Below, one piece after another: positions 1 to 64,000 of a stretch of 64,000 nt of DNA. Both the position numbers and the translations under genes were made by a program. The DNA lies in the NCBI GenBank assembly GCA_028280415.1, contig JANQLV010000041.1, positions 62,001-126,000 of the forward strand, written 5' to 3'. The stretch's first letter is position 1. Every line of letters begins with the position of its first letter. Under the pieces are notes generated by a model. That model had not been told where the DNA came from, searched no databases, and saw only the letters and a program-made list of their open reading frames with translations. Source of the stretch: Saprospiraceae bacterium (GTDB lineage Bacteria; Bacteroidota; Bacteroidia; Chitinophagales; Saprospiraceae).

Positions 1-146
1 AGATTTTTGTTCAAAGATAAAGAATAAGTGCAAGTTTAAGTTGAAGAATCAATTTTAAATAATGAGGCAAATCATCTCGCGAACAGCAGTGCAGCGGAAT
101 ATTAAACGATTCCCGGGCTAATTACAGCGAACATAGAGGATTAATT

Positions 147-176
147 TTTGTTTTACCTCAGCAGGCCGTATCTTTA
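147..176 (+). promoter_or_regulatory. Putative Bacteroidota promoter of pdhA
   Basis: TTTG at 147-150 is followed after 18 nt by TATCTTTA at 169-176, one mismatch from the TAnnTTTG -7 consensus. It leaves a leader of about 50 nt before the pdhA ATG. The spacing is one base shorter than usual, so this is a moderate call. Confidence 0.45.
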
Positions 177-230
177 GGCCTTGATTGGACAGAAAAGATT
201 TGATCAAAAAAAGAAAATTTCGACATAATT

Positions 231-1259
231 ATGGCGCAAGCAGCAGAAAAAGCAAAATCCAAGAATAAAAAGCAAACTAAATTCAGCAAAGAAACATACT
301 TGAACTGGTATGAGATGATGTTACGTATTCGTAGATTCGAAGAACGTACCCTGATGGCTTATGGTCAACAAAAAGTGAGAGGTTTTTGCCACGTATATAT
401 TGGTCAGGAAGCAATTGCCGCAGGTCTGACCTCTGCCATTCGTCCTGAAGATGCAGTTGTAACCGCTTATCGGCAACACGGAATTGCTATTTCTCGTGGC
501 ATTTCTACCAAAGAATGTATGGCTGAGCTTTTTGGTAAGAAAACCGGTGTAGTGAAAGGGAAAGGTGGCTCTATGCACTTTTTCAGCAATGAGCATCGCT
601 TTTTCGGGGGTAATGGAATCGTCGGGGCACAAATTCCCATTGGTGCAGGAATTGCTTTTGCAGAAAAATATAAAGGGACCGATAATCTCTGCGTGACAAT
701 GTTTGGCGACGGTGCTGCTCGTCAGGGAGCTCTTTTTGAAGCATTCAATATGGCGATGACCTGGAAATTGCCGGTACTTTTTATTTGCGAAAATAATCAG
801 TATGCTATGGGGACTTCTGTAGAAAGAACCAGTAATGTCCAGGATATTTACAAAATCGGAAGTGCTTTTGAGATGCCAAGTGAGCCGGTAGATGGCATGC
901 GTCCGGAGGAAGTACATAATGCTATGGAGCGTGCTGCGGAGCATATCAGAGCCGGGAAAGGACCTTATTTCCTGGAGATTAAGACCTATCGTTATAAAGG
1001 GCACTCGGTTTCCGATCCGGCAAAATACCGTACCAAAGAAGAATTAAAAGAGTATAAGGACCAGGATCCTGTAAAAATGACGGAATCCAAAATCCTAAAC
1101 GACAAGATTGCTACCGAGGAAGAGATTAATGTTATTAAAGATAAAATAAAAGCGGAAATTGAAGAAGCTGTCCAATTTGCAGAATCTTCTCCATTACCGG
1201 ATCCAAGTGAGCTTTACGACGACAATTACGTCCAGAAAGATTATCCTTTTATCACATAA
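231..1259 (+). CDS. pdhA: Pyruvate dehydrogenase E1 component, alpha subunit
   Basis: This is the alpha subunit of the thiamine-diphosphate-dependent E1 enzyme that decarboxylates pyruvate and passes the acetyl group to the E2 lipoyl domain, feeding acetyl-CoA into the TCA cycle in the cytosol. The thiamine-diphosphate/Mg motif is visible as GDG at residues 159-161 and NN at 188-189, with the usual spacing. The KGKGGSMHFF stretch and the C-terminal YRYKGHSVSDPAKYR region (the phosphorylation-loop region of E1-alpha) are also typical. The length of 342 residues is normal for a heterotetrameric E1-alpha. The first 15 or so residues are Lys/Ala-rich and probably disordered. It is followed by a terminator and no E1-beta or E2 gene, so the subunits must be encoded elsewhere. 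A branched-chain 2-oxoacid E1-alpha is the alternative, but the sequence reads as pyruvate type. Confidence 0.93.
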   Translation: MAQAAEKAKSKNKKQTKFSKETYLNWYEMMLRIRRFEERTLMAYGQQKVRGFCHVYIGQEAIAAGLTSAIRPEDAVVTAYRQHGIAISRGISTKECMAELFGKKTGVVKGKGGSMHFFSNEHRFFGGNGIVGAQIPIGAGIAFAEKYKGTDNLCVTMFGDGAARQGALFEAFNMAMTWKLPVLFICENNQYAMGTSVERTSNVQDIYKIGSAFEMPSEPVDGMRPEEVHNAMERAAEHIRAGKGPYFLEIKTYRYKGHSVSDPAKYRTKEELKEYKDQDPVKMTESKILNDKIATEEEINVIKDKIKAEIEEAVQFAESSPLPDPSELYDDNYVQKDYPFIT

Positions 1260-1339
1260 GCTCCAGCTGTAAACTGTATTTGGTATCATTTTCCGCACTA
1301 ATGTAAACAAACATCAAATAGAGAAAACTACACCAAATG

Positions 1340-1372
1340 ATAGGAGTGCTATACAGTACTCCTATTTTTTTT
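1340..1372 (+). terminator. Rho-independent terminator after pdhA
   Basis: ATAGGAGT (1340-1347) pairs with ACTCCTAT (1358-1365) around a 10-nt loop, and a run of T follows to 1372. It lies 80 nt beyond the pdhA stop and ends that transcript. Confidence 0.85.
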
Positions 1373-1405
1373 GTATCAAAATCTGCATCAATTTAAAAGT
1401 TTCCT

Positions 1406-1413
1406 TATTTTTG
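1406..1413 (+). promoter_or_regulatory. -7 promoter element TATTTTTG
   Basis: This is a perfect match to TAnnTTTG between the pdhA terminator and the next start codon. No good TTTG -33 box is seen at the expected 19-20 nt upstream, so confidence is limited. Confidence 0.4.
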
Positions 1414-1485
1414 CGTGGCTTTTTGAAATTCAAGATCATAAACAAAGGGAAGATTAGTAATACCCGAAAACTTTAAATTCATAAA

Positions 1486-2178
1486 ATGGCAAGAAGACGA
1501 AATAAAAAGAAACAAGACGAGACACTGGTTGACCTGGTAGAAGCAAAAGAACAAGCACAGGACTATGTTAACAAAAATGCTACTTTAATTATTGGCGGAA
1601 TTATCGCTCTAGTAGTTATTATAGGTGGATTTTTTGCCTACCAGACCTTTGTAAAAGGCCCTAATGAAAAAAACGCCAAAGAGGCTATGCGATTCGCTCA
1701 GGATCAATTTGAAAGAGACTCTTTTGCGCTTGCCTTGGATAATCCCGGTGGAGGTAATCCTGGATTTCTGGATATCATTGATGAATATGGTGGTACAACG
1801 GCAGCCAATACTTCGCTTTACTACTCCGCTATTTGCTATCTTAACCTTGGGAACTATGAAGTAGCAATAGATTATCTTAAAGAATTTTCTCCGGACGATG
1901 ATATTTTACCAATTTCCAAATATGGCGTGATGGCCGATGCTTATGGCGAGTTACAAGATTTCGATAATGCCATCAGTTTTTATAAAAAAGCCGTTGGCGC
2001 TGGTAAAAATGAAGTTTTGATTACTTATTATATGAAAAAGCTAGGTTTGCTCTACGAAAAGCAAGGGCAATTAGCAGAGTCCAAGGAAATGTTTGAGAAA
2101 ATCAAAAATGAGTACCCAACCAGCCGGGAAGGGCAGGATATTCAAAAATACATTACCAGAGTAGCTGGAAAAATGTAA
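1486..2178 (+). CDS. Membrane-anchored tetratricopeptide-repeat protein (YfgM-like)
   Basis: A 230-residue protein with a very basic N-terminus (MARRRNKKKQ), one transmembrane helix at about residues 33-54, and a soluble domain of TPR-type helices (roughly residues 60-225, including motifs around YYSAICYLNLGNYEVAIDYL and a KQGQLAESKEMFEKI repeat). The layout, with a short cytosolic tail, one membrane span and a periplasmic TPR domain, matches the YfgM/TPR_21 group, whose E. coli member is an ancillary factor of the SecYEG translocon and BAM-linked chaperones. That function is by family analogy only. It has its own -7 element upstream and a strong terminator directly downstream, so it is probably transcribed alone. 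The start is ATG at 1486. Confidence 0.8.
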   Translation: MARRRNKKKQDETLVDLVEAKEQAQDYVNKNATLIIGGIIALVVIIGGFFAYQTFVKGPNEKNAKEAMRFAQDQFERDSFALALDNPGGGNPGFLDIIDEYGGTTAANTSLYYSAICYLNLGNYEVAIDYLKEFSPDDDILPISKYGVMADAYGELQDFDNAISFYKKAVGAGKNEVLITYYMKKLGLLYEKQGQLAESKEMFEKIKNEYPTSREGQDIQKYITRVAGKM

Positions 2179-2196
2179 ATGCTTTTTCCCTTCCAG

Positions 2197-2235
2197 AAAA
2201 GGTAGAATCAACATTTTGGTTCTACCTTTTTTTTT
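2197..2235 (+). terminator. Rho-independent terminator after the TPR protein
   Basis: AAAAGGTAGAA (2197-2207) pairs with TTCTACCTTTT (2220-2230) and is followed by further T residues to 2235. It ends the transcript of the preceding TPR gene. Confidence 0.88.
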
Positions 2236-2263
2236 GCCAGGGTTTATTCAAGAGCTATGTTTA
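2233..2263 (+). promoter_or_regulatory. Promoter of the unknown-ribH-hydrolase operon
   Basis: TTTG (2233-2236), a 19-nt spacer and TATGTTTA (2256-2263) form a nearly ideal Bacteroidota promoter. The TTTG overlaps the T tract of the preceding terminator. The -7 box contains the ATG at 2257 that opens the longest reading frame, so that ATG cannot be the start on this transcript. The next in-frame ATG at 2350 is the better start. Confidence 0.6.
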
Positions 2264-2349
2264 AACTAAAAATTGACTACTCTCGTTTCAAAGAACAAAA
2301 TCCAAACAAGTTTCAAATAACTTCAAACAGAAAATCAAATTATAGCAAA

Positions 2350-2760
2350 ATGGAAAAACACCGCAATCTGGATGATCACGATTTTGAAGTTCAGTTTCGT
2401 GAAGCAAGGCTCTCACCCGATCTATTTAGCCACGAGGCTCATCTACGGCTCGCCTGGCTACACCTCCAGCACTATGGTCAGGAGCAAGCAATTGAAAACA
2501 TCTGTCAGCAAATTATCGTTTATGTAACAAAACTGGGCGCTGAAAACAAATTCAATAAAACGCTTACCGTAGCCGCAATAAAAGTGGTTGATCATTTTAT
2601 GCAAAAATCCGCAAGTAATAATTTTTTCGATTTTATTGAAGAATTTCCAAGACTAAAATACAACTTCAAAGACTTGCTTGCATTTCATTATCAAACGGAT
2701 ATTTTCAATTCCGAGCGCGCAAAAAGAGAATATATCGCGCCTGATTTATTACCTTTCTGA
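2350..2760 (+). CDS. Conserved protein of unknown function with an HxxHLRLAW motif
   Basis: A 136-residue soluble protein with no signal peptide or membrane segment. Its signature is SHEAHLRLAWLHLQHYG near the N-terminus, followed by a helical middle and a C-terminal APDLLPF. This resembles an uncharacterised family that I recall from many bacteria (HxEHLRxAW near the start, a conserved T(L/V)T segment in the middle, PDLxP at the end), for which I know no biochemical role. The reading frame continues upstream to an ATG at 2257, but that codon lies inside the -7 promoter box and the extra 31 residues are low-complexity N/K/S, so 2350 is chosen. The ribH gene starts 14 nt downstream, so the two are probably cotranscribed. 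A link to riboflavin metabolism is only a context guess. Confidence 0.7.
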   Translation: MEKHRNLDDHDFEVQFREARLSPDLFSHEAHLRLAWLHLQHYGQEQAIENICQQIIVYVTKLGAENKFNKTLTVAAIKVVDHFMQKSASNNFFDFIEEFPRLKYNFKDLLAFHYQTDIFNSERAKREYIAPDLLPF

Positions 2761-2774
2761 TCAAAAACTTAACT

Positions 2775-3290
2775 ATGGCCAGTTCATTAAAAAATCTTTC
2801 TGCTTACGATGATAGTTCAATCCCCGCCGCCAATGAAATGTGTTTCGGGATTGTCGTATCAGAGTGGAACAAAGAAATAACGCATGCTTTGTACGAAGCT
2901 TGCTATGATACATTGATCAAACACGGTGCTAAGCCCGATCATATCTATACCGAGCAGGTTCCAGGCTCTTTTGAACTACCCGCAGGAGCCAAGATTCTGG
3001 CTTCCGGCGAAAAAGTAGATGCTGTCATCTGTCTCGGCTGTGTCATCAAAGGAGAAACCAGTCATAATGAATACATCAATCAAGCAGTAGCAACGGCTTT
3101 GGCCCACATGAGTATGGTTAGCAGTAAACCTTTTGTCTTTGGGGTACTGACTCCTAACGATCAACAACAGGCCCTGGACCGGGCCGGGGGAAAACATGGA
3201 AACAAAGGAGTGGAAGCAGCAGTTACTGCTATCCGAATGGCTGCCTTGAAACAAAAATATGGAGTTAGTAAGCAAAAAATAGGTTTTTAA
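2775..3290 (+). CDS. ribH: 6,7-dimethyl-8-ribityllumazine synthase
   Basis: Lumazine synthase condenses 5-amino-6-ribitylamino-uracil with 3,4-dihydroxy-2-butanone 4-phosphate, the penultimate step of riboflavin synthesis, and usually forms cytosolic shells or pentamers. Recognisable blocks are VSEWNKEITHALYEAC, the VPGSFELPAGAK segment, the ICLGCVIKGETSHNEYI segment with the catalytic His region, and FGVLTPNDQQQALDRAGG near the C-terminus. The length of 171 residues is slightly above the usual 155-165 because of a short N-terminal extension. It sits between an unknown gene 14 nt upstream and a metallo-hydrolase whose ATG follows its stop codon directly, so all three probably share one mRNA. 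Confidence 0.95.
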   Translation: MASSLKNLSAYDDSSIPAANEMCFGIVVSEWNKEITHALYEACYDTLIKHGAKPDHIYTEQVPGSFELPAGAKILASGEKVDAVICLGCVIKGETSHNEYINQAVATALAHMSMVSSKPFVFGVLTPNDQQQALDRAGGKHGNKGVEAAVTAIRMAALKQKYGVSKQKIGF

Positions 3291-4139
3291 ATGAAGCTCA
3301 GTTCGATTCATACCGGCTACCTCAAACTGGACGGTGGCGCAATGTTTGGGATTGTCCCAAAAAGATTATGGCAAAAGCTCAATCCGCCAGATGAAAATAA
3401 TTTGTGTACCTGGGCCATGCGATGTCTTTTAATCGAATACGATGATCGTAAAATTCTGGTCGATTGTGGTATTGGAGACAAGCAGGATGAAAAATTTCGA
3501 TCATTTTTCGAACCGCATGGAACAGAAAATTTACTGGATTCGCTTGCAGAAAAAGGGCTCCGTCCAGAAGATATTACCGATGTATTTCTTACACATTTGC
3601 ATTTTGATCATTGTGGCGGCGCTGTCATCAGAAATGAACAAGGGGCTCTGATACCAACTTTTCCCAATGCAAAATACTGGACCAATGAAAAGCACTTCAA
3701 TTGGGCCATGCAACCTAACGCGAGGGAGAAGGCATCTTTTTTAAAAGAAAACTTTGTTCCTTTGCAAGAAGCAGGAGTGCTTCATTTTATCGATGAGTCG
3801 AATACCAAAAATGTTTTTCAAAATATTGATATCAAGTTTGTCTACGGGCATACGGAAGCCATGATGGTTTTATATATCAACTATAAAGATTTCACCCTGG
3901 TCTACTGCGCCGATGTTATGCCTTCTTCTTATCACGTTGGTATGCCTTATGTCATGGCTTATGATTTACGTCCGCTAAGCACGCTGAAAGAAAAAGCTGA
4001 AATTCTGGAACTTGCTGTTGCTGAAAAGCATATTTTGTTTTTTGAACACGATCCAAAAATAGAATGCGCTACTGTCCGGAAAAACGAAAAAGGAAGAATT
4101 GTCCTGGACGAAGTTTTCCAACTCGAAGCGTTAATATAG
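3291..4139 (+). CDS. MBL-fold metallo-hydrolase
   Basis: A 282-residue metallo-beta-lactamase-fold enzyme with the metal-binding signature THLHFDHCGG (HxHxDH), a later His in VYGHTEAMM, an Asp in YCADVMP, and a C-terminal FEHDP carrying the final His. This set is typical of binuclear Zn hydrolases of the lactonase/RNase Z-like superfamily. The substrate cannot be read from the sequence. It is cytosolic, with no signal peptide. The ATG follows the ribH TAA with no gap, which indicates translational coupling. N-acyl homoserine lactonase-like activity is possible for this subfamily but unsupported here. Confidence 0.85.
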   Translation: MKLSSIHTGYLKLDGGAMFGIVPKRLWQKLNPPDENNLCTWAMRCLLIEYDDRKILVDCGIGDKQDEKFRSFFEPHGTENLLDSLAEKGLRPEDITDVFLTHLHFDHCGGAVIRNEQGALIPTFPNAKYWTNEKHFNWAMQPNAREKASFLKENFVPLQEAGVLHFIDESNTKNVFQNIDIKFVYGHTEAMMVLYINYKDFTLVYCADVMPSSYHVGMPYVMAYDLRPLSTLKEKAEILELAVAEKHILFFEHDPKIECATVRKNEKGRIVLDEVFQLEALI

Positions 4140-4186
4140 CCTAAAAGGCCTACATCCATTCACAAAAGTGTTTATCTTGTAAAGCG

Positions 4187-5164
4187 ATGAATACCACCAG
4201 ACAGTATATTTTTTGCTTTCTGCTGATCTTGATCACTGTTCCGGTGATGGCCCATGCGGATAATGACAGTCTGTTCTATCAGGTCAGATTTTCCATCCCC
4301 TTCTCTCAATCGGCAGGACCCAGTTCGGTAATTGTTCCTTTCGATATAGAGGGCGGACTAATTGTTATCAAAGCGAAAGTAAACGATATAGAGGGTAGTT
4401 TCATTGTAGACACTGGTGCCAATGGCCTGGTTTTAAATAAACATTATTTTACTCCATCCCAATTGTTGGCTGATCGGGGAGTCGGGGTATCAGGGGCCAC
4501 CAGTGAAGTAGGTACACTACAAGTAGATTCTCTGTTTTTTGATGAGATCGTATTTTCGAGGATGGAGGCGCAAACGATTGACCTACGTCAACTTGAAAAC
4601 CGAAAAAATATGCGAATACTTGGCTTAATCGGTTATAAAGTCATTCGCAATTTCGAAATCATGTTCGACTATCGGCAGCGCTTTCTTACTTTTTCCAAAC
4701 TGGATAAGGCAGGTAATATTCTCTTGTCTTTACCTCATACAGAACAAAAAGTTGACAGTTTTGATTTTTATCTGGGCAATTTCATTCCCGTCATAGAGGT
4801 AAAAGTTGACAAGAAAAAGAAAAAAATGGGAATTGATACCGGTGCAGAAGTTAATTTATTGAATGTAAAGCGATCCCGTAATATCATGTCGAATCTGAAA
4901 ATACAAAAAACGATAGAGATGGCTGGAGCGAATAAAAAAACAGTGGATGCACTTGCCGGAAAATTATATCGCCTTTCGCTTAAGGATCGTTACAAATGTG
5001 CGGGAATGTCAACAGTTGTAGTTAATTTCAAACATTTAGAAAGTATTTATCAAACAAAACTGGACGGAATATTGGGCTATGAATTCTTAGCCCCCTGGCT
5101 CTTTAGCATTAATTATAAAAAACAACGCTTATTTTTGCATAAGCTAGAGTACATTAAGCCCTGA
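4187..5164 (+). CDS. Secreted retropepsin-like aspartic protease with two DTGA motifs
   Basis: A 325-residue exported protein with a signal peptide (hydrophobic core FCFLLILITVPVMA, cleavage near residue 24). Two retropepsin-type lobes follow: the first has VDTGANGLVLN (about residues 75-86) and a later LGLIGYKVIRNFEIMFDY hydrophobic-Gly segment, and the second has GIDTGAEVNLLN (about residues 217-228) and DGILGYEFLAPWLFSINY. Each lobe therefore carries the catalytic Asp motif plus the hydrophobic-hydrophobic-Gly loop. Most retropepsins have one such lobe and dimerise, whereas here the pair could fold as a monomeric, pepsin-like active site. This belongs to the bacterial aspartyl-protease (PF13650-type) group. 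The substrate is unknown. Confidence 0.8.
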   Translation: MNTTRQYIFCFLLILITVPVMAHADNDSLFYQVRFSIPFSQSAGPSSVIVPFDIEGGLIVIKAKVNDIEGSFIVDTGANGLVLNKHYFTPSQLLADRGVGVSGATSEVGTLQVDSLFFDEIVFSRMEAQTIDLRQLENRKNMRILGLIGYKVIRNFEIMFDYRQRFLTFSKLDKAGNILLSLPHTEQKVDSFDFYLGNFIPVIEVKVDKKKKKMGIDTGAEVNLLNVKRSRNIMSNLKIQKTIEMAGANKKTVDALAGKLYRLSLKDRYKCAGMSTVVVNFKHLESIYQTKLDGILGYEFLAPWLFSINYKKQRLFLHKLEYIKP

Positions 5165-5176
5165 GTAATCAAGCTG

Positions 5177-5197
5177 AAAGGATGCTTTGGATCCTTT
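5177..5197 (+). terminator. Weak hairpin after the retropepsin gene
   Basis: AAAGGAT (5177-5183) and ATCCTTT (5191-5197) form a 7-bp stem with a 7-nt loop, followed by a broken T run. It could attenuate or end the retropepsin transcript before the CBM48 gene. Confidence 0.4.
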
Positions 5198-5218
5198 TCG
5201 GTTTCTATTTGAAACAAT

Positions 5219-6157
5219 ATGAAATTTTATCTGATCATTTTCTTTGTTTTAGTTAATGTTTCTCTGATCGCTCAGACAGACACTTTACCTTCCTATTTTC
5301 TAAAGGATGGTCAAATTGTTTTAGAGTTTGATATTCGAAAATACGAAAAAGGGAAAGAAAACAATTTTTCTAAAGTTTTCAAGCCTGCCGGTAATGACTT
5401 ATTTCCTACCTTAAGAGCCGGAAAAGATTGGGTTAAAAACGGATGGTATTCCAAAAAGCTTGATACTAATGTCTATCAACTTTGTAAAGATCTCGATGAT
5501 TTTAAAGAGCCTTTTGTTTGGGAAAACAAGTTTTTGATCGATCGCGAATACTGGGCAGCGCCTATCTCCGAAGCCGCCGGATCAAGGGATACCGCATTCA
5601 ATAGTGCTCCTTTCCTCCCCCGTTCGAAAGTAGCCAAAGTATCCGAAGAAGGGAATGCCAAATTTCAATTAAATGGTTTCAGGAATGCCAAACAAGTGAT
5701 CCTGTCCGGATCGTTCAACAATTGGCACGAACAGGAAATCAAGATGAAAAAAACAACTACAGGCTGGGCCATTAAACTTGATTTACCGGAAGGTATTTAT
5801 GAATATAAGTTTATAGCAGATGGTAAATGGATGCACGATCCCAATAATCCACTCAAGGTAGTCAATCAGCACAGAACTCTAAACTCTGTATTATTAATCG
5901 GGAAAACGATTACCTTCCAACTGCCCGGTTACCTGGATGCCAGAAAGGTTATTTTAAGCGGAAGTTTCAATAACTGGAACGAAAAAGCTTTTCAAATGAC
6001 TAAAGGCCACGATGGTTGGTATATCGATGTACCACTACCTCCCGGAAAGCATTATTACAAATTCATTGTAGACAAAAAATGGATACTTGATCCGGAAAAC
6101 AAGCTCCAGCAACCCGATCGGCACGGCCACTGGAATTCGGTGTTGTTAATCCATTAA
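5219..6157 (+). CDS. Secreted protein with two C-terminal glycogen-binding (CBM48/AMPK-like) domains
   Basis: A 312-residue protein with a signal peptide (MKFYLIIFFVLVNVSLIAQ), a unique N-terminal region of about 115 residues, and two tandem E-set domains of the AMPK-beta/isoamylase N-terminal type. Both repeats carry VILSGSFNNW, GW and a YKFI(A/V)D.KW segment followed by DP(N/E)N, at about residues 150-220 and 235-310. Such domains bind starch- or glycogen-like alpha-glucans. No catalytic domain is present, so it may act as an extracytoplasmic glucan-binding protein, although in Bacteroidota this fold is also used for protein contacts. It lies between a retropepsin gene (same strand) and a converging secreted-protein gene 21 nt away. 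Confidence 0.8.
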   Translation: MKFYLIIFFVLVNVSLIAQTDTLPSYFLKDGQIVLEFDIRKYEKGKENNFSKVFKPAGNDLFPTLRAGKDWVKNGWYSKKLDTNVYQLCKDLDDFKEPFVWENKFLIDREYWAAPISEAAGSRDTAFNSAPFLPRSKVAKVSEEGNAKFQLNGFRNAKQVILSGSFNNWHEQEIKMKKTTTGWAIKLDLPEGIYEYKFIADGKWMHDPNNPLKVVNQHRTLNSVLLIGKTITFQLPGYLDARKVILSGSFNNWNEKAFQMTKGHDGWYIDVPLPPGKHYYKFIVDKKWILDPENKLQQPDRHGHWNSVLLIH

Positions 6158-6178
6158 TCACAAGTATCTATCTGATTT

Positions 6179-7627
6179 TTACCACTGTTTTGATGAGCCC
6201 GGAGCTACCCTGGGTTGGATATTTGGACGCTTGGGTTTGCTGTTTTTAGAATTCGGTACAGGTGCTTTATAAAGCGGCAAAGAATCCCGGTAGTAATAAT
6301 GATAGAGATTATACAGCAACATAAAATCAATGCCAGCATATTCATAACTGAGCTGATAAGGATTGCCATTTTTGTGTTTGGTATGAAACCAAAGATGCGA
6401 AGCTTTCCAGCCATTCGGGGCATTGCATCCCTTGATGTTCACACAGGGGCCATCCCAGGGAGCGCTTTTAACGAGTGCTTCGAAATCGGTTTTTTCAATT
6501 GCTTTTCCCAGTTTTCGATCATTTAAAACCGCATCGGCCAAGGCATAGAAGATTTTATCAGACTTTTCAGCTCTTTTAGCCATTTTATCAGTCGACCATT
6601 GATTGGAAATGGTCATCAGTCTAAAGATCATGGAATAGTTGCGTTCATTATGCAAACCAAAAGCCCAGCCATAAGAACCTTTAAGCAAACGTCCAATAAA
6701 AAGTCTTTTACCATAATTAAAACCAAATTGCTTCTCAGTGATCCGGTCTGCGGCTGCCGCAAACAATACACTAAAAGCCCGGGCATCCCCTCCCCAACGA
6801 TTGGATATTCGCTGGCCGTCCGGACTTCTAATCTTCCATTTATTTTTGCTCATATAAGCAACTATCAAATGCGTATATAATTCTGCAAGTTCTCCAAAAC
6901 TCTGTTTTCGATCATAAATATATACGGCCTCTCCTGCAAACTTTTTAACGAAAGCAAAACCCAGTAAAAGAGAAGTTACCTGATCCTGGCTGATATAACT
7001 GCCCCCGTCAACACTCCGGGTCCCTTTGCTGTAATCAGAACCAATACACTGATATCCCCCTTGCACCGGATGCTGAAATCGCCACTGTTCAGACCGCGCC
7101 GGACCTTTGTAAAAGTCTACCGGAACATCATCCCGCAGAAAAAAACCATTGAGTTCCGCTTCCAAACCAAGTGTAACTTCTGCCAGGCTATCCAATCTTT
7201 CATAAGCTTTTAAAGCAAAATAAAGCTCTTTTTCAACCAAACGAGTACTGGCCCGGACATCTTTCAAATTGCGATACTCCATTGCCAGCATTGCCAGATA
7301 GTATCCTAAATGTACCGTAGCATCTCCCCACTTCATAATACCGTTTCCTTCGTGGCGTGGTGTTCTAGAATTTATTAAATGCCAATCGGCCATGCAATCA
7401 CAGTCAATATTACGTCCGGTCGCAGGGATGCTTTGTCCCTGTCCTAAACCCAGATCAATAAATCCTCCCATTCCATCATTGCCCAACAATCGATCCCGAT
7501 AATGCCAATACTTTTTTAAATCATCAAAATCGGATTGAGCAAAAGAAAAAGCGGTAAAGAAGAAAAAGAAAATCGAAAAATGCGTTTTCAAAAATTTGTA
7601 TTTTAATATATGGTTTGGGCGAATCAA
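6179..7627 (-). CDS. Secreted helical protein of unknown function
   Basis: A protein of 470-482 residues that I do not recognise. The longest frame opens with TTG at 7627, overlapping the TGA of the upstream LuxE-like gene (TTGA). A second TTG at 7591 (residue 13) would give a textbook signal peptide, MKTHFSIFFFFFTAFSFAQ, so 7591 may be the true start. No ATG is available. The mature part is rich in Trp, Tyr and amphipathic helices (WGDATVHLGYYLAMLA and QDQVTSLLLGFAFVK segments), which resembles alpha/alpha-toroid carbohydrate-active enzymes, but no catalytic signature is certain. Cysteines cluster as CDC near the start and C.....C near the C-terminus. The tail is basic and Pro-rich. It probably shares an mRNA with the acyltransferase upstream. 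Confidence 0.65.
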   Translation of the reverse strand: MIRPNHILKYKFLKTHFSIFFFFFTAFSFAQSDFDDLKKYWHYRDRLLGNDGMGGFIDLGLGQGQSIPATGRNIDCDCMADWHLINSRTPRHEGNGIMKWGDATVHLGYYLAMLAMEYRNLKDVRASTRLVEKELYFALKAYERLDSLAEVTLGLEAELNGFFLRDDVPVDFYKGPARSEQWRFQHPVQGGYQCIGSDYSKGTRSVDGGSYISQDQVTSLLLGFAFVKKFAGEAVYIYDRKQSFGELAELYTHLIVAYMSKNKWKIRSPDGQRISNRWGGDARAFSVLFAAAADRITEKQFGFNYGKRLFIGRLLKGSYGWAFGLHNERNYSMIFRLMTISNQWSTDKMAKRAEKSDKIFYALADAVLNDRKLGKAIEKTDFEALVKSAPWDGPCVNIKGCNAPNGWKASHLWFHTKHKNGNPYQLSYEYAGIDFMLLYNLYHYYYRDSLPLYKAPVPNSKNSKPKRPNIQPRVAPGSSKQW

Positions 7628-8622
7628 ACTACCATCAAGTTACAACCACGGATATCGCTGGCATCTATTCTGCCCAGTATTTCAAAAGAATTGTCAGCAT
7701 ATTGTCTTCCCAAATCATCCGTTGCGATAAAAGCACAGGTATCCAGGTTTGCCAGATCAATAATATTAATCGCTCCATGCCTTCGTTCTGGTAATATGCA
7801 AAAGGGATCGGTCACATCCCGAATCAAGATTTTCATAGTCGGGCTCGTCCGGAAAAGTCCATCTTTTTGAGAATAGGCCTGACTAAACAACTCGGTCATC
7901 CCATATTCAGAGTGTACATGATTAATATTGAAGCCCTTACGGATCAATTCATGCAACTCCATACGAGTCATCTCCTTACGACGGCCTTTCATCCCGCCCG
8001 TTTCCATAACGATCAAATCCGGAAAATCAATCTGATATTGCTCAACAAAATCCAAAAGCCCGAAACTAACTCCAATAAGTACAGTAGGGATAGTTTTTGC
8101 TTTTAGCTCATTCAACAGTCGAGCCAGCATTGCATGATCCTTGAGGAAAAAACCACTTTCCGCAAAGGAGGATGTCTGTATAAAATGATCGGCCATTAAT
8201 ACCAGGGAAGAGCCCCCTCGTTCGAGATAGGACGGCAACAATGCCAAAAAACAATATCCGGAAGGATGTCCATAAAAATGCCCGAAGCCTCTTACTGTAT
8301 TTTCTTCGTACCATGCTGTAGAGCGCACTTCATGCCTGCTGGTTATTTGCCCGCTTGTCCCACTACTTTCAAAAACTGTTTCAGTCTTCCAGAGTCCCGT
8401 TTTTATTGTTTTACTTTTGAAAAAGGAAATCGGCAAAAAAGGGATTTCCCCAATGGAATCGATCTCATCCGGCTGTACTTGTAAAAGTTCTAAAAATTGC
8501 CGGTATAGTGGATTCCAGGCTGCTTGCCAACGAAAAATCTCCAGCGCCAGCTCATTGAAATTTTCCTCCTGAACTTCCCTGATCCGGTTTAAAAAATATG
8601 TCCACTGCTGTCCGAAATCCAT
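7624..8622 (-). CDS. LuxE/PaaK-family acyltransferase (acyl-protein synthetase-like)
   Basis: A 332-residue adenylate-forming-type protein related to LuxE acyl-protein synthetases and phenylacetate-CoA ligases. The P-loop-like SSGTSG motif is at about residues 88-93, and other family blocks are FLPISFFK near the N-terminus, METGGMKGRRKEM in the middle, SEYGMTELFSQAYS, and a C-terminal GRIDASDIRGCN. LuxE activates a fatty acid as acyl-AMP and hands it to LuxC. A LuxC homologue lies at 44.5-45.5 kb in this window. The frame extends two codons upstream to a TTG, but the ATG at 8622 is preferred. It overlaps the next gene by 4 nt, so the two are probably cotranslated. In Bacteroidota this family is widespread without luminescence, and the physiological acyl acceptor is unknown. 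Confidence 0.8.
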   Translation of the reverse strand: MDFGQQWTYFLNRIREVQEENFNELALEIFRWQAAWNPLYRQFLELLQVQPDEIDSIGEIPFLPISFFKSKTIKTGLWKTETVFESSGTSGQITSRHEVRSTAWYEENTVRGFGHFYGHPSGYCFLALLPSYLERGGSSLVLMADHFIQTSSFAESGFFLKDHAMLARLLNELKAKTIPTVLIGVSFGLLDFVEQYQIDFPDLIVMETGGMKGRRKEMTRMELHELIRKGFNINHVHSEYGMTELFSQAYSQKDGLFRTSPTMKILIRDVTDPFCILPERRHGAINIIDLANLDTCAFIATDDLGRQYADNSFEILGRIDASDIRGCNLMVV

Positions 8623-8754
8623 TCGCAAATAATTGTTAAACCTGCTTTTTACTAATATTTTTAGTAATTTGACGTTTAATAAATACGGAACAAAAGTAGT
8701 CAGAAGCTGTTTAAATAATAGCTGAATTCTGCAAAATCTTAGAATAATATATTT

Positions 8755-9240
8755 ATGAAAACAACAGCTATTATTTCCTGCTTATTACTCGTTATCCTGT
8801 TTTCCTGTACTCAGCCCCCGGATTATCCGCCGGAGCCGGTAATCGAGTTCAGCCATTTAAGCCGGGGTTTTATGTCACAAGGCTTTGGACCGGAGGATTC
8901 GATCGTAATGACGATCAGTTTTACCGATGGAGACGGCGATTTGGGAAGCACGGATGATTCGCTGGATGTTTTCGTAACGGATACTCGTCTGGATGCCGCA
9001 CCCTTAACGTATAAGCTTCCTTTTGTTCCCCTGCAAGGTACAGGGAATGGCATTTCCGGAGATATTTCCATTACTCTGCCAACGACTTGTTGTATCTTTC
9101 CCAATAATATACCTCCACCCTGTAATACTCTGGCAACTTTCCCCCAGGATACGGTCGTCTATGAAGTGTACATCAAAGACCGCGCTGGCAATGAAAGTAA
9201 CCGGGTTTTGACCGATGATATTATTTTACTATGCGATTGA
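8755..9240 (+). CDS. Small secreted lipoprotein of unknown function
   Basis: A 161-residue lipoprotein with the signal MKTTAIISCLLLVILFSC, whose lipobox ends at Cys18. The mature part is beta-rich with an acidic SFTDGDGDLGSTDDSLD segment that resembles calcium-binding or Ig-like loops, and a YEVYIKDRAGNESN stretch typical of Ig-like/cadherin-type strands. Four or so extra cysteines, including a CC pair, suggest disulfides. I recall the DGDGDLG type of lipoprotein as common in Saprospiraceae/Cytophagales, with no function known. It is transcribed divergently from the LuxE-like gene and converges on hemF. Confidence 0.65.
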   Translation: MKTTAIISCLLLVILFSCTQPPDYPPEPVIEFSHLSRGFMSQGFGPEDSIVMTISFTDGDGDLGSTDDSLDVFVTDTRLDAAPLTYKLPFVPLQGTGNGISGDISITLPTTCCIFPNNIPPPCNTLATFPQDTVVYEVYIKDRAGNESNRVLTDDIILLCD

Positions 9241-9273
9241 TCAAACGCCCCAGATAGGATAACTATATAAACT

Positions 9274-10185
9274 TTACCAATCGATTCCCTTTTTCAAATG
9301 CTGTAGCGTATACGCTTCGGGACTATTTTCTTCAACCTGAAATTCGTAGGTCCATTTGGCCGTAGGTGGTAAACTCATCAGGATTGATTCCGTTCGTCCA
9401 TTGGTATCCAGACCGAATTTAGTCCCGCGATCCCAAACCAGATTAAATTCTACATATCTTCCCCTTCGGTGATACTGCCAGTTTTTTTCAACATCTGTAT
9501 AGGGCAAGTGATGTTTGTTTTTCATGAAATGCCTATAAATGGGGGCAAAAGCTTCTCCGGTATTTTTTACAAATTGGAATAGCTCTGCCTTACTTAAACC
9601 GGAGCTTTCGTTGAGTCGATCAAAAAATATTCCACCAACCCCACGAGTTTCGTTTCTGTGTTTGAGAAAAAAATAATCGTCTGCCCATTTTTTGAATTTG
9701 GGATAAAAATCTTCGTGGCTCTGATCACATACCTTCTTAAGTTCCTGGTGAAAAAATGCTGCCTCTTCTCTTATTACATAATGAGGGGTAAGGTCAATAC
9801 CACCACCAAACCACCAGGTGGTTACTTCATCGGTATCAGGTTTAGTGATTTCGAAATACCTGACATTCATATGGATAATTGGTACGTGCGGATTGAAAGG
9901 ATGCAAAACGATGGATACTCCACTGGCAAAGAAATCACTATCTTGTTCTAATTGAAGTGCTTTTGCAATATTCTCAGGTAAGGCACCGCTTACCGCTGAA
10001 AAGTTCACCCCTCCTTTTTCGATGATGCGTCCTTGAATAATCCGGGTGCGTCCTCCCCCTCCACCGGGACGCTGCCAGAGGTCCTCTTCGAATTTTCCGA
10101 CACCATCTTCTACTTCTAATGCTTCGCAAATTTGATCTTGTAAGTTTTCAAAGAAAGACTGAATTTCAATTCTATTGGGATGCAT
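9274..10185 (-). CDS. hemF: Oxygen-dependent coproporphyrinogen-III oxidase
   Basis: This enzyme decarboxylates two propionate side chains of coproporphyrinogen III to give protoporphyrinogen IX in heme synthesis, using O2. The family is unmistakable: GGGGRTRIIQGRIIEKGGVN, SGVSIVLHPFNPHVPIIHMN, WWFGGGIDLTPHYV, an RGVGGIFFDRLNE block, and the C-terminal RRGRYVEFNLVWDRGTKFGL followed by ESILMSLPP. The length of 303 residues is the normal size. Use of HemF indicates an aerobic or microaerobic life. It stands alone on the minus strand between a converging lipoprotein gene and the ArsC-like gene. Confidence 0.96.
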   Translation of the reverse strand: MHPNRIEIQSFFENLQDQICEALEVEDGVGKFEEDLWQRPGGGGGRTRIIQGRIIEKGGVNFSAVSGALPENIAKALQLEQDSDFFASGVSIVLHPFNPHVPIIHMNVRYFEITKPDTDEVTTWWFGGGIDLTPHYVIREEAAFFHQELKKVCDQSHEDFYPKFKKWADDYFFLKHRNETRGVGGIFFDRLNESSGLSKAELFQFVKNTGEAFAPIYRHFMKNKHHLPYTDVEKNWQYHRRGRYVEFNLVWDRGTKFGLDTNGRTESILMSLPPTAKWTYEFQVEENSPEAYTLQHLKKGIDW

Positions 10186-10361
10186 CAGGTATAGTTATAT
10201 GGTTTAGTAAAAACGAATATCTAAATAAGCAGTGGTAAAGAAATGTATCGATATTAATACTTCGGTGCTTTTGGGACACAAAGCCTCGCAGAGAAAACAC
10301 AGCGTTTCACAAAGTGCTAAATATCAGTCAATTATTCCTTTTAGGTATAATTTTAAAAGCA

Positions 10362-10709
10362 TTATATTTTACTCACAGCAGCAGCTACTACCTTTTTGGA
10401 ATTACCGACAAATATTTCTCCATCGATCCAGATAACCGGTCTTTTAAGGAAAGTATACTCTTCCAGAATCAGGCGTTTGTAATCCGCTTCGGATAGCGTT
10501 TTTTCATGTAGGCCCATGGCGCGGAACTTCATTGCACGGCGACTAAAAAGTGATTCGTAAGAGCCTGTCTTTTCAGCCATTTCATCGAGTTGGGCTTCGG
10601 TAATTTTTTCTTCTTTGATATTTTGTAATTCGAAACCTTCTCCATTATTCAGCTCTTTGATAATTCTTGCACAAGTACTGCAACTGGCCAAATGATATAT
10701 TTTTCTCAT
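10362..10709 (-). CDS. ArsC/Spx-family thioredoxin-fold protein
   Basis: A 115-residue protein of the ArsC/Spx/YffB superfamily. It has a CxxC motif (Cys10 and Cys13, in ASCSTC) at the N-terminus of a glutaredoxin-like fold, an RRAMKFR segment in the middle, and a RPVIWIDGEIFVGN C-terminal block (the conserved RP then G.xxx.G pattern). It could be an arsenate reductase-like or Spx-like redox protein, and the sequence alone does not separate these. There are no arsenic-resistance genes nearby. It lies upstream of hemF on the same strand, with about 175 nt between them. Confidence 0.8.
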   Translation of the reverse strand: MRKIYHLASCSTCARIIKELNNGEGFELQNIKEEKITEAQLDEMAEKTGSYESLFSRRAMKFRAMGLHEKTLSEADYKRLILEEYTFLKRPVIWIDGEIFVGNSKKVVAAAVSKI

Positions 10710-10843
10710 ATTTCTAATTTGCTTAAGCTTTTCAAAAATTTAGACTTATTGGAGTGATTTAAACATATTCTAACTGCATATTAATCTGCAAATTAAATCA
10801 TATTTTTACAAAAAAAAGCGTCCCTAGTAAATTTGAAAAAATA

Positions 10844-11713
10844 ATGACACGAATTCCCGATTCCGAACTCATCCTTAATCCGGATGGTAGTATTTACCAT
10901 TTAAGTCTCGTCCCCGAACAACTAGCCGATACCATCATTACTGTTGGTGATCCTGACCGGGTGATGAAAGTATCCAAACATTTTGATCGTATTGATTTTA
11001 AAGTTCAGAAGAGAGAATTTTTAACGCATAGCGGAGAGTTGGGAGGTAAAAGAATTAGTGTTATTTCCACTGGTATTGGAACAGATAATATTGATATTGT
11101 ATTAAATGAACTGGATGCCTTGGTCAATATTGATTTTCATACTCGAAGCATTAAAGAAAACCTGACCAGTCTGAAAATTATCCGCATTGGCACTTCGGGT
11201 TGTATCCAGGCGGATATTCCACTCGATAGTATGCTCGTCTCCGATTATGCCATTGGTCTGGACGGCCTGCTGCATTATTATCAATATTTTAATAGTGCGG
11301 ATGAGACGATGTTCCAACACGTTTTTCTAAGATATGCCGATCAGAAAATCGGCTTTCCCATACGCCCTTATTTTGCACAGGGAAGCCAGGACCTGATCAA
11401 ATCTATTGGTTATGATATGCGTAAAGGCATTACCATCACAGCACCTGGATTTTATGCTCCGCAACAACGCCTCCTGAGAGCTGGACATCATGTAGAAGGC
11501 ATGCTCGAAACACTCGCCGGTTTTGAACACAATGGGCTTAGAATTACTAATTTTGAAATGGAAACCGCAGCGATCTATGGTTTTGCCAATTTACTCGGAC
11601 ACCAGGCCCTTTCCTGCAATGCTCTTATTGCCAATCGGGCTAATGGAACCTTTAGCAATCAGGCAAAGCAAAGCATAGAAAAGTTAATCGAGATCGTTCT
11701 GGGAAGAATATGA
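10844..11713 (+). CDS. Nucleoside phosphorylase (uridine phosphorylase family)
   Basis: A 289-residue PNP/UDP-family enzyme that cleaves nucleosides with phosphate for salvage. Characteristic blocks are the phosphate-binding IITVGDPDRV near the N-terminus, SVISTGIGTDNIDIVLNE, the IRIGTSGCIQ loop, and the ribose-binding NFEMETAAIYGFANLLGH near the C-terminus. Length and the NFEMET form fit uridine phosphorylase better than purine-specific DeoD, but substrate preference is not certain. It is cytosolic. The ATG at 10844 follows a possible -7 element (TATTTTTA at 10801-10808). It converges with the aldolase gene. Confidence 0.88.
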   Translation: MTRIPDSELILNPDGSIYHLSLVPEQLADTIITVGDPDRVMKVSKHFDRIDFKVQKREFLTHSGELGGKRISVISTGIGTDNIDIVLNELDALVNIDFHTRSIKENLTSLKIIRIGTSGCIQADIPLDSMLVSDYAIGLDGLLHYYQYFNSADETMFQHVFLRYADQKIGFPIRPYFAQGSQDLIKSIGYDMRKGITITAPGFYAPQQRLLRAGHHVEGMLETLAGFEHNGLRITNFEMETAAIYGFANLLGHQALSCNALIANRANGTFSNQAKQSIEKLIEIVLGRI

Positions 11714-11781
11714 GGCCCGAGGTATCAGGTTGGTGGAAAACTATAACAACCAGCAACTCAAAACCAAAGTCTCGAGCCTCA
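11711..11781. terminator. Interrupted two-part hairpin between convergent genes
   Basis: TGAGGCcCGAG (11711-11721, beginning at the phosphorylase stop codon) pairs with CTCGaGCCTCA (11771-11781) with one mismatch, and an inner GGTTG/CAACC stem lies within. It sits between converging genes and may end both transcripts, although no T run is present. Confidence 0.4.
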
Positions 11782-11794
11782 TACATAGCTTTGA

Positions 11795-12451
11795 TTAGCT
11801 ATTTGCTTTTTCGTAATCAGCCAGGAATTTAGCTAAGCCAATGTCGGTAAGTGGATGCTTTAATAATCCCATAATAGAATTAAGCGGGCAAGTTACCACA
11901 TCCGCACCGGCCTGTGCTGCATCAACGATATGTTTTGCACTGCGGATGGAAGCTGCAAGAATTTCTGTTTCATAGCCCTGAATAGCATAAATCTCTGCGA
12001 TCTGTCTGATCAAATCCATTCCTTCCCAGTTGATATCATCGATACGACCGATAAAGGGGCTCAGATAAGTCGCTCCGGCTTTCGCGGCCAGAATAGCCTG
12101 ACCAGCACTAAATACCAGGGTGCAATTCGTTCGAATCTCGTGATCGTAAAACCAGCGCAGTGCTTTAACGCCATCCTTGATCATCGGTACTTTTACTACT
12201 ATATTCGGAGCTATCTGTGCTAATTTTTTCCCTTCTTCGATAATACCTTCAAAATCTGTAGAGATCACTTCCGCACTAACGTCTCCGTCGACAAGATCAC
12301 AGATTTTTTTATAATGATTTAGAATATTCTCCGTACCGGATATTCCTTCTTTTGCCATCAGTGAAGGGTTCGTTGTTACCCCATCCAGAATGCCCAGATC
12401 CCGGGCTTCTTCAATTTGGCTCAGGCTAGCGGTATCAATAAAGAATTTCAT
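11795..12451 (-). CDS. fsa: Fructose-6-phosphate aldolase / transaldolase-like protein
   Basis: A 218-residue class I aldolase of the short transaldolase (TalB/TalC-like) family. It opens with [16 protein letters not shown], followed by [14 protein letters not shown], then [14 protein letters not shown] with the Schiff-base Lys region, [29 protein letters not shown], and a C-terminal [14 protein letters not shown]. Depending on the residues in the pocket, members act as transaldolases in the pentose phosphate pathway or as fructose-6-phosphate aldolases. The frame extends 20 residues upstream to 12511, but the family always starts at MKFFIDTA, so ATG 12451 is used. Gene naming between fsa and tal is uncertain. 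Confidence 0.9.
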
Positions 12452-12680
12452 AAAAGTTGCGTTTTTAAGTGATGATTGAATTTCGCTGCAAAGGTAGTGA
12501 AAAGCTGACAAAGGTTGAAAGGCAAGCGAAGGTTTCAGTAAAGCAAAATTGTAAAGGATTCGGGGACAGGCCCGAGGACAAATGAAGAGAAGGGCATCTG
12601 CCAGTCATTAAGGCGGAGTAGCTGAATACTAAAATATAAAATCAAATGAAGAGAAGGGATTGAAAGAGGTGCAAAAAAGA
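12452..12680. other. Intergenic stretch with a 16-nt direct repeat
   Basis: There is no coding signal here. The 16-mer CAAATGAAGAGAAGGG occurs exactly at 12579-12594 and again at 12643-12658, 64 nt apart. The rest shows nothing I can name. Confidence 0.4.
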
Positions 12681-12681
12681 A

Positions 12682-12775
12682 GGTGAGAAATCATATCGAA
12701 CCGCTACAACCTCCTACCCTTGCTGCGTTTCCACCCTGGGGGAGTTCAGAGGGAGCTAGTCATATGACTCTCACC
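12682..12775 (-). ncRNA. ffs: Signal recognition particle RNA (small bacterial type)
   Basis: Read on the minus strand, the ends pair (GGTGAGA at 12775-12769 with TCTCACC at 12688-12682, then TCATAT with ATATGA), making one long hairpin. The apical part contains CCCCCAGGGTGGAAACGCAGC, whose CAGG, GGAA tetraloop and AGCA blocks are the Ffh-binding domain IV signature of SRP RNA. The 94-nt core is the size of the small Alu-less SRP RNA. A near-perfect promoter starts transcription within a few nt of the 5' end, and a TTCTTTTTT tract follows the 3' end, so the RNA hairpin can act as its own terminator. The partner protein Ffh is not in this window. Confidence 0.88.
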
Positions 12776-12780
12776 GGCTG

Positions 12781-12810
12781 CAAAATTAATTTGATTTCGG
12801 GAAAAAACAA
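12781..12810 (-). promoter_or_regulatory. Promoter of the SRP RNA gene
   Basis: On the minus strand, TTG (12810-12808) is followed by a 19-nt spacer and TAATTTTG (12788-12781), a perfect TAnnTTTG box. The predicted transcription start is near 12776, exactly where the SRP RNA helix begins. Confidence 0.75.
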
Positions 12811-12839
12811 GCATCGGAGAGAGAAAAAAGATATTTAAT

Positions 12840-13037
12840 TTAAAATTGTGCTTCCTCTGCTTCCTGGATAAAGTCTTTATCAAAGATGAGCATAGCTGTA
12901 ACCAGAACGAGCAAAGAAACGATCCCCATTCCGAGGAAATAATTGAAGGTTAGAATTTTGAAAAGGAATATAAAGAAAGAAATTCCAATCAGTGCGGAAA
13001 GGAAGTAAGCTGATATTGCAAGAAAGGCTTTTTTCAT
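12840..13037 (-). CDS. Small two-helix membrane protein of unknown function
   Basis: A 65-residue protein starting at MKKAFLAIS, with two predicted membrane helices (about residues 5-28 and 33-53) and an acidic tail (FDKDFIQEAEEAQF). The frame reaches upstream to 13124, but that extension has no clear start and adds an unlikely third hydrophobic stretch. No family is recognised. It lies upstream of the SRP RNA gene on the same strand. Confidence 0.5.
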   Translation of the reverse strand: MKKAFLAISAYFLSALIGISFFIFLFKILTFNYFLGMGIVSLLVLVTAMLIFDKDFIQEAEEAQF

Positions 13038-13250
13038 GGTTCTTGATATTTTTTCGTTAAAAAAGCTTTGTAAAGATGGTCTACTTACTAAAGAAAAAAA
13101 CATGCCAAAAAGGGTCAAAATCATACTTAATGGATCATTTTGATGTTCAATTCATTAATAAGCCCCAGTGCTGCAATTCAGGGAATCTAATGTTTAGTGT
13201 CTATTGTATTTGAGTGGATCAGTTATTTTTTAACTTGCCCTTTTCAGGGT

Positions 13251-13604
13251 TTATTGTTTGGATTTGGGTAAAATTTCTGTCTCTTCACCAAAATACTGAA
13301 CAAATTGCTGCATGGCATTTGCCAGTTTTTGATTTTTAGTTGCTTTATAATAAGTATCAGTCATTGCCCTTAGCGTCTGGAAAAAGAAACGATCCATTTC
13401 GATAATTTGCATTTCGGTAGTCCAAATATCAATTTTCATTGTATCCTTGGATTCCTTATCAAAAATAGATAATAAAAAGGCCTTGCACTCTTTTGCACCT
13501 TCCCCATTGGGATTTCCCGGCGCCTCCCAATCGATATGTACCGGTAGTTTTTCTTTATCTAAGCCAACGTTAAGTTTTATCGCTGATTTATGTTTGACTT
13601 CCAT
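13251..13604 (-). CDS. gldC: Gliding motility protein GldC
   Basis: A 117-residue cytosolic protein matching GldC of Flavobacterium. It has an N-terminal beta strand set (IKLNVGLDKEKLPVHIDWEA), KAFLLSIFDKESKDTMKIDIWT in the middle, the EMDRFFFQTLRAMTDTYYKA helix, and a QQFVQYFGEETEI C-terminus. GldC is required for efficient gliding in F. johnsoniae and is often next to gldB, but its biochemical role is unclear and it also occurs in non-gliders. Here gldB is not adjacent. The gene supports assignment to Bacteroidota and fits the T9SS cargo genes elsewhere in the window. Confidence 0.85.
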   Translation of the reverse strand: MEVKHKSAIKLNVGLDKEKLPVHIDWEAPGNPNGEGAKECKAFLLSIFDKESKDTMKIDIWTTEMQIIEMDRFFFQTLRAMTDTYYKATKNQKLANAMQQFVQYFGEETEILPKSKQ

Positions 13605-13713
13605 ATTTTGTTCTTCTTAAATTATCGAATCTCTGTTCTTTTGATCAAATAAATACTTCTTTAACCACCAAGTCAGGTTTCAAAGTCTGGAAAATGGATT
13701 TTATCCGTATCAA

Positions 13714-14421
13714 CTACCTCCCTTGTATCTTTAAATATTCCTGCTCCGCTATTTTCTGCAATACTTCAGAAGAGTAGATATGTACACCCTTGTCGATATT
13801 TTGAGCAGCGATGACCATTGCCTTAGCCACTACATCCGCTTCTACCGGTCGATACTTTGTGAGCAAACCTCCAGTGAGAAGATCAATTTTTTTACCTATT
13901 CTTTGGGCGATAGACTCTCCCCAACGCTGTTCATTTCGCTCACCGAGGAGCAAGGAGGGTCGAAAAATATGTACGGCCCAAAAAGGCATCCGCTTAATTT
14001 CTTCTTCCAGTTCTCCTTTTACCCGGTTATAAAAAAACAAGGCATCTTTATCCGCACCGATTGCTGAAACCAACAAGAATTGATTGACCCTGTTTTTGAC
14101 TGCAATCTCCGCAATTGAGTATGGATATGTAAAATCTACTCTTTTAAATGCAGTTTTGCTGCCCGCTTTTTTCATCGTCGTACCAATACAACAATACAGA
14201 TCATCACCTTGAATGAGCGGACCGTATAGCTCCGGTTTTTCAAAATCAATAATATGCTCTTCAAGTTTTTCGTGCTTTACATCCAAACTCTTCCTCCCCA
14301 AAACCAGCACCTTGGCATATGCAGGTGAAGCTAATAAAAAATTCAGACATTTACCTCCAACTAATCCGGTCGCTCCAAAGAGAATTGCCGTTTTATTATT
14401 TTTTGTGATGTTAACATTCAT
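13714..14421 (-). CDS. NAD(P)H-binding Rossmann-fold oxidoreductase (HTATIP2/YbjT-like)
   Basis: A 235-residue atypical short-chain dehydrogenase of the NAD(P)H-binding (PF13460) type. The dinucleotide motif GATGLVGGKC is at about residues 16-25. Family-typical segments follow: IGTTMKKAGSKTAFKRVDF, FLLVSAIGAD, FYNRVKGELEEEIK (the YxxxK-like catalytic position) and FRPSLLLGERNEQR. These match the HTATIP2/TIP30-like bacterial proteins, whose reaction is unknown. It is soluble and probably monocistronic, upstream of gldC on the same strand. Confidence 0.82.
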   Translation of the reverse strand: MNVNITKNNKTAILFGATGLVGGKCLNFLLASPAYAKVLVLGRKSLDVKHEKLEEHIIDFEKPELYGPLIQGDDLYCCIGTTMKKAGSKTAFKRVDFTYPYSIAEIAVKNRVNQFLLVSAIGADKDALFFYNRVKGELEEEIKRMPFWAVHIFRPSLLLGERNEQRWGESIAQRIGKKIDLLTGGLLTKYRPVEADVVAKAMVIAAQNIDKGVHIYSSEVLQKIAEQEYLKIQGR

Positions 14422-14957
14422 TCCGTTGTAAAGTTAAACAAGTCGGATTTAAAAAATAATGCTTTTCGACAATTGAAGCTTTTACGGTGATTAATTGAAA
14501 AGATGATGCGCCCCGAATACCTTTTAAAACAAATAAAGCGGTGACAAGTTGAGCCTGTACTCCTTTAAAATAAAAAAGCAGCACCTTTCAAAAAAAGACG
14601 CCGCTTTGAAATTAGCATTAGTTGCATATAAATTACACTATACTTACAGAGCTGATTCGTTTATCAACCCTGATAAAGTCTATAAACATTGAGCATAACA
14701 ATAAAAGGTTAAAAGCATTGTTCGCTTTTATCCAGGTTTTATATCTTAATATTTGTTTTGAGGAAAATAATTGAGGAAATATCCTCAACTATATCATGTC
14801 TACTCTCGCTTTAGTCCCTTCGAACGGGTATTACAAACTTATAAAATAATCCTGAAACAAAACAAAGAAAAGGTAAAAAAATAGCGAAATTTCGCTCATG
14901 CCCGATAAAAACGTTTATTATCGCAGTGTTAATCCACATGCAATACTGTTTTCTTCC
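14422..14957. other. Non-coding gap between converging/diverging blocks
   Basis: In these 536 bp I see no reading frame worth calling. A 9-bp inverted pair (AAAGCGGTG near 14535 and CGCCGCTTT near 14599, one G-T pair) encloses about 58 nt. No T run follows, so it is not a convincing terminator. Confidence 0.3.
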
Positions 14958-15908
14958 CTACTCGACCAATAAGGGATAATAATAAGCTGCGTATCCGCCC
15001 CAAATACCAATTCCCCCTTCTACATTTGATTCTACCCTTGTATAAGAAGAAAACGGTCCTTGATTAATGGCATTAAATTCCAAAGTGTTCCAGAAGTTAA
15101 AATTATCCTGATCAATGTTTGTCCATCTGACTACTACGGTATCTCCCAGGGTATAGAGTCCAAAAGTAGTTGGTCCGGCACTGGTATTTCGAGGCTCTCC
15201 TTTTGGCAATGGAAATTCAAACTCCTGCCCATCGAACAAAGCATCATCAATTACCGAGTTGAAGCCGGGTATAAAACGATCTCCGTTGATCGAAGTAAAA
15301 TAGCGATAATAGTTGAGCTCACCGGGTACATCTCTTAAAACAACTCTAAGCTCTCGAAGGGTATCCGGCAGATTGCCCTCCGGGATAATAAATTCGAAAG
15401 AATCCAGCGGCACTCGATTTTGCAAAGTAGTTGAAGCCCTTAGTACCTTGTCTTCCACCTCAATCCTCAGGTCATAACTTTTTCCTATTTCTCCGGTCAT
15501 TTCCAAGTCAAAATCTACATAAACACAGACATTGCCCGGAATAGAATCCAGTCCCCCTATCCCGCTTTGATTAATCAATACATTGATCAGTTCTTTTTGT
15601 TCTTCATCCAGATCGTTCCAGCATAATTCTTCCAATACAACAGTATTATCTCCATCGAAGACCGTAATGAAAGCATCGTGTACGAAAAAATCATCCAGCG
15701 TCCCAAAATTAATTGCGGTGAAAAAGGGCTGACTTCTAGTCAAAATGACATAAGGCGGTAGATTAAAATCACCGGCTTCAATATAACCTTCTACAACGAT
15801 ATCCTGAGGATCGGAATTCACTTCCGGTATAAATTCCTCTTCGCAAGCGAGTAGCAGGAAGCAAGGACCGAGCAGGATTAGAATTGATTTTATACTAAAA
15901 TACTTCAT
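14958..15908 (-). CDS. DUF4249-family outer-membrane lipoprotein
   Basis: A 316-residue lipoprotein with the signal MKYFSIKSILILLGPCFLLLAC and its lipobox at about Cys22. After an EEEF.PEV start the mature part has the DUF4249 pattern: IVVEGYIEAGD, PYVILTRSQPFF, beta-rich segments, and a C-terminal WGGYAAYYYPL. DUF4249 lipoproteins almost always follow a TonB-dependent receptor in Bacteroidota and are thought to form a surface lid or partner of it. Here the gene overlaps the 3' end of the receptor gene by 14 nt. The frame extends to 16004 inside the receptor gene, but the ATG at 15908 gives a proper lipoprotein signal. Confidence 0.88.
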   Translation of the reverse strand: MKYFSIKSILILLGPCFLLLACEEEFIPEVNSDPQDIVVEGYIEAGDFNLPPYVILTRSQPFFTAINFGTLDDFFVHDAFITVFDGDNTVVLEELCWNDLDEEQKELINVLINQSGIGGLDSIPGNVCVYVDFDLEMTGEIGKSYDLRIEVEDKVLRASTTLQNRVPLDSFEFIIPEGNLPDTLRELRVVLRDVPGELNYYRYFTSINGDRFIPGFNSVIDDALFDGQEFEFPLPKGEPRNTSAGPTTFGLYTLGDTVVVRWTNIDQDNFNFWNTLEFNAINQGPFSSYTRVESNVEGGIGIWGGYAAYYYPLLVE

Positions 15909-18267
15909 TAGGATGATCTGCTTTTTTTCCTTCCCAGGTAAAGTTCCAGGTAACGGAAGGGATAATTGGAAATAATGAAACCTGATTAGCCGAAGCTGTG
16001 GCATTTAGCGTTTCTTCATTGGTCTCCGTAAAATAGTAGATAAAAAACGGATTTCTTCGATTATATAAATTGTACACTGAAAAAACCCAGCTAGACGAAA
16101 AATTCTTATCCGTATGAGGCTTTGGAGTCAAAGTAGCCGAAAGATCCATCCGGTGATAGGGAGCGATCCGGGCACTGTTTCTATCTCCATACTCTACGTT
16201 CAGATTGTTTTCAATCAGGTAAAGGCTTTTAATTGGTGTAAAAGCATTGCCGGTTCCATAGACAAATACCGCTCCGAGATGCCATTTGGGATTGATTTTA
16301 TAATTGAGAACAACTGAGAGATCGTGGGTTCGATCATAAGTCGCATTGAATCTTCTTCCTTCATTGATATCCTCAAAGCGCCGATCTGTTTTAGCCAGTG
16401 TGTAACCAATCCAGCCATTCAGTTTACCCTTGCTTTTTTTAATAAAGAATTCTGCGCCGAAAGATCGACCATTTCCAAAAACAAAATCATTCTCCACATC
16501 CACCGCTACATCCATCACATAAGACTCGCCATAATCAATTTGATTTCTTAAGTCTTTATAATAAACTTCCACACTGGTTTCGTAAAGATCGTCCTTGAAG
16601 TTCCTGAAATAACCCAGGGCGTACTGAATGCCCCTTTGAGGTCTTACCACTTCGGTGCTAGGCACCCAGATATCCGTTGGCAAGGTACTGGTAGTATTGC
16701 TTACCAGGTGGAGGTATTGATTATTCATAGTAATCCCTGCCTTCAAAGAAGCGCTTTTATCCAGACTGTATTTAGCACTCCACCTTGGCTCCAGCCCCAG
16801 ATAAGTCTTTACTGGTTCCAGATTGTCGTAAACTTTTCCGGTAAGTTCCGAAGTATAAGGTCCAACCTGCGAAAACAAATTACCGCGCAGCCCTATATTC
16901 ATACTCAAACGCTGAGATATCTTATAATCATCCTGAATATATATGGCCGCTTCATGCGCATATTTTACTTGTAATGCATTTTCAAACTCCACATCTCCTG
17001 AAGTAGCATTGGCCAGATTGGGGGTTAATTGATGATAAGTATAATTAATTCCAAATTTCAAAGCATGTTTTACAGAAGGGAAAAAATCAAAATCCAGTTT
17101 TGCATTATAATCCCGGACTCCGGACCTCACCGCAACGGAAAAATCGGATTGCGATCCGGCAAAAGAGAATTCGTAATCATTATAAATAGCCGAAACATTC
17201 ATAAACAGTTTATCACTGAAAAGGTGATTCCAGCGTAAAGTTCCGGTGCTGTTCCCATAGGGCATTCTAAAGTTAAATCCTCGCAATTGCGAATTGTAAT
17301 TGAGTACATCCCTTCCAAAATATCCACTCAGGTAAAGCCGGTCCCTATCTGAGAAGCGATAATTGACCTTTAAATTCAGATCGTAAAAAAAATAGTTTGT
17401 TCCTTTGAAGTTGGTATCTTCCAAAGCGGGCTGAGCCAGATCGAAAGCATAGGTTCTCCGTCCGGAAACAATAAAAGAGCTGACATTTTTCTGGATAGGC
17501 CCTTCTACGGTCAAACGCGAAGCAATCAGCCCGATACCTCCGGTCACCGCATAATGCTTATTGTTCCCCTCTTTCATCTGAATGTCCACTACGGAGGACA
17601 GACGACCACCATAATAAGCAGGCATCCCTCCTTTTATCAGGGTAGTATTTTTTATGGCATCTGCATTGAACACAGAGAAAAAACCGAGCATATGGCCGCT
17701 GTTATAAACCACTGCTTCGTCCAGAAGTACAAGGTTTTGATCCGGTCCGCCACCGCGTACATAAAACCCGGCGTTTCCTTCAGAAGAAGAAAGTACTCCG
17801 GGTAACAATTGCAAGGTTTTCAACACATCTACTTCGCCGAGCAGAGCCGGCAGGGTTTTGATATTATCCACAGGCAAATTAATCGTTCCCATTTCCGTAC
17901 CGGATACATTATTGTCTTTGGCTTCAGCGGTAACGATAACTTCTTCAATCGATACTCCTTCGATCAGCTCAACGGTCAGTCGGGCATCTGCTTTCAGTTC
18001 CACTTCTATTTCTTTATCCGTAAATCCCAGGTAAGAAAAAACAATAGTATAATTGCCTTCGGGTAAGGTCAGCGAATAGAAGCCATAGATGTTGGAGGTC
18101 GTTCCCTGAGCGGGATTGTCTTTAGTATAAATATTGGCGGCAATTAGTGTTTCCCCATTCCCGCTATCCTTTACATAACCACTCAATGTAAACTGCTGCT
18201 GTCCTCCGAGCCAGGTCGAAAAAAATAAACCTATAAATAGCAGAAGATAATAGTTCAATCGCTTCAT
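15895..18267 (-). CDS. TonB-dependent outer-membrane receptor with carboxypeptidase-regulatory-like N-terminus
   Basis: A 790-residue TonB-dependent transporter. The signal peptide ends near residue 22 (FFSTWLGGQQ). A CarboxypepD_reg-like domain covers about residues 25-105 (TLSGYVKDSGNGETLIAANI, then the GFYSLTLPEGNYTI part), the plug domain about 115-235 (LPALLGEVDVLKTLQLLPGV, then YVRGGGPDQNLVLLDEA), and the rest is a 22-strand-type barrel ending in an aromatic/hydrophobic region. The LPGV...EGNAGFYVRGG plug is that of the receptor group paired with DUF4249 lipoproteins rather than SusC/SusD. The substrate is unknown. With its overlapping lipoprotein gene it forms a two-gene uptake operon. 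Confidence 0.9.
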   Translation of the reverse strand: MKRLNYYLLLFIGLFFSTWLGGQQQFTLSGYVKDSGNGETLIAANIYTKDNPAQGTTSNIYGFYSLTLPEGNYTIVFSYLGFTDKEIEVELKADARLTVELIEGVSIEEVIVTAEAKDNNVSGTEMGTINLPVDNIKTLPALLGEVDVLKTLQLLPGVLSSSEGNAGFYVRGGGPDQNLVLLDEAVVYNSGHMLGFFSVFNADAIKNTTLIKGGMPAYYGGRLSSVVDIQMKEGNNKHYAVTGGIGLIASRLTVEGPIQKNVSSFIVSGRRTYAFDLAQPALEDTNFKGTNYFFYDLNLKVNYRFSDRDRLYLSGYFGRDVLNYNSQLRGFNFRMPYGNSTGTLRWNHLFSDKLFMNVSAIYNDYEFSFAGSQSDFSVAVRSGVRDYNAKLDFDFFPSVKHALKFGINYTYHQLTPNLANATSGDVEFENALQVKYAHEAAIYIQDDYKISQRLSMNIGLRGNLFSQVGPYTSELTGKVYDNLEPVKTYLGLEPRWSAKYSLDKSASLKAGITMNNQYLHLVSNTTSTLPTDIWVPSTEVVRPQRGIQYALGYFRNFKDDLYETSVEVYYKDLRNQIDYGESYVMDVAVDVENDFVFGNGRSFGAEFFIKKSKGKLNGWIGYTLAKTDRRFEDINEGRRFNATYDRTHDLSVVLNYKINPKWHLGAVFVYGTGNAFTPIKSLYLIENNLNVEYGDRNSARIAPYHRMDLSATLTPKPHTDKNFSSSWVFSVYNLYNRRNPFFIYYFTETNEETLNATASANQVSLFPIIPSVTWNFTWEGKKADHPNEVF

Positions 18268-18404
18268 ATTTATCTTTCGATTTTTCTATCTGTTGGCAGA
18301 CAGCCGCCATCCGACTTGCATTATTCCATGCCTCTCTAACGGGTATCAATGAATATCGAATACTAAACGAATTGAGGGACTAATTTGTTAAGGGCCCGGC
18401 AATT

Positions 18405-19217
18405 TTAACAAGGATTGGCATCGGGCAGGAAAATTGGTCGAAGGCGAAAGCCCTCTTTTTTCAGCAAGCGGATTATTCCCTTGCCTCCACTCAGATGTCC
18501 AGCGCCAACGGCAGCAAAAACGGTCTGTTCCCTTGCAATATTGGCAATGCGTTTTGCCATTATCTTATTGCGATCATAAATCATGAGCTTCCGAATTCCT
18601 CCTGCCTGCTTTTTAGTCTGCTTCCAAAGACTTTGGATATCACCGCGCTCGTAAATCCTGGTTAATTTAAAAAGCTGTTCCCTCGTTTTCTTAAAATTTC
18701 TTACCAGATCCTTTAAGCCTTTCAACTGATAATCCAAAGGAATAGAAGCCAATACTTGCAATTGTTCTTCAAAGCTTTCAATACCAATAGTTGTCTTTTC
18801 GGCAGCTTTAGCAAAGTGCCACAGACTGGCATCAAGTGATAAAGGCATATCTCTCGAAAGCTGACTTTCAGTAAGTATATTGGAAACCATAATCGGTTGG
18901 CTCTTCTCAAAAAGTTCCAGGGGCATCCCAACCTGCTTTTCGAAAAGTTTTTGCAGTCTTTTATATACCTTGGGTTTAAGCAGCATCTTCAAAGACACAT
19001 CTGCATCCAAATCCATAGTCTCTGCCATAGCAGCCTGATTGGCCTCATCAAGATTCATCTCCGCAGCATAAACTTCACATTCCAGTATTTTTTCTTCAAC
19101 TAGCTCCTTATAACGAAAAGCTCTTTGATCCATAACGTGCATGGTACCAAACAAATAGGAACTGGAACTATCTTCTTTGCTTATGCTCCAAAGAAGAGAA
19201 TGCTTTTTTTTCGACAT
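18405..19217 (-). CDS. TraB/GumN-family protein
   Basis: A 270-residue protein of the TraB/GumN/PrgY (Tiki-like) family. The hallmark motifs are LFGTMHVMD at about residues 22-30 and the C-terminal AVGAGHLSGGKGI, with conserved Glu in EMNLDEA and the ESFEEQLQVL segment. Animal Tiki members are metalloproteases and bacterial members are suggested to act similarly, but most bacterial copies have a signal peptide. This one has none and begins MSKKKHSLLWSI, so it would stay in the cytosol. Its substrate is unknown. It is located 137 nt upstream of the TonB receptor on the same strand. Confidence 0.82.
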   Translation of the reverse strand: MSKKKHSLLWSISKEDSSSSYLFGTMHVMDQRAFRYKELVEEKILECEVYAAEMNLDEANQAAMAETMDLDADVSLKMLLKPKVYKRLQKLFEKQVGMPLELFEKSQPIMVSNILTESQLSRDMPLSLDASLWHFAKAAEKTTIGIESFEEQLQVLASIPLDYQLKGLKDLVRNFKKTREQLFKLTRIYERGDIQSLWKQTKKQAGGIRKLMIYDRNKIMAKRIANIAREQTVFAAVGAGHLSGGKGIIRLLKKEGFRLRPIFLPDANPC

Positions 19218-19231
19218 AGAATAAGGTATAT

Positions 19232-19259
19232 AAAAAAGCTGCTACCCTGAAAGAGCAGC
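19232..19259 (-). terminator. Terminator of the Lrp-family regulator gene
   Basis: On the minus strand GCTGCT (19259-19254) pairs with AGCAGC (19243-19238) around a 10-nt loop, followed directly by TTTTTT (19237-19232). It lies 35 nt beyond the stop of the regulator gene. Confidence 0.85.
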
Positions 19260-19293
19260 AGCCGAATATTTCTTTATTTAGTTAGAAAACGCT

Positions 19294-19767
19294 CTATTCG
19301 TAAATATAGGGTAAAAGTTTAGAATCTTTCACCGTAGAAAGGGTCATCAATGTTTTGAGTCTTTCAATTTCCTCAATTTGCGAAAGCGTTTTGAAAAGCA
19401 ATTGTTCGTAGGTAGGAATATCCTTGCAAACAATCTTAATCAAAAAGTCCGCTTCACCAGTAATGATATAGCATTCCGTAATTTCTTCTATGGTTTTAAT
19501 TTTTTCCATGAAATTATTGAGTGCATTTTCTTTTTGCCAGGCTAGGGAAACTAAAACAAAGGTTTTTACACTAAGCCCAATCGTTTGGGGATTAACAATA
19601 GCGTGATAGCTCTCAATAATCCCGGAGCTCTCCAGTTTTTTCACACGTTCAAGGGTTGGAGCAGGAGACAAACCGATTTTCTTGGATAGATCAAGATTAG
19701 TGATTTTACTGTTTTCTTGTAAGATTTTGAGAATTTTCAAATCAATCTTATCCAGCTTTTCTGTCAT
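19294..19767 (-). CDS. Lrp/AsnC-family transcriptional regulator
   Basis: A 157-residue feast/famine regulator. The N-terminal winged helix-turn-helix spans about residues 4-60 (LDKIDLKILKILQENSKITN, then SKKIGLSPAPTLERVKKLE), and the C-terminal RAM ligand-binding domain spans about residues 68-150 (VKTFVLVSLAW, TECYIITGEADFLIKIV). Such proteins sense amino acids and form octamers. It lies directly downstream of the glutamate dehydrogenase gene, separated by a strong terminator and its own promoter, so it could regulate nitrogen or amino-acid genes such as gdh, but this is inferred from position only. Confidence 0.93.
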   Translation of the reverse strand: MTEKLDKIDLKILKILQENSKITNLDLSKKIGLSPAPTLERVKKLESSGIIESYHAIVNPQTIGLSVKTFVLVSLAWQKENALNNFMEKIKTIEEITECYIITGEADFLIKIVCKDIPTYEQLLFKTLSQIEEIERLKTLMTLSTVKDSKLLPYIYE

Positions 19768-19836
19768 AAATTTGTTAGTTATTTTAAAAAATTGATTCTT
19801 TTATTTCAGAACATTTATCATCCGCCAATTGAGGGG

Positions 19837-19868
19837 CAAATATATTTACATATAAAATAAATTACAAA
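19837..19868 (-). promoter_or_regulatory. Promoter of the Lrp-family regulator
   Basis: On the minus strand TTTG (19868-19865), a 20-nt spacer and TATATTTG (19844-19837) match the Bacteroidota promoter consensus in both boxes. The leader to the ATG is about 65 nt, long enough to hold an operator for autoregulation. Confidence 0.7.
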
Positions 19869-19948
19869 CAAATCCTCTAAAAACCTTTGTTAATTTTATG
19901 TGAAAAGGCTTTTTCAAAAGATTTTGTAATAATATTTTGTCATCTTCA

Positions 19949-19992
19949 TAAAAATAAAAAGTGGTAAAATGAGCTAAAGTTCATTTTACCAC
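19949..19992 (-). terminator. Strong terminator after glutamate dehydrogenase
   Basis: On the minus strand GTGGTAAAATGA (19992-19981) pairs perfectly over 12 bp with TCATTTTACCAC (19972-19961), followed by TTTTTATTTTT (19959-19949). It separates the gdh transcript from the regulator promoter. Confidence 0.9.
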
Positions 19993-20029
19993 CTTATTTT
20001 TTATATAAAATCAAAATAGCTTTCCCTCA

Positions 20030-21451
20030 TTAAGGGAAGATACCGAGTGATTCGTAATCACTTCCGATTTTATTGAGCGCACTGACAAATGCTGCCGAAC
20101 GCAAATCCGTAACTGCTTTTTTACGTTTCATGGTCGAACGAATCTGATCATATGAGGTGATCATGGTTTCTTCCAAACCAGACCGTACCAAATCAATCTC
20201 ATCCGCACCCCTCGTTAGAAAATCTCTCTCTTTGGCACCAACTGTTTTTCCGGTCATTCGCTCTACCAAAGCAACAAGATTTCGGTAGGTATTATGATTG
20301 AATCGCTTTTCCATACGACCAAAGCGCATATGTGAAAGGTTTTTCAACCATTCGAAATAAGAAACCGTTACCCCTCCTGCATTGATATACATGTCCGGAA
20401 TAATCATAATTCCTTTTTTCAATAAAACCTCTTCTGCATCGGCTGTGATGGGTCCGTTAGCTGCTTCGGCAATAATTTTAGCCTTTACTTTCGATGCATT
20501 GTCTTTTCTAATTTGATTTTCCAGTGCAGCAGGAACGAGGATATCGCATTTTAATTCCAGTATATCCTTGCGTTGTTTCATATTTTTAGCACCAGGAAAA
20601 TCGAGGATTGATCCGGTTTTCTTACGATGCGCTAACAACTTTTTAATATCAAGACCATCTTCGCTATAAATAGCACCTTCGTATTCAGCTACAGCAATAA
20701 TTTTCACACCTCCCTCTTCCTGAGAGATTATGCCGGTGTGATAACCTACATTACCCAATCCCTGAATCGCCATTGTTTTTCCTTCCGTCCCTACAGTAAG
20801 ACCGAGCTTGGCCATATCATCTTTATGACTACAAGCTTCCCGAATACCGTAAAAAACACCTCTGCCCGTTGCCTCTGTTCTTCCACGGATACCGCTTTGA
20901 TTAACTGGTTTTCCGGTAACGCATCCCGCAGCATCAATTTCTCCACCTTTAAAAGTCAGGTAAGTATCCAGAATCCAGGCCATTTCACGACTTCCGGTTC
21001 CGTAATCGGGAGCTGGTACATCAATACCGGGACCGATGAAGTTTTTGCGAATCAGTTCAGTCGTATATCTTCTGGTAATCTTCTGTAATTGAGCAGTAGT
21101 ATATTCTCTCGGAGAAATTTTCACCCCTCCTTTAGCTCCTCCAAAAGGCACATCTACGATCGCGCATTTATAAGTCATCAGAGTTGCCAATGCCATTACT
21201 TCTTCCTGATTAACCTTTTGACTGTATCGAATCCCTCCCTTGGTCGGCAGCCGGTGGTGAGAATGCTGCACCCTATAAGCTTCAATGACCTGATACTCGC
21301 TACCGATTCTTACCGGAAAGCGCATTTGATAAACAGAATTACAAGCTTTGATTTGTGCTAAAAGCCCTTTGTGTAACCCTGTATGTGGAGCCGCTTTATC
21401 AAAATTTCTACTTACACTTTCGAGAAAGCCTCCATTGGCAGATTTACTCAT
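20030..21451 (-). CDS. gdhA: Glu/Leu/Phe/Val-family amino-acid dehydrogenase, probably glutamate dehydrogenase
   Basis: A 473-residue NAD(P)-dependent enzyme interconverting glutamate and 2-oxoglutarate plus ammonia. The catalytic Lys lies in PFGGAKGGVKISPREYT, the substrate-binding region is HHRLPTKGGIRYS, APDYGTGSREMAWILDTY carries the catalytic Asp region, and the Rossmann motif AIQGLGNVGYHTG follows. The ANGPITADAEEVLLKKGI and NAGGVTVSYFEWLKNL segments are typical of hexameric GDH. A roughly 470-residue form is slightly longer than the 410-450 norm. The ATG overlaps the stop of the upstream CcmD-like gene as ATGA, so it appears translationally coupled to the cytochrome c biogenesis genes. 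Confidence 0.92.
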   Translation of the reverse strand: MSKSANGGFLESVSRNFDKAAPHTGLHKGLLAQIKACNSVYQMRFPVRIGSEYQVIEAYRVQHSHHRLPTKGGIRYSQKVNQEEVMALATLMTYKCAIVDVPFGGAKGGVKISPREYTTAQLQKITRRYTTELIRKNFIGPGIDVPAPDYGTGSREMAWILDTYLTFKGGEIDAAGCVTGKPVNQSGIRGRTEATGRGVFYGIREACSHKDDMAKLGLTVGTEGKTMAIQGLGNVGYHTGIISQEEGGVKIIAVAEYEGAIYSEDGLDIKKLLAHRKKTGSILDFPGAKNMKQRKDILELKCDILVPAALENQIRKDNASKVKAKIIAEAANGPITADAEEVLLKKGIMIIPDMYINAGGVTVSYFEWLKNLSHMRFGRMEKRFNHNTYRNLVALVERMTGKTVGAKERDFLTRGADEIDLVRSGLEETMITSYDQIRSTMKRKKAVTDLRSAAFVSALNKIGSDYESLGIFP

Positions 21452-21660
21452 TTGTCTTGGATTTGGTTTTCTAATTTAGTTAGACGTCGATCAAGATATA
21501 TTAAAAAAATAATCAATACAATAAATATAACTATAATCACGCCATAAACAACATACATCTTCCCAATAGATCGCATAAAATCCTGATTATTGGTTTGTGC
21601 GATGAGGCTTGTAGGTAATAAAAACAACAGTGAAAGTAAAATTGAAAATGACTTCTTCAT
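21448..21660 (-). CDS. ccmD: CcmD-like small membrane protein
   Basis: A 70-residue protein with a hydrophobic signal-like start (MKKSFSILLSLLFLLPTSLIAQ), a short linker, a second membrane helix (VVYGVIIVIFIVLIIFLIYLD) and a charged RRLTKLENQ tail. Size, the single C-terminal anchor followed by a basic stretch, and its position immediately after the CcmC homologue match the CcmD family of Bacteroidota. In the E. coli-type system, CcmD helps release heme-loaded CcmE from CcmC. The frame begins 7 codons earlier with no better start. The stop overlaps the gdh start by 4 nt. Confidence 0.7.
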   Translation of the reverse strand: MKKSFSILLSLLFLLPTSLIAQTNNQDFMRSIGKMYVVYGVIIVIFIVLIIFLIYLDRRLTKLENQIQDK

Positions 21661-21758
21661 AGTTATCATATTGCGAGCCAAAACTCTAATAATTTTTTAA
21701 TTAAAACAAATGTTTTGTCCGAAATAATTATCTCCTGTTCAACATAATCATCTATCCT

Positions 21759-22820
21759 TTAATAATCATAAAGTTTGTCCCTGAGCACTTGCATTCGATA
21801 TATCAGACTTGCCATCCAGACGCCCAGCAAGGTCCAACCAATAATAGCGGGATAAAAGACCAGGCGCATGGAATTATCCAGATCGTCAGCTCCAAGCGCA
21901 GGGTTTCCCCCACTGCCGGGGTGCAGGCTGCTAACCATTCTGGGGACTACATACAGTAAAGCAATCATTGCTGCAAAAGCAAAAATACTGAAGACAGCAC
22001 TGATCCGGGCCCGGCGTTCGTCATCATCAAAGCTATGTCGCAAAATGAAATAGGACAAATAAATCAACAAAGCAATAGCCGTCATATTCATTTTGACTTC
22101 CTGCCAGGACCAGTAAGTCCCCCAGGTGTCTTTAGCCCAGATCATTCCCGTACACAAGCCAATAATCCCAAAGACAGTTCCAACCAGGGTAAAAGACATC
22201 GATTTGTAATCGTATTCTAACTTGTTGGTACTCAGGTATCCAATACTCTGAGTAATACCGGCAATAAAGATGATAAACATAGAAAACCAAAAGGGGACAT
22301 GGAAATAGAGATTGCGAATGGTCTCGGATAATTGTACCCGAAAAGGAAAATTAAACTGGTCCTTACTGTGAATATTGCCAATACGACCTTGTTTCCAGGC
22401 TGAAGAACCTGCTACTATATCCTTGTCCACAGAGTCCTGGGTAATGAATACGGTAGATGGTACAACCGAAAATCCATTATAATCATCATCTACAATCACG
22501 GAAACCACTCCCACTCTATCGTTTGTCGGCAAGTATTTTGGAATGTCAAAATCTGCGACTAAACTCCGATCATTGACCACTCTGGTCTTACTGGCTGCCA
22601 AAGCATGTATACTATCGTATTTCAGCCATACCCGTACTGCGTCTTGAGCTCTAGTATAAAATGTATTATACCCGACTATCTCCATTTGATAGCTGCTTGC
22701 TGTACGCATTGATCCGGGATCGATACTGCTTATCCCCGGTTTAAGCGGTACTAGAAGGCCCAGGGTAAAAGAATAAATGATCAGAATAACGCCCAGAATT
22801 TTCCACCAGTATTTTCGCAT
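21759..22820 (-). CDS. ccmC: Cytochrome c biogenesis protein CcmC/CcsA-type heme-handling membrane protein
   Basis: A 353-residue membrane protein with six or seven spans that presents heme for cytochrome c maturation. The tryptophan-rich heme motif is present as AKDTWGTYWSWQEVKMN, with the conserved His in ILRHSFDD and SSLHPGSGGNPAL-type external loops. It is longer than E. coli CcmC (about 245) because of a periplasmic loop of roughly 130 residues after the first helix, rich in beta structure. I recall such an extended form in Bacteroidota. The frame begins at 22871 with TTG, but ATG 22820 (MRKYWWKILGV) begins the first helix. It lies between ccmB and ccmD. Confidence 0.85.
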   Translation of the reverse strand: MRKYWWKILGVILIIYSFTLGLLVPLKPGISSIDPGSMRTASSYQMEIVGYNTFYTRAQDAVRVWLKYDSIHALAASKTRVVNDRSLVADFDIPKYLPTNDRVGVVSVIVDDDYNGFSVVPSTVFITQDSVDKDIVAGSSAWKQGRIGNIHSKDQFNFPFRVQLSETIRNLYFHVPFWFSMFIIFIAGITQSIGYLSTNKLEYDYKSMSFTLVGTVFGIIGLCTGMIWAKDTWGTYWSWQEVKMNMTAIALLIYLSYFILRHSFDDDERRARISAVFSIFAFAAMIALLYVVPRMVSSLHPGSGGNPALGADDLDNSMRLVFYPAIIGWTLLGVWMASLIYRMQVLRDKLYDY

Positions 22821-22874
22821 AAAAATGAATTTTCGCGGTTTGAGGTTCGAAAGACAAAAACGAATCATCAAAGT

Positions 22875-23534
22875 TTAATCCCTCCACAAGAAGGGGAACA
22901 ATATAAAAGCCATAGCGATCATTAACAGATCAATTGCCAACAATGTAAGTATATCTTTCCATACTGAGGTATCCTGCAACAAACGCAGTGCATTTGCCGA
23001 AAGCTTCAATAAAGTCAAAATAATAGGGATGACCAAGGGGAAACTCAAAATTGCCATTAAAGTAGCGCTATTATTCGCTTTTGCGGAAATCGCTGCAATA
23101 AAAGTAAACGTGATGGAAAACCCAAGGCTGCCCAAAAAGATCGCTAGGTAGAACTGCCCGGTATCTTTGACCGGATTTCCGGCAAATAAGGTAAATGCAG
23201 CAAAGGAAAGAAAACTCAATAAAAGTAATAAACCGGAATTATAAATAATCTTTGCCAGGATGATTGCGGTTGGATTAGACAAGGTATAATAATACAACTG
23301 TCTACTGCTATTCTCCTGTACAAAACTTTTTACCAGAGCATTGACACTGGCAAAAAGAATGACTATCCAAAACAAAGCATTCCAGACATTAGGCGTAACA
23401 CTTTTGATAGCAGAATACACCACAAAGATAGTCGACACTACATAGAGCAAAATACCACCTATAGCGTGTTTTTGTCTCCATTCGATTTTAATTTCCTTTT
23501 GTAACAGGATGCTTATTTCTCTTACCAGATTCAT
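22875..23534 (-). CDS. ccmB: Heme exporter protein CcmB
   Basis: A 219-residue integral membrane protein with six predicted spans, the membrane subunit of the CcmAB ABC complex that drives heme release during cytochrome c maturation. Typical features are an N-terminal REISILLQKEIKIEWRQ cytosolic segment, FVQENSSRQLYYYTLS between helices 2 and 3, and the LMAILSFPLVIPII helix. The ORF extends 9 codons upstream to a GTG, but a TATTTTTG promoter box lies in that extension, so ATG 23534 is chosen. No ccmA is adjacent, so the ATPase must be encoded elsewhere. It is first in the ccmB-ccmC-ccmD-gdh series. Confidence 0.87.
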   Translation of the reverse strand: MNLVREISILLQKEIKIEWRQKHAIGGILLYVVSTIFVVYSAIKSVTPNVWNALFWIVILFASVNALVKSFVQENSSRQLYYYTLSNPTAIILAKIIYNSGLLLLLSFLSFAAFTLFAGNPVKDTGQFYLAIFLGSLGFSITFTFIAAISAKANNSATLMAILSFPLVIPIILTLLKLSANALRLLQDTSVWKDILTLLAIDLLMIAMAFILFPFLWRD

Positions 23535-23542
23535 ACTTATTG

Positions 23543-23550
23543 CAAAAATA
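23543..23550 (-). promoter_or_regulatory. -7 element in front of ccmB
   Basis: TATTTTTG on the minus strand is a perfect -7 box ending 8 nt before the ccmB ATG. It predicts an almost leaderless transcript. No -33 TTTG is seen at the right distance. Confidence 0.4.
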
Positions 23551-23639
23551 ATTAATTTCACGACTATAAATGTTCATAAAAATGTAAAACAAAGTCCTGC
23601 TGCCCGGGTATACAATTATAGCCACTGATTGAATACAAT

Positions 23640-24146
23640 ATGAAGCGACGATTAATATTCCTTTTGCTATTTGTTCTTATTGGTACTGCTGCATTTTACC
23701 TCTACCAGAGAAGTAGCGGCTTCCAGGAAGTGGAATTTATGCGCCTGGAAGATTTTAGAATTGAAAAAATCAATACTTTTCCCAATCTCAATCTACAGGC
23801 TAAAGCCAATGCACGATTAAATAATCCGAACCCCTTTAGCGTAGAGATAAGGTCTACCGAGTTCGATATTTTCATTGAAGACAAGCATGCTAGCCGGGCT
23901 AATCAATCATTAAGCATTGAAATGAAGCGCAATTCGGATTTTGAACTTCCGCTCGATTTTGAAATTCCCCTGGGAAAAATTGGCTTCTTTAAAGATGCCC
24001 GGAATATCCTGAGTGGAGCATGGAAAAATCAGTCCATAAAAATGAGAACAGTCGGAAGGGTCAAGGTAAGTGTGCTGGGGCTTGAAGTAGACGTTCCCTT
24101 TGAAGAAGAGACCAGCTATCTGTTAAAAGATTATTTGCCAAAATGA
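23640..24146 (+). CDS. LEA14-like (WHy domain) membrane-anchored protein
   Basis: A 168-residue protein with an N-terminal membrane anchor (about residues 4-22, LIFLLLFVLIGTAAFYLY) and an extracytoplasmic domain of the LEA type 2/WHy fold. Visible features are ANARLNNPNPFSVEIRSTEFDIFI, where the NPNPF turn is the family hallmark, and a C-terminal VLGLEVDVPFEEET strand. Related plant proteins act in desiccation tolerance, while bacterial copies have no established role. It is transcribed divergently from the ccm genes and is followed by the amidase gene on the same strand, which has its own promoter. Confidence 0.78.
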   Translation: MKRRLIFLLLFVLIGTAAFYLYQRSSGFQEVEFMRLEDFRIEKINTFPNLNLQAKANARLNNPNPFSVEIRSTEFDIFIEDKHASRANQSLSIEMKRNSDFELPLDFEIPLGKIGFFKDARNILSGAWKNQSIKMRTVGRVKVSVLGLEVDVPFEEETSYLLKDYLPK

Positions 24147-24252
24147 CGGGCAAATACTTAAAAAGTCCGGAATCGGCATAAATTAATCTTAAACTCATTG
24201 ATTTGGAGTAATTTATACGATTTACTATCGTTTTAATCATTTTTGATCTTAA

Positions 24253-24283
24253 TTGGATAAATCTGCCATTTGCAATATCTTTG
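24253..24283 (+). promoter_or_regulatory. Promoter of the amidase gene
   Basis: TTG (24253-24255), 20 nt and TATCTTTG (24276-24283) match both Bacteroidota boxes, giving a leader of about 22 nt before the ATG at 24310. Confidence 0.65.
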
Positions 24284-24309
24284 GCGGCGAAAAATTCAAG
24301 TTTTTTTAA

Positions 24310-25599
24310 ATGTACCGATTTCTACTACTTCACTTATTCTTCATCAGCTTTTCATTTTCGGCCATGGCGCATGATGAAAAGCCTTATTATCACAAAGTAG
24401 CAGCCAAGGCGGGTGACAATATTCACACCCTGCTGGACCGGTATTATTTGGCAGCGTACACTTGTAATTTTCAACAGTTTTACGAACTGAACAAGCTTAA
24501 GAAAAATTCCAGGTTGCAAAAGGGTAAAAAATATCTGCTCCCTGTTCTGATTTACAATTATAATGGAAAGAGTATCCGCACTTCGGTTGGCTTTGATGGC
24601 TGGGAACCAGCACTTCGTATCAAGAAGTATAATGAGAAACTAAAACGCAATAAGCGTCGGCGGGCCTCGCTGGTCAGTAGTAAAATCATCTGGGTACCCT
24701 ATCACGAATTGTATTGCCTCGATTCCTCGCCTAAGAAAAAGCCTGAAATCCTCGCAGACAATACAAATATTTCTCCCAAGAAAAAGGCTATAGCAAAAGC
24801 TTCAGACAGGCCGGCTACGCCCAAAATAAAAATAGATGATAAGATAATAGCGGAGTCCAATAAGCTAAAAGGTTACCGGAAGTTTCCAATTTTTGGCAAA
24901 AAACACGCTTATGTGCCATTGAAATCCGAAAAGTTACGCGGAAAGGTTTTTTATATAGTAAGTGGACACGGCGGGCCGGATGTGGGAGCAGTCGGTAAAA
25001 AAGGAAGCATACAGCTTTGTGAGGATGAATATGCTTATGATGTTTCCCTGCGCCTGGTTCGAAACTTAATTGAACACGGAGCCATTGCCTATATGATTAT
25101 ACGGGATCCCAATGATGGCCTTCGTGGTGGAGAAATCCTACCTTGTGACTATGATGAATATTGCTGGGGAAATTTCAAAATCCCGAGAGAACAAAAACTT
25201 CGCCTCTATCAGCGTTCCGATGCTATCAACGAGTTGTTCGAAAGACATAAGAAACAAGGGATCAAAGAGCAAACGGTGGTTACTATTCATATTGATTCCA
25301 ATAATCAGAGTAAGCAAACCGATGTCTACTTTTACTATTTCCCCGGGAGTAAAGATGGCAAAAAACTGGCGCTTAAAGTACGCAATACTTTGAAAGAGAA
25401 ATACCGCCAAAATCGCAAAAGTGGTAAATATACCGGAACTGTTAAACCAAGGGATTTGCACATGCTCCGTGAACCTAAGCCGACATCTATATTCATTGAG
25501 CTTGGAAATATTCGTAACCGATTTGATCAGCAACGTTTTATTCGGGAGAATAATCGGCAGGCTCTGGCCAATTGGCTTTTTGAGGGACTCGTGAAGTAA
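24310..25599 (+). CDS. Exported N-acetylmuramoyl-L-alanine amidase with an N-terminal LysM-like region
   Basis: A 429-residue exported cell-wall hydrolase. The signal peptide ends near residue 20 (SFSAMAHD). A LysM-like segment (about residues 28-80, AAKAGDNIHTLLDRY, then NFQQFYELNKL) probably binds glycan. A basic linker follows, and the C-terminal half is an Amidase_3 zinc amidase: the first Zn His in YIVSGHGGPDVGA, Glu in EDEYAYDVSLRL, the second Zn His in VTIHIDSNNQS, and the catalytic Glu in SIFIELGNIRN. It cleaves the bond between MurNAc and L-Ala, typically during daughter-cell separation. The stretch of about 50 residues after EDEYAYD, containing a Cys pair, is an insertion. Confidence 0.88.
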   Translation: MYRFLLLHLFFISFSFSAMAHDEKPYYHKVAAKAGDNIHTLLDRYYLAAYTCNFQQFYELNKLKKNSRLQKGKKYLLPVLIYNYNGKSIRTSVGFDGWEPALRIKKYNEKLKRNKRRRASLVSSKIIWVPYHELYCLDSSPKKKPEILADNTNISPKKKAIAKASDRPATPKIKIDDKIIAESNKLKGYRKFPIFGKKHAYVPLKSEKLRGKVFYIVSGHGGPDVGAVGKKGSIQLCEDEYAYDVSLRLVRNLIEHGAIAYMIIRDPNDGLRGGEILPCDYDEYCWGNFKIPREQKLRLYQRSDAINELFERHKKQGIKEQTVVTIHIDSNNQSKQTDVYFYYFPGSKDGKKLALKVRNTLKEKYRQNRKSGKYTGTVKPRDLHMLREPKPTSIFIELGNIRNRFDQQRFIRENNRQALANWLFEGLVK

Positions 25600-25935
25600 A
25601 TTTCATTCAATTCACTCGCAGTTGATTAATCAATTCCTGGTTTTCAGGATGCAAGCAGGCCCATGCCCCTCCTGCTCCTAAACAATGGTTTTTCAATAAA
25701 ACTTTATGTATTTTAGTAGCAAGATTCCCAAACCACTCAAAATTAAACCTGTCTGAAAATTATTACTGGTCTATAAAAGCGTTTTTCCGGAATAAAAGCG
25801 CCCTGATTGACCTTGAAATATTGCTCATTCGACATAGCAAACAAAATTTTGAAAGGTTCTAAAACTCTACTGTTCTTAAATTTATTATTCTTTTGATTTT
25901 TCCTGTAAGGGGTAATCTTTTAACAACAAAAACTT
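25600..25935. other. Non-coding gap upstream of the subtilase
   Basis: These 336 bp hold no credible gene. Two small hairpins occur just after the amidase stop (TCCTG/CAGGA near 25635 and AGCAGG/CCTGCT near 25653-25670), neither with a T run. A leader of unknown length for the subtilase mRNA must lie here. Confidence 0.3.
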
Positions 25936-27600
25936 ATGAAGAAACAATTACTTACCTTTATTCTGTCTGTTTCATTTTTCTTTTTATTTGGGCAAAGCAC
26001 TAATTTCCATCCGAGTCAATTTATGGTTAGCCTAAAACCGGAAGTGGAATTATTAAGTTCAGAAGCCAGCCTTTATATTGTTAATCCGGGTTTGGAAGAA
26101 CTCAATGAACACTGGAAGCTTGAAAAAATTACCTATCTGATCCGAAGTAAGCCCAAAAAGGCTATGATCAATCGCCCCGCTACAGATCGTATGTTGCTTT
26201 TCTCTTTTAAAGAGCCGATCGACATTCCTCAAGCCATTACCGAATATAAAGCCACTGGTTTGTTTGAAGTGATTGAACCCAATTTCATTGGCACAGGTTC
26301 GGGCACCGGAGCCTTTACTCCCAATGATCAGTTTTTCTACAACAGACAATGGGGCCTGTTTAATGATGGTACTTTTAATAATGATGCCGTAAGCGGTGCC
26401 GATATAGACATGGAAGCAGCCTGGGACATTAGTACTGGTGATCCGGATATGATCGTAGCAATTTTAGATAGTGGATTCAAACTGGATCATCCTGAAATGA
26501 ACGGCCGTTTTTGGAATAATGACGGAGAGGATCCGAATAATAATCAGGATGACGATAATAATGGTTTCGAAGATGATGTGCTGGGTTGGGATTTTATAAA
26601 TAATGACAATGATCCAATAGATGATAACGGACATGGCACCAATGTAGGCGGTATTATGGTAGCGACTGGTAATAACAACATAGGTTATGCCGGGATTGAC
26701 TGGAACAGCCAGGTCATCATTTGCAAAATACTTAACGCTAATAACACGGGTACATATGCTGCATTCGCTGATGCCGTATACTATGCGGTAGATAATGGTG
26801 CTAAAGTATTAAACATGTCAGTAGGTGGTTCCGGCTTTTCTTCTATTTTGCAGACTGCCTGTGATTATGCCTATGATAATGAGGTCGTAATTGTAGTCAG
26901 TATGATGAATACAGACAATGATACACCTTTCTATCCTGCTGCCTATAGTTCAACTATCGCAGTTGGTGCCACGGACCCCAACGATGAAAGAGCGGATCCG
27001 TTCTTCTGGGATGCAAATAGTGGCAGCAATTATGGTAGTCATATTGATTTGGTAGCTCCGGGAAATTACATGTACGGTTTATCTCATCAATCCAATACCA
27101 ACTATGGTATTTTCTGGGGAGGCACCTCTCAGGCAACTCCCATTGTAGCAGGCGTTGCATCTCTGATGAAAGGGCTCAATCCCAATTTAACGGTAGAAGA
27201 AATAAGAACGATCCTCAGAAATACCGCAGAGGATCAAAAGGGCAAACCTTCGGAAGATGTTGCCGGATGGGATCAGTATCATGGAGCAGGAAGGCTTAAT
27301 GCAAGAGCTGCACTAGAGACCGTGAGTATTGAAGATGAAGGGTATAATGATCCCTTTTTTAGTATAAATCCGAATCCTGTGGTACAGGGAGGGGCACTTA
27401 TTCTACAAATAGAAAACAGCAGCAATCCGGAATTCAACTACAGTATTTTCGATGTAGCAGGCAGGCTCATTGATTCGGGATTATTGCTGGAAAATAACAG
27501 GACGATAAAAGCTCCGGAAATGCCCGGTGTTTATGTCCTAAAACTAGAGGGTCCACAAGGTCATTATCAAAGTAAGAAATTTGTTGTCAGCCAGAGGTAA
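25936..27600 (+). CDS. Secreted subtilisin-like (S8) serine protease with T9SS sorting domain
   Basis: A 554-residue secreted protease. The signal peptide (LLTFILSVSFFFLFGQS) ends near residue 20, and a propeptide-like region runs to about residue 150. The S8 catalytic domain has Asp178 (AILDSGF), His233 (NGHGTNVGGI) and Ser398 (GGTSQATPIVAGV), with the oxyanion-region Asn in the central part. A calcium-loop-like DGEDPNNNQDDDNNGFEDD stretch sits between Asp and His. The last 80 residues (INPNPVVQGG to the end) form a type A T9SS C-terminal sorting domain, so it is exported through T9SS and either attached to or released from the surface. It probably serves in extracellular protein breakdown. 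Confidence 0.93.
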   Translation: MKKQLLTFILSVSFFFLFGQSTNFHPSQFMVSLKPEVELLSSEASLYIVNPGLEELNEHWKLEKITYLIRSKPKKAMINRPATDRMLLFSFKEPIDIPQAITEYKATGLFEVIEPNFIGTGSGTGAFTPNDQFFYNRQWGLFNDGTFNNDAVSGADIDMEAAWDISTGDPDMIVAILDSGFKLDHPEMNGRFWNNDGEDPNNNQDDDNNGFEDDVLGWDFINNDNDPIDDNGHGTNVGGIMVATGNNNIGYAGIDWNSQVIICKILNANNTGTYAAFADAVYYAVDNGAKVLNMSVGGSGFSSILQTACDYAYDNEVVIVVSMMNTDNDTPFYPAAYSSTIAVGATDPNDERADPFFWDANSGSNYGSHIDLVAPGNYMYGLSHQSNTNYGIFWGGTSQATPIVAGVASLMKGLNPNLTVEEIRTILRNTAEDQKGKPSEDVAGWDQYHGAGRLNARAALETVSIEDEGYNDPFFSINPNPVVQGGALILQIENSSNPEFNYSIFDVAGRLIDSGLLLENNRTIKAPEMPGVYVLKLEGPQGHYQSKKFVVSQR

Positions 27601-27637
27601 TATTTTGGTATCTGATTTTTGTAATAATTAAAACTGC

Positions 27638-28795
27638 ATGTTGGAATGTCAAAAACACTATTTTGATTTACCCGAAGAAATCAATTACCTGAATTGTGCT
27701 TATATGGGGCCAATGCTAAAACAGGCTCAGGAAATAGGTCATGAGGAAATTGATAAAAGAGGCAGGCCCTATTTATATAAGCGGGACGATTTTTTCAGTC
27801 CCGTACAATCTTTGAAAGAAAGTTTTTCTAAATTAATTGATAATACTGAAGCGGATCGAATTGCCTTAATTCCTTCGGCTTCTTATGGTCTGTCCAATGC
27901 CGCAAAAAATATTCACTGTACAAAAGGGCAGAGCATCTTAATCGTTAGCGAACAATTTCCAAGTAATTATTATACCTGGAAAAGGCTGGCGGATGAAAAA
28001 GAACTGGAAGTAAAAATTATAGGGCCGCCAAATGCGGAAACAGATCAAAGCCGGGGATGGAATGAAGCGATACTCGAACAAATTGATGAGCATACCGCAG
28101 TTGTTGCGATGGCCATTGTACACTGGGCAGACGGGACTTTATTTGACCTTGGAGCTATACGCCAACGAACGGAAAAGTACGGTGCAATGCTGATCATTGA
28201 TGGAACACAATCGATTGGAGCATTGCCTTTTAGTATCAAAGAAATACCCGTTGATGCACTTATTTGTGGTTCGTATAAATGGATGTTTGGCCCCTATGGT
28301 CTGGGGCTTGCTTATTATGGAGAAAGATTCGATCAGGGCGTTCCGATAGAAGAGAACTGGATCAATCGAAAAAACAGTAAACAGTTTGAGAATTTAGTAA
28401 ATTATCAAAAAATATATAAACCTCAAGCTGCCCGGTATTCAGTGGGAGAACAAAGTAATTTTATTTATGTCCGGATGCTGGATATTTCCATAAAACAAAT
28501 TTTAAAATGGAAACCGGTAAATATTCAGAATTATTGTAAAAACCTGATCACCCCCTATTTATCAGAATTTCGTTCGATTGGTTGTGCATTTAATTCAAAA
28601 GAAAATTTAGCTTATCATTTATTTGGAATTCGCCTGCCCGAACGTGTCGATATTATAAAATTGAAAAATCATTTTGAAGAAAAAAATATATTTATTTCTA
28701 TTCGGGGAAATTCGATCAGAGTCGCCCCAAATGTTTATAATGAGCCAAAACATATAGAGCAATTACTAGAAGCTTTGAAAAAGGTTTTGGGATAA
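27638..28795 (+). CDS. Class V aminotransferase-fold PLP enzyme (cysteine desulfurase/NifS-like family)
   Basis: A 385-residue PLP-dependent enzyme. The cofactor Asp is in IIDGTQSIGALPF and the Schiff-base Lys in GSYKWMFGPYGLG. The N-terminal YLNCAYMGPML opening and AIVHWADGTLFDLGAI are typical of the class V group that includes kynureninase, isopenicillin N epimerase-like and NifS-like proteins. A catalytic Cys loop typical of desulfurases is not evident, so an aminotransferase or epimerase role is more likely, with the substrate unknown. It starts 38 nt after the subtilase stop and could share its transcript. Confidence 0.82.
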   Translation: MLECQKHYFDLPEEINYLNCAYMGPMLKQAQEIGHEEIDKRGRPYLYKRDDFFSPVQSLKESFSKLIDNTEADRIALIPSASYGLSNAAKNIHCTKGQSILIVSEQFPSNYYTWKRLADEKELEVKIIGPPNAETDQSRGWNEAILEQIDEHTAVVAMAIVHWADGTLFDLGAIRQRTEKYGAMLIIDGTQSIGALPFSIKEIPVDALICGSYKWMFGPYGLGLAYYGERFDQGVPIEENWINRKNSKQFENLVNYQKIYKPQAARYSVGEQSNFIYVRMLDISIKQILKWKPVNIQNYCKNLITPYLSEFRSIGCAFNSKENLAYHLFGIRLPERVDIIKLKNHFEEKNIFISIRGNSIRVAPNVYNEPKHIEQLLEALKKVLG

Positions 28796-29388
28796 TAATT
28801 TTTAATTGGGACTTTTGATTAAATGAATAGGTACGGCGAGCTTAACCAGGACGTTAAACCCACCGTAAACCCATAAAACTGCCCTGTAATCTTATTCTTA
28901 GCCTTGAGGAATAAGAATCCATGCTAACCTTTGATTAGTTAATTTTAATAATTACCCTTTGGCAAATCATTGCCAGAGTAATCTCAAATTGAGTATTGTA
29001 AAAACCGTGTACGCTATATGATTCTTTATTATTTAATAGGGTTAAACCAATAAAATATTTAGAATTCTTACGGTCAGTAAATAACTTATTTTAAATGGAA
29101 AAAAGATCGAAAGGATCATTATTTCCATAGCTTTTTTGTTGTTGACTTTAAATGATTTTTAAAGTATTTATGTAAATATCATGTATTATACGTTTTGATG
29201 CAAATCATATTGTGTAAAATGGATTACAATTTGGATAAAACAAGATTTTTAATAGATAAATGAAGAAATATATTCGTTTTGATTAATCGAATGAAAAATA
29301 TTTAATAATCCGTTTTAATTTTAAAAAAATAAAAATTACACCTTAGTAAGCTGTGAAGCCAAATTACAAGCCTGTACCTATTTGGAAA
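28796..29388. other. AT-rich non-coding gap with orphan hairpins
   Basis: These 593 bp become strongly AT-rich after about 28930 and hold no reading frame of merit. Small inverted pairs occur at 28891-28915 (CTTATTC/GAATAAG) and near 28961-28980 (TGGCA/TGCCA). A plus-strand terminator-like hairpin lies at 29095-29137. The gap could contain the 3' end of a long mRNA or a small RNA. Confidence 0.4.
29095..29137 (+). terminator. Terminator-like hairpin far from any plus-strand gene
   Basis: ATGGAAA (29095-29101) pairs with TTTCCAT (29122-29128), with an inner GATC/GATC stem capped by GAAAG, and a run of six T follows at 29132-29137. It is 300 nt past the nearest plus-strand stop codon. Confidence 0.45.
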
Positions 29389-29934
29389 TTATTTTAATTT
29401 ATCTTTAAAATCCTTTTTAAACTTTTCAACTTTGGGTTTTACCACATATACACAATAGGGATTTCTGTCTCCTACCCTTTCCAGATATTCTTGATGATAA
29501 TCTTCAGCCGGGTAAAACTTCTCAAACGCTTTTATATCCGTAACGATTGGATCTGCCCATAGATCAGAAGCTTCTATTTCCGCTTTGGATTTTTCTATGA
29601 TTGCTTTTTCATTTTCATTTTTATAAAAAATAGTTGAATGATACTGAGGACCTTTATCATTGCCCTGTTGATTTGGAGTAGTCGGATTGTGTACCCTCCA
29701 GAAAACATCCAGCAATTCTTCCAGGCTAATGAGCTCAGGATCGTAAGTAACTTTTACACATTCCGCATGGCCGGTTTGCTTTCCACATACTTCTTCGTAA
29801 GTAGGGTTTTCAACATGTCCTCCCGAATAACCGGAAACCGCTGAATGCACCCCTTTGAGTTCTCTAAAAATGGCTTCGGTACACCAAAAGCAACCGGTTC
29901 CCAATATGGCAAAGTCTAAATTTTCCACGTTCAT
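29389..29934 (-). CDS. msrA: Peptide-methionine (S)-S-oxide reductase
   Basis: MsrA repairs oxidised methionine in proteins by reducing the S-sulfoxide. The active-site motif is GCFWCTEA with nucleophile Cys15, preceded by LGTG. The family blocks VSGYSGGHVENPTYEEVC, GHAECVKVTYDP, FWRVHNPTTPNQQGNDKGPQ and the AEDYHQEYLER segment are all present. A single CNPYC-like resolving cysteine appears as NPYCVYV near the C-terminus. The 181-residue length is typical of the cytosolic form, and no signal peptide is present. It is isolated on the minus strand after the AT-rich gap. Confidence 0.96.
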   Translation of the reverse strand: MNVENLDFAILGTGCFWCTEAIFRELKGVHSAVSGYSGGHVENPTYEEVCGKQTGHAECVKVTYDPELISLEELLDVFWRVHNPTTPNQQGNDKGPQYHSTIFYKNENEKAIIEKSKAEIEASDLWADPIVTDIKAFEKFYPAEDYHQEYLERVGDRNPYCVYVVKPKVEKFKKDFKDKLK

Positions 29935-30143
29935 TTATAAAGTTTAATAGAAACAACAGCAATAACCATCTTTTAGTTGTAGATGTTCCCGGTATCGTTA
30001 ATTTCTCGTTAAAAAGGATGTAATCTAAAATCCAGAGTCAATTTTGAAGTCAAATGTCCTACAGCAAAAAACTATTGATTCATAGAAATGCGTTCTATAA
30101 AGCGAAAACCAGCTATTCAATAGATTATTCAAACCTTAAAATT

Positions 30144-30350
30144 ATGAAATTCTACGATGAAGCTCAGGCAGCCCGCAAGATAAGACGACAAGCCCGGTTT
30201 TTAACTTTCGCTATATTGTTTATCATGGCCAGCGGATTTTGCTTTGCTACAATACCTGATTTAAGAAATCAGCTTCCGGAATTTGTTAAAGACTGGTTCA
30301 AGCAGGAAAAAACAGAAGAAGTGGAATCAATCAGGAAAGATCGGGCCTAA
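30144..30350 (+). CDS. Small single-span membrane protein of unknown function
   Basis: A 68-residue protein beginning MKFYDEAQAARKIRRQ, with a basic cytosolic stretch, one membrane helix (about residues 19-40, FLTFAILFIMASGFCFATI) and an acidic/charged tail. The frame runs upstream to an ATG at 30054, giving 98 residues, but the extra part is a low-complexity basic stretch and the inner ATG gives a cleaner product. No family is recognised. It overlaps the end of the converging deoxynucleoside kinase gene by 4 nt. Confidence 0.5.
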   Translation: MKFYDEAQAARKIRRQARFLTFAILFIMASGFCFATIPDLRNQLPEFVKDWFKQEKTEEVESIRKDRA

Positions 30351-30979
30351 AACAGACCATGTAGTTCTCCCCTTACCTGGTTAACAATTTTTCCGAGATC
30401 CTCTGGATTGTTTTTAAAATCTACCTCATCGGAATTGATGATCAGTAATTTCCCTGAATTATAACGCTCAATCCATTCATTATATCGTTGATTCAACCTT
30501 TTGAGATAGTCCAGACTCATACTGCCTTCATAGTCTCGTCCACGGGACTGAATATGCGCAACCAGGGTCGGTATGCTCGCTTTTAAATAGATCAATAAAT
30601 CGGGAGCTTTAACTTGTGACATCATCAGCTCAAAAAGGTCGCGGTAGTTCTCAAAATCACGAGTAGGCATCAATCCCATATCGTGCAAATTAGGTGCAAA
30701 GATATAAGCATCTTCATAAATGGTTCTATCCTGAATAACCGTACGGTCTCCATTTTGGATATTCAGAATTTGCCGATAGCGATTGTTGAGAAAGTATACT
30801 TGCAGATTGAAGGACCATCTCTGCATATCGGTATAGAAATCACTCAGATAGGGATTGTTATCAATAGATTCATAATGAACATCCCAGCCAAAATGCTTCG
30901 CTAGTTGCTCACATAAAGTCGTCTTTCCCGCGCCAATGTTCCCCGCAATGGCGATGTGCCTGATTTCTGAATTATTCAT
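30347..30979 (-). CDS. Deoxynucleoside kinase
   Basis: A 210-residue kinase of the dNK family that phosphorylates deoxynucleosides for salvage in the cytosol. The P-loop is GNIGAGKTTL at about residues 14-23. Family motifs are NPYLSDFYTDMQRWSFNLQ, the DRTIYED (DRS-type) catalytic loop, and the LID-like RGRDYEGSMSLDYLKRLNQ with RY.EWIERY. The closest groups are bacterial deoxyadenosine/deoxyguanosine kinases, but base preference is not certain. It is probably transcribed alone. Confidence 0.88.
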   Translation of the reverse strand: MNNSEIRHIAIAGNIGAGKTTLCEQLAKHFGWDVHYESIDNNPYLSDFYTDMQRWSFNLQVYFLNNRYRQILNIQNGDRTVIQDRTIYEDAYIFAPNLHDMGLMPTRDFENYRDLFELMMSQVKAPDLLIYLKASIPTLVAHIQSRGRDYEGSMSLDYLKRLNQRYNEWIERYNSGKLLIINSDEVDFKNNPEDLGKIVNQVRGELHGLF

Positions 30980-31325
30980 AAAAGCTTCCGTTTAATTTCG
31001 GAACAGATTTGATGCAAAAGCCTTTTGTCACAAAGTATGTTTAGTTTGAGATTGTATTTTGAAACCTGATAATTGATAGCTCAAACCTCTTAATAGATGA
31101 TGCTTCTAAAATTCGCAAAAGTCTGATATCTTAGCATCCTACAATCTCCAACACAGGCGTATTCGTATGCATCGGCGAAGGTACGATTCCTGAGATTATT
31201 TTTGAAATAAGATGGGAATAAAAAACTGAATTCTGTAACTTTGGTTTTTAGGTCCGTTAAGAACATAAAGACCTTTCACACAATAATTCACCGATGAAAT
31301 GTAGTTGATTATCTAAATTATTGTA
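30980..31325. other. Divergent intergenic region before gatC
   Basis: These 346 bp separate the kinase gene (minus) from gatC (plus). I see no further gene. The only recognisable site is the -7 box TAACTTTG at 31236-31243. Confidence 0.35.
31236..31243 (+). promoter_or_regulatory. -7 element of the gatC transcript
   Basis: TAACTTTG is a perfect TAnnTTTG box, about 80 nt upstream of the gatC ATG. No TTTG is present at the -33 position. Confidence 0.4.
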
Positions 31326-31619
31326 ATGAACATAGACAAAACATTAATATCGAAGCTGGAAAATCTATCCAGACTTGAACTTTCAGAAACAGAAAAGGTT
31401 TCGATTCAAAAAGATTTGAACGAAATCCTGAAAATGGTTGAAAAGCTCAATGAGGTGGATACCCAAGGGGTCGAACCGCTCGTACATATCACTGAAGAGG
31501 AAAACATATGGCGAATCGACCAGGTATTGAATCAGTTATCTCAGAATGTTGCATTGGAAAATGCGCCTAATCAGGATGGTCAATATTTTCTGGTGCCAAA
31601 GGTCATAGCTGATAAATAA
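31326..31619 (+). CDS. gatC: Aspartyl/glutamyl-tRNA amidotransferase subunit C
   Basis: GatC stabilises GatA and GatB, which convert Glu-tRNA(Gln) or Asp-tRNA(Asn) to the amide form. The 97-residue protein shows the family's helix pattern: LISKLENLSRLELSETEKVS, DLNEILKMVEKLNEVDTQGV, PLVHITEEENIWRID, then ENAPNQDGQYFLVPKVI at the C-terminus. The last block (N.P....G.F.VPKV) is nearly diagnostic. gatA and gatB are not in the window. A LolD-like ATPase gene begins 33 nt downstream on the same strand. Confidence 0.9.
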   Translation: MNIDKTLISKLENLSRLELSETEKVSIQKDLNEILKMVEKLNEVDTQGVEPLVHITEEENIWRIDQVLNQLSQNVALENAPNQDGQYFLVPKVIADK

Positions 31620-31652
31620 AAAGAGAATCAAAGATTACACAAATCCAAAATA

Positions 31653-32387
31653 ATGGAAGAGATCATCTCCGTAAAGAACCTTAGAAAGACCTATGTGATG
31701 GGACTTGAAAAAGTACATGCGCTACAAGACATCACATTAGGGATCAATAAAAATGAATATGTAGCACTGATGGGACCTTCCGGTTCCGGAAAATCCACAC
31801 TGATGAACCTGCTCGGATGTCTGGATACTCCTTCAAGCGGAGAATATGTTCTGAATCAAACCAATGTCAGTACTATGAGCGATAGCGAATTGGCGGAAGT
31901 GCGAAACAAAGAAATCGGTTTCGTTTTCCAAACCTTTAATCTGCTTCCCCGCTTATCCGCTCTGGAAAACGTAGCATTACCCCTGGTCTACGCAGGTTTA
32001 AGCAAATCTCAGCGCCACGAGAAAGCTTATGATGCTCTTTCTGCGGTGGGACTCGGCGACCGGGTGACGCATAAACCCAATGAGCTTTCCGGAGGACAAC
32101 GTCAACGGGTAGCTATCGCCAGAGCTTTGGTCAACGATCCTTCCATAATTCTGGCCGATGAGCCAACCGGAAACCTCGATACCAAAACCTCTATCGAGAT
32201 CATGAGCATCTTCGAACAAATCCACCAAAGGGGCAATACGGTCATACTCGTCACCCACGAACCGGATATTGCAGAACATGCCCACCGGATCATTCGACTA
32301 CGGGACGGCCTGGTGGAATCCGATGTCCTTAATGATAATATTGCCCGGGCGAATGATCCTGCGCACAGGTATAATGAAGAGGGATAA
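31653..32387 (+). CDS. ABC transporter ATP-binding protein (LolD/MacB family)
   Basis: A 244-residue ABC ATPase with Walker [13 protein letters not shown]-loop [17 protein letters not shown], signature [15 protein letters not shown], Walker [13 protein letters not shown] and H-loop [14 protein letters not shown]. The [16 protein letters not shown] and [16 protein letters not shown] segments place it in the LolD/MacB/FtsE cluster that works with MacB-type permeases in lipoprotein release or mechanotransmission. No permease gene is adjacent, so its partner is encoded elsewhere. It follows gatC by 33 nt and is probably cotranscribed with it. Confidence 0.9.
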
Positions 32388-32441
32388 TTTTGTTAGGTGC
32401 TCACTGGATTTTATACAGGATTCCCCTAAATAGAGAAAAGC

Positions 32442-32996
32442 ATGGCATTTAAAATATATACAAAGACCGGGGATAAAGGAGAAACCGGATTATTTGGCGG
32501 TAAGCGATTGCCCAAATCACATATTCGAATCGAATCCTATGGTACCGTTGATGAACTCAATTCCTACATTGGTATGCTGAGGGATTTAGCGCCGAAGGAA
32601 GATCAAAAATCCCTTTTAAAAGAAATCCAGGATCGTTTATTTACAATTGGCTCCAACCTGGCCTCTGATCCGGAAAAAAATATGATTACGCCGGATATTC
32701 ACGAAGCAGATATCGTCTTACTGGAAAAAGCTATCGACGAGATGAATGAGCTTTTACCTCCACTCAAAAACTTTATCCTGCCGGGAGGACATACCACGGT
32801 TTCTTTCTGCCATATTGCCCGAACGGTTTGTCGTAGAGCGGAGCGTATGGTCGTTGCACTAAATCACAACGAACCGGTTGAAGAAATCGTTATTCGCTAC
32901 CTCAATCGTTTATCTGATTATTTATTTGTATTAAGCCGAAAATTTAGCCAGGATTTGAATGCACAAGAGATTGCCTGGCGTCCGCGAAAATCCTAA
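32442..32996 (+). CDS. Cob(I)yrinic acid a,c-diamide adenosyltransferase (PduO type)
   Basis: A 184-residue ATP:cob(I)alamin adenosyltransferase that makes adenosylcobalamin. The N-terminal ATP-binding motif is YTKTGDKGETGLFGGKR and the C-terminal signature is RYLNRLSDYLFVLSR, with CHIARTVCRRAERMV between them. The trimeric PduO/MMAB family matches in length. A B12-dependent methylmalonyl-CoA mutase route is plausible because an acyl-CoA carboxylase beta gene lies in this window, but the mutase itself is not seen. The stop codon overlaps the converging DUF5995 gene by 4 nt. Confidence 0.92.
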   Translation: MAFKIYTKTGDKGETGLFGGKRLPKSHIRIESYGTVDELNSYIGMLRDLAPKEDQKSLLKEIQDRLFTIGSNLASDPEKNMITPDIHEADIVLLEKAIDEMNELLPPLKNFILPGGHTTVSFCHIARTVCRRAERMVVALNHNEPVEEIVIRYLNRLSDYLFVLSRKFSQDLNAQEIAWRPRKS

Positions 32997-33763
32997 GAGG
33001 AAATCGGGAGGATGGTCTTTAGTACTCTGATATTTTTGGAGATATCTCTGGATTCGAAATATCGGGCGATGCGGATCAAAAAACCGACCAGCTTCCCCGG
33101 TTTTATAATCAGTTGAGCTAATCCTGCTACGTATTTATCGGTGCTTTCTATTGCTTCTTCCCTTTGGTTTCCCTCTAACCATGCTAAGCGCTGTGCCACA
33201 AGCCAGGCGTGATCCCGGGCTGCTTTCATACTAAACTTCGCAAAGTATTCATCTTTCTTGCGCGTCAGGCGATCCAACAAAGCAAACAAAGGTGAAATAC
33301 TGGAAATATCGCTTTGTACTTCTTCTAGCAAGTCATTTAGTAAAACATTGATTTCCATGAAATCATTTTTAATCTTGTTGAGATCATCTCCCCGCATCGT
33401 TTCGGCAGCAGCAATTCCCAAATCCAGATTGATATGAGCATTCATGCCGAGTAAGAGGTGCTGAATCACCAAAAGGTCTTTTGCTCCGGAAACTTCAAAG
33501 GCTGTTTCCCAGGATTGCCTTACAGGCTTTCCGATATCGTATTGCTGATAAGCTTCGAGATAGCGATTTGCAAAAATAACATCCAATCGCTCCATCCTTG
33601 CTCCATCTTCAAACCTTCCATTTTCAATTCCTTCTTTTACACGAATCGTTACTTTTTGGTACAAAGCTGCAAACAGACCTAAAGGATTATGCTCCTGATC
33701 TGCTTCCCAGATGATCGTTTCGAGGCTTTTTATGACTTCGTTGATATTTTGAGCCAGTAACAT
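32993..33763 (-). CDS. DUF5995-family protein
   Basis: A 256-residue all-helical cytosolic protein. The diagnostic features of the DUF5995 group are a LQHLLLGMNAHINLDLGIA-like segment (here QHLLLGMNAHINLDLGIA), GLFAALYQKVTIRVKEGI near the start, and FEDGARMERLDVIFANRY. Members are widespread in Bacteroidota and Actinobacteria and have no known function. Its conserved His-Asn and Asp pattern might bind metal, but nothing proves this. It appears to be monocistronic. Confidence 0.72.
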   Translation of the reverse strand: MLLAQNINEVIKSLETIIWEADQEHNPLGLFAALYQKVTIRVKEGIENGRFEDGARMERLDVIFANRYLEAYQQYDIGKPVRQSWETAFEVSGAKDLLVIQHLLLGMNAHINLDLGIAAAETMRGDDLNKIKNDFMEINVLLNDLLEEVQSDISSISPLFALLDRLTRKKDEYFAKFSMKAARDHAWLVAQRLAWLEGNQREEAIESTDKYVAGLAQLIIKPGKLVGFLIRIARYFESRDISKNIRVLKTILPISS

Positions 33764-33863
33764 GCTTTCGTTTTTCGAAAGCTAAGATATTATTTTTAGC
33801 AGGAAGATTCGAATGAGAAAGGGAAAGTAAAAGCATGCCCCAAAATGAATTTGATCATTTTCA

Positions 33864-33912
33864 ATAGCAGGCACTGATTGCAAAGCTTTCGTTAGTAATC
33901 AGTGCCTGCTAT
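33864..33912 (-). terminator. 16-bp perfect hairpin after a T9SS cargo gene
   Basis: ATAGCAGGCACTGATT (33864-33879) pairs perfectly with AATCAGTGCCTGCTAT (33897-33912). It lies 34 nt past the stop of the minus-strand T9SS protein gene. The T tract is weak in both directions, so it may act as a 3'-end stabiliser as much as a terminator. Confidence 0.6.
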
Positions 33913-33945
33913 ATAAAATCACTATTTACAACAAAGGGATAATAT

Positions 33946-34662
33946 CTACTGAATCACTATTTTATTCGTACCAATCGGAAGCCCATCAATATTTGTCGTC
34001 ATTAAATAAATACCGGGAGCCAGATCGGTTAAATCAATTTGTGCATTAAACAAGGAAGCTGGAATATCTCTGTACTGTTTGGTCCGTAATTGCTTTCCTT
34101 GCAGATCATGAATAAAAACTTCGATAAGCTCGGTCCGCTCCTGTTCCGTTCTCAGTTGGAAGCGCACTATTCCGGAGCTTGGATTAGGAAAAACACTCTC
34201 GATATGTCCATAGGACGGATTGCTATTATCGTGGATATCCTGATCGATATTGATTTTCAGGTCTTGTTCATTCGTTTGAAAGCCATCCTCCGGTAAAGGT
34301 TCCTCCTCTTCTTTATCTACAATGCGAGTACAGTCTGTACATTTCCATTTTACGGTCCCTTTAAAGCACCAATTTTCACCTCTTGATCTTGGATTAGGTG
34401 ATGAGGTAATGGCCGGGCTACAATTAAATAGTGCCGGTCTCCTACAATTCGAATTATCACAGCTATAACCGGTTAGCATATCTGCTTCAAACTGTGCTTT
34501 AGCTTCGTCTTCCGAATATTCGGATTTAGGATAACATTGCCATTCTTCAATTTCTTCCGATGCGGTTTCTGAACATTTGATAGTTCCCTGAGCTTGTAAA
34601 ATAGTGGTAGTTGTCAAACTGCTTATTAACAATAAGCAAAACATGGTAATCGTCTGTTTCAT
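33946..34662 (-). CDS. Cys-rich secreted protein with T9SS sorting domain
   Basis: A 238-residue secreted protein. The signal peptide ends near residue 25 (TTTTILQAQG). The next 95 residues hold about nine cysteines (for example SCDNSNCRRP, WKCTDCTR), suggesting a disulfide-bonded or metal-binding domain of unknown fold, then an acidic linker (DKEEEEPLPEDG). From about residue 155 (ESVFPNPSSGIVRFQL) to the end is a type A T9SS sorting domain. It is the first of two small T9SS cargo genes flanking a large helical-protein gene. The function is unknown. Confidence 0.78.
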   Translation of the reverse strand: MKQTITMFCLLLISSLTTTTILQAQGTIKCSETASEEIEEWQCYPKSEYSEDEAKAQFEADMLTGYSCDNSNCRRPALFNCSPAITSSPNPRSRGENWCFKGTVKWKCTDCTRIVDKEEEEPLPEDGFQTNEQDLKINIDQDIHDNSNPSYGHIESVFPNPSSGIVRFQLRTEQERTELIEVFIHDLQGKQLRTKQYRDIPASLFNAQIDLTDLAPGIYLMTTNIDGLPIGTNKIVIQ

Positions 34663-35049
34663 AAATGTTAGATTTTAGAGTTAGTAAATTAAAATAGGAT
34701 GAAAAGATTCACCTTTACTTCGCTTACACAATAATCCATCATAAATTTGACAGCTTTTATTACAGATTTGAGTTTGTTTACCGGTGTCTATTTTTTGATA
34801 AAACAGACGTACTAAAGTGCATTGATTTTTTTTGAAAAAAATATCCTAATCAGGCAATTGTTTTTACGCATTTTGAAAAGCAGTTACGAGCTTTCCAATA
34901 ACAAATCAGGGATATTTTTCCATAAGAAAGAAAAAATGTGAAAATATGTTCCGAAAAAAAAATAACCTACAGACGGACTCTAACACTAGGATGCAAATTC
35001 TACTTGAAGAGGTACAAATACATAGCCATTTTAATCCGGAGATAAAATA
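34663..35049. other. Non-coding gap with a loose inverted pair
   Basis: These 387 bp are AT-rich with long A and T runs. AAAAATATCC (34836-34845) and GGATATTTTT (34910-34919) are complementary but 64 nt apart. The short frame at 34946-35152 overlaps the end of the next gene and is not convincing. Confidence 0.3.
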
Positions 35050-36501
35050 TTATAAAAGCATTCGAACCTTGGCAAGCAGCCAGTCTTTTTCAGTCAGTAA
35101 AGCAGTCTGCTCTATTTTATATAAGAGCTTTTGGAGTCTTTCCGGGGAGTGAATGGTTCGCGGATTTCGCAATTGTCGAAGAATATTAATAAAATGATTA
35201 TTACTGGCTCGTTTTGAATCCAGAATTTGTTTTTTCGAAAGCCGAAAAACATAAACTTTAAATGCATCAATTTTAGAATCCAGTAATTCTGATTTCGTCT
35301 CGTAATAAATTTTCAATTCCATTCGCCTGGCAGCAATTTTATAATAAATATCTTCATATTGATCCACTAATAAAGTCATTGCCTGAGTATATTTTTCAAT
35401 AGCAAAGTAGTAGGAAGCAAGGTTGTAATTAAACACATCCTGAGGTGTTTTAGTACCTTCAATTTTATGCTTGTATTCTTTCAGAAAATTAAACACCCAA
35501 TCATAAGCTTTTACTCGTAAGCCCATAGTAACTATATTTTTTAAAACACTTGGCAGAATCCCCTGATCAAAGTTTAAATAGCCTTCTTCAAGATGAGCCC
35601 GGTGAATATTAAAAAGTTCTTCGAGTAAATGTTTGGCACCATCGTTATGCTCTTTAATAATAAAATTTCTCAACAAACCGTAGAGGACCTTAAGTGCACT
35701 TACCGGAATATTTGATTTATGATTTTCAATTAATTCCTTTAAGATCCAATAGCCTTTTTCGCCGTCTTTCTCATCCTTAAGCAATTCGTAAGTGTAATAA
35801 TAAATTTCTACCAGAGGGATATCCAGTAATCCCTGTTTTTCGTATAGAGGCTTAAGGGTATCCAAAAACTCCATAATATCCGGCATTTCCAGAGGCTTTT
35901 GGTAGCGATGCAGGGACAAGAGGAAACAGGCTTGTTCCAGTTTTTTCAAAAGATAAAAAGCATCCAGCGGGCGAAAAGCAGCTTGATAATCCAATTTGGA
36001 TTTCTTGTTGTACTGTATCAAATATTGTTGAACGATCTCATCACTGAGTAAAAAATGATTATAGTAATATTGGCTACCGCGCAAAGGACAGGCTGCTAAT
36101 TTCTTTTTGGCTTTTTCAAGATAGTGCCCCAGGGATTTATATTCCGCCTTTCGTTTAAAGAATTTTATCAGTGCCAGAGTTTCCTGAAAACCTTCTTCTT
36201 CAACTTCATTAAAATGAATGTAAATAAAATGATGGATATCTTTTAATAATGCCGACATCAATTTGTCCATTTTCCCAATGGTCATTTTTTTATTGGGAAA
36301 GAGTTTTTTGAAGATTTTCTCTTTTTTTAGATCAGGATGTTCCCAGTTTCCATAATAGGTCATTATATATTGAAAGAGGGCACTCCGGGTTCGTTGATTG
36401 GCTTCTGAAACAAAATAGGGAGATTTTAAAAAATCACTAAGTATATAAAGTTCCTCTCTCGAAAATAGCTTAAGGGTATATAATAATTTGCTTTTCTGCA
36501 T
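35050..36501 (-). CDS. Large helical-repeat protein of unknown function
   Basis: A 483-residue cytosolic protein built almost entirely of amphipathic helices, in a TPR/HEAT-like arrangement. The N-terminus has LYTLKLFSREELYILSDFLKSPYF, a pattern that I associate with a large paralogous family of uncharacterised proteins in Saprospiraceae genomes (LF...E...F..FL.SPYF). There is no signal peptide, membrane span or catalytic motif. The middle shows repeated Tyr-rich helices (EIYYYTYELLKDEKDGEKGY) and the C-terminus is basic. The role may be protein-protein scaffolding, but this is unproven. It is flanked on both sides by T9SS cargo genes. Confidence 0.65.
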   Translation of the reverse strand: MQKSKLLYTLKLFSREELYILSDFLKSPYFVSEANQRTRSALFQYIMTYYGNWEHPDLKKEKIFKKLFPNKKMTIGKMDKLMSALLKDIHHFIYIHFNEVEEEGFQETLALIKFFKRKAEYKSLGHYLEKAKKKLAACPLRGSQYYYNHFLLSDEIVQQYLIQYNKKSKLDYQAAFRPLDAFYLLKKLEQACFLLSLHRYQKPLEMPDIMEFLDTLKPLYEKQGLLDIPLVEIYYYTYELLKDEKDGEKGYWILKELIENHKSNIPVSALKVLYGLLRNFIIKEHNDGAKHLLEELFNIHRAHLEEGYLNFDQGILPSVLKNIVTMGLRVKAYDWVFNFLKEYKHKIEGTKTPQDVFNYNLASYYFAIEKYTQAMTLLVDQYEDIYYKIAARRMELKIYYETKSELLDSKIDAFKVYVFRLSKKQILDSKRASNNHFINILRQLRNPRTIHSPERLQKLLYKIEQTALLTEKDWLLAKVRMLL

Positions 36502-36900
36502 AGTGTCGTAAAATAATCAACAATGGAAAACTATGCTAAAAATGTAATAAAATTTATCGGCGCGAATACACTATATTAGCCAAGAGAACTTGTTTAAATT
36601 TCATACCCCGGACTGCCAAGCGCATTACTGCTGGCTGGTCGGCAAATTTCGGAATTTGGACCTCGGTTTTCCAATTCCATACTTAAGTTATAGAATTGAA
36701 AATGCCTTTTTTCAGAAACGAAAATTGTTTTTTTGCTGTTAAAGCGATTTTTAAACGTACTCTCTTCTCCATAATAAATTTCCAATTATCCAGGCTATGA
36801 AGGCGTAGTACTGCTTGACCCAAGCATAGGTGCTTTTCATTATCTTGATCGAAGATCGGGCAGCTACTTGTTTTAACTAAGATATTTTTTTATTTATTCA
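36502..36900. other. Divergent non-coding gap
   Basis: These 399 bp lie between two diverging genes and must contain both promoters. No clear TTTG/TAnnTTTG pair stands out, and no RNA gene is seen. A 63-codon minus frame at 36594-36785 has no family features and is not called. Confidence 0.3.
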
Positions 36901-37803
36901 ATGCATATAAAAATGAAACGATCCTCAAATCTTAACTTGTTCTTATTATTAATGTTTTGTCTGCCAATAATCGCCACGGGCCAAAAGAATTTTGAAGCCA
37001 AAAATATTACCCAGGACAGCTTGTCTTCTCTGGAAAATCAAATCCGCGACTATTATAACACAGAACTCAATGAATACACAGATATTCTCGATGTAGAAGA
37101 TGCCATCGATGAAATAATTGATCTCATGAATTTATTATTTATAATACCCGTAGATGATTCCTGTTACGAAGGGAAAATTGAAGATATATTTGTAGGTAGT
37201 AGTGGCGGAAATTCTCTCGATGTCGTTTGGGAAGAAGGAGATAATGTGGATGCTTATTTCGGGGCTTATATCGACCTCAGATTAAATCGTATCAGGCCTT
37301 TTAGCTATAACCAGAGCAGACAGTCGAATAGCGTTGGTGTAGAAGTACCTGATTATATTGATAAAAAATTCTTTGCCTTTAATGGTCGTTGTGGTATGGA
37401 TGTTCAGTCTTCTTATTATATCATCATTATTGAAAAAGATCTCGATTTCAATTTTATGGCAAATAGTGGAAACAATCCGGAATCCGAAGAAGGAGAATCT
37501 GTTCCTTCGGGCGGCAGTGGCGCCAGCGCTGTTGCACTTCCGGCTCAATTAAGTGTTTTTCCGAATCCGCTAAGCAGGGATATTTGTCGTTTGGAATTCT
37601 CTCTTGACAAAAAGCAGCAGGTTTCAGCTTATATCGTCAATAGTAGCGGCAAACTGGTACATTCTATTTTAAGCGATCAGTTATTTGAACGCGGTACATA
37701 TCGATATGATCTAAATCTGGAGCGGCTTGGCCCGGGAATGTACTTTATTATTTTGGAATGTGATGCAGGGTACAAGGTAGAGAAATTGGTTCTGCAAAAA
37801 TAG
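36901..37803 (+). CDS. Secreted protein with T9SS sorting domain
   Basis: A 300-residue secreted protein. The signal peptide is strongest from the internal ATG at 36913 (MKRSSNLNLFLLLMFCLPIIATG), so that may be the true start, four residues in. The body (about residues 30-215) is acidic and beta-rich with a Gly-rich linker (PSGGSGASAVALP). The C-terminal 80 residues, beginning VFPNPLSRDICRLEF, form a type A T9SS sorting domain. The body matches no family that I know. It is divergent from the helical-protein gene. Confidence 0.75.
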   Translation: MHIKMKRSSNLNLFLLLMFCLPIIATGQKNFEAKNITQDSLSSLENQIRDYYNTELNEYTDILDVEDAIDEIIDLMNLLFIIPVDDSCYEGKIEDIFVGSSGGNSLDVVWEEGDNVDAYFGAYIDLRLNRIRPFSYNQSRQSNSVGVEVPDYIDKKFFAFNGRCGMDVQSSYYIIIIEKDLDFNFMANSGNNPESEEGESVPSGGSGASAVALPAQLSVFPNPLSRDICRLEFSLDKKQQVSAYIVNSSGKLVHSILSDQLFERGTYRYDLNLERLGPGMYFIILECDAGYKVEKLVLQK

Positions 37804-37834
37804 CAGCCTTTCAAATCTTCACCTGTCGATAAAG

Positions 37835-37866
37835 TTTGGTCAAATCTGTAAACTGCTTTATCTTAC
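37835..37866 (+). promoter_or_regulatory. Probable promoter of the pgpH-like gene
   Basis: TTTG (37835-37838), a 20-nt spacer and TATCTTAC (37859-37866) fit the Bacteroidota spacing, with two mismatches in the -7 box. The ATG is 8 nt further on. Confidence 0.4.
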
Positions 37867-37873
37867 GAACCAT

Positions 37874-39955
37874 ATGGCAAACAGATTTCAAACGACCTTA
37901 CAGAATCTACCACAAATCATCAAGTATATTTTGGTACTGTTGGTAGTGGTATTTATCAGTTATCTATTTCCGAATAATACAAAATTCAAGTATAATTTTG
38001 AAAAAGGACAAACCTGGCGATACGAAGATTTAGTCGCTCCTTTTGATTTTCCGATCATGAAACCAGCTCATGAGCTAAATCAGGAGCTGGAATTAATCAA
38101 AAAGGATTTTAGTCCTTATTATGAAGTGAATCTCGATGTAGCGCGTAATACCAAGCAAAGCTTCCGAGAGGAATTTTCCAAGCAACTGAATATTGACAAT
38201 TCCGAGGGGGTTTACACCGATGTTCCCCGTAATCCGGATAAGTACCTGAATTACGGCTTACTGTTAATCGACCGGCTGTACGACCGGGGTTTTATTCAAC
38301 TGGATCAACAACACGAGCAATCAGCGGATAATTTTGTCATAAATCTTAGAAAAGGAAATACAACGACCCAAAGAACGCTGCAAAGTTTTATCGATCCGGA
38401 GAAGGTTGACTTAATAATCACAGATTCCTTATTTAATAATGGATTGAAAGAGGCGGAATTTCTAATCCCTTTGTTGCAGGGGAAATTTATAAATAACATT
38501 TTTTATTCCTCCGACCTAACCAACAAGTTTTTGGAGGATCAATTACAATCGATATCCCCTTCCTATGGTTTGGTACGTCAGGATGAACTCATCATCAAAC
38601 AAGATGGGATCGTAACGGATGAAATTTATCAAAAACTCTTGTCTTATCAAGTCAAATACGAAGAAGAAGTCAGTTCCAAAAAATCACATTGGGGCGTATT
38701 TATCGGTTATTTTCTGTTGACCAGTTTGATCGTAGGTGTCTTCTTGCTTTTTCTAAAATATCATGCAGAAAAAGTATTTCAGAGCTTTAGCCGCTTATTG
38801 TTCATGTTGATGTGGTTAATGCTGTATAGCTACCTGGTGTATGTAGTAGAACAAAACAGTAGTTTGAGTACCTACATGATTCCTTTCTGTATTGTTCCGA
38901 TTATTGTAAAAATCTTTTTCAATGACCGCTTAGCGCTTTTTACCCATATTGTAGTGGTATTGATTGCCAGCTTTTTATCTTCTCTTGGTTACGAATTTAC
39001 TTTTCTACAGATACTGGCCGGGATCGTGGCAATACTGGCGAATATCGAAGTAAGGAACTGGACGAGGTTCTTTTCATCAATGTTGTTCATCTTTGCAGCC
39101 TATGCGCTGGGCTATTTGGGGCTTTCCCTGATCAAGGAGGGAAGTTTTGCGACAATTGACTGGTCGGTGTATACCTGGATATTCCTCAATGTCTTTCTGA
39201 CCCTCCTGGCCTATCCTTTGATACCGCTTTTAGAACGTGTATTCGGCTTTACTTCATCTATAACTTTAGTTGAACTATCGGACATGAACCGCCCCTTGCT
39301 CAAGGACTTATCACTGAAAGCTCCGGGAACCATGCAGCATTCATTACAGGTAGCCAATCTAGCCGAAGCGGCAGCAGATAAAATTGGAGCAGATCAGTTA
39401 CTGGTCAAAGTAGCAGCGCTTTATCACGATATCGGCAAAACCCTGCAACCACAATATTTTATCGAAAACCTCAGTGGAGAAAGCCCGCATAATCAACTTT
39501 CCAATTTTGAAAGTGCCAAAGTAATCATCGGTCATGTTACCGAAGGCATAAAAATGGCAAAGAAAGCCGGTTTACCAGAGGTTTTGATTGATTTTATTCG
39601 CACCCACCACGGTACTACCCGCGTTGAATATTTTTATAGAAAACAGTTAAAAGATTTTCCGGATCAGGAGTTTGATGCCTCCCTATTCAGATATCCAGGC
39701 CCCAGACCAAGCAGTAAGGAGCAAACCATCCTGATGATGGCCGATTCGATTGAAGCCGCTTGTAAGAGTTTAAAAAACCCTACTTCCGATGATATTGATC
39801 AATTCGTTGACAAGATCGTAGCGGGCAAAATTACTTCCGGACAATTTGTTAATTCCGAATTAACCTTTGAAGAGTTGGGAAAATGTATTTTCGAATTCAA
39901 GAAAATGCTAAAGAGTATTCATCATGTTCGTATTGAATACCCGGAGGAACGTTAA
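37874..39955 (+). CDS. 7TM-HD family phosphohydrolase (PgpH/YqfF-like c-di-AMP phosphodiesterase)
   Basis: A 693-residue membrane enzyme. Domain order is a first membrane helix (about residues 15-34), an extracytoplasmic 7TMR-HDED region of about 230 residues, seven membrane helices (about residues 275-470) and a cytosolic HD domain. The HD motif is ALYHDIGKTL with His518-Asp519, with further family motifs GTMQHSLQVANLAEAAA, IRTHHGTTRVEYFYR and MMADSIEAACKSL. PgpH in Listeria degrades cyclic di-AMP, and the Bacteroidota members are usually assigned the same role. It is monocistronic and converges on a minus-strand membrane-protein gene. Confidence 0.9.
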   Translation: MANRFQTTLQNLPQIIKYILVLLVVVFISYLFPNNTKFKYNFEKGQTWRYEDLVAPFDFPIMKPAHELNQELELIKKDFSPYYEVNLDVARNTKQSFREEFSKQLNIDNSEGVYTDVPRNPDKYLNYGLLLIDRLYDRGFIQLDQQHEQSADNFVINLRKGNTTTQRTLQSFIDPEKVDLIITDSLFNNGLKEAEFLIPLLQGKFINNIFYSSDLTNKFLEDQLQSISPSYGLVRQDELIIKQDGIVTDEIYQKLLSYQVKYEEEVSSKKSHWGVFIGYFLLTSLIVGVFLLFLKYHAEKVFQSFSRLLFMLMWLMLYSYLVYVVEQNSSLSTYMIPFCIVPIIVKIFFNDRLALFTHIVVVLIASFLSSLGYEFTFLQILAGIVAILANIEVRNWTRFFSSMLFIFAAYALGYLGLSLIKEGSFATIDWSVYTWIFLNVFLTLLAYPLIPLLERVFGFTSSITLVELSDMNRPLLKDLSLKAPGTMQHSLQVANLAEAAADKIGADQLLVKVAALYHDIGKTLQPQYFIENLSGESPHNQLSNFESAKVIIGHVTEGIKMAKKAGLPEVLIDFIRTHHGTTRVEYFYRKQLKDFPDQEFDASLFRYPGPRPSSKEQTILMMADSIEAACKSLKNPTSDDIDQFVDKIVAGKITSGQFVNSELTFEELGKCIFEFKKMLKSIHHVRIEYPEER

Positions 39956-39979
39956 ACCCGGGGACGTCTTCCTGATTTT

Positions 39980-40489
39980 CTAAAAATAAATACCCGGATG
40001 TAAACGGACAAGCAATGCGGCAAATACCAGAAGCCGGGTGAGCAAATTTCGATAAAAAACGGAAGCTCTTTGATTCCGGAAATTATAAATAAAAAGAATC
40101 AGGCTAAAGACAAATAAGATGGCTGCACCAATCAGAGCAATATTGATCAGGCGGGTAGCGTAAAGCCAGTTCTCATAAAAAGCAATCAATCCCAAAATCC
40201 CCGTAGGAAAGATGAGTCCAACCAGAATGGAGAGTATAATTTCGTTTTTCAGATACTTTTCAACTTTAAACATATACCAGGAAAAGAGCAAATACATCAG
40301 GGAAGCAAGTCCACCTCCTATAATCATCATAGTTGAAGCACCATTAATACCATTGTTTTTCATATATAGACCTATCACGATCAAGGTTATAGGTATCAGT
40401 TCCAGAAGTGAACCTTTAGTCTTGTTCCTGGCTTCTTCCGGTTTTACCACTTCCTCAAAATCCAAAGGTTTTTTATTAGAGTCAGACAT
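39980..40489 (-). CDS. Four-span membrane protein of unknown function
   Basis: A 169-residue protein starting MSDSNKKPLDFEEVVKPEE, with a charged cytosolic N-terminus and about four hydrophobic segments (LIPITLIVIGLYMK, a MMIIGGGLASLMYLLF region, a SILVGLIFPTGILGLIAF region and an IGAAILFVFSLILFIYNF region). No family is recognised. The frame runs further upstream to 40555 inside the methyltransferase gene, but ATG 40489 is a normal start and overlaps that gene's stop by 8 nt, so both are probably cotranslated. Confidence 0.6.
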   Translation of the reverse strand: MSDSNKKPLDFEEVVKPEEARNKTKGSLLELIPITLIVIGLYMKNNGINGASTMMIIGGGLASLMYLLFSWYMFKVEKYLKNEIILSILVGLIFPTGILGLIAFYENWLYATRLINIALIGAAILFVFSLILFIYNFRNQRASVFYRNLLTRLLVFAALLVRLHPGIYF

Positions 40490-41258
40490 TGGCTTGTTTT
40501 TGAGTATGAAAGTTACGAAAAGTGGCGCAGACAATTCCGGTAGCCACTGCAGCATTCAGGGATTCAGCACCACCATCGGGATGCGCAGGAATAGCAATTG
40601 GCTGTGTAATATGCTTTCTGATTTCAGGAGCAATCCCTTTACCTTCACTGCCAATCACAATCAGGCCATTTTCCGAAAGCCTCGTTTTAAATACATTCTC
40701 TCCTTCTAAAACTGTTCCGTAAACCGGAAGTTGCGGATGCCCGGCTTTTAAGCTATCAAAAGCGATTTTGCAGACCTTTACACGCAAAAATGCTCCCATA
40801 GTCGCTTGAATAACTTTAGGATTGTACAAATCCGCAGAGTCCGTAGAACAGAAAACATTTTTAATACCGAACCAGTCCGCTATCCTCAGAATCGTACCGA
40901 AATTACCAGGGTCCTGAATCCGATCCAGATAGAGGGATAAGCCATCTTTTGCCTGAATAGTATCGGCAGAAGATAGTTGTTGGGCGATGATTAAAACTTC
41001 AGGGGCCGTTTTTAAACTGGAAATTTGAGCCAGCTCCTGTGGCTTCGCAAGCAGTATTTGCGCTTGAAAGGGATGCAGAATATGCTCAAATTCATGTGCC
41101 CAGTTTTCACTGCAAATTATGTTTTCAATTTCAACAGCTTGGGACTTTAACATTTCGAGCACAATCTTCTCCCCTTCTACAACAAAATTATTATACTTTT
41201 GCCGAAACTTTTTAAGTTTGAGTGATCGCAGGTATTTAATCTTGTTTTTGGATAACAT
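40482..41258 (-). CDS. TrmH/SpoU-family RNA 2'-O-methyltransferase
   Basis: A 258-residue SPOUT methyltransferase that methylates ribose 2'-OH groups in tRNA or rRNA. The N-terminal substrate-binding domain (KYLRSLKLKKFRQKYNNFVV) is followed by the SPOUT motifs: DRIQDPGNFGTILRIADWFG (motif 1), LIVIGSEGKGIAPEI (motif 2) and IPAHPDGGAESLNAAVATGI (motif 3, with the SLNAAVA knot). The exact target is not clear, and a 23S rRNA role is typical of this subgroup. The gene diverges from tamL, 121 nt away, an arrangement that I recall in many Bacteroidota. Confidence 0.9.
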   Translation of the reverse strand: MLSKNKIKYLRSLKLKKFRQKYNNFVVEGEKIVLEMLKSQAVEIENIICSENWAHEFEHILHPFQAQILLAKPQELAQISSLKTAPEVLIIAQQLSSADTIQAKDGLSLYLDRIQDPGNFGTILRIADWFGIKNVFCSTDSADLYNPKVIQATMGAFLRVKVCKIAFDSLKAGHPQLPVYGTVLEGENVFKTRLSENGLIVIGSEGKGIAPEIRKHITQPIAIPAHPDGGAESLNAAVATGIVCATFRNFHTQKQANV

Positions 41259-41379
41259 TAAGATATTTTTAACGATTGTCAGGCCACCAAATGATCAGAC
41301 AATCCGTCTGTATTATATGGATTCAATTTTTTCATCGAAGGATTGTATTTTTAGTGATCATAATTGACAGCAGCTCCGT

Positions 41380-43809
41380 ATGAATTCGTTTATCAACATT
41401 TTAAAAAGTGCTTCAAGGTACATAATTTTAGTTACATCCTTACTGCTGTTTCTGGCATCCTGTAATACGCGAAAATTTCTAAAAGATGATGAACTCCTCT
41501 TACACCAAAATACGATCAAGCTTAGTTCAGAAGGCCCCATCAAAAAAAAGCGTTCCATACAATATGAACTGAAAACGCTTTACAAACAAAAACCCAATAC
41601 CAAATCATTTTTAATCACCAGATCAAATCTGTGGTGGCATTACAAAACGGATAGTCTCAGCAAGCCGAATAAATTTCAAAAGTGGATCAAGCGAAGGATT
41701 GCCGAACCTCCGGCTATTTATAGGGACGATATTGCCGAAGAAACGGCCCAGACCATGCAATACTATTTGCAAAACAAAGGCTATTATAATGCAGAGGTAA
41801 GTTATGAAAAGAAAATAAACGAAAAGAAAAAACGCGTTTCCGTAACTTATATAATCACTCCCCATAAGCTTTATACCATCGACAGTGTAAACTTTTTCAG
41901 TCAGGACCCCAATATCCAGCGTATTCTTAATGATTCAGAAGAAGATTCGTTCTTGAAAAAGGGAGAACCAGTCAGCGAAAGCAATTATAATAAAGAAGTC
42001 AATCGCATTACCAGTACTCTGAAAAATCTCGGTTATGCCTATTTTGACCGAAACTATATCGATAATCTTACCGGAGACAGTATTGGTTCGAAAGTAAATC
42101 TCAACCTGACCATTCTAAACCCGAGAAATAAAGATGGCCATCAGGTTTACCGGATTGGAAAAGTAGTGATTAACCCGGTCTACTACCCTTCCAAATTTCA
42201 AAGTCCAAAACGGGATACTTTGATTGACGGTTTTCATTACCTGATCAATGAAGAAGGGACTGCCGTTAATCCAAAAAGCATCAACAGAGAGATATACCTG
42301 CGGGAAGGTGATTTGTATCAGGAGGAAAACTTTAGAAAAACGAATACTCAACTCGGCCGTCTGGCGATTTACAAGTTTATCTCCATCAAACCAAGTATCG
42401 ATAGTTTAAATCCGGGAGTTATCAATTTTGAAATAAGGCTTACGCCTAAAAAGAAAATGGTAATCGGAGGTGATCTGGAACTCAATAATTCTAATTATAC
42501 CAGTCAGGATTTCAACAGTTCACTGATTGGCATTGCCGTGAATCTCAATTTTCAGGATCGAAACTTCAGAAAAAATGCTTCGGTTCTGGATTTGAAAGCA
42601 AGCAATGGAATTGAATTAAATATTGCCGAACCCAGCGATCCTATTTTCTCACTGGACATTCTAACGCAAGCGGACTGGCAGATTCCCAATTTCGAAGAAT
42701 TTGCTAAAATGCATTCTTTCGGTCAGTGGATTGGCTTACTCAACAAAAGTTATATGCAGGATTTACGGGAAAAAGGCAGGACCCGGCTTTCCGCAAGTTA
42801 TAATCGCCTTTTACTTTTCCAGTTTTATAATTATCATTCTTTGAATGCTTCTTTTGGTTATGATGTACAACGTAATCCCAATAAGCGAATTACTTATAAT
42901 CAAATAGGTATCAACTATTTACTTCCGCGATTCGAACCGGAATACCTGATTATTTTAAGGGATAATATTTTCATCCAAAATAGTTTCACCAGACAACTCT
43001 TCACCGGTTTTATCCTAAGAGACCTCAAATATATTTACACCAGTAAATCCAATATTTTCGGAAACTCATGGAAATTCATCGGCGATTTTGAATTATCAGG
43101 CCTTGAGGTCTATGGCGCCAATAAAATATATAATAAAATCAAAGGAAGTGATTCAGAATTCTTTTTGGGAGATACGGTCAGGTTTTCTCAATATGTCAGG
43201 CTTAACCTTGATTATCGACGATATTTTACCATGGGTAAAAAGCTTACTCTTGCCGGTAAGGTATCCTTTGGCATCGCAAGACCCTTTGGCTTTACGGAAA
43301 CCGTACCTTATGTCAAGCAATTTTACGGTGGAGGCCCTTTTGGCAATCGGGCCTGGAGAATCCGGGAGTTAGGCCCCGGAGGTTTTTATGATCCGGTGAT
43401 CAATGATCCGAATAGTAATCAGATTTTTTATCAAACCGGTGATCTGAAGCTCGATGCCAATATCGAATTGCGATTCGACGTTTTTGGAGGTTTAAAATCC
43501 GCCATATTCGTAGATGTTGGCAATGTCTGGACCGTCGAAAAAGATACGACACGTCCGGGGTCCCAGTTTAGGTTTACACAAGACCCCGACGATCCGGCAG
43601 CCCGTCCTTTCTACAAGCAACTGGCCTGGGGAGCGGGTATCGGATTTCGCTATGATTTCTCCTACTTTGTTCTGGGCGTTGATCTGGGGGTTAAGGCTTA
43701 TACGCCTTACATTGATCCCAGGACCGGTGAGCGAAATTTAATGAAAAGATGGAACAAGCTACAGTTTAGAGATGTAAACCCCAATATCCAGGTAGGATTC
43801 CCATTTTAA
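41380..43809 (+). CDS. tamL: BamA/TamA-family outer-membrane lipoprotein (TamL)
   Basis: An 809-residue Omp85-superfamily protein. The N-terminus is a lipoprotein signal (VTSLLLFLASC, lipobox Cys about residue 28), as in TamL, the Bacteroidota lipoprotein relative of TamA. POTRA-like domains occupy about residues 30-400 (TAQTMQYYLQNKGYYNAEVSY, then ITSTLKNLGYAYFDRNYI), followed by a 16-strand barrel to the end. The signature GGPFGNRAWRIRELGPGGF lies in the barrel, and the last strand ends in an aromatic residue (VGFPF). It should assemble outer-membrane proteins or shape envelope lipids together with a TamB-like protein that is not in view. It converges on nth after 14 nt. Confidence 0.9.
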   Translation: MNSFINILKSASRYIILVTSLLLFLASCNTRKFLKDDELLLHQNTIKLSSEGPIKKKRSIQYELKTLYKQKPNTKSFLITRSNLWWHYKTDSLSKPNKFQKWIKRRIAEPPAIYRDDIAEETAQTMQYYLQNKGYYNAEVSYEKKINEKKKRVSVTYIITPHKLYTIDSVNFFSQDPNIQRILNDSEEDSFLKKGEPVSESNYNKEVNRITSTLKNLGYAYFDRNYIDNLTGDSIGSKVNLNLTILNPRNKDGHQVYRIGKVVINPVYYPSKFQSPKRDTLIDGFHYLINEEGTAVNPKSINREIYLREGDLYQEENFRKTNTQLGRLAIYKFISIKPSIDSLNPGVINFEIRLTPKKKMVIGGDLELNNSNYTSQDFNSSLIGIAVNLNFQDRNFRKNASVLDLKASNGIELNIAEPSDPIFSLDILTQADWQIPNFEEFAKMHSFGQWIGLLNKSYMQDLREKGRTRLSASYNRLLLFQFYNYHSLNASFGYDVQRNPNKRITYNQIGINYLLPRFEPEYLIILRDNIFIQNSFTRQLFTGFILRDLKYIYTSKSNIFGNSWKFIGDFELSGLEVYGANKIYNKIKGSDSEFFLGDTVRFSQYVRLNLDYRRYFTMGKKLTLAGKVSFGIARPFGFTETVPYVKQFYGGGPFGNRAWRIRELGPGGFYDPVINDPNSNQIFYQTGDLKLDANIELRFDVFGGLKSAIFVDVGNVWTVEKDTTRPGSQFRFTQDPDDPAARPFYKQLAWGAGIGFRYDFSYFVLGVDLGVKAYTPYIDPRTGERNLMKRWNKLQFRDVNPNIQVGFPF

Positions 43810-43823
43810 AGCGTGTTTGAGAT

Positions 43824-44459
43824 TTATTTGAAAAGTTCCCGGCGACCATATTTGCTGCAAATCGGGCAAGCATTGGGATCGTGCCCTCTGGCCGGGCAAT
43901 ATTCTCTTCCAAAGAAGATAATCTGCAAATGCAATTTATTCCATTTCTCCCTTGGAAATATTCTTTTCAAATCAGCTTCGGTTTTTTCTACATTTTTACC
44001 GGTACTCAATTTCCAGCGATATGCCAGGCGGTGAATATGCGTATCCACGGGAAAAGCAGGCACTCCAAAAGCTTGTGACATAACGACCGAAGCTGTTTTG
44101 TGCCCAACTCCGGGCAATGCTTCCAGTGCTTCAAAACTTTGAGGAACCTGCCCTTCGTATTTATCAATCAGGATATTGGAAAGATCATAAATTGCCTTTG
44201 ATTTTCGGGGAGAGAGTCCGCAAGGTCGAATAATAGATTTGATCTCTTCTACATCCAGGTTCACCATTTCGAAAGGACTCTCCGCTTTTTCAAACAAAAA
44301 AGGCGTTACCTTATTGACACGTTCATCAGTACACTGAGCCGATAGTAAAACGGCAACCAGTAGCGTATAGGGATCATTATGATCCAAAGGTATAGGCGTT
44401 TCGGGGTATAATTCCTCCAGTATTCTGGCAATATCATCTGCTTTTTCCTGTTTGGTCAT
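43824..44459 (-). CDS. nth: Endonuclease III (Nth) with a non-canonical cysteine set
   Basis: A 211-residue HhH-GPD DNA glycosylase/AP lyase that removes oxidised pyrimidines. The helix-hairpin-helix LPGVGHKTASVV carries catalytic Lys121 and the catalytic Asp is Asp139 in FPVDTHIHRLA, matching the E. coli residues (Lys120 and Asp138). At the C-terminus the usual cluster C-x6-C-x2-C-x5-C is replaced by Cys188-x9-Cys198-x2-Cys201, with no fourth Cys in the remaining ten residues (SKYGRRELFK). The [4Fe-4S] cluster may therefore be absent, altered or given a different fourth ligand. Otherwise the sequence looks active. It converges on tamL. Confidence 0.88.
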   Translation of the reverse strand: MTKQEKADDIARILEELYPETPIPLDHNDPYTLLVAVLLSAQCTDERVNKVTPFLFEKAESPFEMVNLDVEEIKSIIRPCGLSPRKSKAIYDLSNILIDKYEGQVPQSFEALEALPGVGHKTASVVMSQAFGVPAFPVDTHIHRLAYRWKLSTGKNVEKTEADLKRIFPREKWNKLHLQIIFFGREYCPARGHDPNACPICSKYGRRELFK

Positions 44460-44491
44460 TATTTCGTTTTCCTTTTTAAATATTTATCGTT

Positions 44492-45505
44492 TCAAAGCTC
44501 TGCTAAAAAAGCCAGCGTATCTACGCCATCTGCATAATCTTTTAATTCGGGGTACTGCGCTTTTCCAAAAGGAACAGCCCTCCAGTTAGCATTGTCTTTG
44601 CCCACAATACATTGAATTTCATTCCGCCGCTCCTTCAATTTTGATTTTAAATCTTCAGAATCATCGTAATACTCATAGTGCAGTTGTGCGATACGAGACT
44701 GTAAAGCGGAATTTTCTGTCAATAAGATGCAGCCATTTGATTGATGGGGGATATTATTGAGAATGAGTAAAGTATAATTATAATCAAAATTATTCTTGTA
44801 CTTATCGTGTAAAACGACTTCTTTATAGGCATGTAAAGCTTCCAGTAAAGGTTCAAAAGCGTAATCTCTTGGCAAATAAAGCTTGGAAACATTGCGACAA
44901 CCGAGTCCAAAATATTGAAAAATATCTTTCCCAAGTAGTTCTAAGTCTTCCCTTGATTCTTCACCATCCAGTACAGCTACTGCATTTCTGTTTTTTCGAA
45001 TAATATTCGGGTATTTTCCAAAATAGGCTTCGAAATACCGGGCAGAATTATTGCTCCCTGTAGCGATAACTGCTTCCGGATTTTTCAATCGCTCGGTGAT
45101 TTCGAAATAGGCCCCTGCCCGACCGTCTGCTTCGGACATGATTTTTATAAAATAAGGAATCAAATATTTGTCCTTTTCCGAAAGCTTGATCTGTGCAATA
45201 TGTCCACTGATAAAAACAGAAAGGATATCATGAAAACCTACTAAGGGAATATTCCCGGCTAGTACGAGGCCTACTTTTCTGGCTGGTTGAACATCATTGA
45301 TACGATATCCGGAAATCCAGTCTTCAAGTGATGCTTTTTGCAAAAAAAGCCGGCTAATCGATTCAATGGATTGGTATATATTTTCTTTGGTGAACCAGCG
45401 ATTATTAAAATACGTATGTTGTATTTCCGCATCCAGCTGTTCGCTGCCCGTTTTGAGATGTTCCCCTAAAACCGTTAAAATATCAATTCTTTCCGATAAT
45501 TTCAT
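44492..45505 (-). CDS. LuxC-family acyl-CoA reductase
   Basis: A 337-residue LuxC-like protein, an NADPH-dependent acyl-CoA/acyl-ACP reductase of the aldehyde-dehydrogenase superfamily. Recognisable parts are LVLAGNIPLVGFHDILSVFISG, ATGSNNSARYFEAYFGKYP, RKNRNAVAVLDGEES, GKDIFQYFGLGCRNVSKLYL (with the conserved catalytic Cys in LGCRNVS) and a C-terminal FGKAQYPELKDYADGVDT. In luminous bacteria LuxC works with LuxE and LuxD to make the aldehyde for luciferase. Here the LuxE-like acyltransferase is 36 kb away and no luciferase is seen. It overlaps the DUF1415 gene by 23 nt. Confidence 0.85.
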   Translation of the reverse strand: MKLSERIDILTVLGEHLKTGSEQLDAEIQHTYFNNRWFTKENIYQSIESISRLFLQKASLEDWISGYRINDVQPARKVGLVLAGNIPLVGFHDILSVFISGHIAQIKLSEKDKYLIPYFIKIMSEADGRAGAYFEITERLKNPEAVIATGSNNSARYFEAYFGKYPNIIRKNRNAVAVLDGEESREDLELLGKDIFQYFGLGCRNVSKLYLPRDYAFEPLLEALHAYKEVVLHDKYKNNFDYNYTLLILNNIPHQSNGCILLTENSALQSRIAQLHYEYYDDSEDLKSKLKERRNEIQCIVGKDNANWRAVPFGKAQYPELKDYADGVDTLAFLAEL

Positions 45506-46028
45506 TCCTTAAATTATTTAAACCTTTGATACCGATTTTGTTCATCACCTCGATATTTTTCGAAGGTATTTCCAGGGTATCCGGGTGCAAATTTATGGCT
45601 TTTTGTACACTATTTTCACGCAAAATATGAATCATTGGAAAAGGAGAGCGATTGGTAAAGTTTTCGGGAGCATCCGGATCGGTGCCTGCAAACTGATATT
45701 GAGGATGAAAGCTCGCAAATTGCACCTGTCCATTCAGTCCAAGTGTTTCCAAATCATCCTGCATTTGATTTAATACATTGATGTAATCATAAAAATCATT
45801 TAATGCATCCGGCAGGATGATCAGACTCGTTTCCACTAATTCGGGAGCCGTATCGAGCAAAAAATTACATTCTGTAAAAGTTTGTACGATAATATTTTCC
45901 AGATTATTTCCCTCGATAATAACATACCGAATCTGGTCTTTTTCAAACGGAACTTTGGCAAAAGGGCATAAATTATAGGCAATAATGAATTTTTCGATCC
46001 AGGCTTGAGTTTGGTAGAGAACAGACAT
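45483..46028 (-). CDS. DUF1415-family protein
   Basis: A 181-residue soluble protein with the DUF1415 features: WIEKFIIAYNLCPFAKVPF at the start, ETSLIILPDALNDFYDYINVL in the middle, and FASFHPQYQFAGTDPDAPENFTNRSPFPMIHILRE with the conserved FHP, RSPFP core. Its biochemical role is unknown, and family members are common in Proteobacteria and Bacteroidota. The 3' end overlaps the 5' end of the LuxC gene by 23 nt, so the pair is probably cotranslated and may share a pathway. Confidence 0.85.
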   Translation of the reverse strand: MSVLYQTQAWIEKFIIAYNLCPFAKVPFEKDQIRYVIIEGNNLENIIVQTFTECNFLLDTAPELVETSLIILPDALNDFYDYINVLNQMQDDLETLGLNGQVQFASFHPQYQFAGTDPDAPENFTNRSPFPMIHILRENSVQKAINLHPDTLEIPSKNIEVMNKIGIKGLNNLRNEIIGKN

Positions 46029-46106
46029 GTGCTTATATAGTTAGCGGGATATGTGTTGGTGATTTGAAAGTCACCAGAGAAAACATAATCGCAGGTGAGT
46101 AATCAT

Positions 46107-47126
46107 TTATTCCAGGAGTTCCTTTCGACCGGAAACATAAGTACGCCATTTATTTAAAACGCTTTGAAAATCCTCCGGTAAATCAGAATCGAAATACATT
46201 TCTTCACCGGTACGGGGATGAATAAAGCCCAATGATTTTGCGTGTAGCGCCTGACGGGATATCAATTTGAAACAGTTTTCTACAAATTGACGATATTTAG
46301 TAAATACCGTTCCTTTCATTATTTTATTACCTCCATAGCGTTCATCTCCAAAAAGCGGATGTCCCTGGCTCTTGAAATGTACTCGAATCTGATGGGTTCG
46401 ACCGGTTTCCAATCGGCATTCGACCAGGCTTACATAGTACAACCTCTCCAATACTTTATAATGCGTAATCGCATGTTTTCCACCTTCCTCGACAACGGCG
46501 CGCAAAACAGCATTGCGTGGGTCACGGGCAATATTTCCAATAATCGTTCCTTCATCCTCATCCATTTCTCCCCAAATCAATGCCTGATAACGCCTTTTTG
46601 CAACATGATCAAAAAACTGTTTGGACAGATGCGTCATCGCCTCTTCATTTTTAGCAATAACCATGAGTCCGGTGGTATCTTTATCGATGCGGTGTACCAA
46701 TCCCGGGCGATCGCTAAAATTTCCTTCTTTGACGGGTAGTTGATGATTCTGATAATAATGCACCAGACCATTTACCAATGTTCCATCCGGTGTACCTACT
46801 CCGGGATGAACAGCCATACCGGCTTGTTTATTTAACACCAAAACATCTTCATCCTCGTAAATAATATCCAATGGGATATCCTGAGGGATAACCGGCCCAT
46901 CTTCCCGGGGAGGTGTAGGCAAAGATAAAGCAATCACCATCCCGGGCTTTACTTTGAAATTGGCTTTCACTACTTTATCATCTACGGTAATTGCTCCTTG
47001 CTTAATAGCATTCTGGATTCGATTACGCGAGGCTTTCTCAATTTTGTTCAATACAAATTTATCTATCCGAACAGGTGTTTGTCCCGGATCAACCACAATT
47101 CTAAAATGTTCGTATAAATTCTCCAC
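46107..47126 (-). CDS. rluD: RluA/RluD-family pseudouridine synthase
   Basis: A 339-residue enzyme that converts uridine to pseudouridine in rRNA or tRNA. The N-terminal S4 RNA-binding domain covers about residues 15-75 (RIDKFVLNKIEKASRNRIQ). The catalytic motif is HRIDKDTTGLMVIAKN, with the catalytic Asp in the RIDKDT segment. Further motifs are VVNKQAGMAVHPG-like LNKQAGMAVHPGVG, LETGRTHQIRVHFKSQGHPL and ARQALHAKSLGF-like RQALHAKSLGF. The start codon is GTG at 47126, because no ATG opens the frame. The specific RNA target is probably 23S rRNA (RluD positions). Confidence 0.92.
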   Translation of the reverse strand: MENLYEHFRIVVDPGQTPVRIDKFVLNKIEKASRNRIQNAIKQGAITVDDKVVKANFKVKPGMVIALSLPTPPREDGPVIPQDIPLDIIYEDEDVLVLNKQAGMAVHPGVGTPDGTLVNGLVHYYQNHQLPVKEGNFSDRPGLVHRIDKDTTGLMVIAKNEEAMTHLSKQFFDHVAKRRYQALIWGEMDEDEGTIIGNIARDPRNAVLRAVVEEGGKHAITHYKVLERLYYVSLVECRLETGRTHQIRVHFKSQGHPLFGDERYGGNKIMKGTVFTKYRQFVENCFKLISRQALHAKSLGFIHPRTGEEMYFDSDLPEDFQSVLNKWRTYVSGRKELLE

Positions 47127-47188
47127 GATTCGTTGTTCGTTTATTTAAGATATGAGTTTGTATTTATGAAATGCTGATTTTCCTTAAT

Positions 47189-47968
47189 TTAAAACACAAA
47201 GCTAACACCAATCTGCGGAATAAGCATATCCGTCGTAGAATTCTTTTCCTCGAAGGCATCAATGGTATCGACGATTGGAACATTAGGATCATCCCTTCGG
47301 GCCAAATAATCGGCCGCACTACCTTTTAAATAACTACAACGACCTTCCAGTAAAATATAATAGCCACCATACAGCTCCCTAATTAGAACTTGAAAGCCAA
47401 CTGCACCACCAAAACTGAATGCCCAGTCTCCCTGCTCAATATAGCTGTCGATCGTATCATCGTCATATGAGTCTAAATCTTGAAGAATCGTACGAGTATA
47501 AAAGTTTCTAAAACCAACCATTCCATCAATAAAAGGTTGTATAGGGCTATTTACCGGTGGCAAGACCCGCATCATACCGTGTATCATAAAAATATTATTG
47601 CGAGTAATGAAGCGACCATCAATGCTCTCACCATCAATGATTACAATCTGATCCTGTCTTTCTCTATCGTGGAAGACAATTCTGCTCGATATTCCGGCTA
47701 AAACCGGAATACTGGCCTGGCGATTGGTTCTTACCAAAAAATTACCCCCTACCCCCACACCAACACCATCCAGATTATCCCTGAAATTAGCCTGAGGAAT
47801 AGCGAGATCGAATTCAAGCCCAAGACTAAACATGGGAATATAATCAGAGTCTTCCTCATAATTTTCCTCTGCCGCATAATCTTCTTCAAATTCAGCTCCC
47901 TCTTCCTGCGCATTAATTTGTACCCCAAAGCCCAGGAGTACAAACAATAATAAAATTAAATGTTTCAT
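47189..47968 (-). CDS. Outer-membrane beta-barrel-type protein of unknown function
   Basis: A 259-residue exported protein with the signal MKHLILLLFVLLGFGVQINAQ, an acidic segment (EEGAEFEEDYAAEENYEEDSDY, about residues 22-43) and then alternating beta strands ending in GVSFVF, whose terminal aromatic residue is typical of outer-membrane barrels (roughly 8-10 strands). It resembles the outer-membrane beta-barrel group (PF13568-like) of Bacteroidota. The function is unknown. It is transcribed alone on the minus strand upstream of rluD. Confidence 0.7.
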   Translation of the reverse strand: MKHLILLLFVLLGFGVQINAQEEGAEFEEDYAAEENYEEDSDYIPMFSLGLEFDLAIPQANFRDNLDGVGVGVGGNFLVRTNRQASIPVLAGISSRIVFHDRERQDQIVIIDGESIDGRFITRNNIFMIHGMMRVLPPVNSPIQPFIDGMVGFRNFYTRTILQDLDSYDDDTIDSYIEQGDWAFSFGGAVGFQVLIRELYGGYYILLEGRCSYLKGSAADYLARRDDPNVPIVDTIDAFEEKNSTTDMLIPQIGVSFVF

Positions 47969-48276
47969 CAGCTTAGTTTTCTAAATATCAAATTTGACTT
48001 CATTACAAAAACACTTGTAAAGCTTTGCCTGGTTTTCAAAAATAAAATTTTGTTAAAAATTAAGTCCCCCTATGCAAATCACCTCTAAAAGGTTGCCTGC
48101 TCTTTATTACAAAATCGACTTAAGTCCGCCAATATCCTTTTGTTTAACATTCCGACCCAAAAAGTACTCAAAGATTCAACAAAAGGCAACCTCAGCAGTT
48201 CTGAGCGCATACTGTAGATATACGATCACCTAAATAATAACTAATTTTTATCAAAAAAACTTAAATCACTTAACCA
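47969..48276. other. Divergent region with a distant inverted pair
   Basis: These 308 bp carry AGGTTGCCT (48090-48098) and its complement AGGCAACCT (48184-48192), 85 nt apart. A short direct repeat, TTAAGTCC followed by CCC or GCC, occurs at about 48060 and 48120. No promoter pair with both boxes is clear. Confidence 0.35.
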
Positions 48277-49212
48277 ATGATTATTAAGCTTTCTAAATTA
48301 AGCTGGGCATTTATCCTGGCATTGCCTTTATTTTTTACTGCTTGTGATAATGATGATGACAGTGCTGATCCAAAGAGTATTGTAGAAATCGTTGCGGAAG
48401 ACGACGATTTCAGTACGCTTGCAACGGCCCTTGAGCGTGCGGATTTATTATCTGTATTGGAGCAACAAGGAACATCATATACCGTATTTGCACCGAATAA
48501 TGCGGCCTTTACAGCTTCTGGTGTTGATATTGCTGATTTTACAGATGAAGAATTAAAACCAATTCTTCTTTACCATGTTTTGGCCGGCACTAAATTGAAT
48601 GCCGCAGATATTAATGAAGGGAAGAACTATGTAAGTACGGCTTCCGATACTGGCCCTGAACAGACACAACTTTCTATCCTTGTAGAGAAAACCGGAAGTG
48701 CTGTAAAAATCAATAATGCAGTTAACGTTTCTACTGCTGATGTCGATGCAAGCAATGGCGTTATCCACATCGTTGATAAAGTAATCCTTCCACTGGATGT
48801 AGTTGGGCATGCTTCGGCGAATAATGATTTTACCAGCCTTGTTACAGCTTTGGGAGCTGCTGAAGGCGATCTGGTAACGACTTTACAAACTGCAGGTCCT
48901 TTTACCGTATTTGCTCCAGTAAACAGCGCTTTTGATGCGATTTCGGATGTTACCGATGGCTTAAGTGAGGCTCAATTAGCCAAGGTTTTACTTTATCACG
49001 TTTTAAGTGGAAATAATGTAAGAAGCGGACTTTCAGAAGGAAGCCAGGAAACTTTAAATGATGGGGTAAGCTTCACGGTAAATGTCAATGGAGATGAAGT
49101 AAGCATAACAGATGCCGGTGGCGGAGTAGCGACTGTACTATTGACAGATGTACAAGCTACCAATGGGGTGATCCATGTTTTAAATGCAGTGCTTGTGCCG
49201 GATAATCTTTAA
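48277..49212 (+). CDS. Lipoprotein with two fasciclin (FAS1) domains
   Basis: A 311-residue lipoprotein. The signal ends at LFFTAC (Cys near residue 23), followed by an acidic DNDDDSADP spacer, and two FAS1 adhesion domains cover about residues 30-170 and 175-308. Each repeat has the H1 motif (TVFAPNNAAFTA and TVFAPVNSAFDA) and the H2 motif ending in VIHIVD or VIHVLNAVLVP. FAS1 proteins mediate cell-surface adhesion or carbohydrate binding. It has its own promoter region and is followed by a long palindrome that separates it from the converging peptidase gene. Confidence 0.9.
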   Translation: MIIKLSKLSWAFILALPLFFTACDNDDDSADPKSIVEIVAEDDDFSTLATALERADLLSVLEQQGTSYTVFAPNNAAFTASGVDIADFTDEELKPILLYHVLAGTKLNAADINEGKNYVSTASDTGPEQTQLSILVEKTGSAVKINNAVNVSTADVDASNGVIHIVDKVILPLDVVGHASANNDFTSLVTALGAAEGDLVTTLQTAGPFTVFAPVNSAFDAISDVTDGLSEAQLAKVLLYHVLSGNNVRSGLSEGSQETLNDGVSFTVNVNGDEVSITDAGGGVATVLLTDVQATNGVIHVLNAVLVPDNL

Positions 49213-49216
49213 TTTT

Positions 49217-49278
49217 TAAGTATAAGTTTAAGTTCAAGTCTAAGATTAATTTTAAACTTGAACTTAAACTTATACTTA
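49217..49278. terminator. Long perfect palindrome between convergent genes (bidirectional terminator)
   Basis: A 23-bp perfect inverted repeat (arms 49217-49239 and 49256-49278) is separated by a 16-nt loop. Each arm is made of short AAGTTT/AAGTTC units. It sits exactly between the fasciclin stop and the peptidase stop, so it probably ends both transcripts. A related sequence occurs near the window start (see findings). Confidence 0.75.
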
Positions 49279-49293
49279 CACTTTCACTTCTTT

Positions 49294-51501
49294 TTAATTC
49301 ATTACTGCTCCTTCGTTAATTCCTGCCAGATCGAGGAAAAAAGCATATTCCAAAGCTGTTTCTTTAAATCGCGCAAATCTTCCTGATACCCCACCATGTC
49401 CAGCTTCCATATTGGTGCGTAGCAACAAGGTATTATTATCCGTTTTCATATCTCTGAGTTTTGCCACCCATTTGGCAGGCTCCCAATATTGCACCTGAGA
49501 ATCATGATAGCCAGTCGTCACCAACATATTAGGGTAATTTTTGGCTTCCACATTATCATAAGGCGAATAGGATTTTATATAATCGTAGTATACTTTGTCT
49601 TTCGGATTCCCCCATTCATCAAACTCTCCGGTCGTAAGTGGGATAGACTCATCCAGCATAGTGGTTACGACATCCACAAATGGAACTGCAGCAACTACTC
49701 CGGCCCACATCTCGGGTTCCATATTAACCACTGCTCCCATCAGCAAGCCTCCGGCACTGCCTCCCATGGCAAATAGTTTGTCCTCGGCAGCGTATTTATT
49801 TTTGACTAAATGCTTGCCACAGTCAATGAAATCGGTAAAGGTATTTTTCTTTTTCAGGAGCTTGCCGTCTTCGTACCACCAACGCCCCATTTCTTCGCCT
49901 CCGCGAATATGTGCTATCGCATAGATAAAGCCTCTGTCGAGCAGGCTTAATCTAACCGAGCTAAAATAAGGATCCATACTATTGCCATAGGAACCATAAG
50001 CATATAAGAGCAAAGGAGCCGTCCCGTCAAGCTTAGTTCCTTTGCGATAGACCAGGGAAACCGGCACTTTCTGTCCATCCCGGGCCGCTACAAAAAATCG
50101 CTCTGATTTGTAATTATTAGAATCAAAATCGCCAAGTACCTCCGCTTCTTTGAGCAATTTCATCTCTTTGCTCTTCATATTATAATCAAAAATAGAATTA
50201 GGCGTAGTCATCGAGGTATAGCCTAATCTCAAAATTTCGGTATCAAAATCCATATTAACCGAAGTGTAAGTCAGATAAGCCTGATCTTTAAACTGAATAT
50301 AATGTTCTTCGCCCTTCCACGGCATCACCCGAAGATTGGTAATACCGGCTTTGCGCTCTGAAAGTACCAGATAATCTTTGAAAATATCCATATCCTCCAA
50401 GAGCACATCCTCCCGGTTGGGGATGACTTCTTTCCAGTTATCCTTAGTCGTCGCCGTAACGGGCGTCTCCATCAATCTGAAATTCTTGGCCTCCAAATTG
50501 GTCCGGATGTAAAATTTATCCTGATAATGATCAATATTATATTCCAGATTACGCTCTCTGGGCTGAAAAACTTTAAACTGACCATTAGGATTATCAGCAT
50601 CCAGTATCCGGTATTCGGAAGAAAGCGTTTGGTAAGAACCTACGACAATATATTTGTCCGATTTTGTTTTATATACGAAAGTCCCAAAAGTCTCATCTTT
50701 CTCGTGATAAATTTCTTCATCTTTTGCTGCATCCTGCCCCAAAACATGTTTAAAGATTTTATAGGAGCGCAAAGAAGCATCTTTTACGGAGTAAAACAGC
50801 GTTTTATTATCATTTGCCCAAACTGCCCGTCCGGTAGTATTCGGAATAATATCTTTAATCATCTCTCCGGTTTCCAGATTCTTAAAGCGGACGGTATAAA
50901 TTCTTCGACTTAGCGTATCTTCTCCAAAAGCCAATATTTTATTATTCGGACTGACACTTAATCCCGCTGCATTATAATAGCTATAATCCTTGGCCAGATC
51001 ATTCACATTGAGCATTATTTCCTCTTCGGCATCCAGAGTTCCTTTTTTACGACTAAAAATAGGATACTCGTTACCTTCTTCGTAGCGGGTAATATAAAAA
51101 TATCCATTATCCTTATAAGGTACAGACTGATCATCTTGTTTGATACGACCAACAATTTCATTATAAAGTTTTTCCTGAAAAGCTTCAGTATGCTTTAATT
51201 TTGCCTTTGTAAAATCATTTTCCGCATTCAAATAATCTACCACTTCCTGAGTTTGAGCATCGAGCTTTTCTGCTTTTTTTTGCTCATCTGTCAGTTTCAT
51301 CCAATAATAATTATCAATTCGGGTATCCCCGTGTATGGTCAGTTCTTTGGGCTCTTTACGGGCCAGGGGTGGTTCTGCTTTTATCTCGTTCATACTAATC
51401 TTTTTTGTTTCAACTGCATCTGAATCCGAAGGTTCAGAATTACAACTAAATATAAATAGCACTGCAAGAAAGCAAAAATTTAAAACAGAGAAAACTTTCA
51501 T
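49294..51501 (-). CDS. Prolyl oligopeptidase-family (S9A) lipoprotein, oligopeptidase B-like
   Basis: A 735-residue serine peptidase. The lipoprotein signal is FLAVLFIFSC (Cys near residue 20). A seven-bladed beta-propeller runs to about residue 480, and the alpha/beta-hydrolase domain follows. Catalytic residues appear as Ser near 582 (GGSAGG), Asp near 667 (GYHDSQV) and His near 702 (EAGHGG). The family signature YAYGSYGNSMDPYFS and the acidic IRGGEEMGRWWYEDG segment fit oligopeptidase B, which cleaves after basic residues in short peptides. The lipid anchor would place it in the periplasm or on the outer membrane. It may complement the secreted subtilase in peptide use. Confidence 0.92.
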   Translation of the reverse strand: MKVFSVLNFCFLAVLFIFSCNSEPSDSDAVETKKISMNEIKAEPPLARKEPKELTIHGDTRIDNYYWMKLTDEQKKAEKLDAQTQEVVDYLNAENDFTKAKLKHTEAFQEKLYNEIVGRIKQDDQSVPYKDNGYFYITRYEEGNEYPIFSRKKGTLDAEEEIMLNVNDLAKDYSYYNAAGLSVSPNNKILAFGEDTLSRRIYTVRFKNLETGEMIKDIIPNTTGRAVWANDNKTLFYSVKDASLRSYKIFKHVLGQDAAKDEEIYHEKDETFGTFVYKTKSDKYIVVGSYQTLSSEYRILDADNPNGQFKVFQPRERNLEYNIDHYQDKFYIRTNLEAKNFRLMETPVTATTKDNWKEVIPNREDVLLEDMDIFKDYLVLSERKAGITNLRVMPWKGEEHYIQFKDQAYLTYTSVNMDFDTEILRLGYTSMTTPNSIFDYNMKSKEMKLLKEAEVLGDFDSNNYKSERFFVAARDGQKVPVSLVYRKGTKLDGTAPLLLYAYGSYGNSMDPYFSSVRLSLLDRGFIYAIAHIRGGEEMGRWWYEDGKLLKKKNTFTDFIDCGKHLVKNKYAAEDKLFAMGGSAGGLLMGAVVNMEPEMWAGVVAAVPFVDVVTTMLDESIPLTTGEFDEWGNPKDKVYYDYIKSYSPYDNVEAKNYPNMLVTTGYHDSQVQYWEPAKWVAKLRDMKTDNNTLLLRTNMEAGHGGVSGRFARFKETALEYAFFLDLAGINEGAVMN

Positions 51502-51792
51502 GGTTATATTAATTTAAAGGTATAAGTTTGTCGGTGATTAGATATAAGGTTTCAGATTGGCTCATGCCAAGCAATGCAACCTTAAAAATTGTTGAAAAAT
51601 TTGAATAATATTAATAATAAGTATAAAGCAGTAGACTAAATATGCTCTTTCTATTCTCCAACCTCTAATTTAAAGTTTTCAAAGAAAAAATTATTATAAA
51701 ACGTCTATAAGGCTGTATATATCTACTAAACATTAAATCCTATCGACATTTGATAATTGTATGAACGAAAAGTCATATTATTGCCATCTGAA

Positions 51793-53199
51793 ATGCAACT
51801 CAATACCTCATATAAACAAATTCTTGGTATTTCTACTCCGATTATGCTAGGTAGCGCGGTGCAGAATATTATCGCTTTAAGTGATAGTGTATTCCTCTAC
51901 CACCTGTCGGAAGTTGACTTTGCAGCAATTGGCTTTGTGGGGGTTTTTTATCTGATCATCGCCGCAATCGGTTTTGGTTTTTCAAAAGGCGGACAAATCC
52001 TCATAGCCAGAAGAGCCGGGGAAGCCAATTACAAAGAAGTGGGCCGGACTTTCTATGCTATGTTGTATTTTGAGTTGGGTTTGGCTATAGTTATGTTCCT
52101 CTTCATGCAATATGGCGCCTATTATTTCTTTTCTCTTTTTGTCAATTCAGATGTCATTTTTTATAAAAGTCTGGAATATCTGGAATACAGGAGCTGGGGC
52201 GTGTTTTTTTCTTATGCAGGAGTAGCGATTATAGCGCTTTATACCGGCGTTGCCAGAACAAGCTTTATCGTCATCGACACCCTTATCCTTGCCATTGTCA
52301 ATATCATTCTCAATTATGTATTTATTTTTGGTTCATTGGATATTCCCAATCTCGGACGATTTGGGGATTTCCTATCCTTCATTCTCGAAAACACTTTAGG
52401 ACATTTTGAAATATCAGCGATGGGCATTGCCGGAGCAGGACTGGCCAGTAGTATTGCCGAAATCATTGCTTTTGTCGTTTTTGTGGTTTATATTTTATTT
52501 GATCGAACATCCCGCCAATACAATCTTTTCAAATTTCCCAAAATCGATATCCCCCTTATCAAGGCACAACTGGCTATTGGTACACCAATCGTAGCTCAGG
52601 CAGTCGTTGGATTAGGGAGCTGGTTTGTATTTTTCGGAATCGTTGAAAACCTGGGAGAAAGGCAATTGGCGATTACGAATCTGGTAAGGATGGTATATCT
52701 GGTTTTATCCATTCCCTGTTGGGGCTTTTCTTCGGGAATTAATACGATCGTCAGCAATTTTATAGGAGCCAGACGAAAAGATGCCGTTTTACCCATCATC
52801 TGGAAAACCGCCAAGATTTGCTGGGTGGTTACAATGGTGATTACCCTGCCAGTCGTTTTATTTCCGGAATACTTGCTTTATCCCCTGCTCGGATCGGAAG
52901 ACATGTCCCTGATTATAGATGCCAAGCCTACGCTGCGTGTTTTAATGGCTATCCTTTGCCTTTTTTCAATCGGAGGCGTTTATTTTAATGGACTGGCCGG
53001 AACCGGAGCTACGGCTTTCGGATTATTAATGCAAGCAGTTTGCGCAGTCTTTTATCTAATCTATATTTACGTAGTGGTAGAATTCACCAATGGAGGACTC
53101 GAATGGGCCTGGGCTTCCGAAATTCTGTATTGGGGAGCTATGCTAACGCTTTCGGTATTATATCTGCGATCAAAGACCTGGCATAAGCTTAAGGTCTAG
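51793..53199 (+). CDS. MATE-family multidrug/organic cation efflux transporter
   Basis: A 468-residue inner-membrane transporter with 12 predicted helices in two halves. The N-terminal MQLNTSYKQILGISTPIMLGSA and VQNIIALSDSVFL segments, the repeat IKAQLAIGTPIVAQAVVGLGSW, and the GFSSGINTIVSNFIGARRKD loop are typical of the NorM/DinF-type MATE exporters, which expel cationic drugs using Na+ or H+ gradients. The frame continues 12 codons upstream to a TTG, but the ATG at 51793 gives a normal N-terminus. It converges on the aminotransferase gene through a hairpin. Confidence 0.88.
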   Translation: MQLNTSYKQILGISTPIMLGSAVQNIIALSDSVFLYHLSEVDFAAIGFVGVFYLIIAAIGFGFSKGGQILIARRAGEANYKEVGRTFYAMLYFELGLAIVMFLFMQYGAYYFFSLFVNSDVIFYKSLEYLEYRSWGVFFSYAGVAIIALYTGVARTSFIVIDTLILAIVNIILNYVFIFGSLDIPNLGRFGDFLSFILENTLGHFEISAMGIAGAGLASSIAEIIAFVVFVVYILFDRTSRQYNLFKFPKIDIPLIKAQLAIGTPIVAQAVVGLGSWFVFFGIVENLGERQLAITNLVRMVYLVLSIPCWGFSSGINTIVSNFIGARRKDAVLPIIWKTAKICWVVTMVITLPVVLFPEYLLYPLLGSEDMSLIIDAKPTLRVLMAILCLFSIGGVYFNGLAGTGATAFGLLMQAVCAVFYLIYIYVVVEFTNGGLEWAWASEILYWGAMLTLSVLYLRSKTWHKLKV

Positions 53200-53219
53200 T
53201 ATAAATGGAAAACACCTGA

Positions 53220-53264
53220 AATGAGGTATTAATTTTTTGATATACTACTTATCAATACCTCATT
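53220..53264. terminator. Hairpin between convergent MATE and aminotransferase genes
   Basis: AATGAGGTATT (53220-53230) pairs perfectly with AATACCTCATT (53254-53264), with a nested TTGATA/TATCAA option. It lies between two converging stop codons and probably serves both. Confidence 0.65.
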
Positions 53265-53275
53265 CCAGACATCTT

Positions 53276-54487
53276 TTAGGAAAGTTTTTTTACCGCTTCT
53301 TTAATTCTTCGAATGGCTTCGACTAATTGCGCCTCAGAAGCTGCATAACTCAATCTAAAGCAACCTTCTGCTCCAAAAGCCGAACCGGCTACGACCGCCA
53401 CATGGGCATTGAGCAAAATAAACTGAGCGAAATCATTTGAATTTTGAATCGTTACATTCCCGTCTGATTTTCCAAAATAAGCACTAATATCCGGGAACAC
53501 ATAAAAAGCCCCTTTCGGATTATTTACTATAAATCCGGGAATTTCTTTCAAACCGGCAATTACAATATCTCTTCGCTTTTTGAATTCATCGCGCATTTCC
53601 CAGGTTGGGGTCATATCAGCATTTAAAGCATAAGCCGCAGCTTTCTGACCAAAGGCCGTAGCCCCCGAAGTAAACTGTCCCTGCATTTTTGCACAAGCCT
53701 TGGCAATTTCCAATGGTGCGCCCATATAACCCAGTCGCCAGCCCGTCATCGCAAATCCTTTTGCAAATCCATTTACGGTAATCGTGCGATCCCTGACATT
53801 TTCGAAAGCACCGATGCTCACATGTTTACCGGCAAAATTGATATACTCATAAATCTCATCAGAGATAATATATAAATCTTCAAAATCAGCAACGATATCC
53901 GCAATTGCTTTCAACTCTTCCCGGGTATAAACCGAACCGGTAGGATTACAAGGAGATGAAAAAATGATAAACTTCGTTTTTTCAGTTATCGCGGCTCTTA
54001 AGTCCTCGGGGTTTATTTTATAATCATTTTCAATACCGGCAGACACGATAACCGGAGTCGCTCCGCCCAATCGGACGATCTCATAGTAAGAAACCCAGTA
54101 CGGTCCAAGAATGATCGCTTCATCCCCTTTGTTTAACATAGTCAGAGATAAATTAGCTATGCATTGCTTGGCTCCGTTGGAGACTACAATCTGAGACATA
54201 TCAAAATCAAGATCATTATCGCGTTTAAACTTATCTACAATTGCCTGTCTTAGTTCCGGTAAACCGGGAACCGGCGTATATTTAGTATAGCCATCCTTCA
54301 AGGCTTGTATAGCAGCTTCTTTAATATGCTCAGGTGTATCAAAATCCGGCTCACCAAGGCTTAAACTAATAATATCGTGTCCTTTTGCTTTAAGGTCCCG
54401 GGCCATTTGAGCCATAGCAATAGTCGCTGATTCAGCCATGCTTAGAATCCTTTCGGATAAAATAGATTTCTTTGTAATTGTAGACAT
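53276..54487 (-). CDS. aspC: Class I aminotransferase, probably aspartate aminotransferase
   Basis: A 403-residue PLP enzyme that interconverts aspartate and oxaloacetate. The PLP Lys is in VNGFAKGFAMTGWRLGY, and the phosphate-binding and substrate motifs SLSLGEPDFDTPEHI, FSSPCNPTGSVYTREEL (with the Asn and Pro of the fold-type I family) and FRLSYAASEAQL (the substrate-carboxylate Arg) are present. The group fits the 1-gamma/1b aspartate aminotransferases common in Bacteroidota, which may also act on prephenate. It is transcribed alone and has a -7 box just upstream. Confidence 0.9.
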   Translation of the reverse strand: MSTITKKSILSERILSMAESATIAMAQMARDLKAKGHDIISLSLGEPDFDTPEHIKEAAIQALKDGYTKYTPVPGLPELRQAIVDKFKRDNDLDFDMSQIVVSNGAKQCIANLSLTMLNKGDEAIILGPYWVSYYEIVRLGGATPVIVSAGIENDYKINPEDLRAAITEKTKFIIFSSPCNPTGSVYTREELKAIADIVADFEDLYIISDEIYEYINFAGKHVSIGAFENVRDRTITVNGFAKGFAMTGWRLGYMGAPLEIAKACAKMQGQFTSGATAFGQKAAAYALNADMTPTWEMRDEFKKRRDIVIAGLKEIPGFIVNNPKGAFYVFPDISAYFGKSDGNVTIQNSNDFAQFILLNAHVAVVAGSAFGAEGCFRLSYAASEAQLVEAIRRIKEAVKKLS

Positions 54488-54525
54488 GATTGTAAAAACA
54501 GATTATTTTATTGTGAAATAAATTA

Positions 54526-54533
54526 CAAATATA
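54526..54533 (-). promoter_or_regulatory. -7 element of the aminotransferase gene
   Basis: TATATTTG on the minus strand is a perfect box, 38 nt before the ATG at 54487. The -33 box is not clear. Confidence 0.45.
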
Positions 54534-54885
54534 TAATGGCCTAATTTGATTGTCGTCAATCCAAGTTTCAAAATTCAAACAAACAAGCTTAAAGCGCTAA
54601 AAAGCTGCTTTGGAATTCGGAACTTTCGATTTGATAATTAATTGTAAACGTGGTTTGTAAAGGTAACCCATTTAGCGATCAATTGCTTAAAATCAAAGGC
54701 CTATTTCATTGTTTTTCAGCTATAAGGTGAACAAAGGTAAAGGGGATACATTAAGAAATGGCAAAAAAGGCAAAATGTCGGCAAATGGCACTTTGTCCAA
54801 ACCGGAGTTCGTAAAATTCCCAGCCTAAATCTGCACATAAAACCGGTTTGAATACACTTAACATACAGAATGAAACATTAATGTC

Positions 54886-54893
54886 TATATTTG
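54886..54893 (+). promoter_or_regulatory. -7 element of the glycosyltransferase fusion gene
   Basis: TATATTTG at 54886-54893 is a perfect -7 box about 118 nt upstream of the ATG at 55012. It supports a transcript starting near 54898. No matching TTTG is seen at -33. Confidence 0.45.
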
Positions 54894-55011
54894 CGATTAT
54901 TTTGTAATATTTGCTGGAGTAAATAAGGAATACCCAAAGAGTTCTTTGGGCTTCTTTAGCAATAAACTATCACTTGTAATTCCGGAGGAAAACCGAAATG
55001 TCTATTTCCTA

Positions 55012-58000
55012 ATGAGTAAGAAACGAGTAAAAAGCACTGTACCTAAAAAGGTCATCAAGCACAACTTCAAAGGGAGCTTGTCACTTATTATTCCATGCTA
55101 TAACGAAAGCAAGCGTATAAAAAAGCTTTTAAGTACGCTACAAAGTTTTGATAAAAGGTGGGAACAAGCACTCGAAATTATTCTCGTCGATGATGGTAGT
55201 AATGATGACAGTGCTGAAAAGATCAAAGCCAGTTTTCCGAATGCTTTTGGCAATCAAACAGCTTTCCACTTTATTGAACTTCAACAAAACCAGGGAAAAG
55301 GGGCGGCTCTAAAAGCAGGAGTTGAAAAGAGTACGGGAGATTTTGTTTTGACCATTGATGCGGATATGGCTGCTGAGCCAGGTGAACTTCTCCAGTGGTT
55401 AAGTCAGTTACCGGATAAAACTTTTAATGAGAACGAAATCCTGATTGGTTCCAGGGAACACGAGCGTTCTTCGGTCAAAGGAGATTTACTCCGTAGGATT
55501 GCCGGTTTGATTTATAACTTTATCATTCAGCTTTTTACCAATGTCAATCTAACCGATACCCAATGCGGATTCAAATTATATCCGGCGGCAATCGCCAAAA
55601 GGCTTTTTTCCGGATTAAAAAGCAAAGGCTGGGCACACGATATCGAATTACTCAATCAAGCCAAATTTGAAGATATCCCCGTTAAATCCATGCCCGTCAA
55701 ATGGACACATCAGGCGGACTCAAAAATTTCCTTATTTTCCGATAGTATCTCCATGTTTTTCTCTACCATCGGCATCGCTCTCCGGCAAAACTGGAACTGG
55801 TTTATTCGTCAACCTATTAAAGATTTCAGCACTAAAAGCAATACCGGCAAAGAACCCAGTTACTACCGTCTGGGATTTGCTTTGGTTTCGATCCTGCTTT
55901 TGTTTTTGATGCCTATGCTGAGCTTTGATTATGGTATTACCGGAGATGAGCATGTACAAAAAGAATATGGAGAATTAATTCTTAAGCATTTTGAAAGCGA
56001 TGGAACGTATACCAACAAGAAAGGAGAAAATGCGCTAAACTATAAAAACCTGTATTATTACGGCGGGCTCTTCGATTACTCCGCCGCCTGGCTCAACGAA
56101 CATATAGGTGGATTGGATGAGTTTGACATGCGGCATTTGCTCAATGCTTTTGTCGGCTTTTTGATGATCCTTTTTACCGGTCTCCTGGCCAAAGAAGTCA
56201 GTGGCAGCTGGCGGGTTGCTTTTTTTGCTTTACTCTTTATGATCTTATCCCCCAGACTCTTTGGGCACAGTATGAACAATCCCAAGGATATACCTTTTGC
56301 AGCAGCTTACGTATTTACCTTATTACATCTAAGCAGATTTTTGAAGCAATTGCCAAGACCTGGTTCTAAGACTGTAATAATGCTCATTATCGGAATCGCC
56401 GCTTCGATTAATGTCCGGGTCGGAGGTATTCTGCTTATTGCCTATTTTGGTCTGTTTACCATTCTGACCTATTTGATCAAGCCGCAACTCAGAGCTTCTC
56501 TTCCCAACTTTAAATCAAGTGGAAAAATAGTTTTGATTGGTTTAAGTGTAGTCTTATTCTCTTATTTCGGCGGTATGCTCTACTGGCCTTATGCACTTGA
56601 AGCACCATTTAGCAATCCATTGAAAGCGCTCGGTGAAATGTCCAATTTTTCTACCAGTATCCGAATGCTATTTGAAGGGGAGCATCTCTGGTCGGATGAA
56701 TTACCCTGGTACTATATCCCGAAATATATTTCTCTGGCGGCTCCGGTTTTTATGCTATTGGGAATCCTTGCCTTTATTCCTTTTTATTTTATTAAATTTA
56801 AAAAGATAAATCCCTGGCCGATATTCTTCATTGCCTTCACTGCCCTGTTCCCGGTTGCTTATGCTATTTACAAGGAGTCTTCCCTATATGATGGAATGCG
56901 CCACTTCTTATTCATTTACCCGGTATTAGCAGTTTTAGCCGCCTGGGCCTGGAATCAATTGATAAATCTGCCAAAAATGCGTTGGGTACTTAGCGGTGTA
57001 CTCGCTATTTTGATGTTATTACCTGCCTATTGGATGGTCAAAAACCACCCTTATCAATATATTTACTTCAATGAGTTGGCAGGCGGTGTCGATGCTGCTT
57101 ATGGTCGTTACGAAACGGATTACTGGATGAATTCTATCAAAAATATGTGTAATTATCTGGTAGAAAATGATGAACGTATTAAAAATGGTGAAACGATAAG
57201 CATACATACGAATTGTTCTGATCCGGCAGGGCACTATATAAAAAAGGCCGTACCTAATGTCAAGGTCTATTACACCCGCTACAACGATCGGAATAAAAAA
57301 TCCGGTGATTACTTTATGTTTATTTCTCGTTTTGTAAACAAGGATTTGATGAAAAACGAGGCATGGCCGCCAGCCGATGTCATCTATACCGAGAAAGTAG
57401 ATAATACGGTGATCGGAGCCATATCCAGAAGGCCCTCTACTACTCCATTCGAAGGTGCAGAAGCAGAAAAGGCCCGGGACTTTAACACTGCTGAAATGAA
57501 ATTTGCTCAGGCAGTTCAGGAAGATCCCAAAGATGAAACCAGTTGGTTGGGGCTGGCAAATGCCCGCTTAAACCTACGCAAATTTCCCGAAGCCAAGCAA
57601 GCGATCGATGGTTTTATGAAATTGTCCGATACGCATGTTAATGGTTTATTCGCACTGGCTATATATTATCTGAATACTGGCAAAAACGAAGAGGCGAAGC
57701 AGACCTTAGAGAAAATCACCGATGTCAATTATAAATATAATGGAAGCTACTTTTACCTGACTTCCCTTTATTATAATGAAAAACAATTCGACAAGGCTCT
57801 GGCCGCAGCTTTAAAATACGATGAAGTAGGAGGTAGAGCCTTACAGGTTTATGATATAGGCATACAAATCGCCCAACAGCAGAGTAAAAAAGCAGAACAG
57901 CTCTACTTACAGTCTAAAAAGGCTTATTTACAAAGTGATGGGAGCAATGCCTTGAATTACCTGAAACAATCTCTCAGAGCCAATCCGGACTATGAGCCGG

Positions 58001-58080
58001 CCGTTAAGTTTGATCAACAGCTAAAAGAACAAATAGAAAAACAGCAGAAAGAAGCTCAGCGTAAAAAAGGTAAAAATTAA
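55012..58080 (+). CDS. Fused polyprenyl-phosphate glycosyltransferase (GT2), GT-C-type membrane glycosyltransferase and TPR domain
   Basis: A 1022-residue three-part protein (ATG at 55012; a TTG upstream at 54946 is less likely). Residues about 20-265 are a GT2 domain of the dolichyl-phosphate-mannose/GtrB type, with SLIIPCYNESKRI, ILVDDGSNDDS, the metal-binding DAD at 116-118, and TDTQCGFKLYPAAIAK. Residues about 285-720 carry roughly ten membrane helices and begin with an outward loop holding Asp312-Glu313 (ITGDEH), the acidic pair expected of GT-C enzymes that use polyprenyl-phosphate sugars. Residues about 815-1005 are TPR repeats, followed by a basic tail. The likely role is to make a lipid-linked sugar and transfer it across the membrane, the acceptor being unknown. 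It is followed by a methyltransferase gene 52 nt away. Confidence 0.85.
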   Translation: MSKKRVKSTVPKKVIKHNFKGSLSLIIPCYNESKRIKKLLSTLQSFDKRWEQALEIILVDDGSNDDSAEKIKASFPNAFGNQTAFHFIELQQNQGKGAALKAGVEKSTGDFVLTIDADMAAEPGELLQWLSQLPDKTFNENEILIGSREHERSSVKGDLLRRIAGLIYNFIIQLFTNVNLTDTQCGFKLYPAAIAKRLFSGLKSKGWAHDIELLNQAKFEDIPVKSMPVKWTHQADSKISLFSDSISMFFSTIGIALRQNWNWFIRQPIKDFSTKSNTGKEPSYYRLGFALVSILLLFLMPMLSFDYGITGDEHVQKEYGELILKHFESDGTYTNKKGENALNYKNLYYYGGLFDYSAAWLNEHIGGLDEFDMRHLLNAFVGFLMILFTGLLAKEVSGSWRVAFFALLFMILSPRLFGHSMNNPKDIPFAAAYVFTLLHLSRFLKQLPRPGSKTVIMLIIGIAASINVRVGGILLIAYFGLFTILTYLIKPQLRASLPNFKSSGKIVLIGLSVVLFSYFGGMLYWPYALEAPFSNPLKALGEMSNFSTSIRMLFEGEHLWSDELPWYYIPKYISLAAPVFMLLGILAFIPFYFIKFKKINPWPIFFIAFTALFPVAYAIYKESSLYDGMRHFLFIYPVLAVLAAWAWNQLINLPKMRWVLSGVLAILMLLPAYWMVKNHPYQYIYFNELAGGVDAAYGRYETDYWMNSIKNMCNYLVENDERIKNGETISIHTNCSDPAGHYIKKAVPNVKVYYTRYNDRNKKSGDYFMFISRFVNKDLMKNEAWPPADVIYTEKVDNTVIGAISRRPSTTPFEGAEAEKARDFNTAEMKFAQAVQEDPKDETSWLGLANARLNLRKFPEAKQAIDGFMKLSDTHVNGLFALAIYYLNTGKNEEAKQTLEKITDVNYKYNGSYFYLTSLYYNEKQFDKALAAALKYDEVGGRALQVYDIGIQIAQQQSKKAEQLYLQSKKAYLQSDGSNALNYLKQSLRANPDYEPAVKFDQQLKEQIEKQQKEAQRKKGKN

Positions 58081-58132
58081 AATTCACAATGCCCGGTTTC
58101 CGGAAGTGTGATAAATATATTAAACCGAAAAT

Positions 58133-58873
58133 ATGGATTTAAAGGAATTAGAGAGTGGCGTTGATCCATCTACCAATTGGTATTATCAATCGAAGAAAAT
58201 CCCTTTGTTTAAATATTTTAAGAACCTAACACAGAACCAGGATAAAAAGCTAACGGTGATTGACTTTGGTTCGGGTTCCGGCTTCTTTGCTTACGAATTG
58301 CATAAAGCATTTCCCGAATATATTGAAGATGTATTGCTCATTGATATTGGCTATACCAAAGCTGAAATGGAGGCTACCAAGGACGCTCCGGTTAAAAAGC
58401 TTCGCTATATCCCCAATGGTATTAACGACAGTATTGTCATCATGATGGATGTGCTAGAACATATTGAAGATGATTATGCCATTATCGAGGATATCAAAAA
58501 ACGACTTGGTTCAAATGCTTTCTTCTTCATCACCGTTCCCGCATTTATGAGTGTCTGGTCCAGTCACGATGTTTATCTTGGTCACTATCGCCGTTATACC
58601 ATCCCTATGCTTAGGGAATTACTGAGCAAGACAAAATGCAAAATCGACCAGCAGTATTACATCTATGGATCTATTTTTCCATTAGTCTGGATGGTCAGAC
58701 GGCTAAAGAAAAACGAGCAGAACATGAAAGCCCCGGAATCCTCGGATATGAAACCCCTCCCCGGACCAGTTAATTTTATACTAAAGCAATACAACTCTTT
58801 TGAGATGAATTTTCGAAAGTTGAACAAACTATTTGGCTTGACTTGCGTTGCAGAAGGGAAGTTAAAGTCTTAA
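58133..58873 (+). CDS. Class I SAM-dependent methyltransferase
   Basis: A 246-residue methyltransferase with motif [16 protein letters not shown] (about residues 42-56), an acidic residue after strand 2 (LLIDIGYTK), and motif IV-like [16 protein letters not shown]. The [14 protein letters not shown] segment is a family block that I associate with methyltransferases located next to glycosyltransferase genes for cell-surface polysaccharides or glycolipids. It starts 52 nt after the GT fusion, so they are probably cotranscribed and may modify the same glycan. Its 3' end overlaps the upstream extension, but not the chosen start, of the carboxylase gene. The substrate is unknown. Confidence 0.82.
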
Positions 58874-58974
58874 TTTTCTCCGTACTTGATTTAAGGGTTC
58901 TGAATTTCCTGCATTCGTTCAAAAGCCCTTATATTCGTTGCTCAAAATTATTCACTACCAAATGGGCCAAAATA

Positions 58975-60516
58975 ATGAATGATAAAATAAAAATACTGGA
59001 AGATAAAATCAGCACTGCTCAATTAGGCGGTGGACAAACGAGAATTGACAAGCAACATCAAAAAGGAAAATTAACAGCCAGAGAACGAATTCACTTCCTT
59101 TTGGATAATGGTTCTTTCGAAGAAATTGGTGCCCTGGTCACTCATCGAAGCCGGGATTTTGGCATGGACAAGCAGGTAATCTACGGTGATGGTGTTGTCA
59201 CAGGTTACGGAACAATTAATGGCCGTTTGGTATACGTTTTTGCCCAGGACTTCACTGTGTTTGGAGGTTCATTATCGGAAACACATGCGGAAAAGATTGT
59301 AAAAATCATGGATATGGCCATGAAAAACGGAGCACCACTGATCGGTCTCAATGATTCTGGTGGTGCCCGGATTCAGGAAGGGGTAAAATCCCTAGGGGGC
59401 TATGCCGATATTTTTTATCGCAATGTACTGGCCAGTGGAGTGGTACCACAGATATCAGCCATCATGGGCCCCTGTGCCGGAGGAGCCGTTTATTCTCCCG
59501 CAATGACCGATTTTACGATCATGGTAGAAAATACTTCTTATATGTTCGTAACCGGGCCAAACGTTGTAAAAACCGTAACCAATGAAAGTGTAACGGCTGA
59601 GGAATTAGGTGGTGCATCTGCGCACTCTACCAAATCCGGAGTTACTCACCTCACCGCTGCCAATGATCTGGATTGTATTGAAAAAATCAAAAAGCTGCTG
59701 AGTTATATGCCTCAGAATTGTGAGGATACGCCGGCAAAACTTCCCTTTGAAATCGGGGAAGAAGTCCGAATGCAGTTAGATGATATTATCCCTGAGAGTG
59801 CGAATCAGCCCTATGATATGAGAGAGGTGATCGAAGGGATCATGGATGAAAATTCCTTTTTAGAGATACATGAATATTATGCGGAAAATATTGTAGTCGG
59901 TTTTGCCAGACTGGCGGGGAGAAGCATTGGCATCGTGGCGAATCAACCTATAAGTTTGGCAGGAGTTTTAGATGTAGATAGTTCGAAAAAAGCAGCGCGT
60001 TTCGTTCGTTTTTGTGATTGCTTTAATATTCCGCTACTCGTATTGGTTGATGTTCCCGGCTTTTTACCCGGTACGGACCAGGAGTGGAACGGGATTATCG
60101 TTAATGGAGCCAAATTGCTTTTTGCTTTTAGTGAAGCAACGGTTCCAAGGGTGACACTAATTACCCGTAAAGCCTATGGTGGTGCTTATGATGTGATGAA
60201 TTCCAAACATATCGGAGCAGATATGAACTATGCCTGGCCTTCCGCAGAAATTGCAGTGATGGGAGCCAAAGGAGCTTCCGAGATTATTTTCAAAAAAGAG
60301 ATCAGTGCAGCGGATGACCCAGAAGCCAAACTCAAAGAAAAAGAAGCAGAATATGCTGAAAAGTTTGCGAATCCTTACAGTGCTACCGAACGAGGTTTTG
60401 TGGATGAAGTAATTCTGCCACATAATACCCGCCGCAAATTGATTAAAGCTTTTTCAATGCTCGAAAATAAAGTGGATCACTTACCAAAGAAAAAACACGG
60501 GAATATTCCTTTGTAA
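58975..60516 (+). CDS. pccB: Acyl-CoA carboxylase beta (carboxyltransferase) subunit, propionyl-CoA type
   Basis: A 513-residue carboxyltransferase subunit that moves the carboxyl group from biotin to an acyl-CoA, forming methylmalonyl-CoA if the substrate is propionyl-CoA. Two crotonase-like halves are present, with [19 protein letters not shown] and [21 protein letters not shown] in the first and a [25 protein letters not shown] and [23 protein letters not shown] pair in the second. The frame reaches 58843, but the extra 44 residues are unlike the family, so ATG 58975 ([11 protein letters not shown]) is chosen. The biotin-carrier alpha subunit is not adjacent. Acetyl- or methylcrotonyl-CoA as substrate is less likely. 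Confidence 0.9.
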
Positions 60517-60646
60517 AAGGTACGGATGAATGGTAAGGTGAATTCCACATTTAAAGCCTTATGCATATTTTGTGATTAAAAAAGTTGGAAGAAGCTACAA
60601 GCGCTGCTAGTTTGGTACGATCACAATAACCCTGAAAGTAACTACT

Positions 60647-61252
60647 ATGAGTTGGATAAAAGAAATTAGTTACGAAGAAGCCGAGGGTCGGTTGAAAAAA
60701 ATTTACGACAGGGTCAAGGGCCCGAATAATAATATCGATAATGTGCTTAGCGTCCACAGTCTTCGTCCACATACCCTTCTGGGACATATGACGCTTTACA
60801 AAAACGTACTCCACAATTCTAATAATACTTTGCCCAAATGGTATCTCGAAGTATTGGGTACTTATGTTAGTGCGATCAATCAATGCGATTATTGTGTTGC
60901 ACATCATAGTACCGGAATGCGTCGCCTTATAGCTGATGAAACACGCTCCGAAGCAATTCTGGAAAGTATACGACAAGACCGTTTTGATAATGTTTTAACA
61001 TCAAAAGAAATTGCCGGCTTAGATTATGCTAAAAAACTTACGCTCGACCTGCATAACATTCAGGAATCGGATGTATCCACACTCCAAGCGGCAGGGTTGA
61101 ATGATGGTGAAATTTTGGAAATCAATCAGGTAGTTAGTTATTTCAACTACGTGAACCGGACAGTTCTGGGGCTAGGGGTAAATACCCTCGGTGATGTTAT
61201 TGGCCTTTCTCCTAATGATAGTGACAATCCGGATGACTGGAGTCATCAATAA
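60647..61252 (+). CDS. Carboxymuconolactone decarboxylase-like (AhpD-type) peroxidase-related protein
   Basis: A 201-residue all-helical protein of the AhpD/CMD superfamily. The redox/active-site motif is CDYCVAHHSTG (CxxC followed by a His, at about residues 85-95), with the preceding ETYVSAINQ-like GTYVSAINQ block. A peroxidase-related (YciW/TIGR01926-like) subgroup starts with MSWIKEISYEEAEGRLKKIYDR as here. It probably has thiol-dependent peroxidase or hydrolase activity, and the substrate is uncertain. It follows the carboxylase gene by 130 nt and may have its own promoter. Confidence 0.82.
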   Translation: MSWIKEISYEEAEGRLKKIYDRVKGPNNNIDNVLSVHSLRPHTLLGHMTLYKNVLHNSNNTLPKWYLEVLGTYVSAINQCDYCVAHHSTGMRRLIADETRSEAILESIRQDRFDNVLTSKEIAGLDYAKKLTLDLHNIQESDVSTLQAAGLNDGEILEINQVVSYFNYVNRTVLGLGVNTLGDVIGLSPNDSDNPDDWSHQ

Positions 61253-61352
61253 TTCCATAAATTTTTTCTTCGGATAATTTTCCGCCCTTTTAGCAGTTCC
61301 CAAAGGGGGCCATAGACTTTGACCAATAAGTGATCTTAGTTCACTTCAGGGC

Positions 61353-61385
61353 AAAAAAAAAGTCAATGTTTGAGGACACTGACTT
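61353..61385 (-). terminator. Minus-strand terminator, far downstream of the lipoprotein gene
   Basis: AAGTCAaTGT (61360-61369) pairs with ACAcTGACTT (61376-61385), one mismatch, with a 6-nt loop. On the minus strand it is followed by a U run of eight. It lies 167 nt beyond the His-rich lipoprotein stop and would catch read-through. Confidence 0.55.
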
Positions 61386-61503
61386 AGGAAACGAATCTTA
61401 CAATTTTTAACCAAAACTTACGCTAAAGATAATTGCAATGACTATGCCAAAGTCAATAAAATGATAAAAATTGTATCTTTTTTTATAAAATATATTGAAA
61501 ACA

Positions 61504-61534
61504 AGGGAGGCAGCCTAAAATATAGCTGTTCCCT
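61504..61534. terminator. Hairpin downstream of the His-rich lipoprotein gene
   Basis: AGGGA (61504-61508) pairs with TCCCT (61530-61534), and CAGC (61511-61514) with GCTG (61525-61528), with a small internal bulge. Short T-rich tracts flank it on both strands. It lies directly beyond the stop of the His-rich lipoprotein gene. Confidence 0.5.
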
Positions 61535-61551
61535 CGTTTTATAATAATCTT

Positions 61552-61995
61552 TTATTCAGGATGGACGTGAAACTCGATAGATTTAACTACCTCTCCTACG
61601 CCACCTTCATGTCCCCATACTTTAGCCTCTAATATCCAGTCCGTATGCGCATCTACTCCATTGGCATTAGATAATGTAAAATCCGCATGATGCTCATGTT
61701 TTCCACTGGTTGCATGAACATGTGCATCGCCGGGAGCATTATAAATTTCAATACTGTTATCATCCTTATTGTAAATTCTCACATTCACATGGTGAACAGT
61801 TTCGTCATTTGCACTTTCGAAATCTACATGAATATGGATTTCATCATTGACATGTTTGTCATCCGTATTGGGTGAATGAATAGTAATGCTATATTGTGGA
61901 TCATCACCTTGCATATCGTCATCATCATCTTTATCACAAGAAGCAAAAAAGGAAACACTAGCAACTAAGGCTAAAAAGAAAAATAAACGTTTCAT
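61552..61995 (-). CDS. His-rich periplasmic/outer-membrane lipoprotein, probably metal-binding
   Basis: A 147-residue lipoprotein whose signal ends in FFASC (Cys20), followed by DKDDDDDM. The mature protein carries 15 histidines, mostly in HxH or HH pairs (IHIH, VHHV, HVH, HEHH, FHVH), plus many Asp and Glu residues, and looks like an immunoglobulin-like beta fold (SITIHSPNTDDKHVNDEIH). This resembles the DUF4625-type lipoproteins of Bacteroidota, though I cannot confirm membership. Zn or Cu binding is likely from composition, but only inferred. It is the third gene of a three-gene minus-strand series whose first member has the small Cys motif. Confidence 0.72.
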   Translation of the reverse strand: MKRLFFFLALVASVSFFASCDKDDDDDMQGDDPQYSITIHSPNTDDKHVNDEIHIHVDFESANDETVHHVNVRIYNKDDNSIEIYNAPGDAHVHATSGKHEHHADFTLSNANGVDAHTDWILEAKVWGHEGGVGEVVKSIEFHVHPE

Positions 61996-62011
61996 TTAAT
62001 TGAGTTTTTAA

Positions 62012-62911
62012 TTAAAATAAATAGGTTATTTGAGTACTGATTCTACCTCTGGCATCCACTGCTTCTTCTGAATAGCTTTGCTTAAGTGGAAACGAATAGG
62101 TAAAATTATAACTCCATTGTTTGTATTTAAAAGTGGTTCCGGTTTGAAGGAATGTTCCCCTGCCACCAGTTCCCGGTACATCACTTTGAAAAGCGTAACG
62201 ATCCTGCCCTATTCTTTCGTAATAAACACCTGCCGCCGGGGCAATGGAAAATCCCTTCCCCAAATAGGCATCATAAAATACAGCAGTTCTGATCGCAGTC
62301 TGATTACCAAAATGATATCCATCTTTCGTCTTTTCATTAAGCTGAAAAAAGCCATTAATGATCAAACCCAGATTATACCTTGTCAATAAAAGGTTAGGTT
62401 GAAATAAATAGCCCCAGCTTCCATTTCCGACATTGAAATTCTCGGGTAGATTTTTCTTCTGAATATCTTTATCATAAGCCCCTAGCGGAAGTTTAATACC
62501 TCCGCCTACCTCAAAATAAAGGCGAATTCGTTTACTGATCGGCCAGTCTTTGAGAATAGCATAAGTAGCAACAATTCGGGTATCAGATATTCCGGATCGT
62601 CCATCGCTGTTTTCGCCAATGCGTCTGGTATTATAACGATAGGGTTGATTCAGTTGAACCTTAAAACGCTTTGAAATATGGAATCTTAGCGACAGTTCAA
62701 CAGTATTAAATATATCTGTGCCCCCTGAACCATGTAATGGTGAACCAACAAAACGAGCGCCTGACCAGTTGAGTGCTACAAAGTTTTTCTTGTAGTTGGC
62801 TAATAAGCCTATGCCTCCCCCACTAATACTACAGCCACAGGCATCACAGGCAAAACCGTTTTGTTGAAACACTAAAAACAGCACAGAGAGCAGCAAGCTG
62901 CGTCTAAGCAT
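62012..62911 (-). CDS. Outer-membrane beta-barrel transporter-like protein with N-terminal CDACGCS motif
   Basis: A 299-residue exported protein with the signal peptide ending near FACDACGC, so the mature N-terminus is CDACGCSISGGG, a compact cysteine motif. The rest is beta-rich, alternates aromatic residues and ends in TYLF, as outer-membrane barrels do. Internal blocks (IRLYFEVGGGIKLPLGAYD, FSIAPAAGVYYERIGQD) resemble the MetA/phenol-transporter-like group of barrels. The cysteine motif at the outer face could bind Cu or another soft metal. It lies 16 nt upstream of the His-rich lipoprotein gene and 49 nt downstream of the small Cys-motif gene, so the three are probably one operon. Confidence 0.7.
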   Translation of the reverse strand: MLRRSLLLSVLFLVFQQNGFACDACGCSISGGGIGLLANYKKNFVALNWSGARFVGSPLHGSGGTDIFNTVELSLRFHISKRFKVQLNQPYRYNTRRIGENSDGRSGISDTRIVATYAILKDWPISKRIRLYFEVGGGIKLPLGAYDKDIQKKNLPENFNVGNGSWGYLFQPNLLLTRYNLGLIINGFFQLNEKTKDGYHFGNQTAIRTAVFYDAYLGKGFSIAPAAGVYYERIGQDRYAFQSDVPGTGGRGTFLQTGTTFKYKQWSYNFTYSFPLKQSYSEEAVDARGRISTQITYLF

Positions 62912-62960
62912 TTGTTTTTAATTAGATTATAAAATTGAATTTTCGGCTTGTTGACAGAAT

Positions 62961-63341
62961 TTAAGCCTCTGGTGGATGGAAAAACTCGACAACCACAGTT
63001 TTGTCATGCCAGGATTTTCGGAAATTGATTTCCGAGAGTGGTTTTAAATCGAAAGTGACAAGACTTGCAATTGGATTATAATAAAGATTGATAGTTTGGC
63101 GGTCTTCAGTATTGACCGGTAGTTCTTGCTGATCTTCCTGATGATTTTTTTGCAGCTTCTGCATCAGATAACACTTCCCATCACATTTCATAGACGGTTT
63201 GTCTTTATTGATACAAAATACACTGGCAATGAAATCCTGATCTATTTTAAATTGGGCATAGATCACTAAATCTTTGACTGATACAGTAAAGATTAGAATT
63301 AAAAAAAAGAAGGATAATATTTTCCCGCTTCTGGATATCAC
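62961..63341 (-). CDS. Small membrane-anchored protein with a C-x9-C-x3-C motif
   Basis: A 126-residue protein with one hydrophobic helix near the start (SFFFLILIFTVSV) and an extracytoplasmic tail containing FCINKDKPSMKCDGKCYL, a C-x9-C-x3-C pattern, followed by a Gln/Glu-rich region and a C-terminal stretch (VVVEFFHPPEA). I recall small proteins with a CxNKDKPxxxCxGKC block in many Bacteroidota near copper or heavy-metal genes. The function is unknown. The longest frame starts with TTG at 63380, but a TATATTTG promoter box overlaps that extension, so GTG 63341 is preferred. It heads the three-gene series. Confidence 0.68.
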   Translation of the reverse strand: MISRSGKILSFFFLILIFTVSVKDLVIYAQFKIDQDFIASVFCINKDKPSMKCDGKCYLMQKLQKNHQEDQQELPVNTEDRQTINLYYNPIASLVTFDLKPLSEINFRKSWHDKTVVVEFFHPPEA

Positions 63342-63345
63342 ATCG

Positions 63346-63353
63346 CAAATATA
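63346..63353 (-). promoter_or_regulatory. -7 element of the metal-handling-like gene series
   Basis: TATATTTG on the minus strand is a perfect box ending 4 nt before the GTG start at 63341. The predicted mRNA would be almost leaderless. No -33 TTTG is present at the ideal distance. Confidence 0.45.
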
Positions 63354-63614
63354 GCAATAGGCCGACAAATGATATGTCAATAATGGGTCATATTCTACGA
63401 ATGGTTATTAATAAGAGGTAAATGGTTAAGGATGGAGGATGGAAGTTTTTAGCTAGTCCGGTTTGGACCATGGCTAATAATTTTTTATTTCATATTCCTT
63501 CAAAAATATTTTTACTTATCGAAATGAATTAAATAGTTCTAAAACTTTTGTAACAACTGATGATCCTTGTAAATCAAAGACGATTTCTTAGCTATTATTC
63601 TCTAATTTTACAGC

Positions 63615-64000
63615 ATGAAAAAAATAGGATTACTATCTGACACCCATAGTACACTTGATCCAAAAGTATTTCATTATTTCGAAGAGGTTGATGAAATCTG
63701 GCATGCCGGAGATATTGGCAATATGGAAGTTATTGAAAAACTGGAAGCGTTTAAGCCTTTAAGAGCGGTTTATGGAAATATTGACGGAGGAAAATTGCGA
63801 ACGGAATTTCCAATCGATCTCCGCTTTGACTGTGAAGGTATGGATGTCTGGATTACTCATATTGGTGGTTACCCGGGGCGTTATAATAAGAGGGTACGAG
63901 AGATCATGGCAAGCAATCCCCCCGACCTGTTTATATGCGGGCACTCTCATATTTTGAAAGTGATACCCGATAAAAAGCACAATTTATTACACATCAATCC
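63615..64000 (+). CDS. Metallophosphoesterase (YfcE/Vps29-like), cut by the window end
   Basis: A gene starting ATG at 63615 and running off the window, so only 128 codons are visible. It begins MKKIGLLSDTHSTLDPKVF (metal-binding DxH) and continues with IWHAGDIGNMEVIE (GDxxN-like GDIGN), AVYGNIDGG (GNxD), a THIGGYPG histidine block and ICGHSHIL (GHSH). These are the five metallophosphoesterase motifs of the Vps29/YfcE-like phosphodiesterases, typically binuclear (Mn or Ni). The substrate is unknown. It diverges from the small Cys-motif gene and is truncated at its 3' end by the window edge. Confidence 0.88.
   Translation, partial: MKKIGLLSDTHSTLDPKVFHYFEEVDEIWHAGDIGNMEVIEKLEAFKPLRAVYGNIDGGKLRTEFPIDLRFDCEGMDVWITHIGGYPGRYNKRVREIMASNPPDLFICGHSHILKVIPDKKHNLLHIN

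What the first reader, a model, noticed from the sequence alone, without database searches (positions are those of the whole stretch)
55012..58873. Self-contained glycan machine: GT2, GT-C and TPR domains fused in one protein, with a methyltransferase behind it
The sequence shows a GT2 polyprenyl-phosphate-sugar synthase-like domain (DAD metal motif, TDTQCGFKL block), then about ten membrane helices with an Asp-Glu pair in the first outward loop as in GT-C enzymes, then TPR repeats. Donor synthesis and transfer are usually done by separate proteins (GtrB plus a GT-C). A fusion would pass the lipid-linked sugar from one active site to the next, and the TPR part might present the acceptor, like the TPR part of eukaryotic OGT. 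The following methyltransferase could cap the same product. Bacteroidota have a general O-glycosylation pathway, so a role in protein or surface-glycan modification is possible, but the acceptor is unknown.
Basis: partly seen in the sequence, partly recalled or inferred. Interest (0 to 1): 0.7.

Follow-up and report, generated by a model that had tools for sequence, protein, structure and literature searches.

The report
Fused lipid-sugar synthase and periplasmic glycosyltransferase
One bacterial membrane protein joins the enzyme that loads a sugar onto a carrier lipid with the enzyme that later transfers that sugar outside the cell, often with a methyltransferase gene beside it; each piece is of a known kind, but I found no description of the combination, which points to methylated sugars being added to surface molecules.

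Summary
Window 55012-58080 (+) encodes a 1022-aa protein: a GT2 domain of the polyprenyl-phosphate-sugar-synthase kind, an 11-helix GT-C transferase, a small alpha/beta domain and about six TPR motifs. A class-I methyltransferase (MT) gene follows after 52 bases. Relatives were seen only in Bacteroidota (79 best of 199; the rest not seen); 21 of 298 genomes of the order sample carry the fusion with intact GT2. An MT lies directly downstream in 35 of 46 intact-fusion loci with a readable next gene (15 of 772 other ORFs). Split relatives have GT2, GT-C and MT as neighbouring genes. Corrections: the nearest analogue is animal TMTC (GT-C plus lumenal TPR), not OGT; the MT is probably cytoplasmic and so would act before transfer, not cap the product; "self-contained" is too strong, because several lineages keep the fusion with a GT2 that has lost its catalytic motifs. 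At least eight intact-fusion genomes lack the orthologous MT. Sugar, acceptor and activity are untested. New variant of a known kind.

The parts
55012..58080 (+). GT2 / GT-C / TPR fusion protein, 1022 aa, stop codon included
55069..55761 (+). GT2 domain (residues 20-250), polyprenyl-phosphate-sugar synthase type; motifs VDDGS, DADM, SREH, DTQCGFKLYP, GWAHDIELL
55357..55365 (+). D116-A-D118 metal motif of the GT2 domain
55732..55833 (+). long helix 241-274 linking GT2 to the first membrane helix
55861..57042 (+). GT-C membrane domain, 11 helices (residues 284-677)
55945..55950 (+). D312-E313 in the first periplasmic loop (by position the counterpart of ArnT D55/E56 and Pmt1 D77/E78)
   Evidence: residue numbers from PMC7801869
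56275..56289 (+). N422-N-P-K-D426, second periplasmic loop, possible sugar or lipid-phosphate site
   Evidence: role inferred
57082..57429 (+). alpha/beta domain, predicted periplasmic (residues 691-806); the ArnT alignment runs over it (282-808)
57442..57981 (+). TPR domain (residues 811-990, about six helix pairs), predicted periplasmic
58133..58873 (+). class-I SAM-dependent methyltransferase, 246 aa, stop codon included, predicted cytoplasmic

Best explanation
The protein is a donor synthase and an extracytoplasmic sugar transferase in one chain. Step 1 (inferred from fold and motifs): on the cytoplasmic face the GT2 domain moves a sugar from a nucleotide sugar to polyprenyl phosphate. Step 2 (inferred from linkage and topology): the neighbouring MT methylates that lipid-linked sugar, or its nucleotide precursor, still in the cytoplasm. 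Step 3 (unknown): a flippase turns the lipid-sugar over. Step 4 (inferred from fold and conserved residues): the GT-C domain transfers the sugar in the periplasm, with the periplasmic TPR and alpha/beta domains selecting the acceptor, most likely secreted or surface proteins, as in TMTC and PMT enzymes. The fusion keeps a dedicated donor supply next to its transferase. The architecture is shown (by sequence and a predicted model); the chemistry, order and acceptor are not.
Against: No biochemistry. Seven of 89 tree rows, and G317 beyond them, keep the fusion with a GT2 that has lost its motifs (G544 is a further S. grandis-like sequence, perhaps the same strain), so synthesis in cis is dispensable there. 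11 of 19 genomes lack the fused form. The orthologous MT is missing from 7 of 10 intact-fusion genomes tested (those of L053, L073, L075, L077, L078, L082, L086) and from G015; most are draft genomes. A phylogenetically corrected test of GT2 state against MT, with MT states partly set by hand, had 3 independent pairs and was not significant. The most hydrophobic 19-mer of the MT scores as high as some membrane helices of the GT-C, so membrane association is not excluded. The sugar cannot be read from the sequence. No flippase gene is linked; GtrA occurs unlinked in 5 of 6 fused genomes tested. No acceptor evidence.
Confidence: 0.55

Rival explanations
1. It decorates a glycan (LPS, O-antigen, exopolysaccharide or capsule) rather than proteins, as the GtrA/GtrB/Gtr and pentofuranose three-component systems do; the TPR part only scaffolds a glycan-assembly complex.
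For: Periplasmic glycan decoration by a GT-C with a polyprenyl-phosphate-sugar synthase and a flippase is documented (PMC11127046, passages). ArnT, a lipid A modifier (recalled), is among the best structural matches and its alignment runs over the alpha/beta domain too. Some unfused relatives sit beside an epimerase-GT2 fusion, typical of polysaccharide loci (L110).
Against: The locus is not in an obvious polysaccharide cluster: upstream an aminotransferase, downstream an acyl-CoA carboxylase, and other shared neighbours look like housekeeping genes (all these names read by eye). GT-C plus lumenal TPR is the layout of TMTC protein O-mannosyltransferases, and PF02366 is the protein-mannosyltransferase model.
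Confidence: 0.3
2. The fusion is a plain gene fusion without hand-over: GT2 feeds a common polyprenyl-phosphate-sugar pool that other GT-C enzymes also use, and the GT-C draws on that pool.
For: GT2 decay in several lineages while the GT-C stays conserved (mean pairwise identity GT2 51% intact against 20% degenerate; GT-C 49% against 46%); the genomes with decayed GT2 hold other GT2 genes, some about 250 aa long as in stand-alone synthases.
Against: In the 18 genomes where the GT2 subfamily was found it occurred once and only in cis with this GT-C, which suggests a dedicated partner (most of these genomes had been picked for a long frame).
Confidence: 0.35
3. The methyltransferase is a bystander of conserved gene order or acts on an unrelated substrate.
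For: Other neighbours are also shared among related loci; 7 of 10 intact-fusion genomes tested, G015 and the split L090 genome lack the orthologue; the corrected association test was not significant.
Against: MT adjacency is the widest of all neighbours (42 of 89 loci against 24 for the next), recurs with non-orthologous MTs in 10 of 31 loci without a fused GT2 and beside stand-alone GT2 genes, and the orthologue is in none of the 11 unfused relatives.
Confidence: 0.2

Closest known systems
TMTC1-4, animal O-mannosyltransferases (GT-C plus TPR)
   Same: N-terminal 11-helix GT-C, acidic pair in the first lumenal loop, C-terminal TPR on the lumenal/periplasmic side
   Different: No DUF1736 match; GT-C part not related by hhalign (0.2%) to four TMTC-like proteins of the same genomes, which match only over the TPR part (99.1%); an extra N-terminal GT2 domain; TMTCs are thought to use dolichyl-phosphate-mannose (PMC7801869), which a separate enzyme makes (recalled)
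PMT / GT39 protein O-mannosyltransferases (Pmt1, Pmt4, bacterial GT39)
   Different: no MIR domain in the Pfam list; fused GT2 and TPR; no sequence match to any solved GT-C up to E 10; substrate unknown
ArnT (GT83) with its partner ArnC
   Same: GT-C with a periplasmic domain and a polyprenyl-phosphate-sugar donor made by a GT2 enzyme; the two halves match ArnC and ArnT
   Different: ArnC and ArnT are separate proteins and ArnT modifies lipid A (recalled); no TPR
GtrA/GtrB/Gtr three-component glycosylation systems
   Same: synthase and GT-C pair acting on the two faces of the membrane
   Different: three separate proteins including a flippase (PMC11127046, passages); here synthase and GT-C are fused and a methyltransferase often joins
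DPMS / GtrB / ArnC polyprenyl-phosphate GT2 enzymes
   Same: fold and motifs
   Different: their own C-terminal membrane helices (recalled) are replaced by the GT-C domain
General O-glycosylation of Bacteroidota
   Same: same phylum; its glycans carry methyl groups; transferase, core flippase and ligase undiscovered (PMC12871550)
   Different: said to be phylum-wide, while this family is in 7 of 296 evenly drawn genomes, so it is not the general transferase

Membership tests
GT-C glycosyltransferases | GT-C membrane fold | tested here: met
GT-C glycosyltransferases | acidic pair in the first outward loop | tested here: met
   D312 invariant in 74 rows; the second residue is E or D in nearly all rows, A in L022
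Polyprenyl-phosphate-sugar synthases (GT2: DPMS, GtrB, ArnC) | GT2 fold with DxD | tested here: met
Polyprenyl-phosphate-sugar synthases (GT2: DPMS, GtrB, ArnC) | activity on polyprenyl phosphate | not testable with these tools
   needs an assay
GT39 / PMT | PF02366 over the curated cut-off | tested here: met
   28.4 against 22.7 bits; relatives L062 and L088 hit only PMT_2, below its cut-off
GT39 / PMT | transfer of mannose to Ser/Thr of a protein | not testable with these tools
   no assay, acceptor unknown
TMTC (GT105) | GT-C followed by lumenal TPR | tested here: met
   topology by prediction only
TMTC (GT105) | DUF1736 loop (PF08409) | tested here: not met
   not in the Pfam list up to E 1; the one PF08409 match of this genome is another gene (G000:C43)
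TMTC (GT105) | sequence homology of the GT-C part | tested here: not met
   hhalign probability 0.2% between A6 and four TMTC-like proteins of related genomes; human TMTCs themselves were not compared
Three-component glycosylation system | dedicated flippase | tested here: inconclusive
   GtrA PF04138 in 5 of 6 fused genomes, on other contigs; none in G013; other flippase families not searched
Class-I SAM methyltransferases | glycine-rich SAM motif | tested here: met
   D-F-G-S-G-S-G-F-F motif, Methyltransf_23 above cut-off
Class-I SAM methyltransferases | Rossmann-like fold | not tested
   structure job accepted but unfinished at the last poll

The most novel reading that the evidence does not exclude
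The fusion is a complete trans-membrane sugar relay: the GT2 site loads the sugar, the MT methylates it, and the fused protein itself passes the methylated lipid-sugar to its periplasmic GT-C site, without a separate flippase, onto TPR-selected surface proteins; in lineages where the GT2 died it survives as a regulatory or docking pseudoenzyme. One fused genome (G013) showed no GtrA, but other flippases were not searched.
Probability: 0.08. Interest if true: 0.9.

Novelty: new variant of a known kind. Interest (0 to 1): 0.55.

Why it matters
The fusion ties a donor synthase to its transferase, a pairing that usually has to be guessed, and the linked methyltransferase predicts an O-methylated donor. 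A recent review of Bacteroidota O-glycosylation states that the transferase, core flippase and ligase are undiscovered and that it is unknown when methyl groups are added (PMC12871550). A small gene set with a clear prediction (methylation on the cytoplasmic lipid-linked sugar) makes the second question testable in one lineage. The repeated loss of the GT2 motifs inside the fusion is a natural experiment on whether synthase and transferase need each other.

Tried and rejected
OGT-like role for the TPR part: set aside, since TPR is predicted periplasmic and the TMTC layout fits. Membership in TMTC by sequence: tested and not met; a match of the longer profiles was to TPR only. Sequence search of solved structures with the GT-C profile: no match up to E 10, so fold comparison was needed. 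Conserved neighbours other than the MT: genes that look like housekeeping genes, shared within groups (read by eye). Phylogenetic sign test of GT2 state against MT: 3 pairs, not significant. Length of the open frame as a marker of fusion: misled once, G055 (1055-aa frame) is an unfused protein with an upstream open stretch. MT structure: accepted, unfinished at the last poll. Literature: searches (2 papers listed; 0; 0; 7; 1; 10 of 582 listed) showed, in their listings, no paper on a GT2/GT-C/TPR fusion; the library is open-access only. GT-C/TPR proteins in prokaryotes are already noted in PMC7801869. Papers seen: PMC7801869 abstract and passages; PMC12871550 part 1 of 4 and passages; PMC11127046, PMC4973528 and PMC6151902 passages; other papers only as listings.
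Full report
WHAT IS THERE. The window comes from a genome whose nearest named relatives are Saprospiraceae (own genome G000, 7.1 Mb). On the + strand, 55012-58080 encodes a 1022-aa protein and 58133-58873 a 246-aa methyltransferase. Pfam finds Glycos_transf_2, PMT and TPR in the first and Methyltransf_23 in the second. Upstream on the other strand is an aminotransferase; downstream an acyl-CoA carboxylase gene (both names read by eye).

SPREAD. Of 19 genomes, the window's own included, 8 have the fused form. A scan of one genome per species found 199 relatives by two short conserved patterns; the best 80 were kept as 79 loci, all with Bacteroidota titles except one 'uncultured bacterium'; the other relatives were not seen. 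In an even sample of the phylum 7 of 296 genomes have a GT-C/TPR relative, and only the window's own genome among them has the fused form. In the order sample 128 of 298 have a relative (the weakest matches are not listed); 24 show an open frame of 900 or more, of which 21 have an intact GT2 in it (4), 2 a decayed GT2 (G544, which reads like S. grandis, and G317), and 1 is an artefact (G055). In the 24 genomes (20 picked for a long frame, 4 unfused) the GT2 subfamily was found in 18 at E 1e-40, once each: 17 fused, 1 (G442) as the gene directly upstream of the GT-C.

SPLIT FORMS. L088 and L089 have a 257-aa GT2 gene overlapping a 647-aa GT-C/TPR gene by 11 bases, with the orthologous MT divergent just upstream; L090 has the same pair of genes 14 bases apart, without the MT. 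G442 repeats the L088 arrangement. Upstream of the unfused GT-C/TPR gene L018 has two MTs, an epimerase (by eye) and a GT2 protein whose first half is weakly MT-like (20.9 bits, cut-off 27). L110 has an epimerase-GT2 fusion and two MTs upstream; L101 and L111 look alike by gene order. So the same activities keep meeting in different joinings.

METHYLTRANSFERASE. The orthologue (54-84% identity in six relatives) lies directly downstream in 7 of the 8 fused genomes, own included, and in none of the 11 others. Over 89 loci: intact fusions 35 of 51 have an adjacent MT (31 the orthologue; 5 loci end before the next gene); decayed fusions 0 of 7 (in L061 an MT stands two genes on); no GT2 domain 11 of 31, 10 of them other MTs; all further ORFs 15 of 772. 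MTs were recognised with nine seeds from these same loci, so unlike MTs are missed on both sides; one candidate directly after L078 (by eye) was not counted. Of the 16 intact fusions without an adjacent MT, 1 has the orthologue as second gene (L038), 3 have it elsewhere in the genome (L049, L058, L064), 8 lack it (L013 by G015; L053, L073, L075, L077, L078, L082, L086) and 4 were not tested (L046, L047, L052, L083). MT relatives beside stand-alone GT2 genes: 4 of 5 places read, three of them chosen because both hits lay close; one, in the window's own genome, also has a PMT_2 GT-C. The MT shows no signal peptide by eye. Its most hydrophobic 19-mer (residue 125 on) scores like some membrane helices of the GT-C but lies where class-I MTs have a core strand (recalled). 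I place it in the cytoplasm; if so it cannot act on the periplasmic product, and the lipid-linked sugar or its nucleotide precursor is the likely substrate. This is inference.

DEAD GT2 DOMAINS. In seven of the 54 fused-length rows of A3 (L061, L062, L063, L087, L093, L094, L097) the GT2 motifs are lost, while the GT-C motifs are kept with small changes. Profile comparison still relates the dead domains to the live ones: S. grandis 99.2%, L087/L093 96.2% over 232 columns, L094/L097 only 14.7% over 78 columns, so the last pair is doubtful; L061 still matches Glycos_transf_2 over its first half. G317 shows a further in-register remnant (18.8 bits). Mean pairwise identity is 20% among dead GT2 domains against 51% among live ones, while the GT-C part has 46% against 49%. 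The tree of 89 GT-C domains needs 4 changes for this state, at least 3 forced by well-supported branches; it is a quick tree with long branches. Genomes with dead domains hold other GT2 genes. So the GT-C can persist without its own synthase, and the fused domain may serve docking or stability.

MECHANISM. My reading is load (GT2, inside), methylate (MT, inside), flip (unknown), transfer (GT-C, outside), with TPR choosing the acceptor. Shown: architecture, predicted fold, conserved residues, linkage. Inferred: activity, order, acceptor class. The TPR part is the least conserved domain (27% mean identity), as expected if acceptors differ between species, but TPRs often evolve fast.

KNOWN OR NEW. 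GT-C enzymes fed by separate synthases are well known (PMC11127046, passages), and GT-C plus TPR is known in TMTC, with prokaryotic relatives noted (PMC7801869). The listings showed no description of the three-part fusion or its MT partner. PMC12871550 (part 1 of 4 and passages) says that the transferase, core flippase and ligase of Bacteroidota O-glycosylation are undiscovered; this family is too narrow to be that general transferase, but could add a methylated sugar in its lineage.

Noticed in passing
L134:1963-6028 (own genome, G000:C6): A second, unfused edition of the module: two GT2 genes and an MT overlapping or abutting, divergent from a 506-aa PMT_2 GT-C with an Asp-Glu pair near its N-terminus (by eye).
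   Followed up: partly
L130:1984-3891 (own genome, G000:C43); also L131, L132, L133: TMTC-like proteins with DUF1736 over its cut-off and TPR occur in the same genomes as the fusion, apparently as an independent GT-C/TPR family.
   Followed up: partly
L110:3513-5444; L111:7023-8954 of the same length: An NAD-dependent epimerase fused to a GT2 (best NCBIfam hit PgfS, below cut-off), followed by methyltransferases and the unfused GT-C/TPR gene.
   Followed up: partly
L135:2371-3803 (Saprospira grandis): MT and GT2 genes overlap by 28 bases, far from the degenerate fusion; possibly a donor module acting in trans.
   Followed up: partly
L072:7941-11408, L057:1613-4873: Aureispira-type fusions are longer (1086-1155 aa): in L072 there is extra sequence between the GT-C and TPR matches, in L057 within the GT-C match; both carry a different, non-orthologous MT downstream.
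   Followed up: no
L136:2024-6002: GT2 and MT overlap and are followed by a 794-aa protein that looks YfhO-like to my eye but had no Pfam match at E 0.001.
   Followed up: partly
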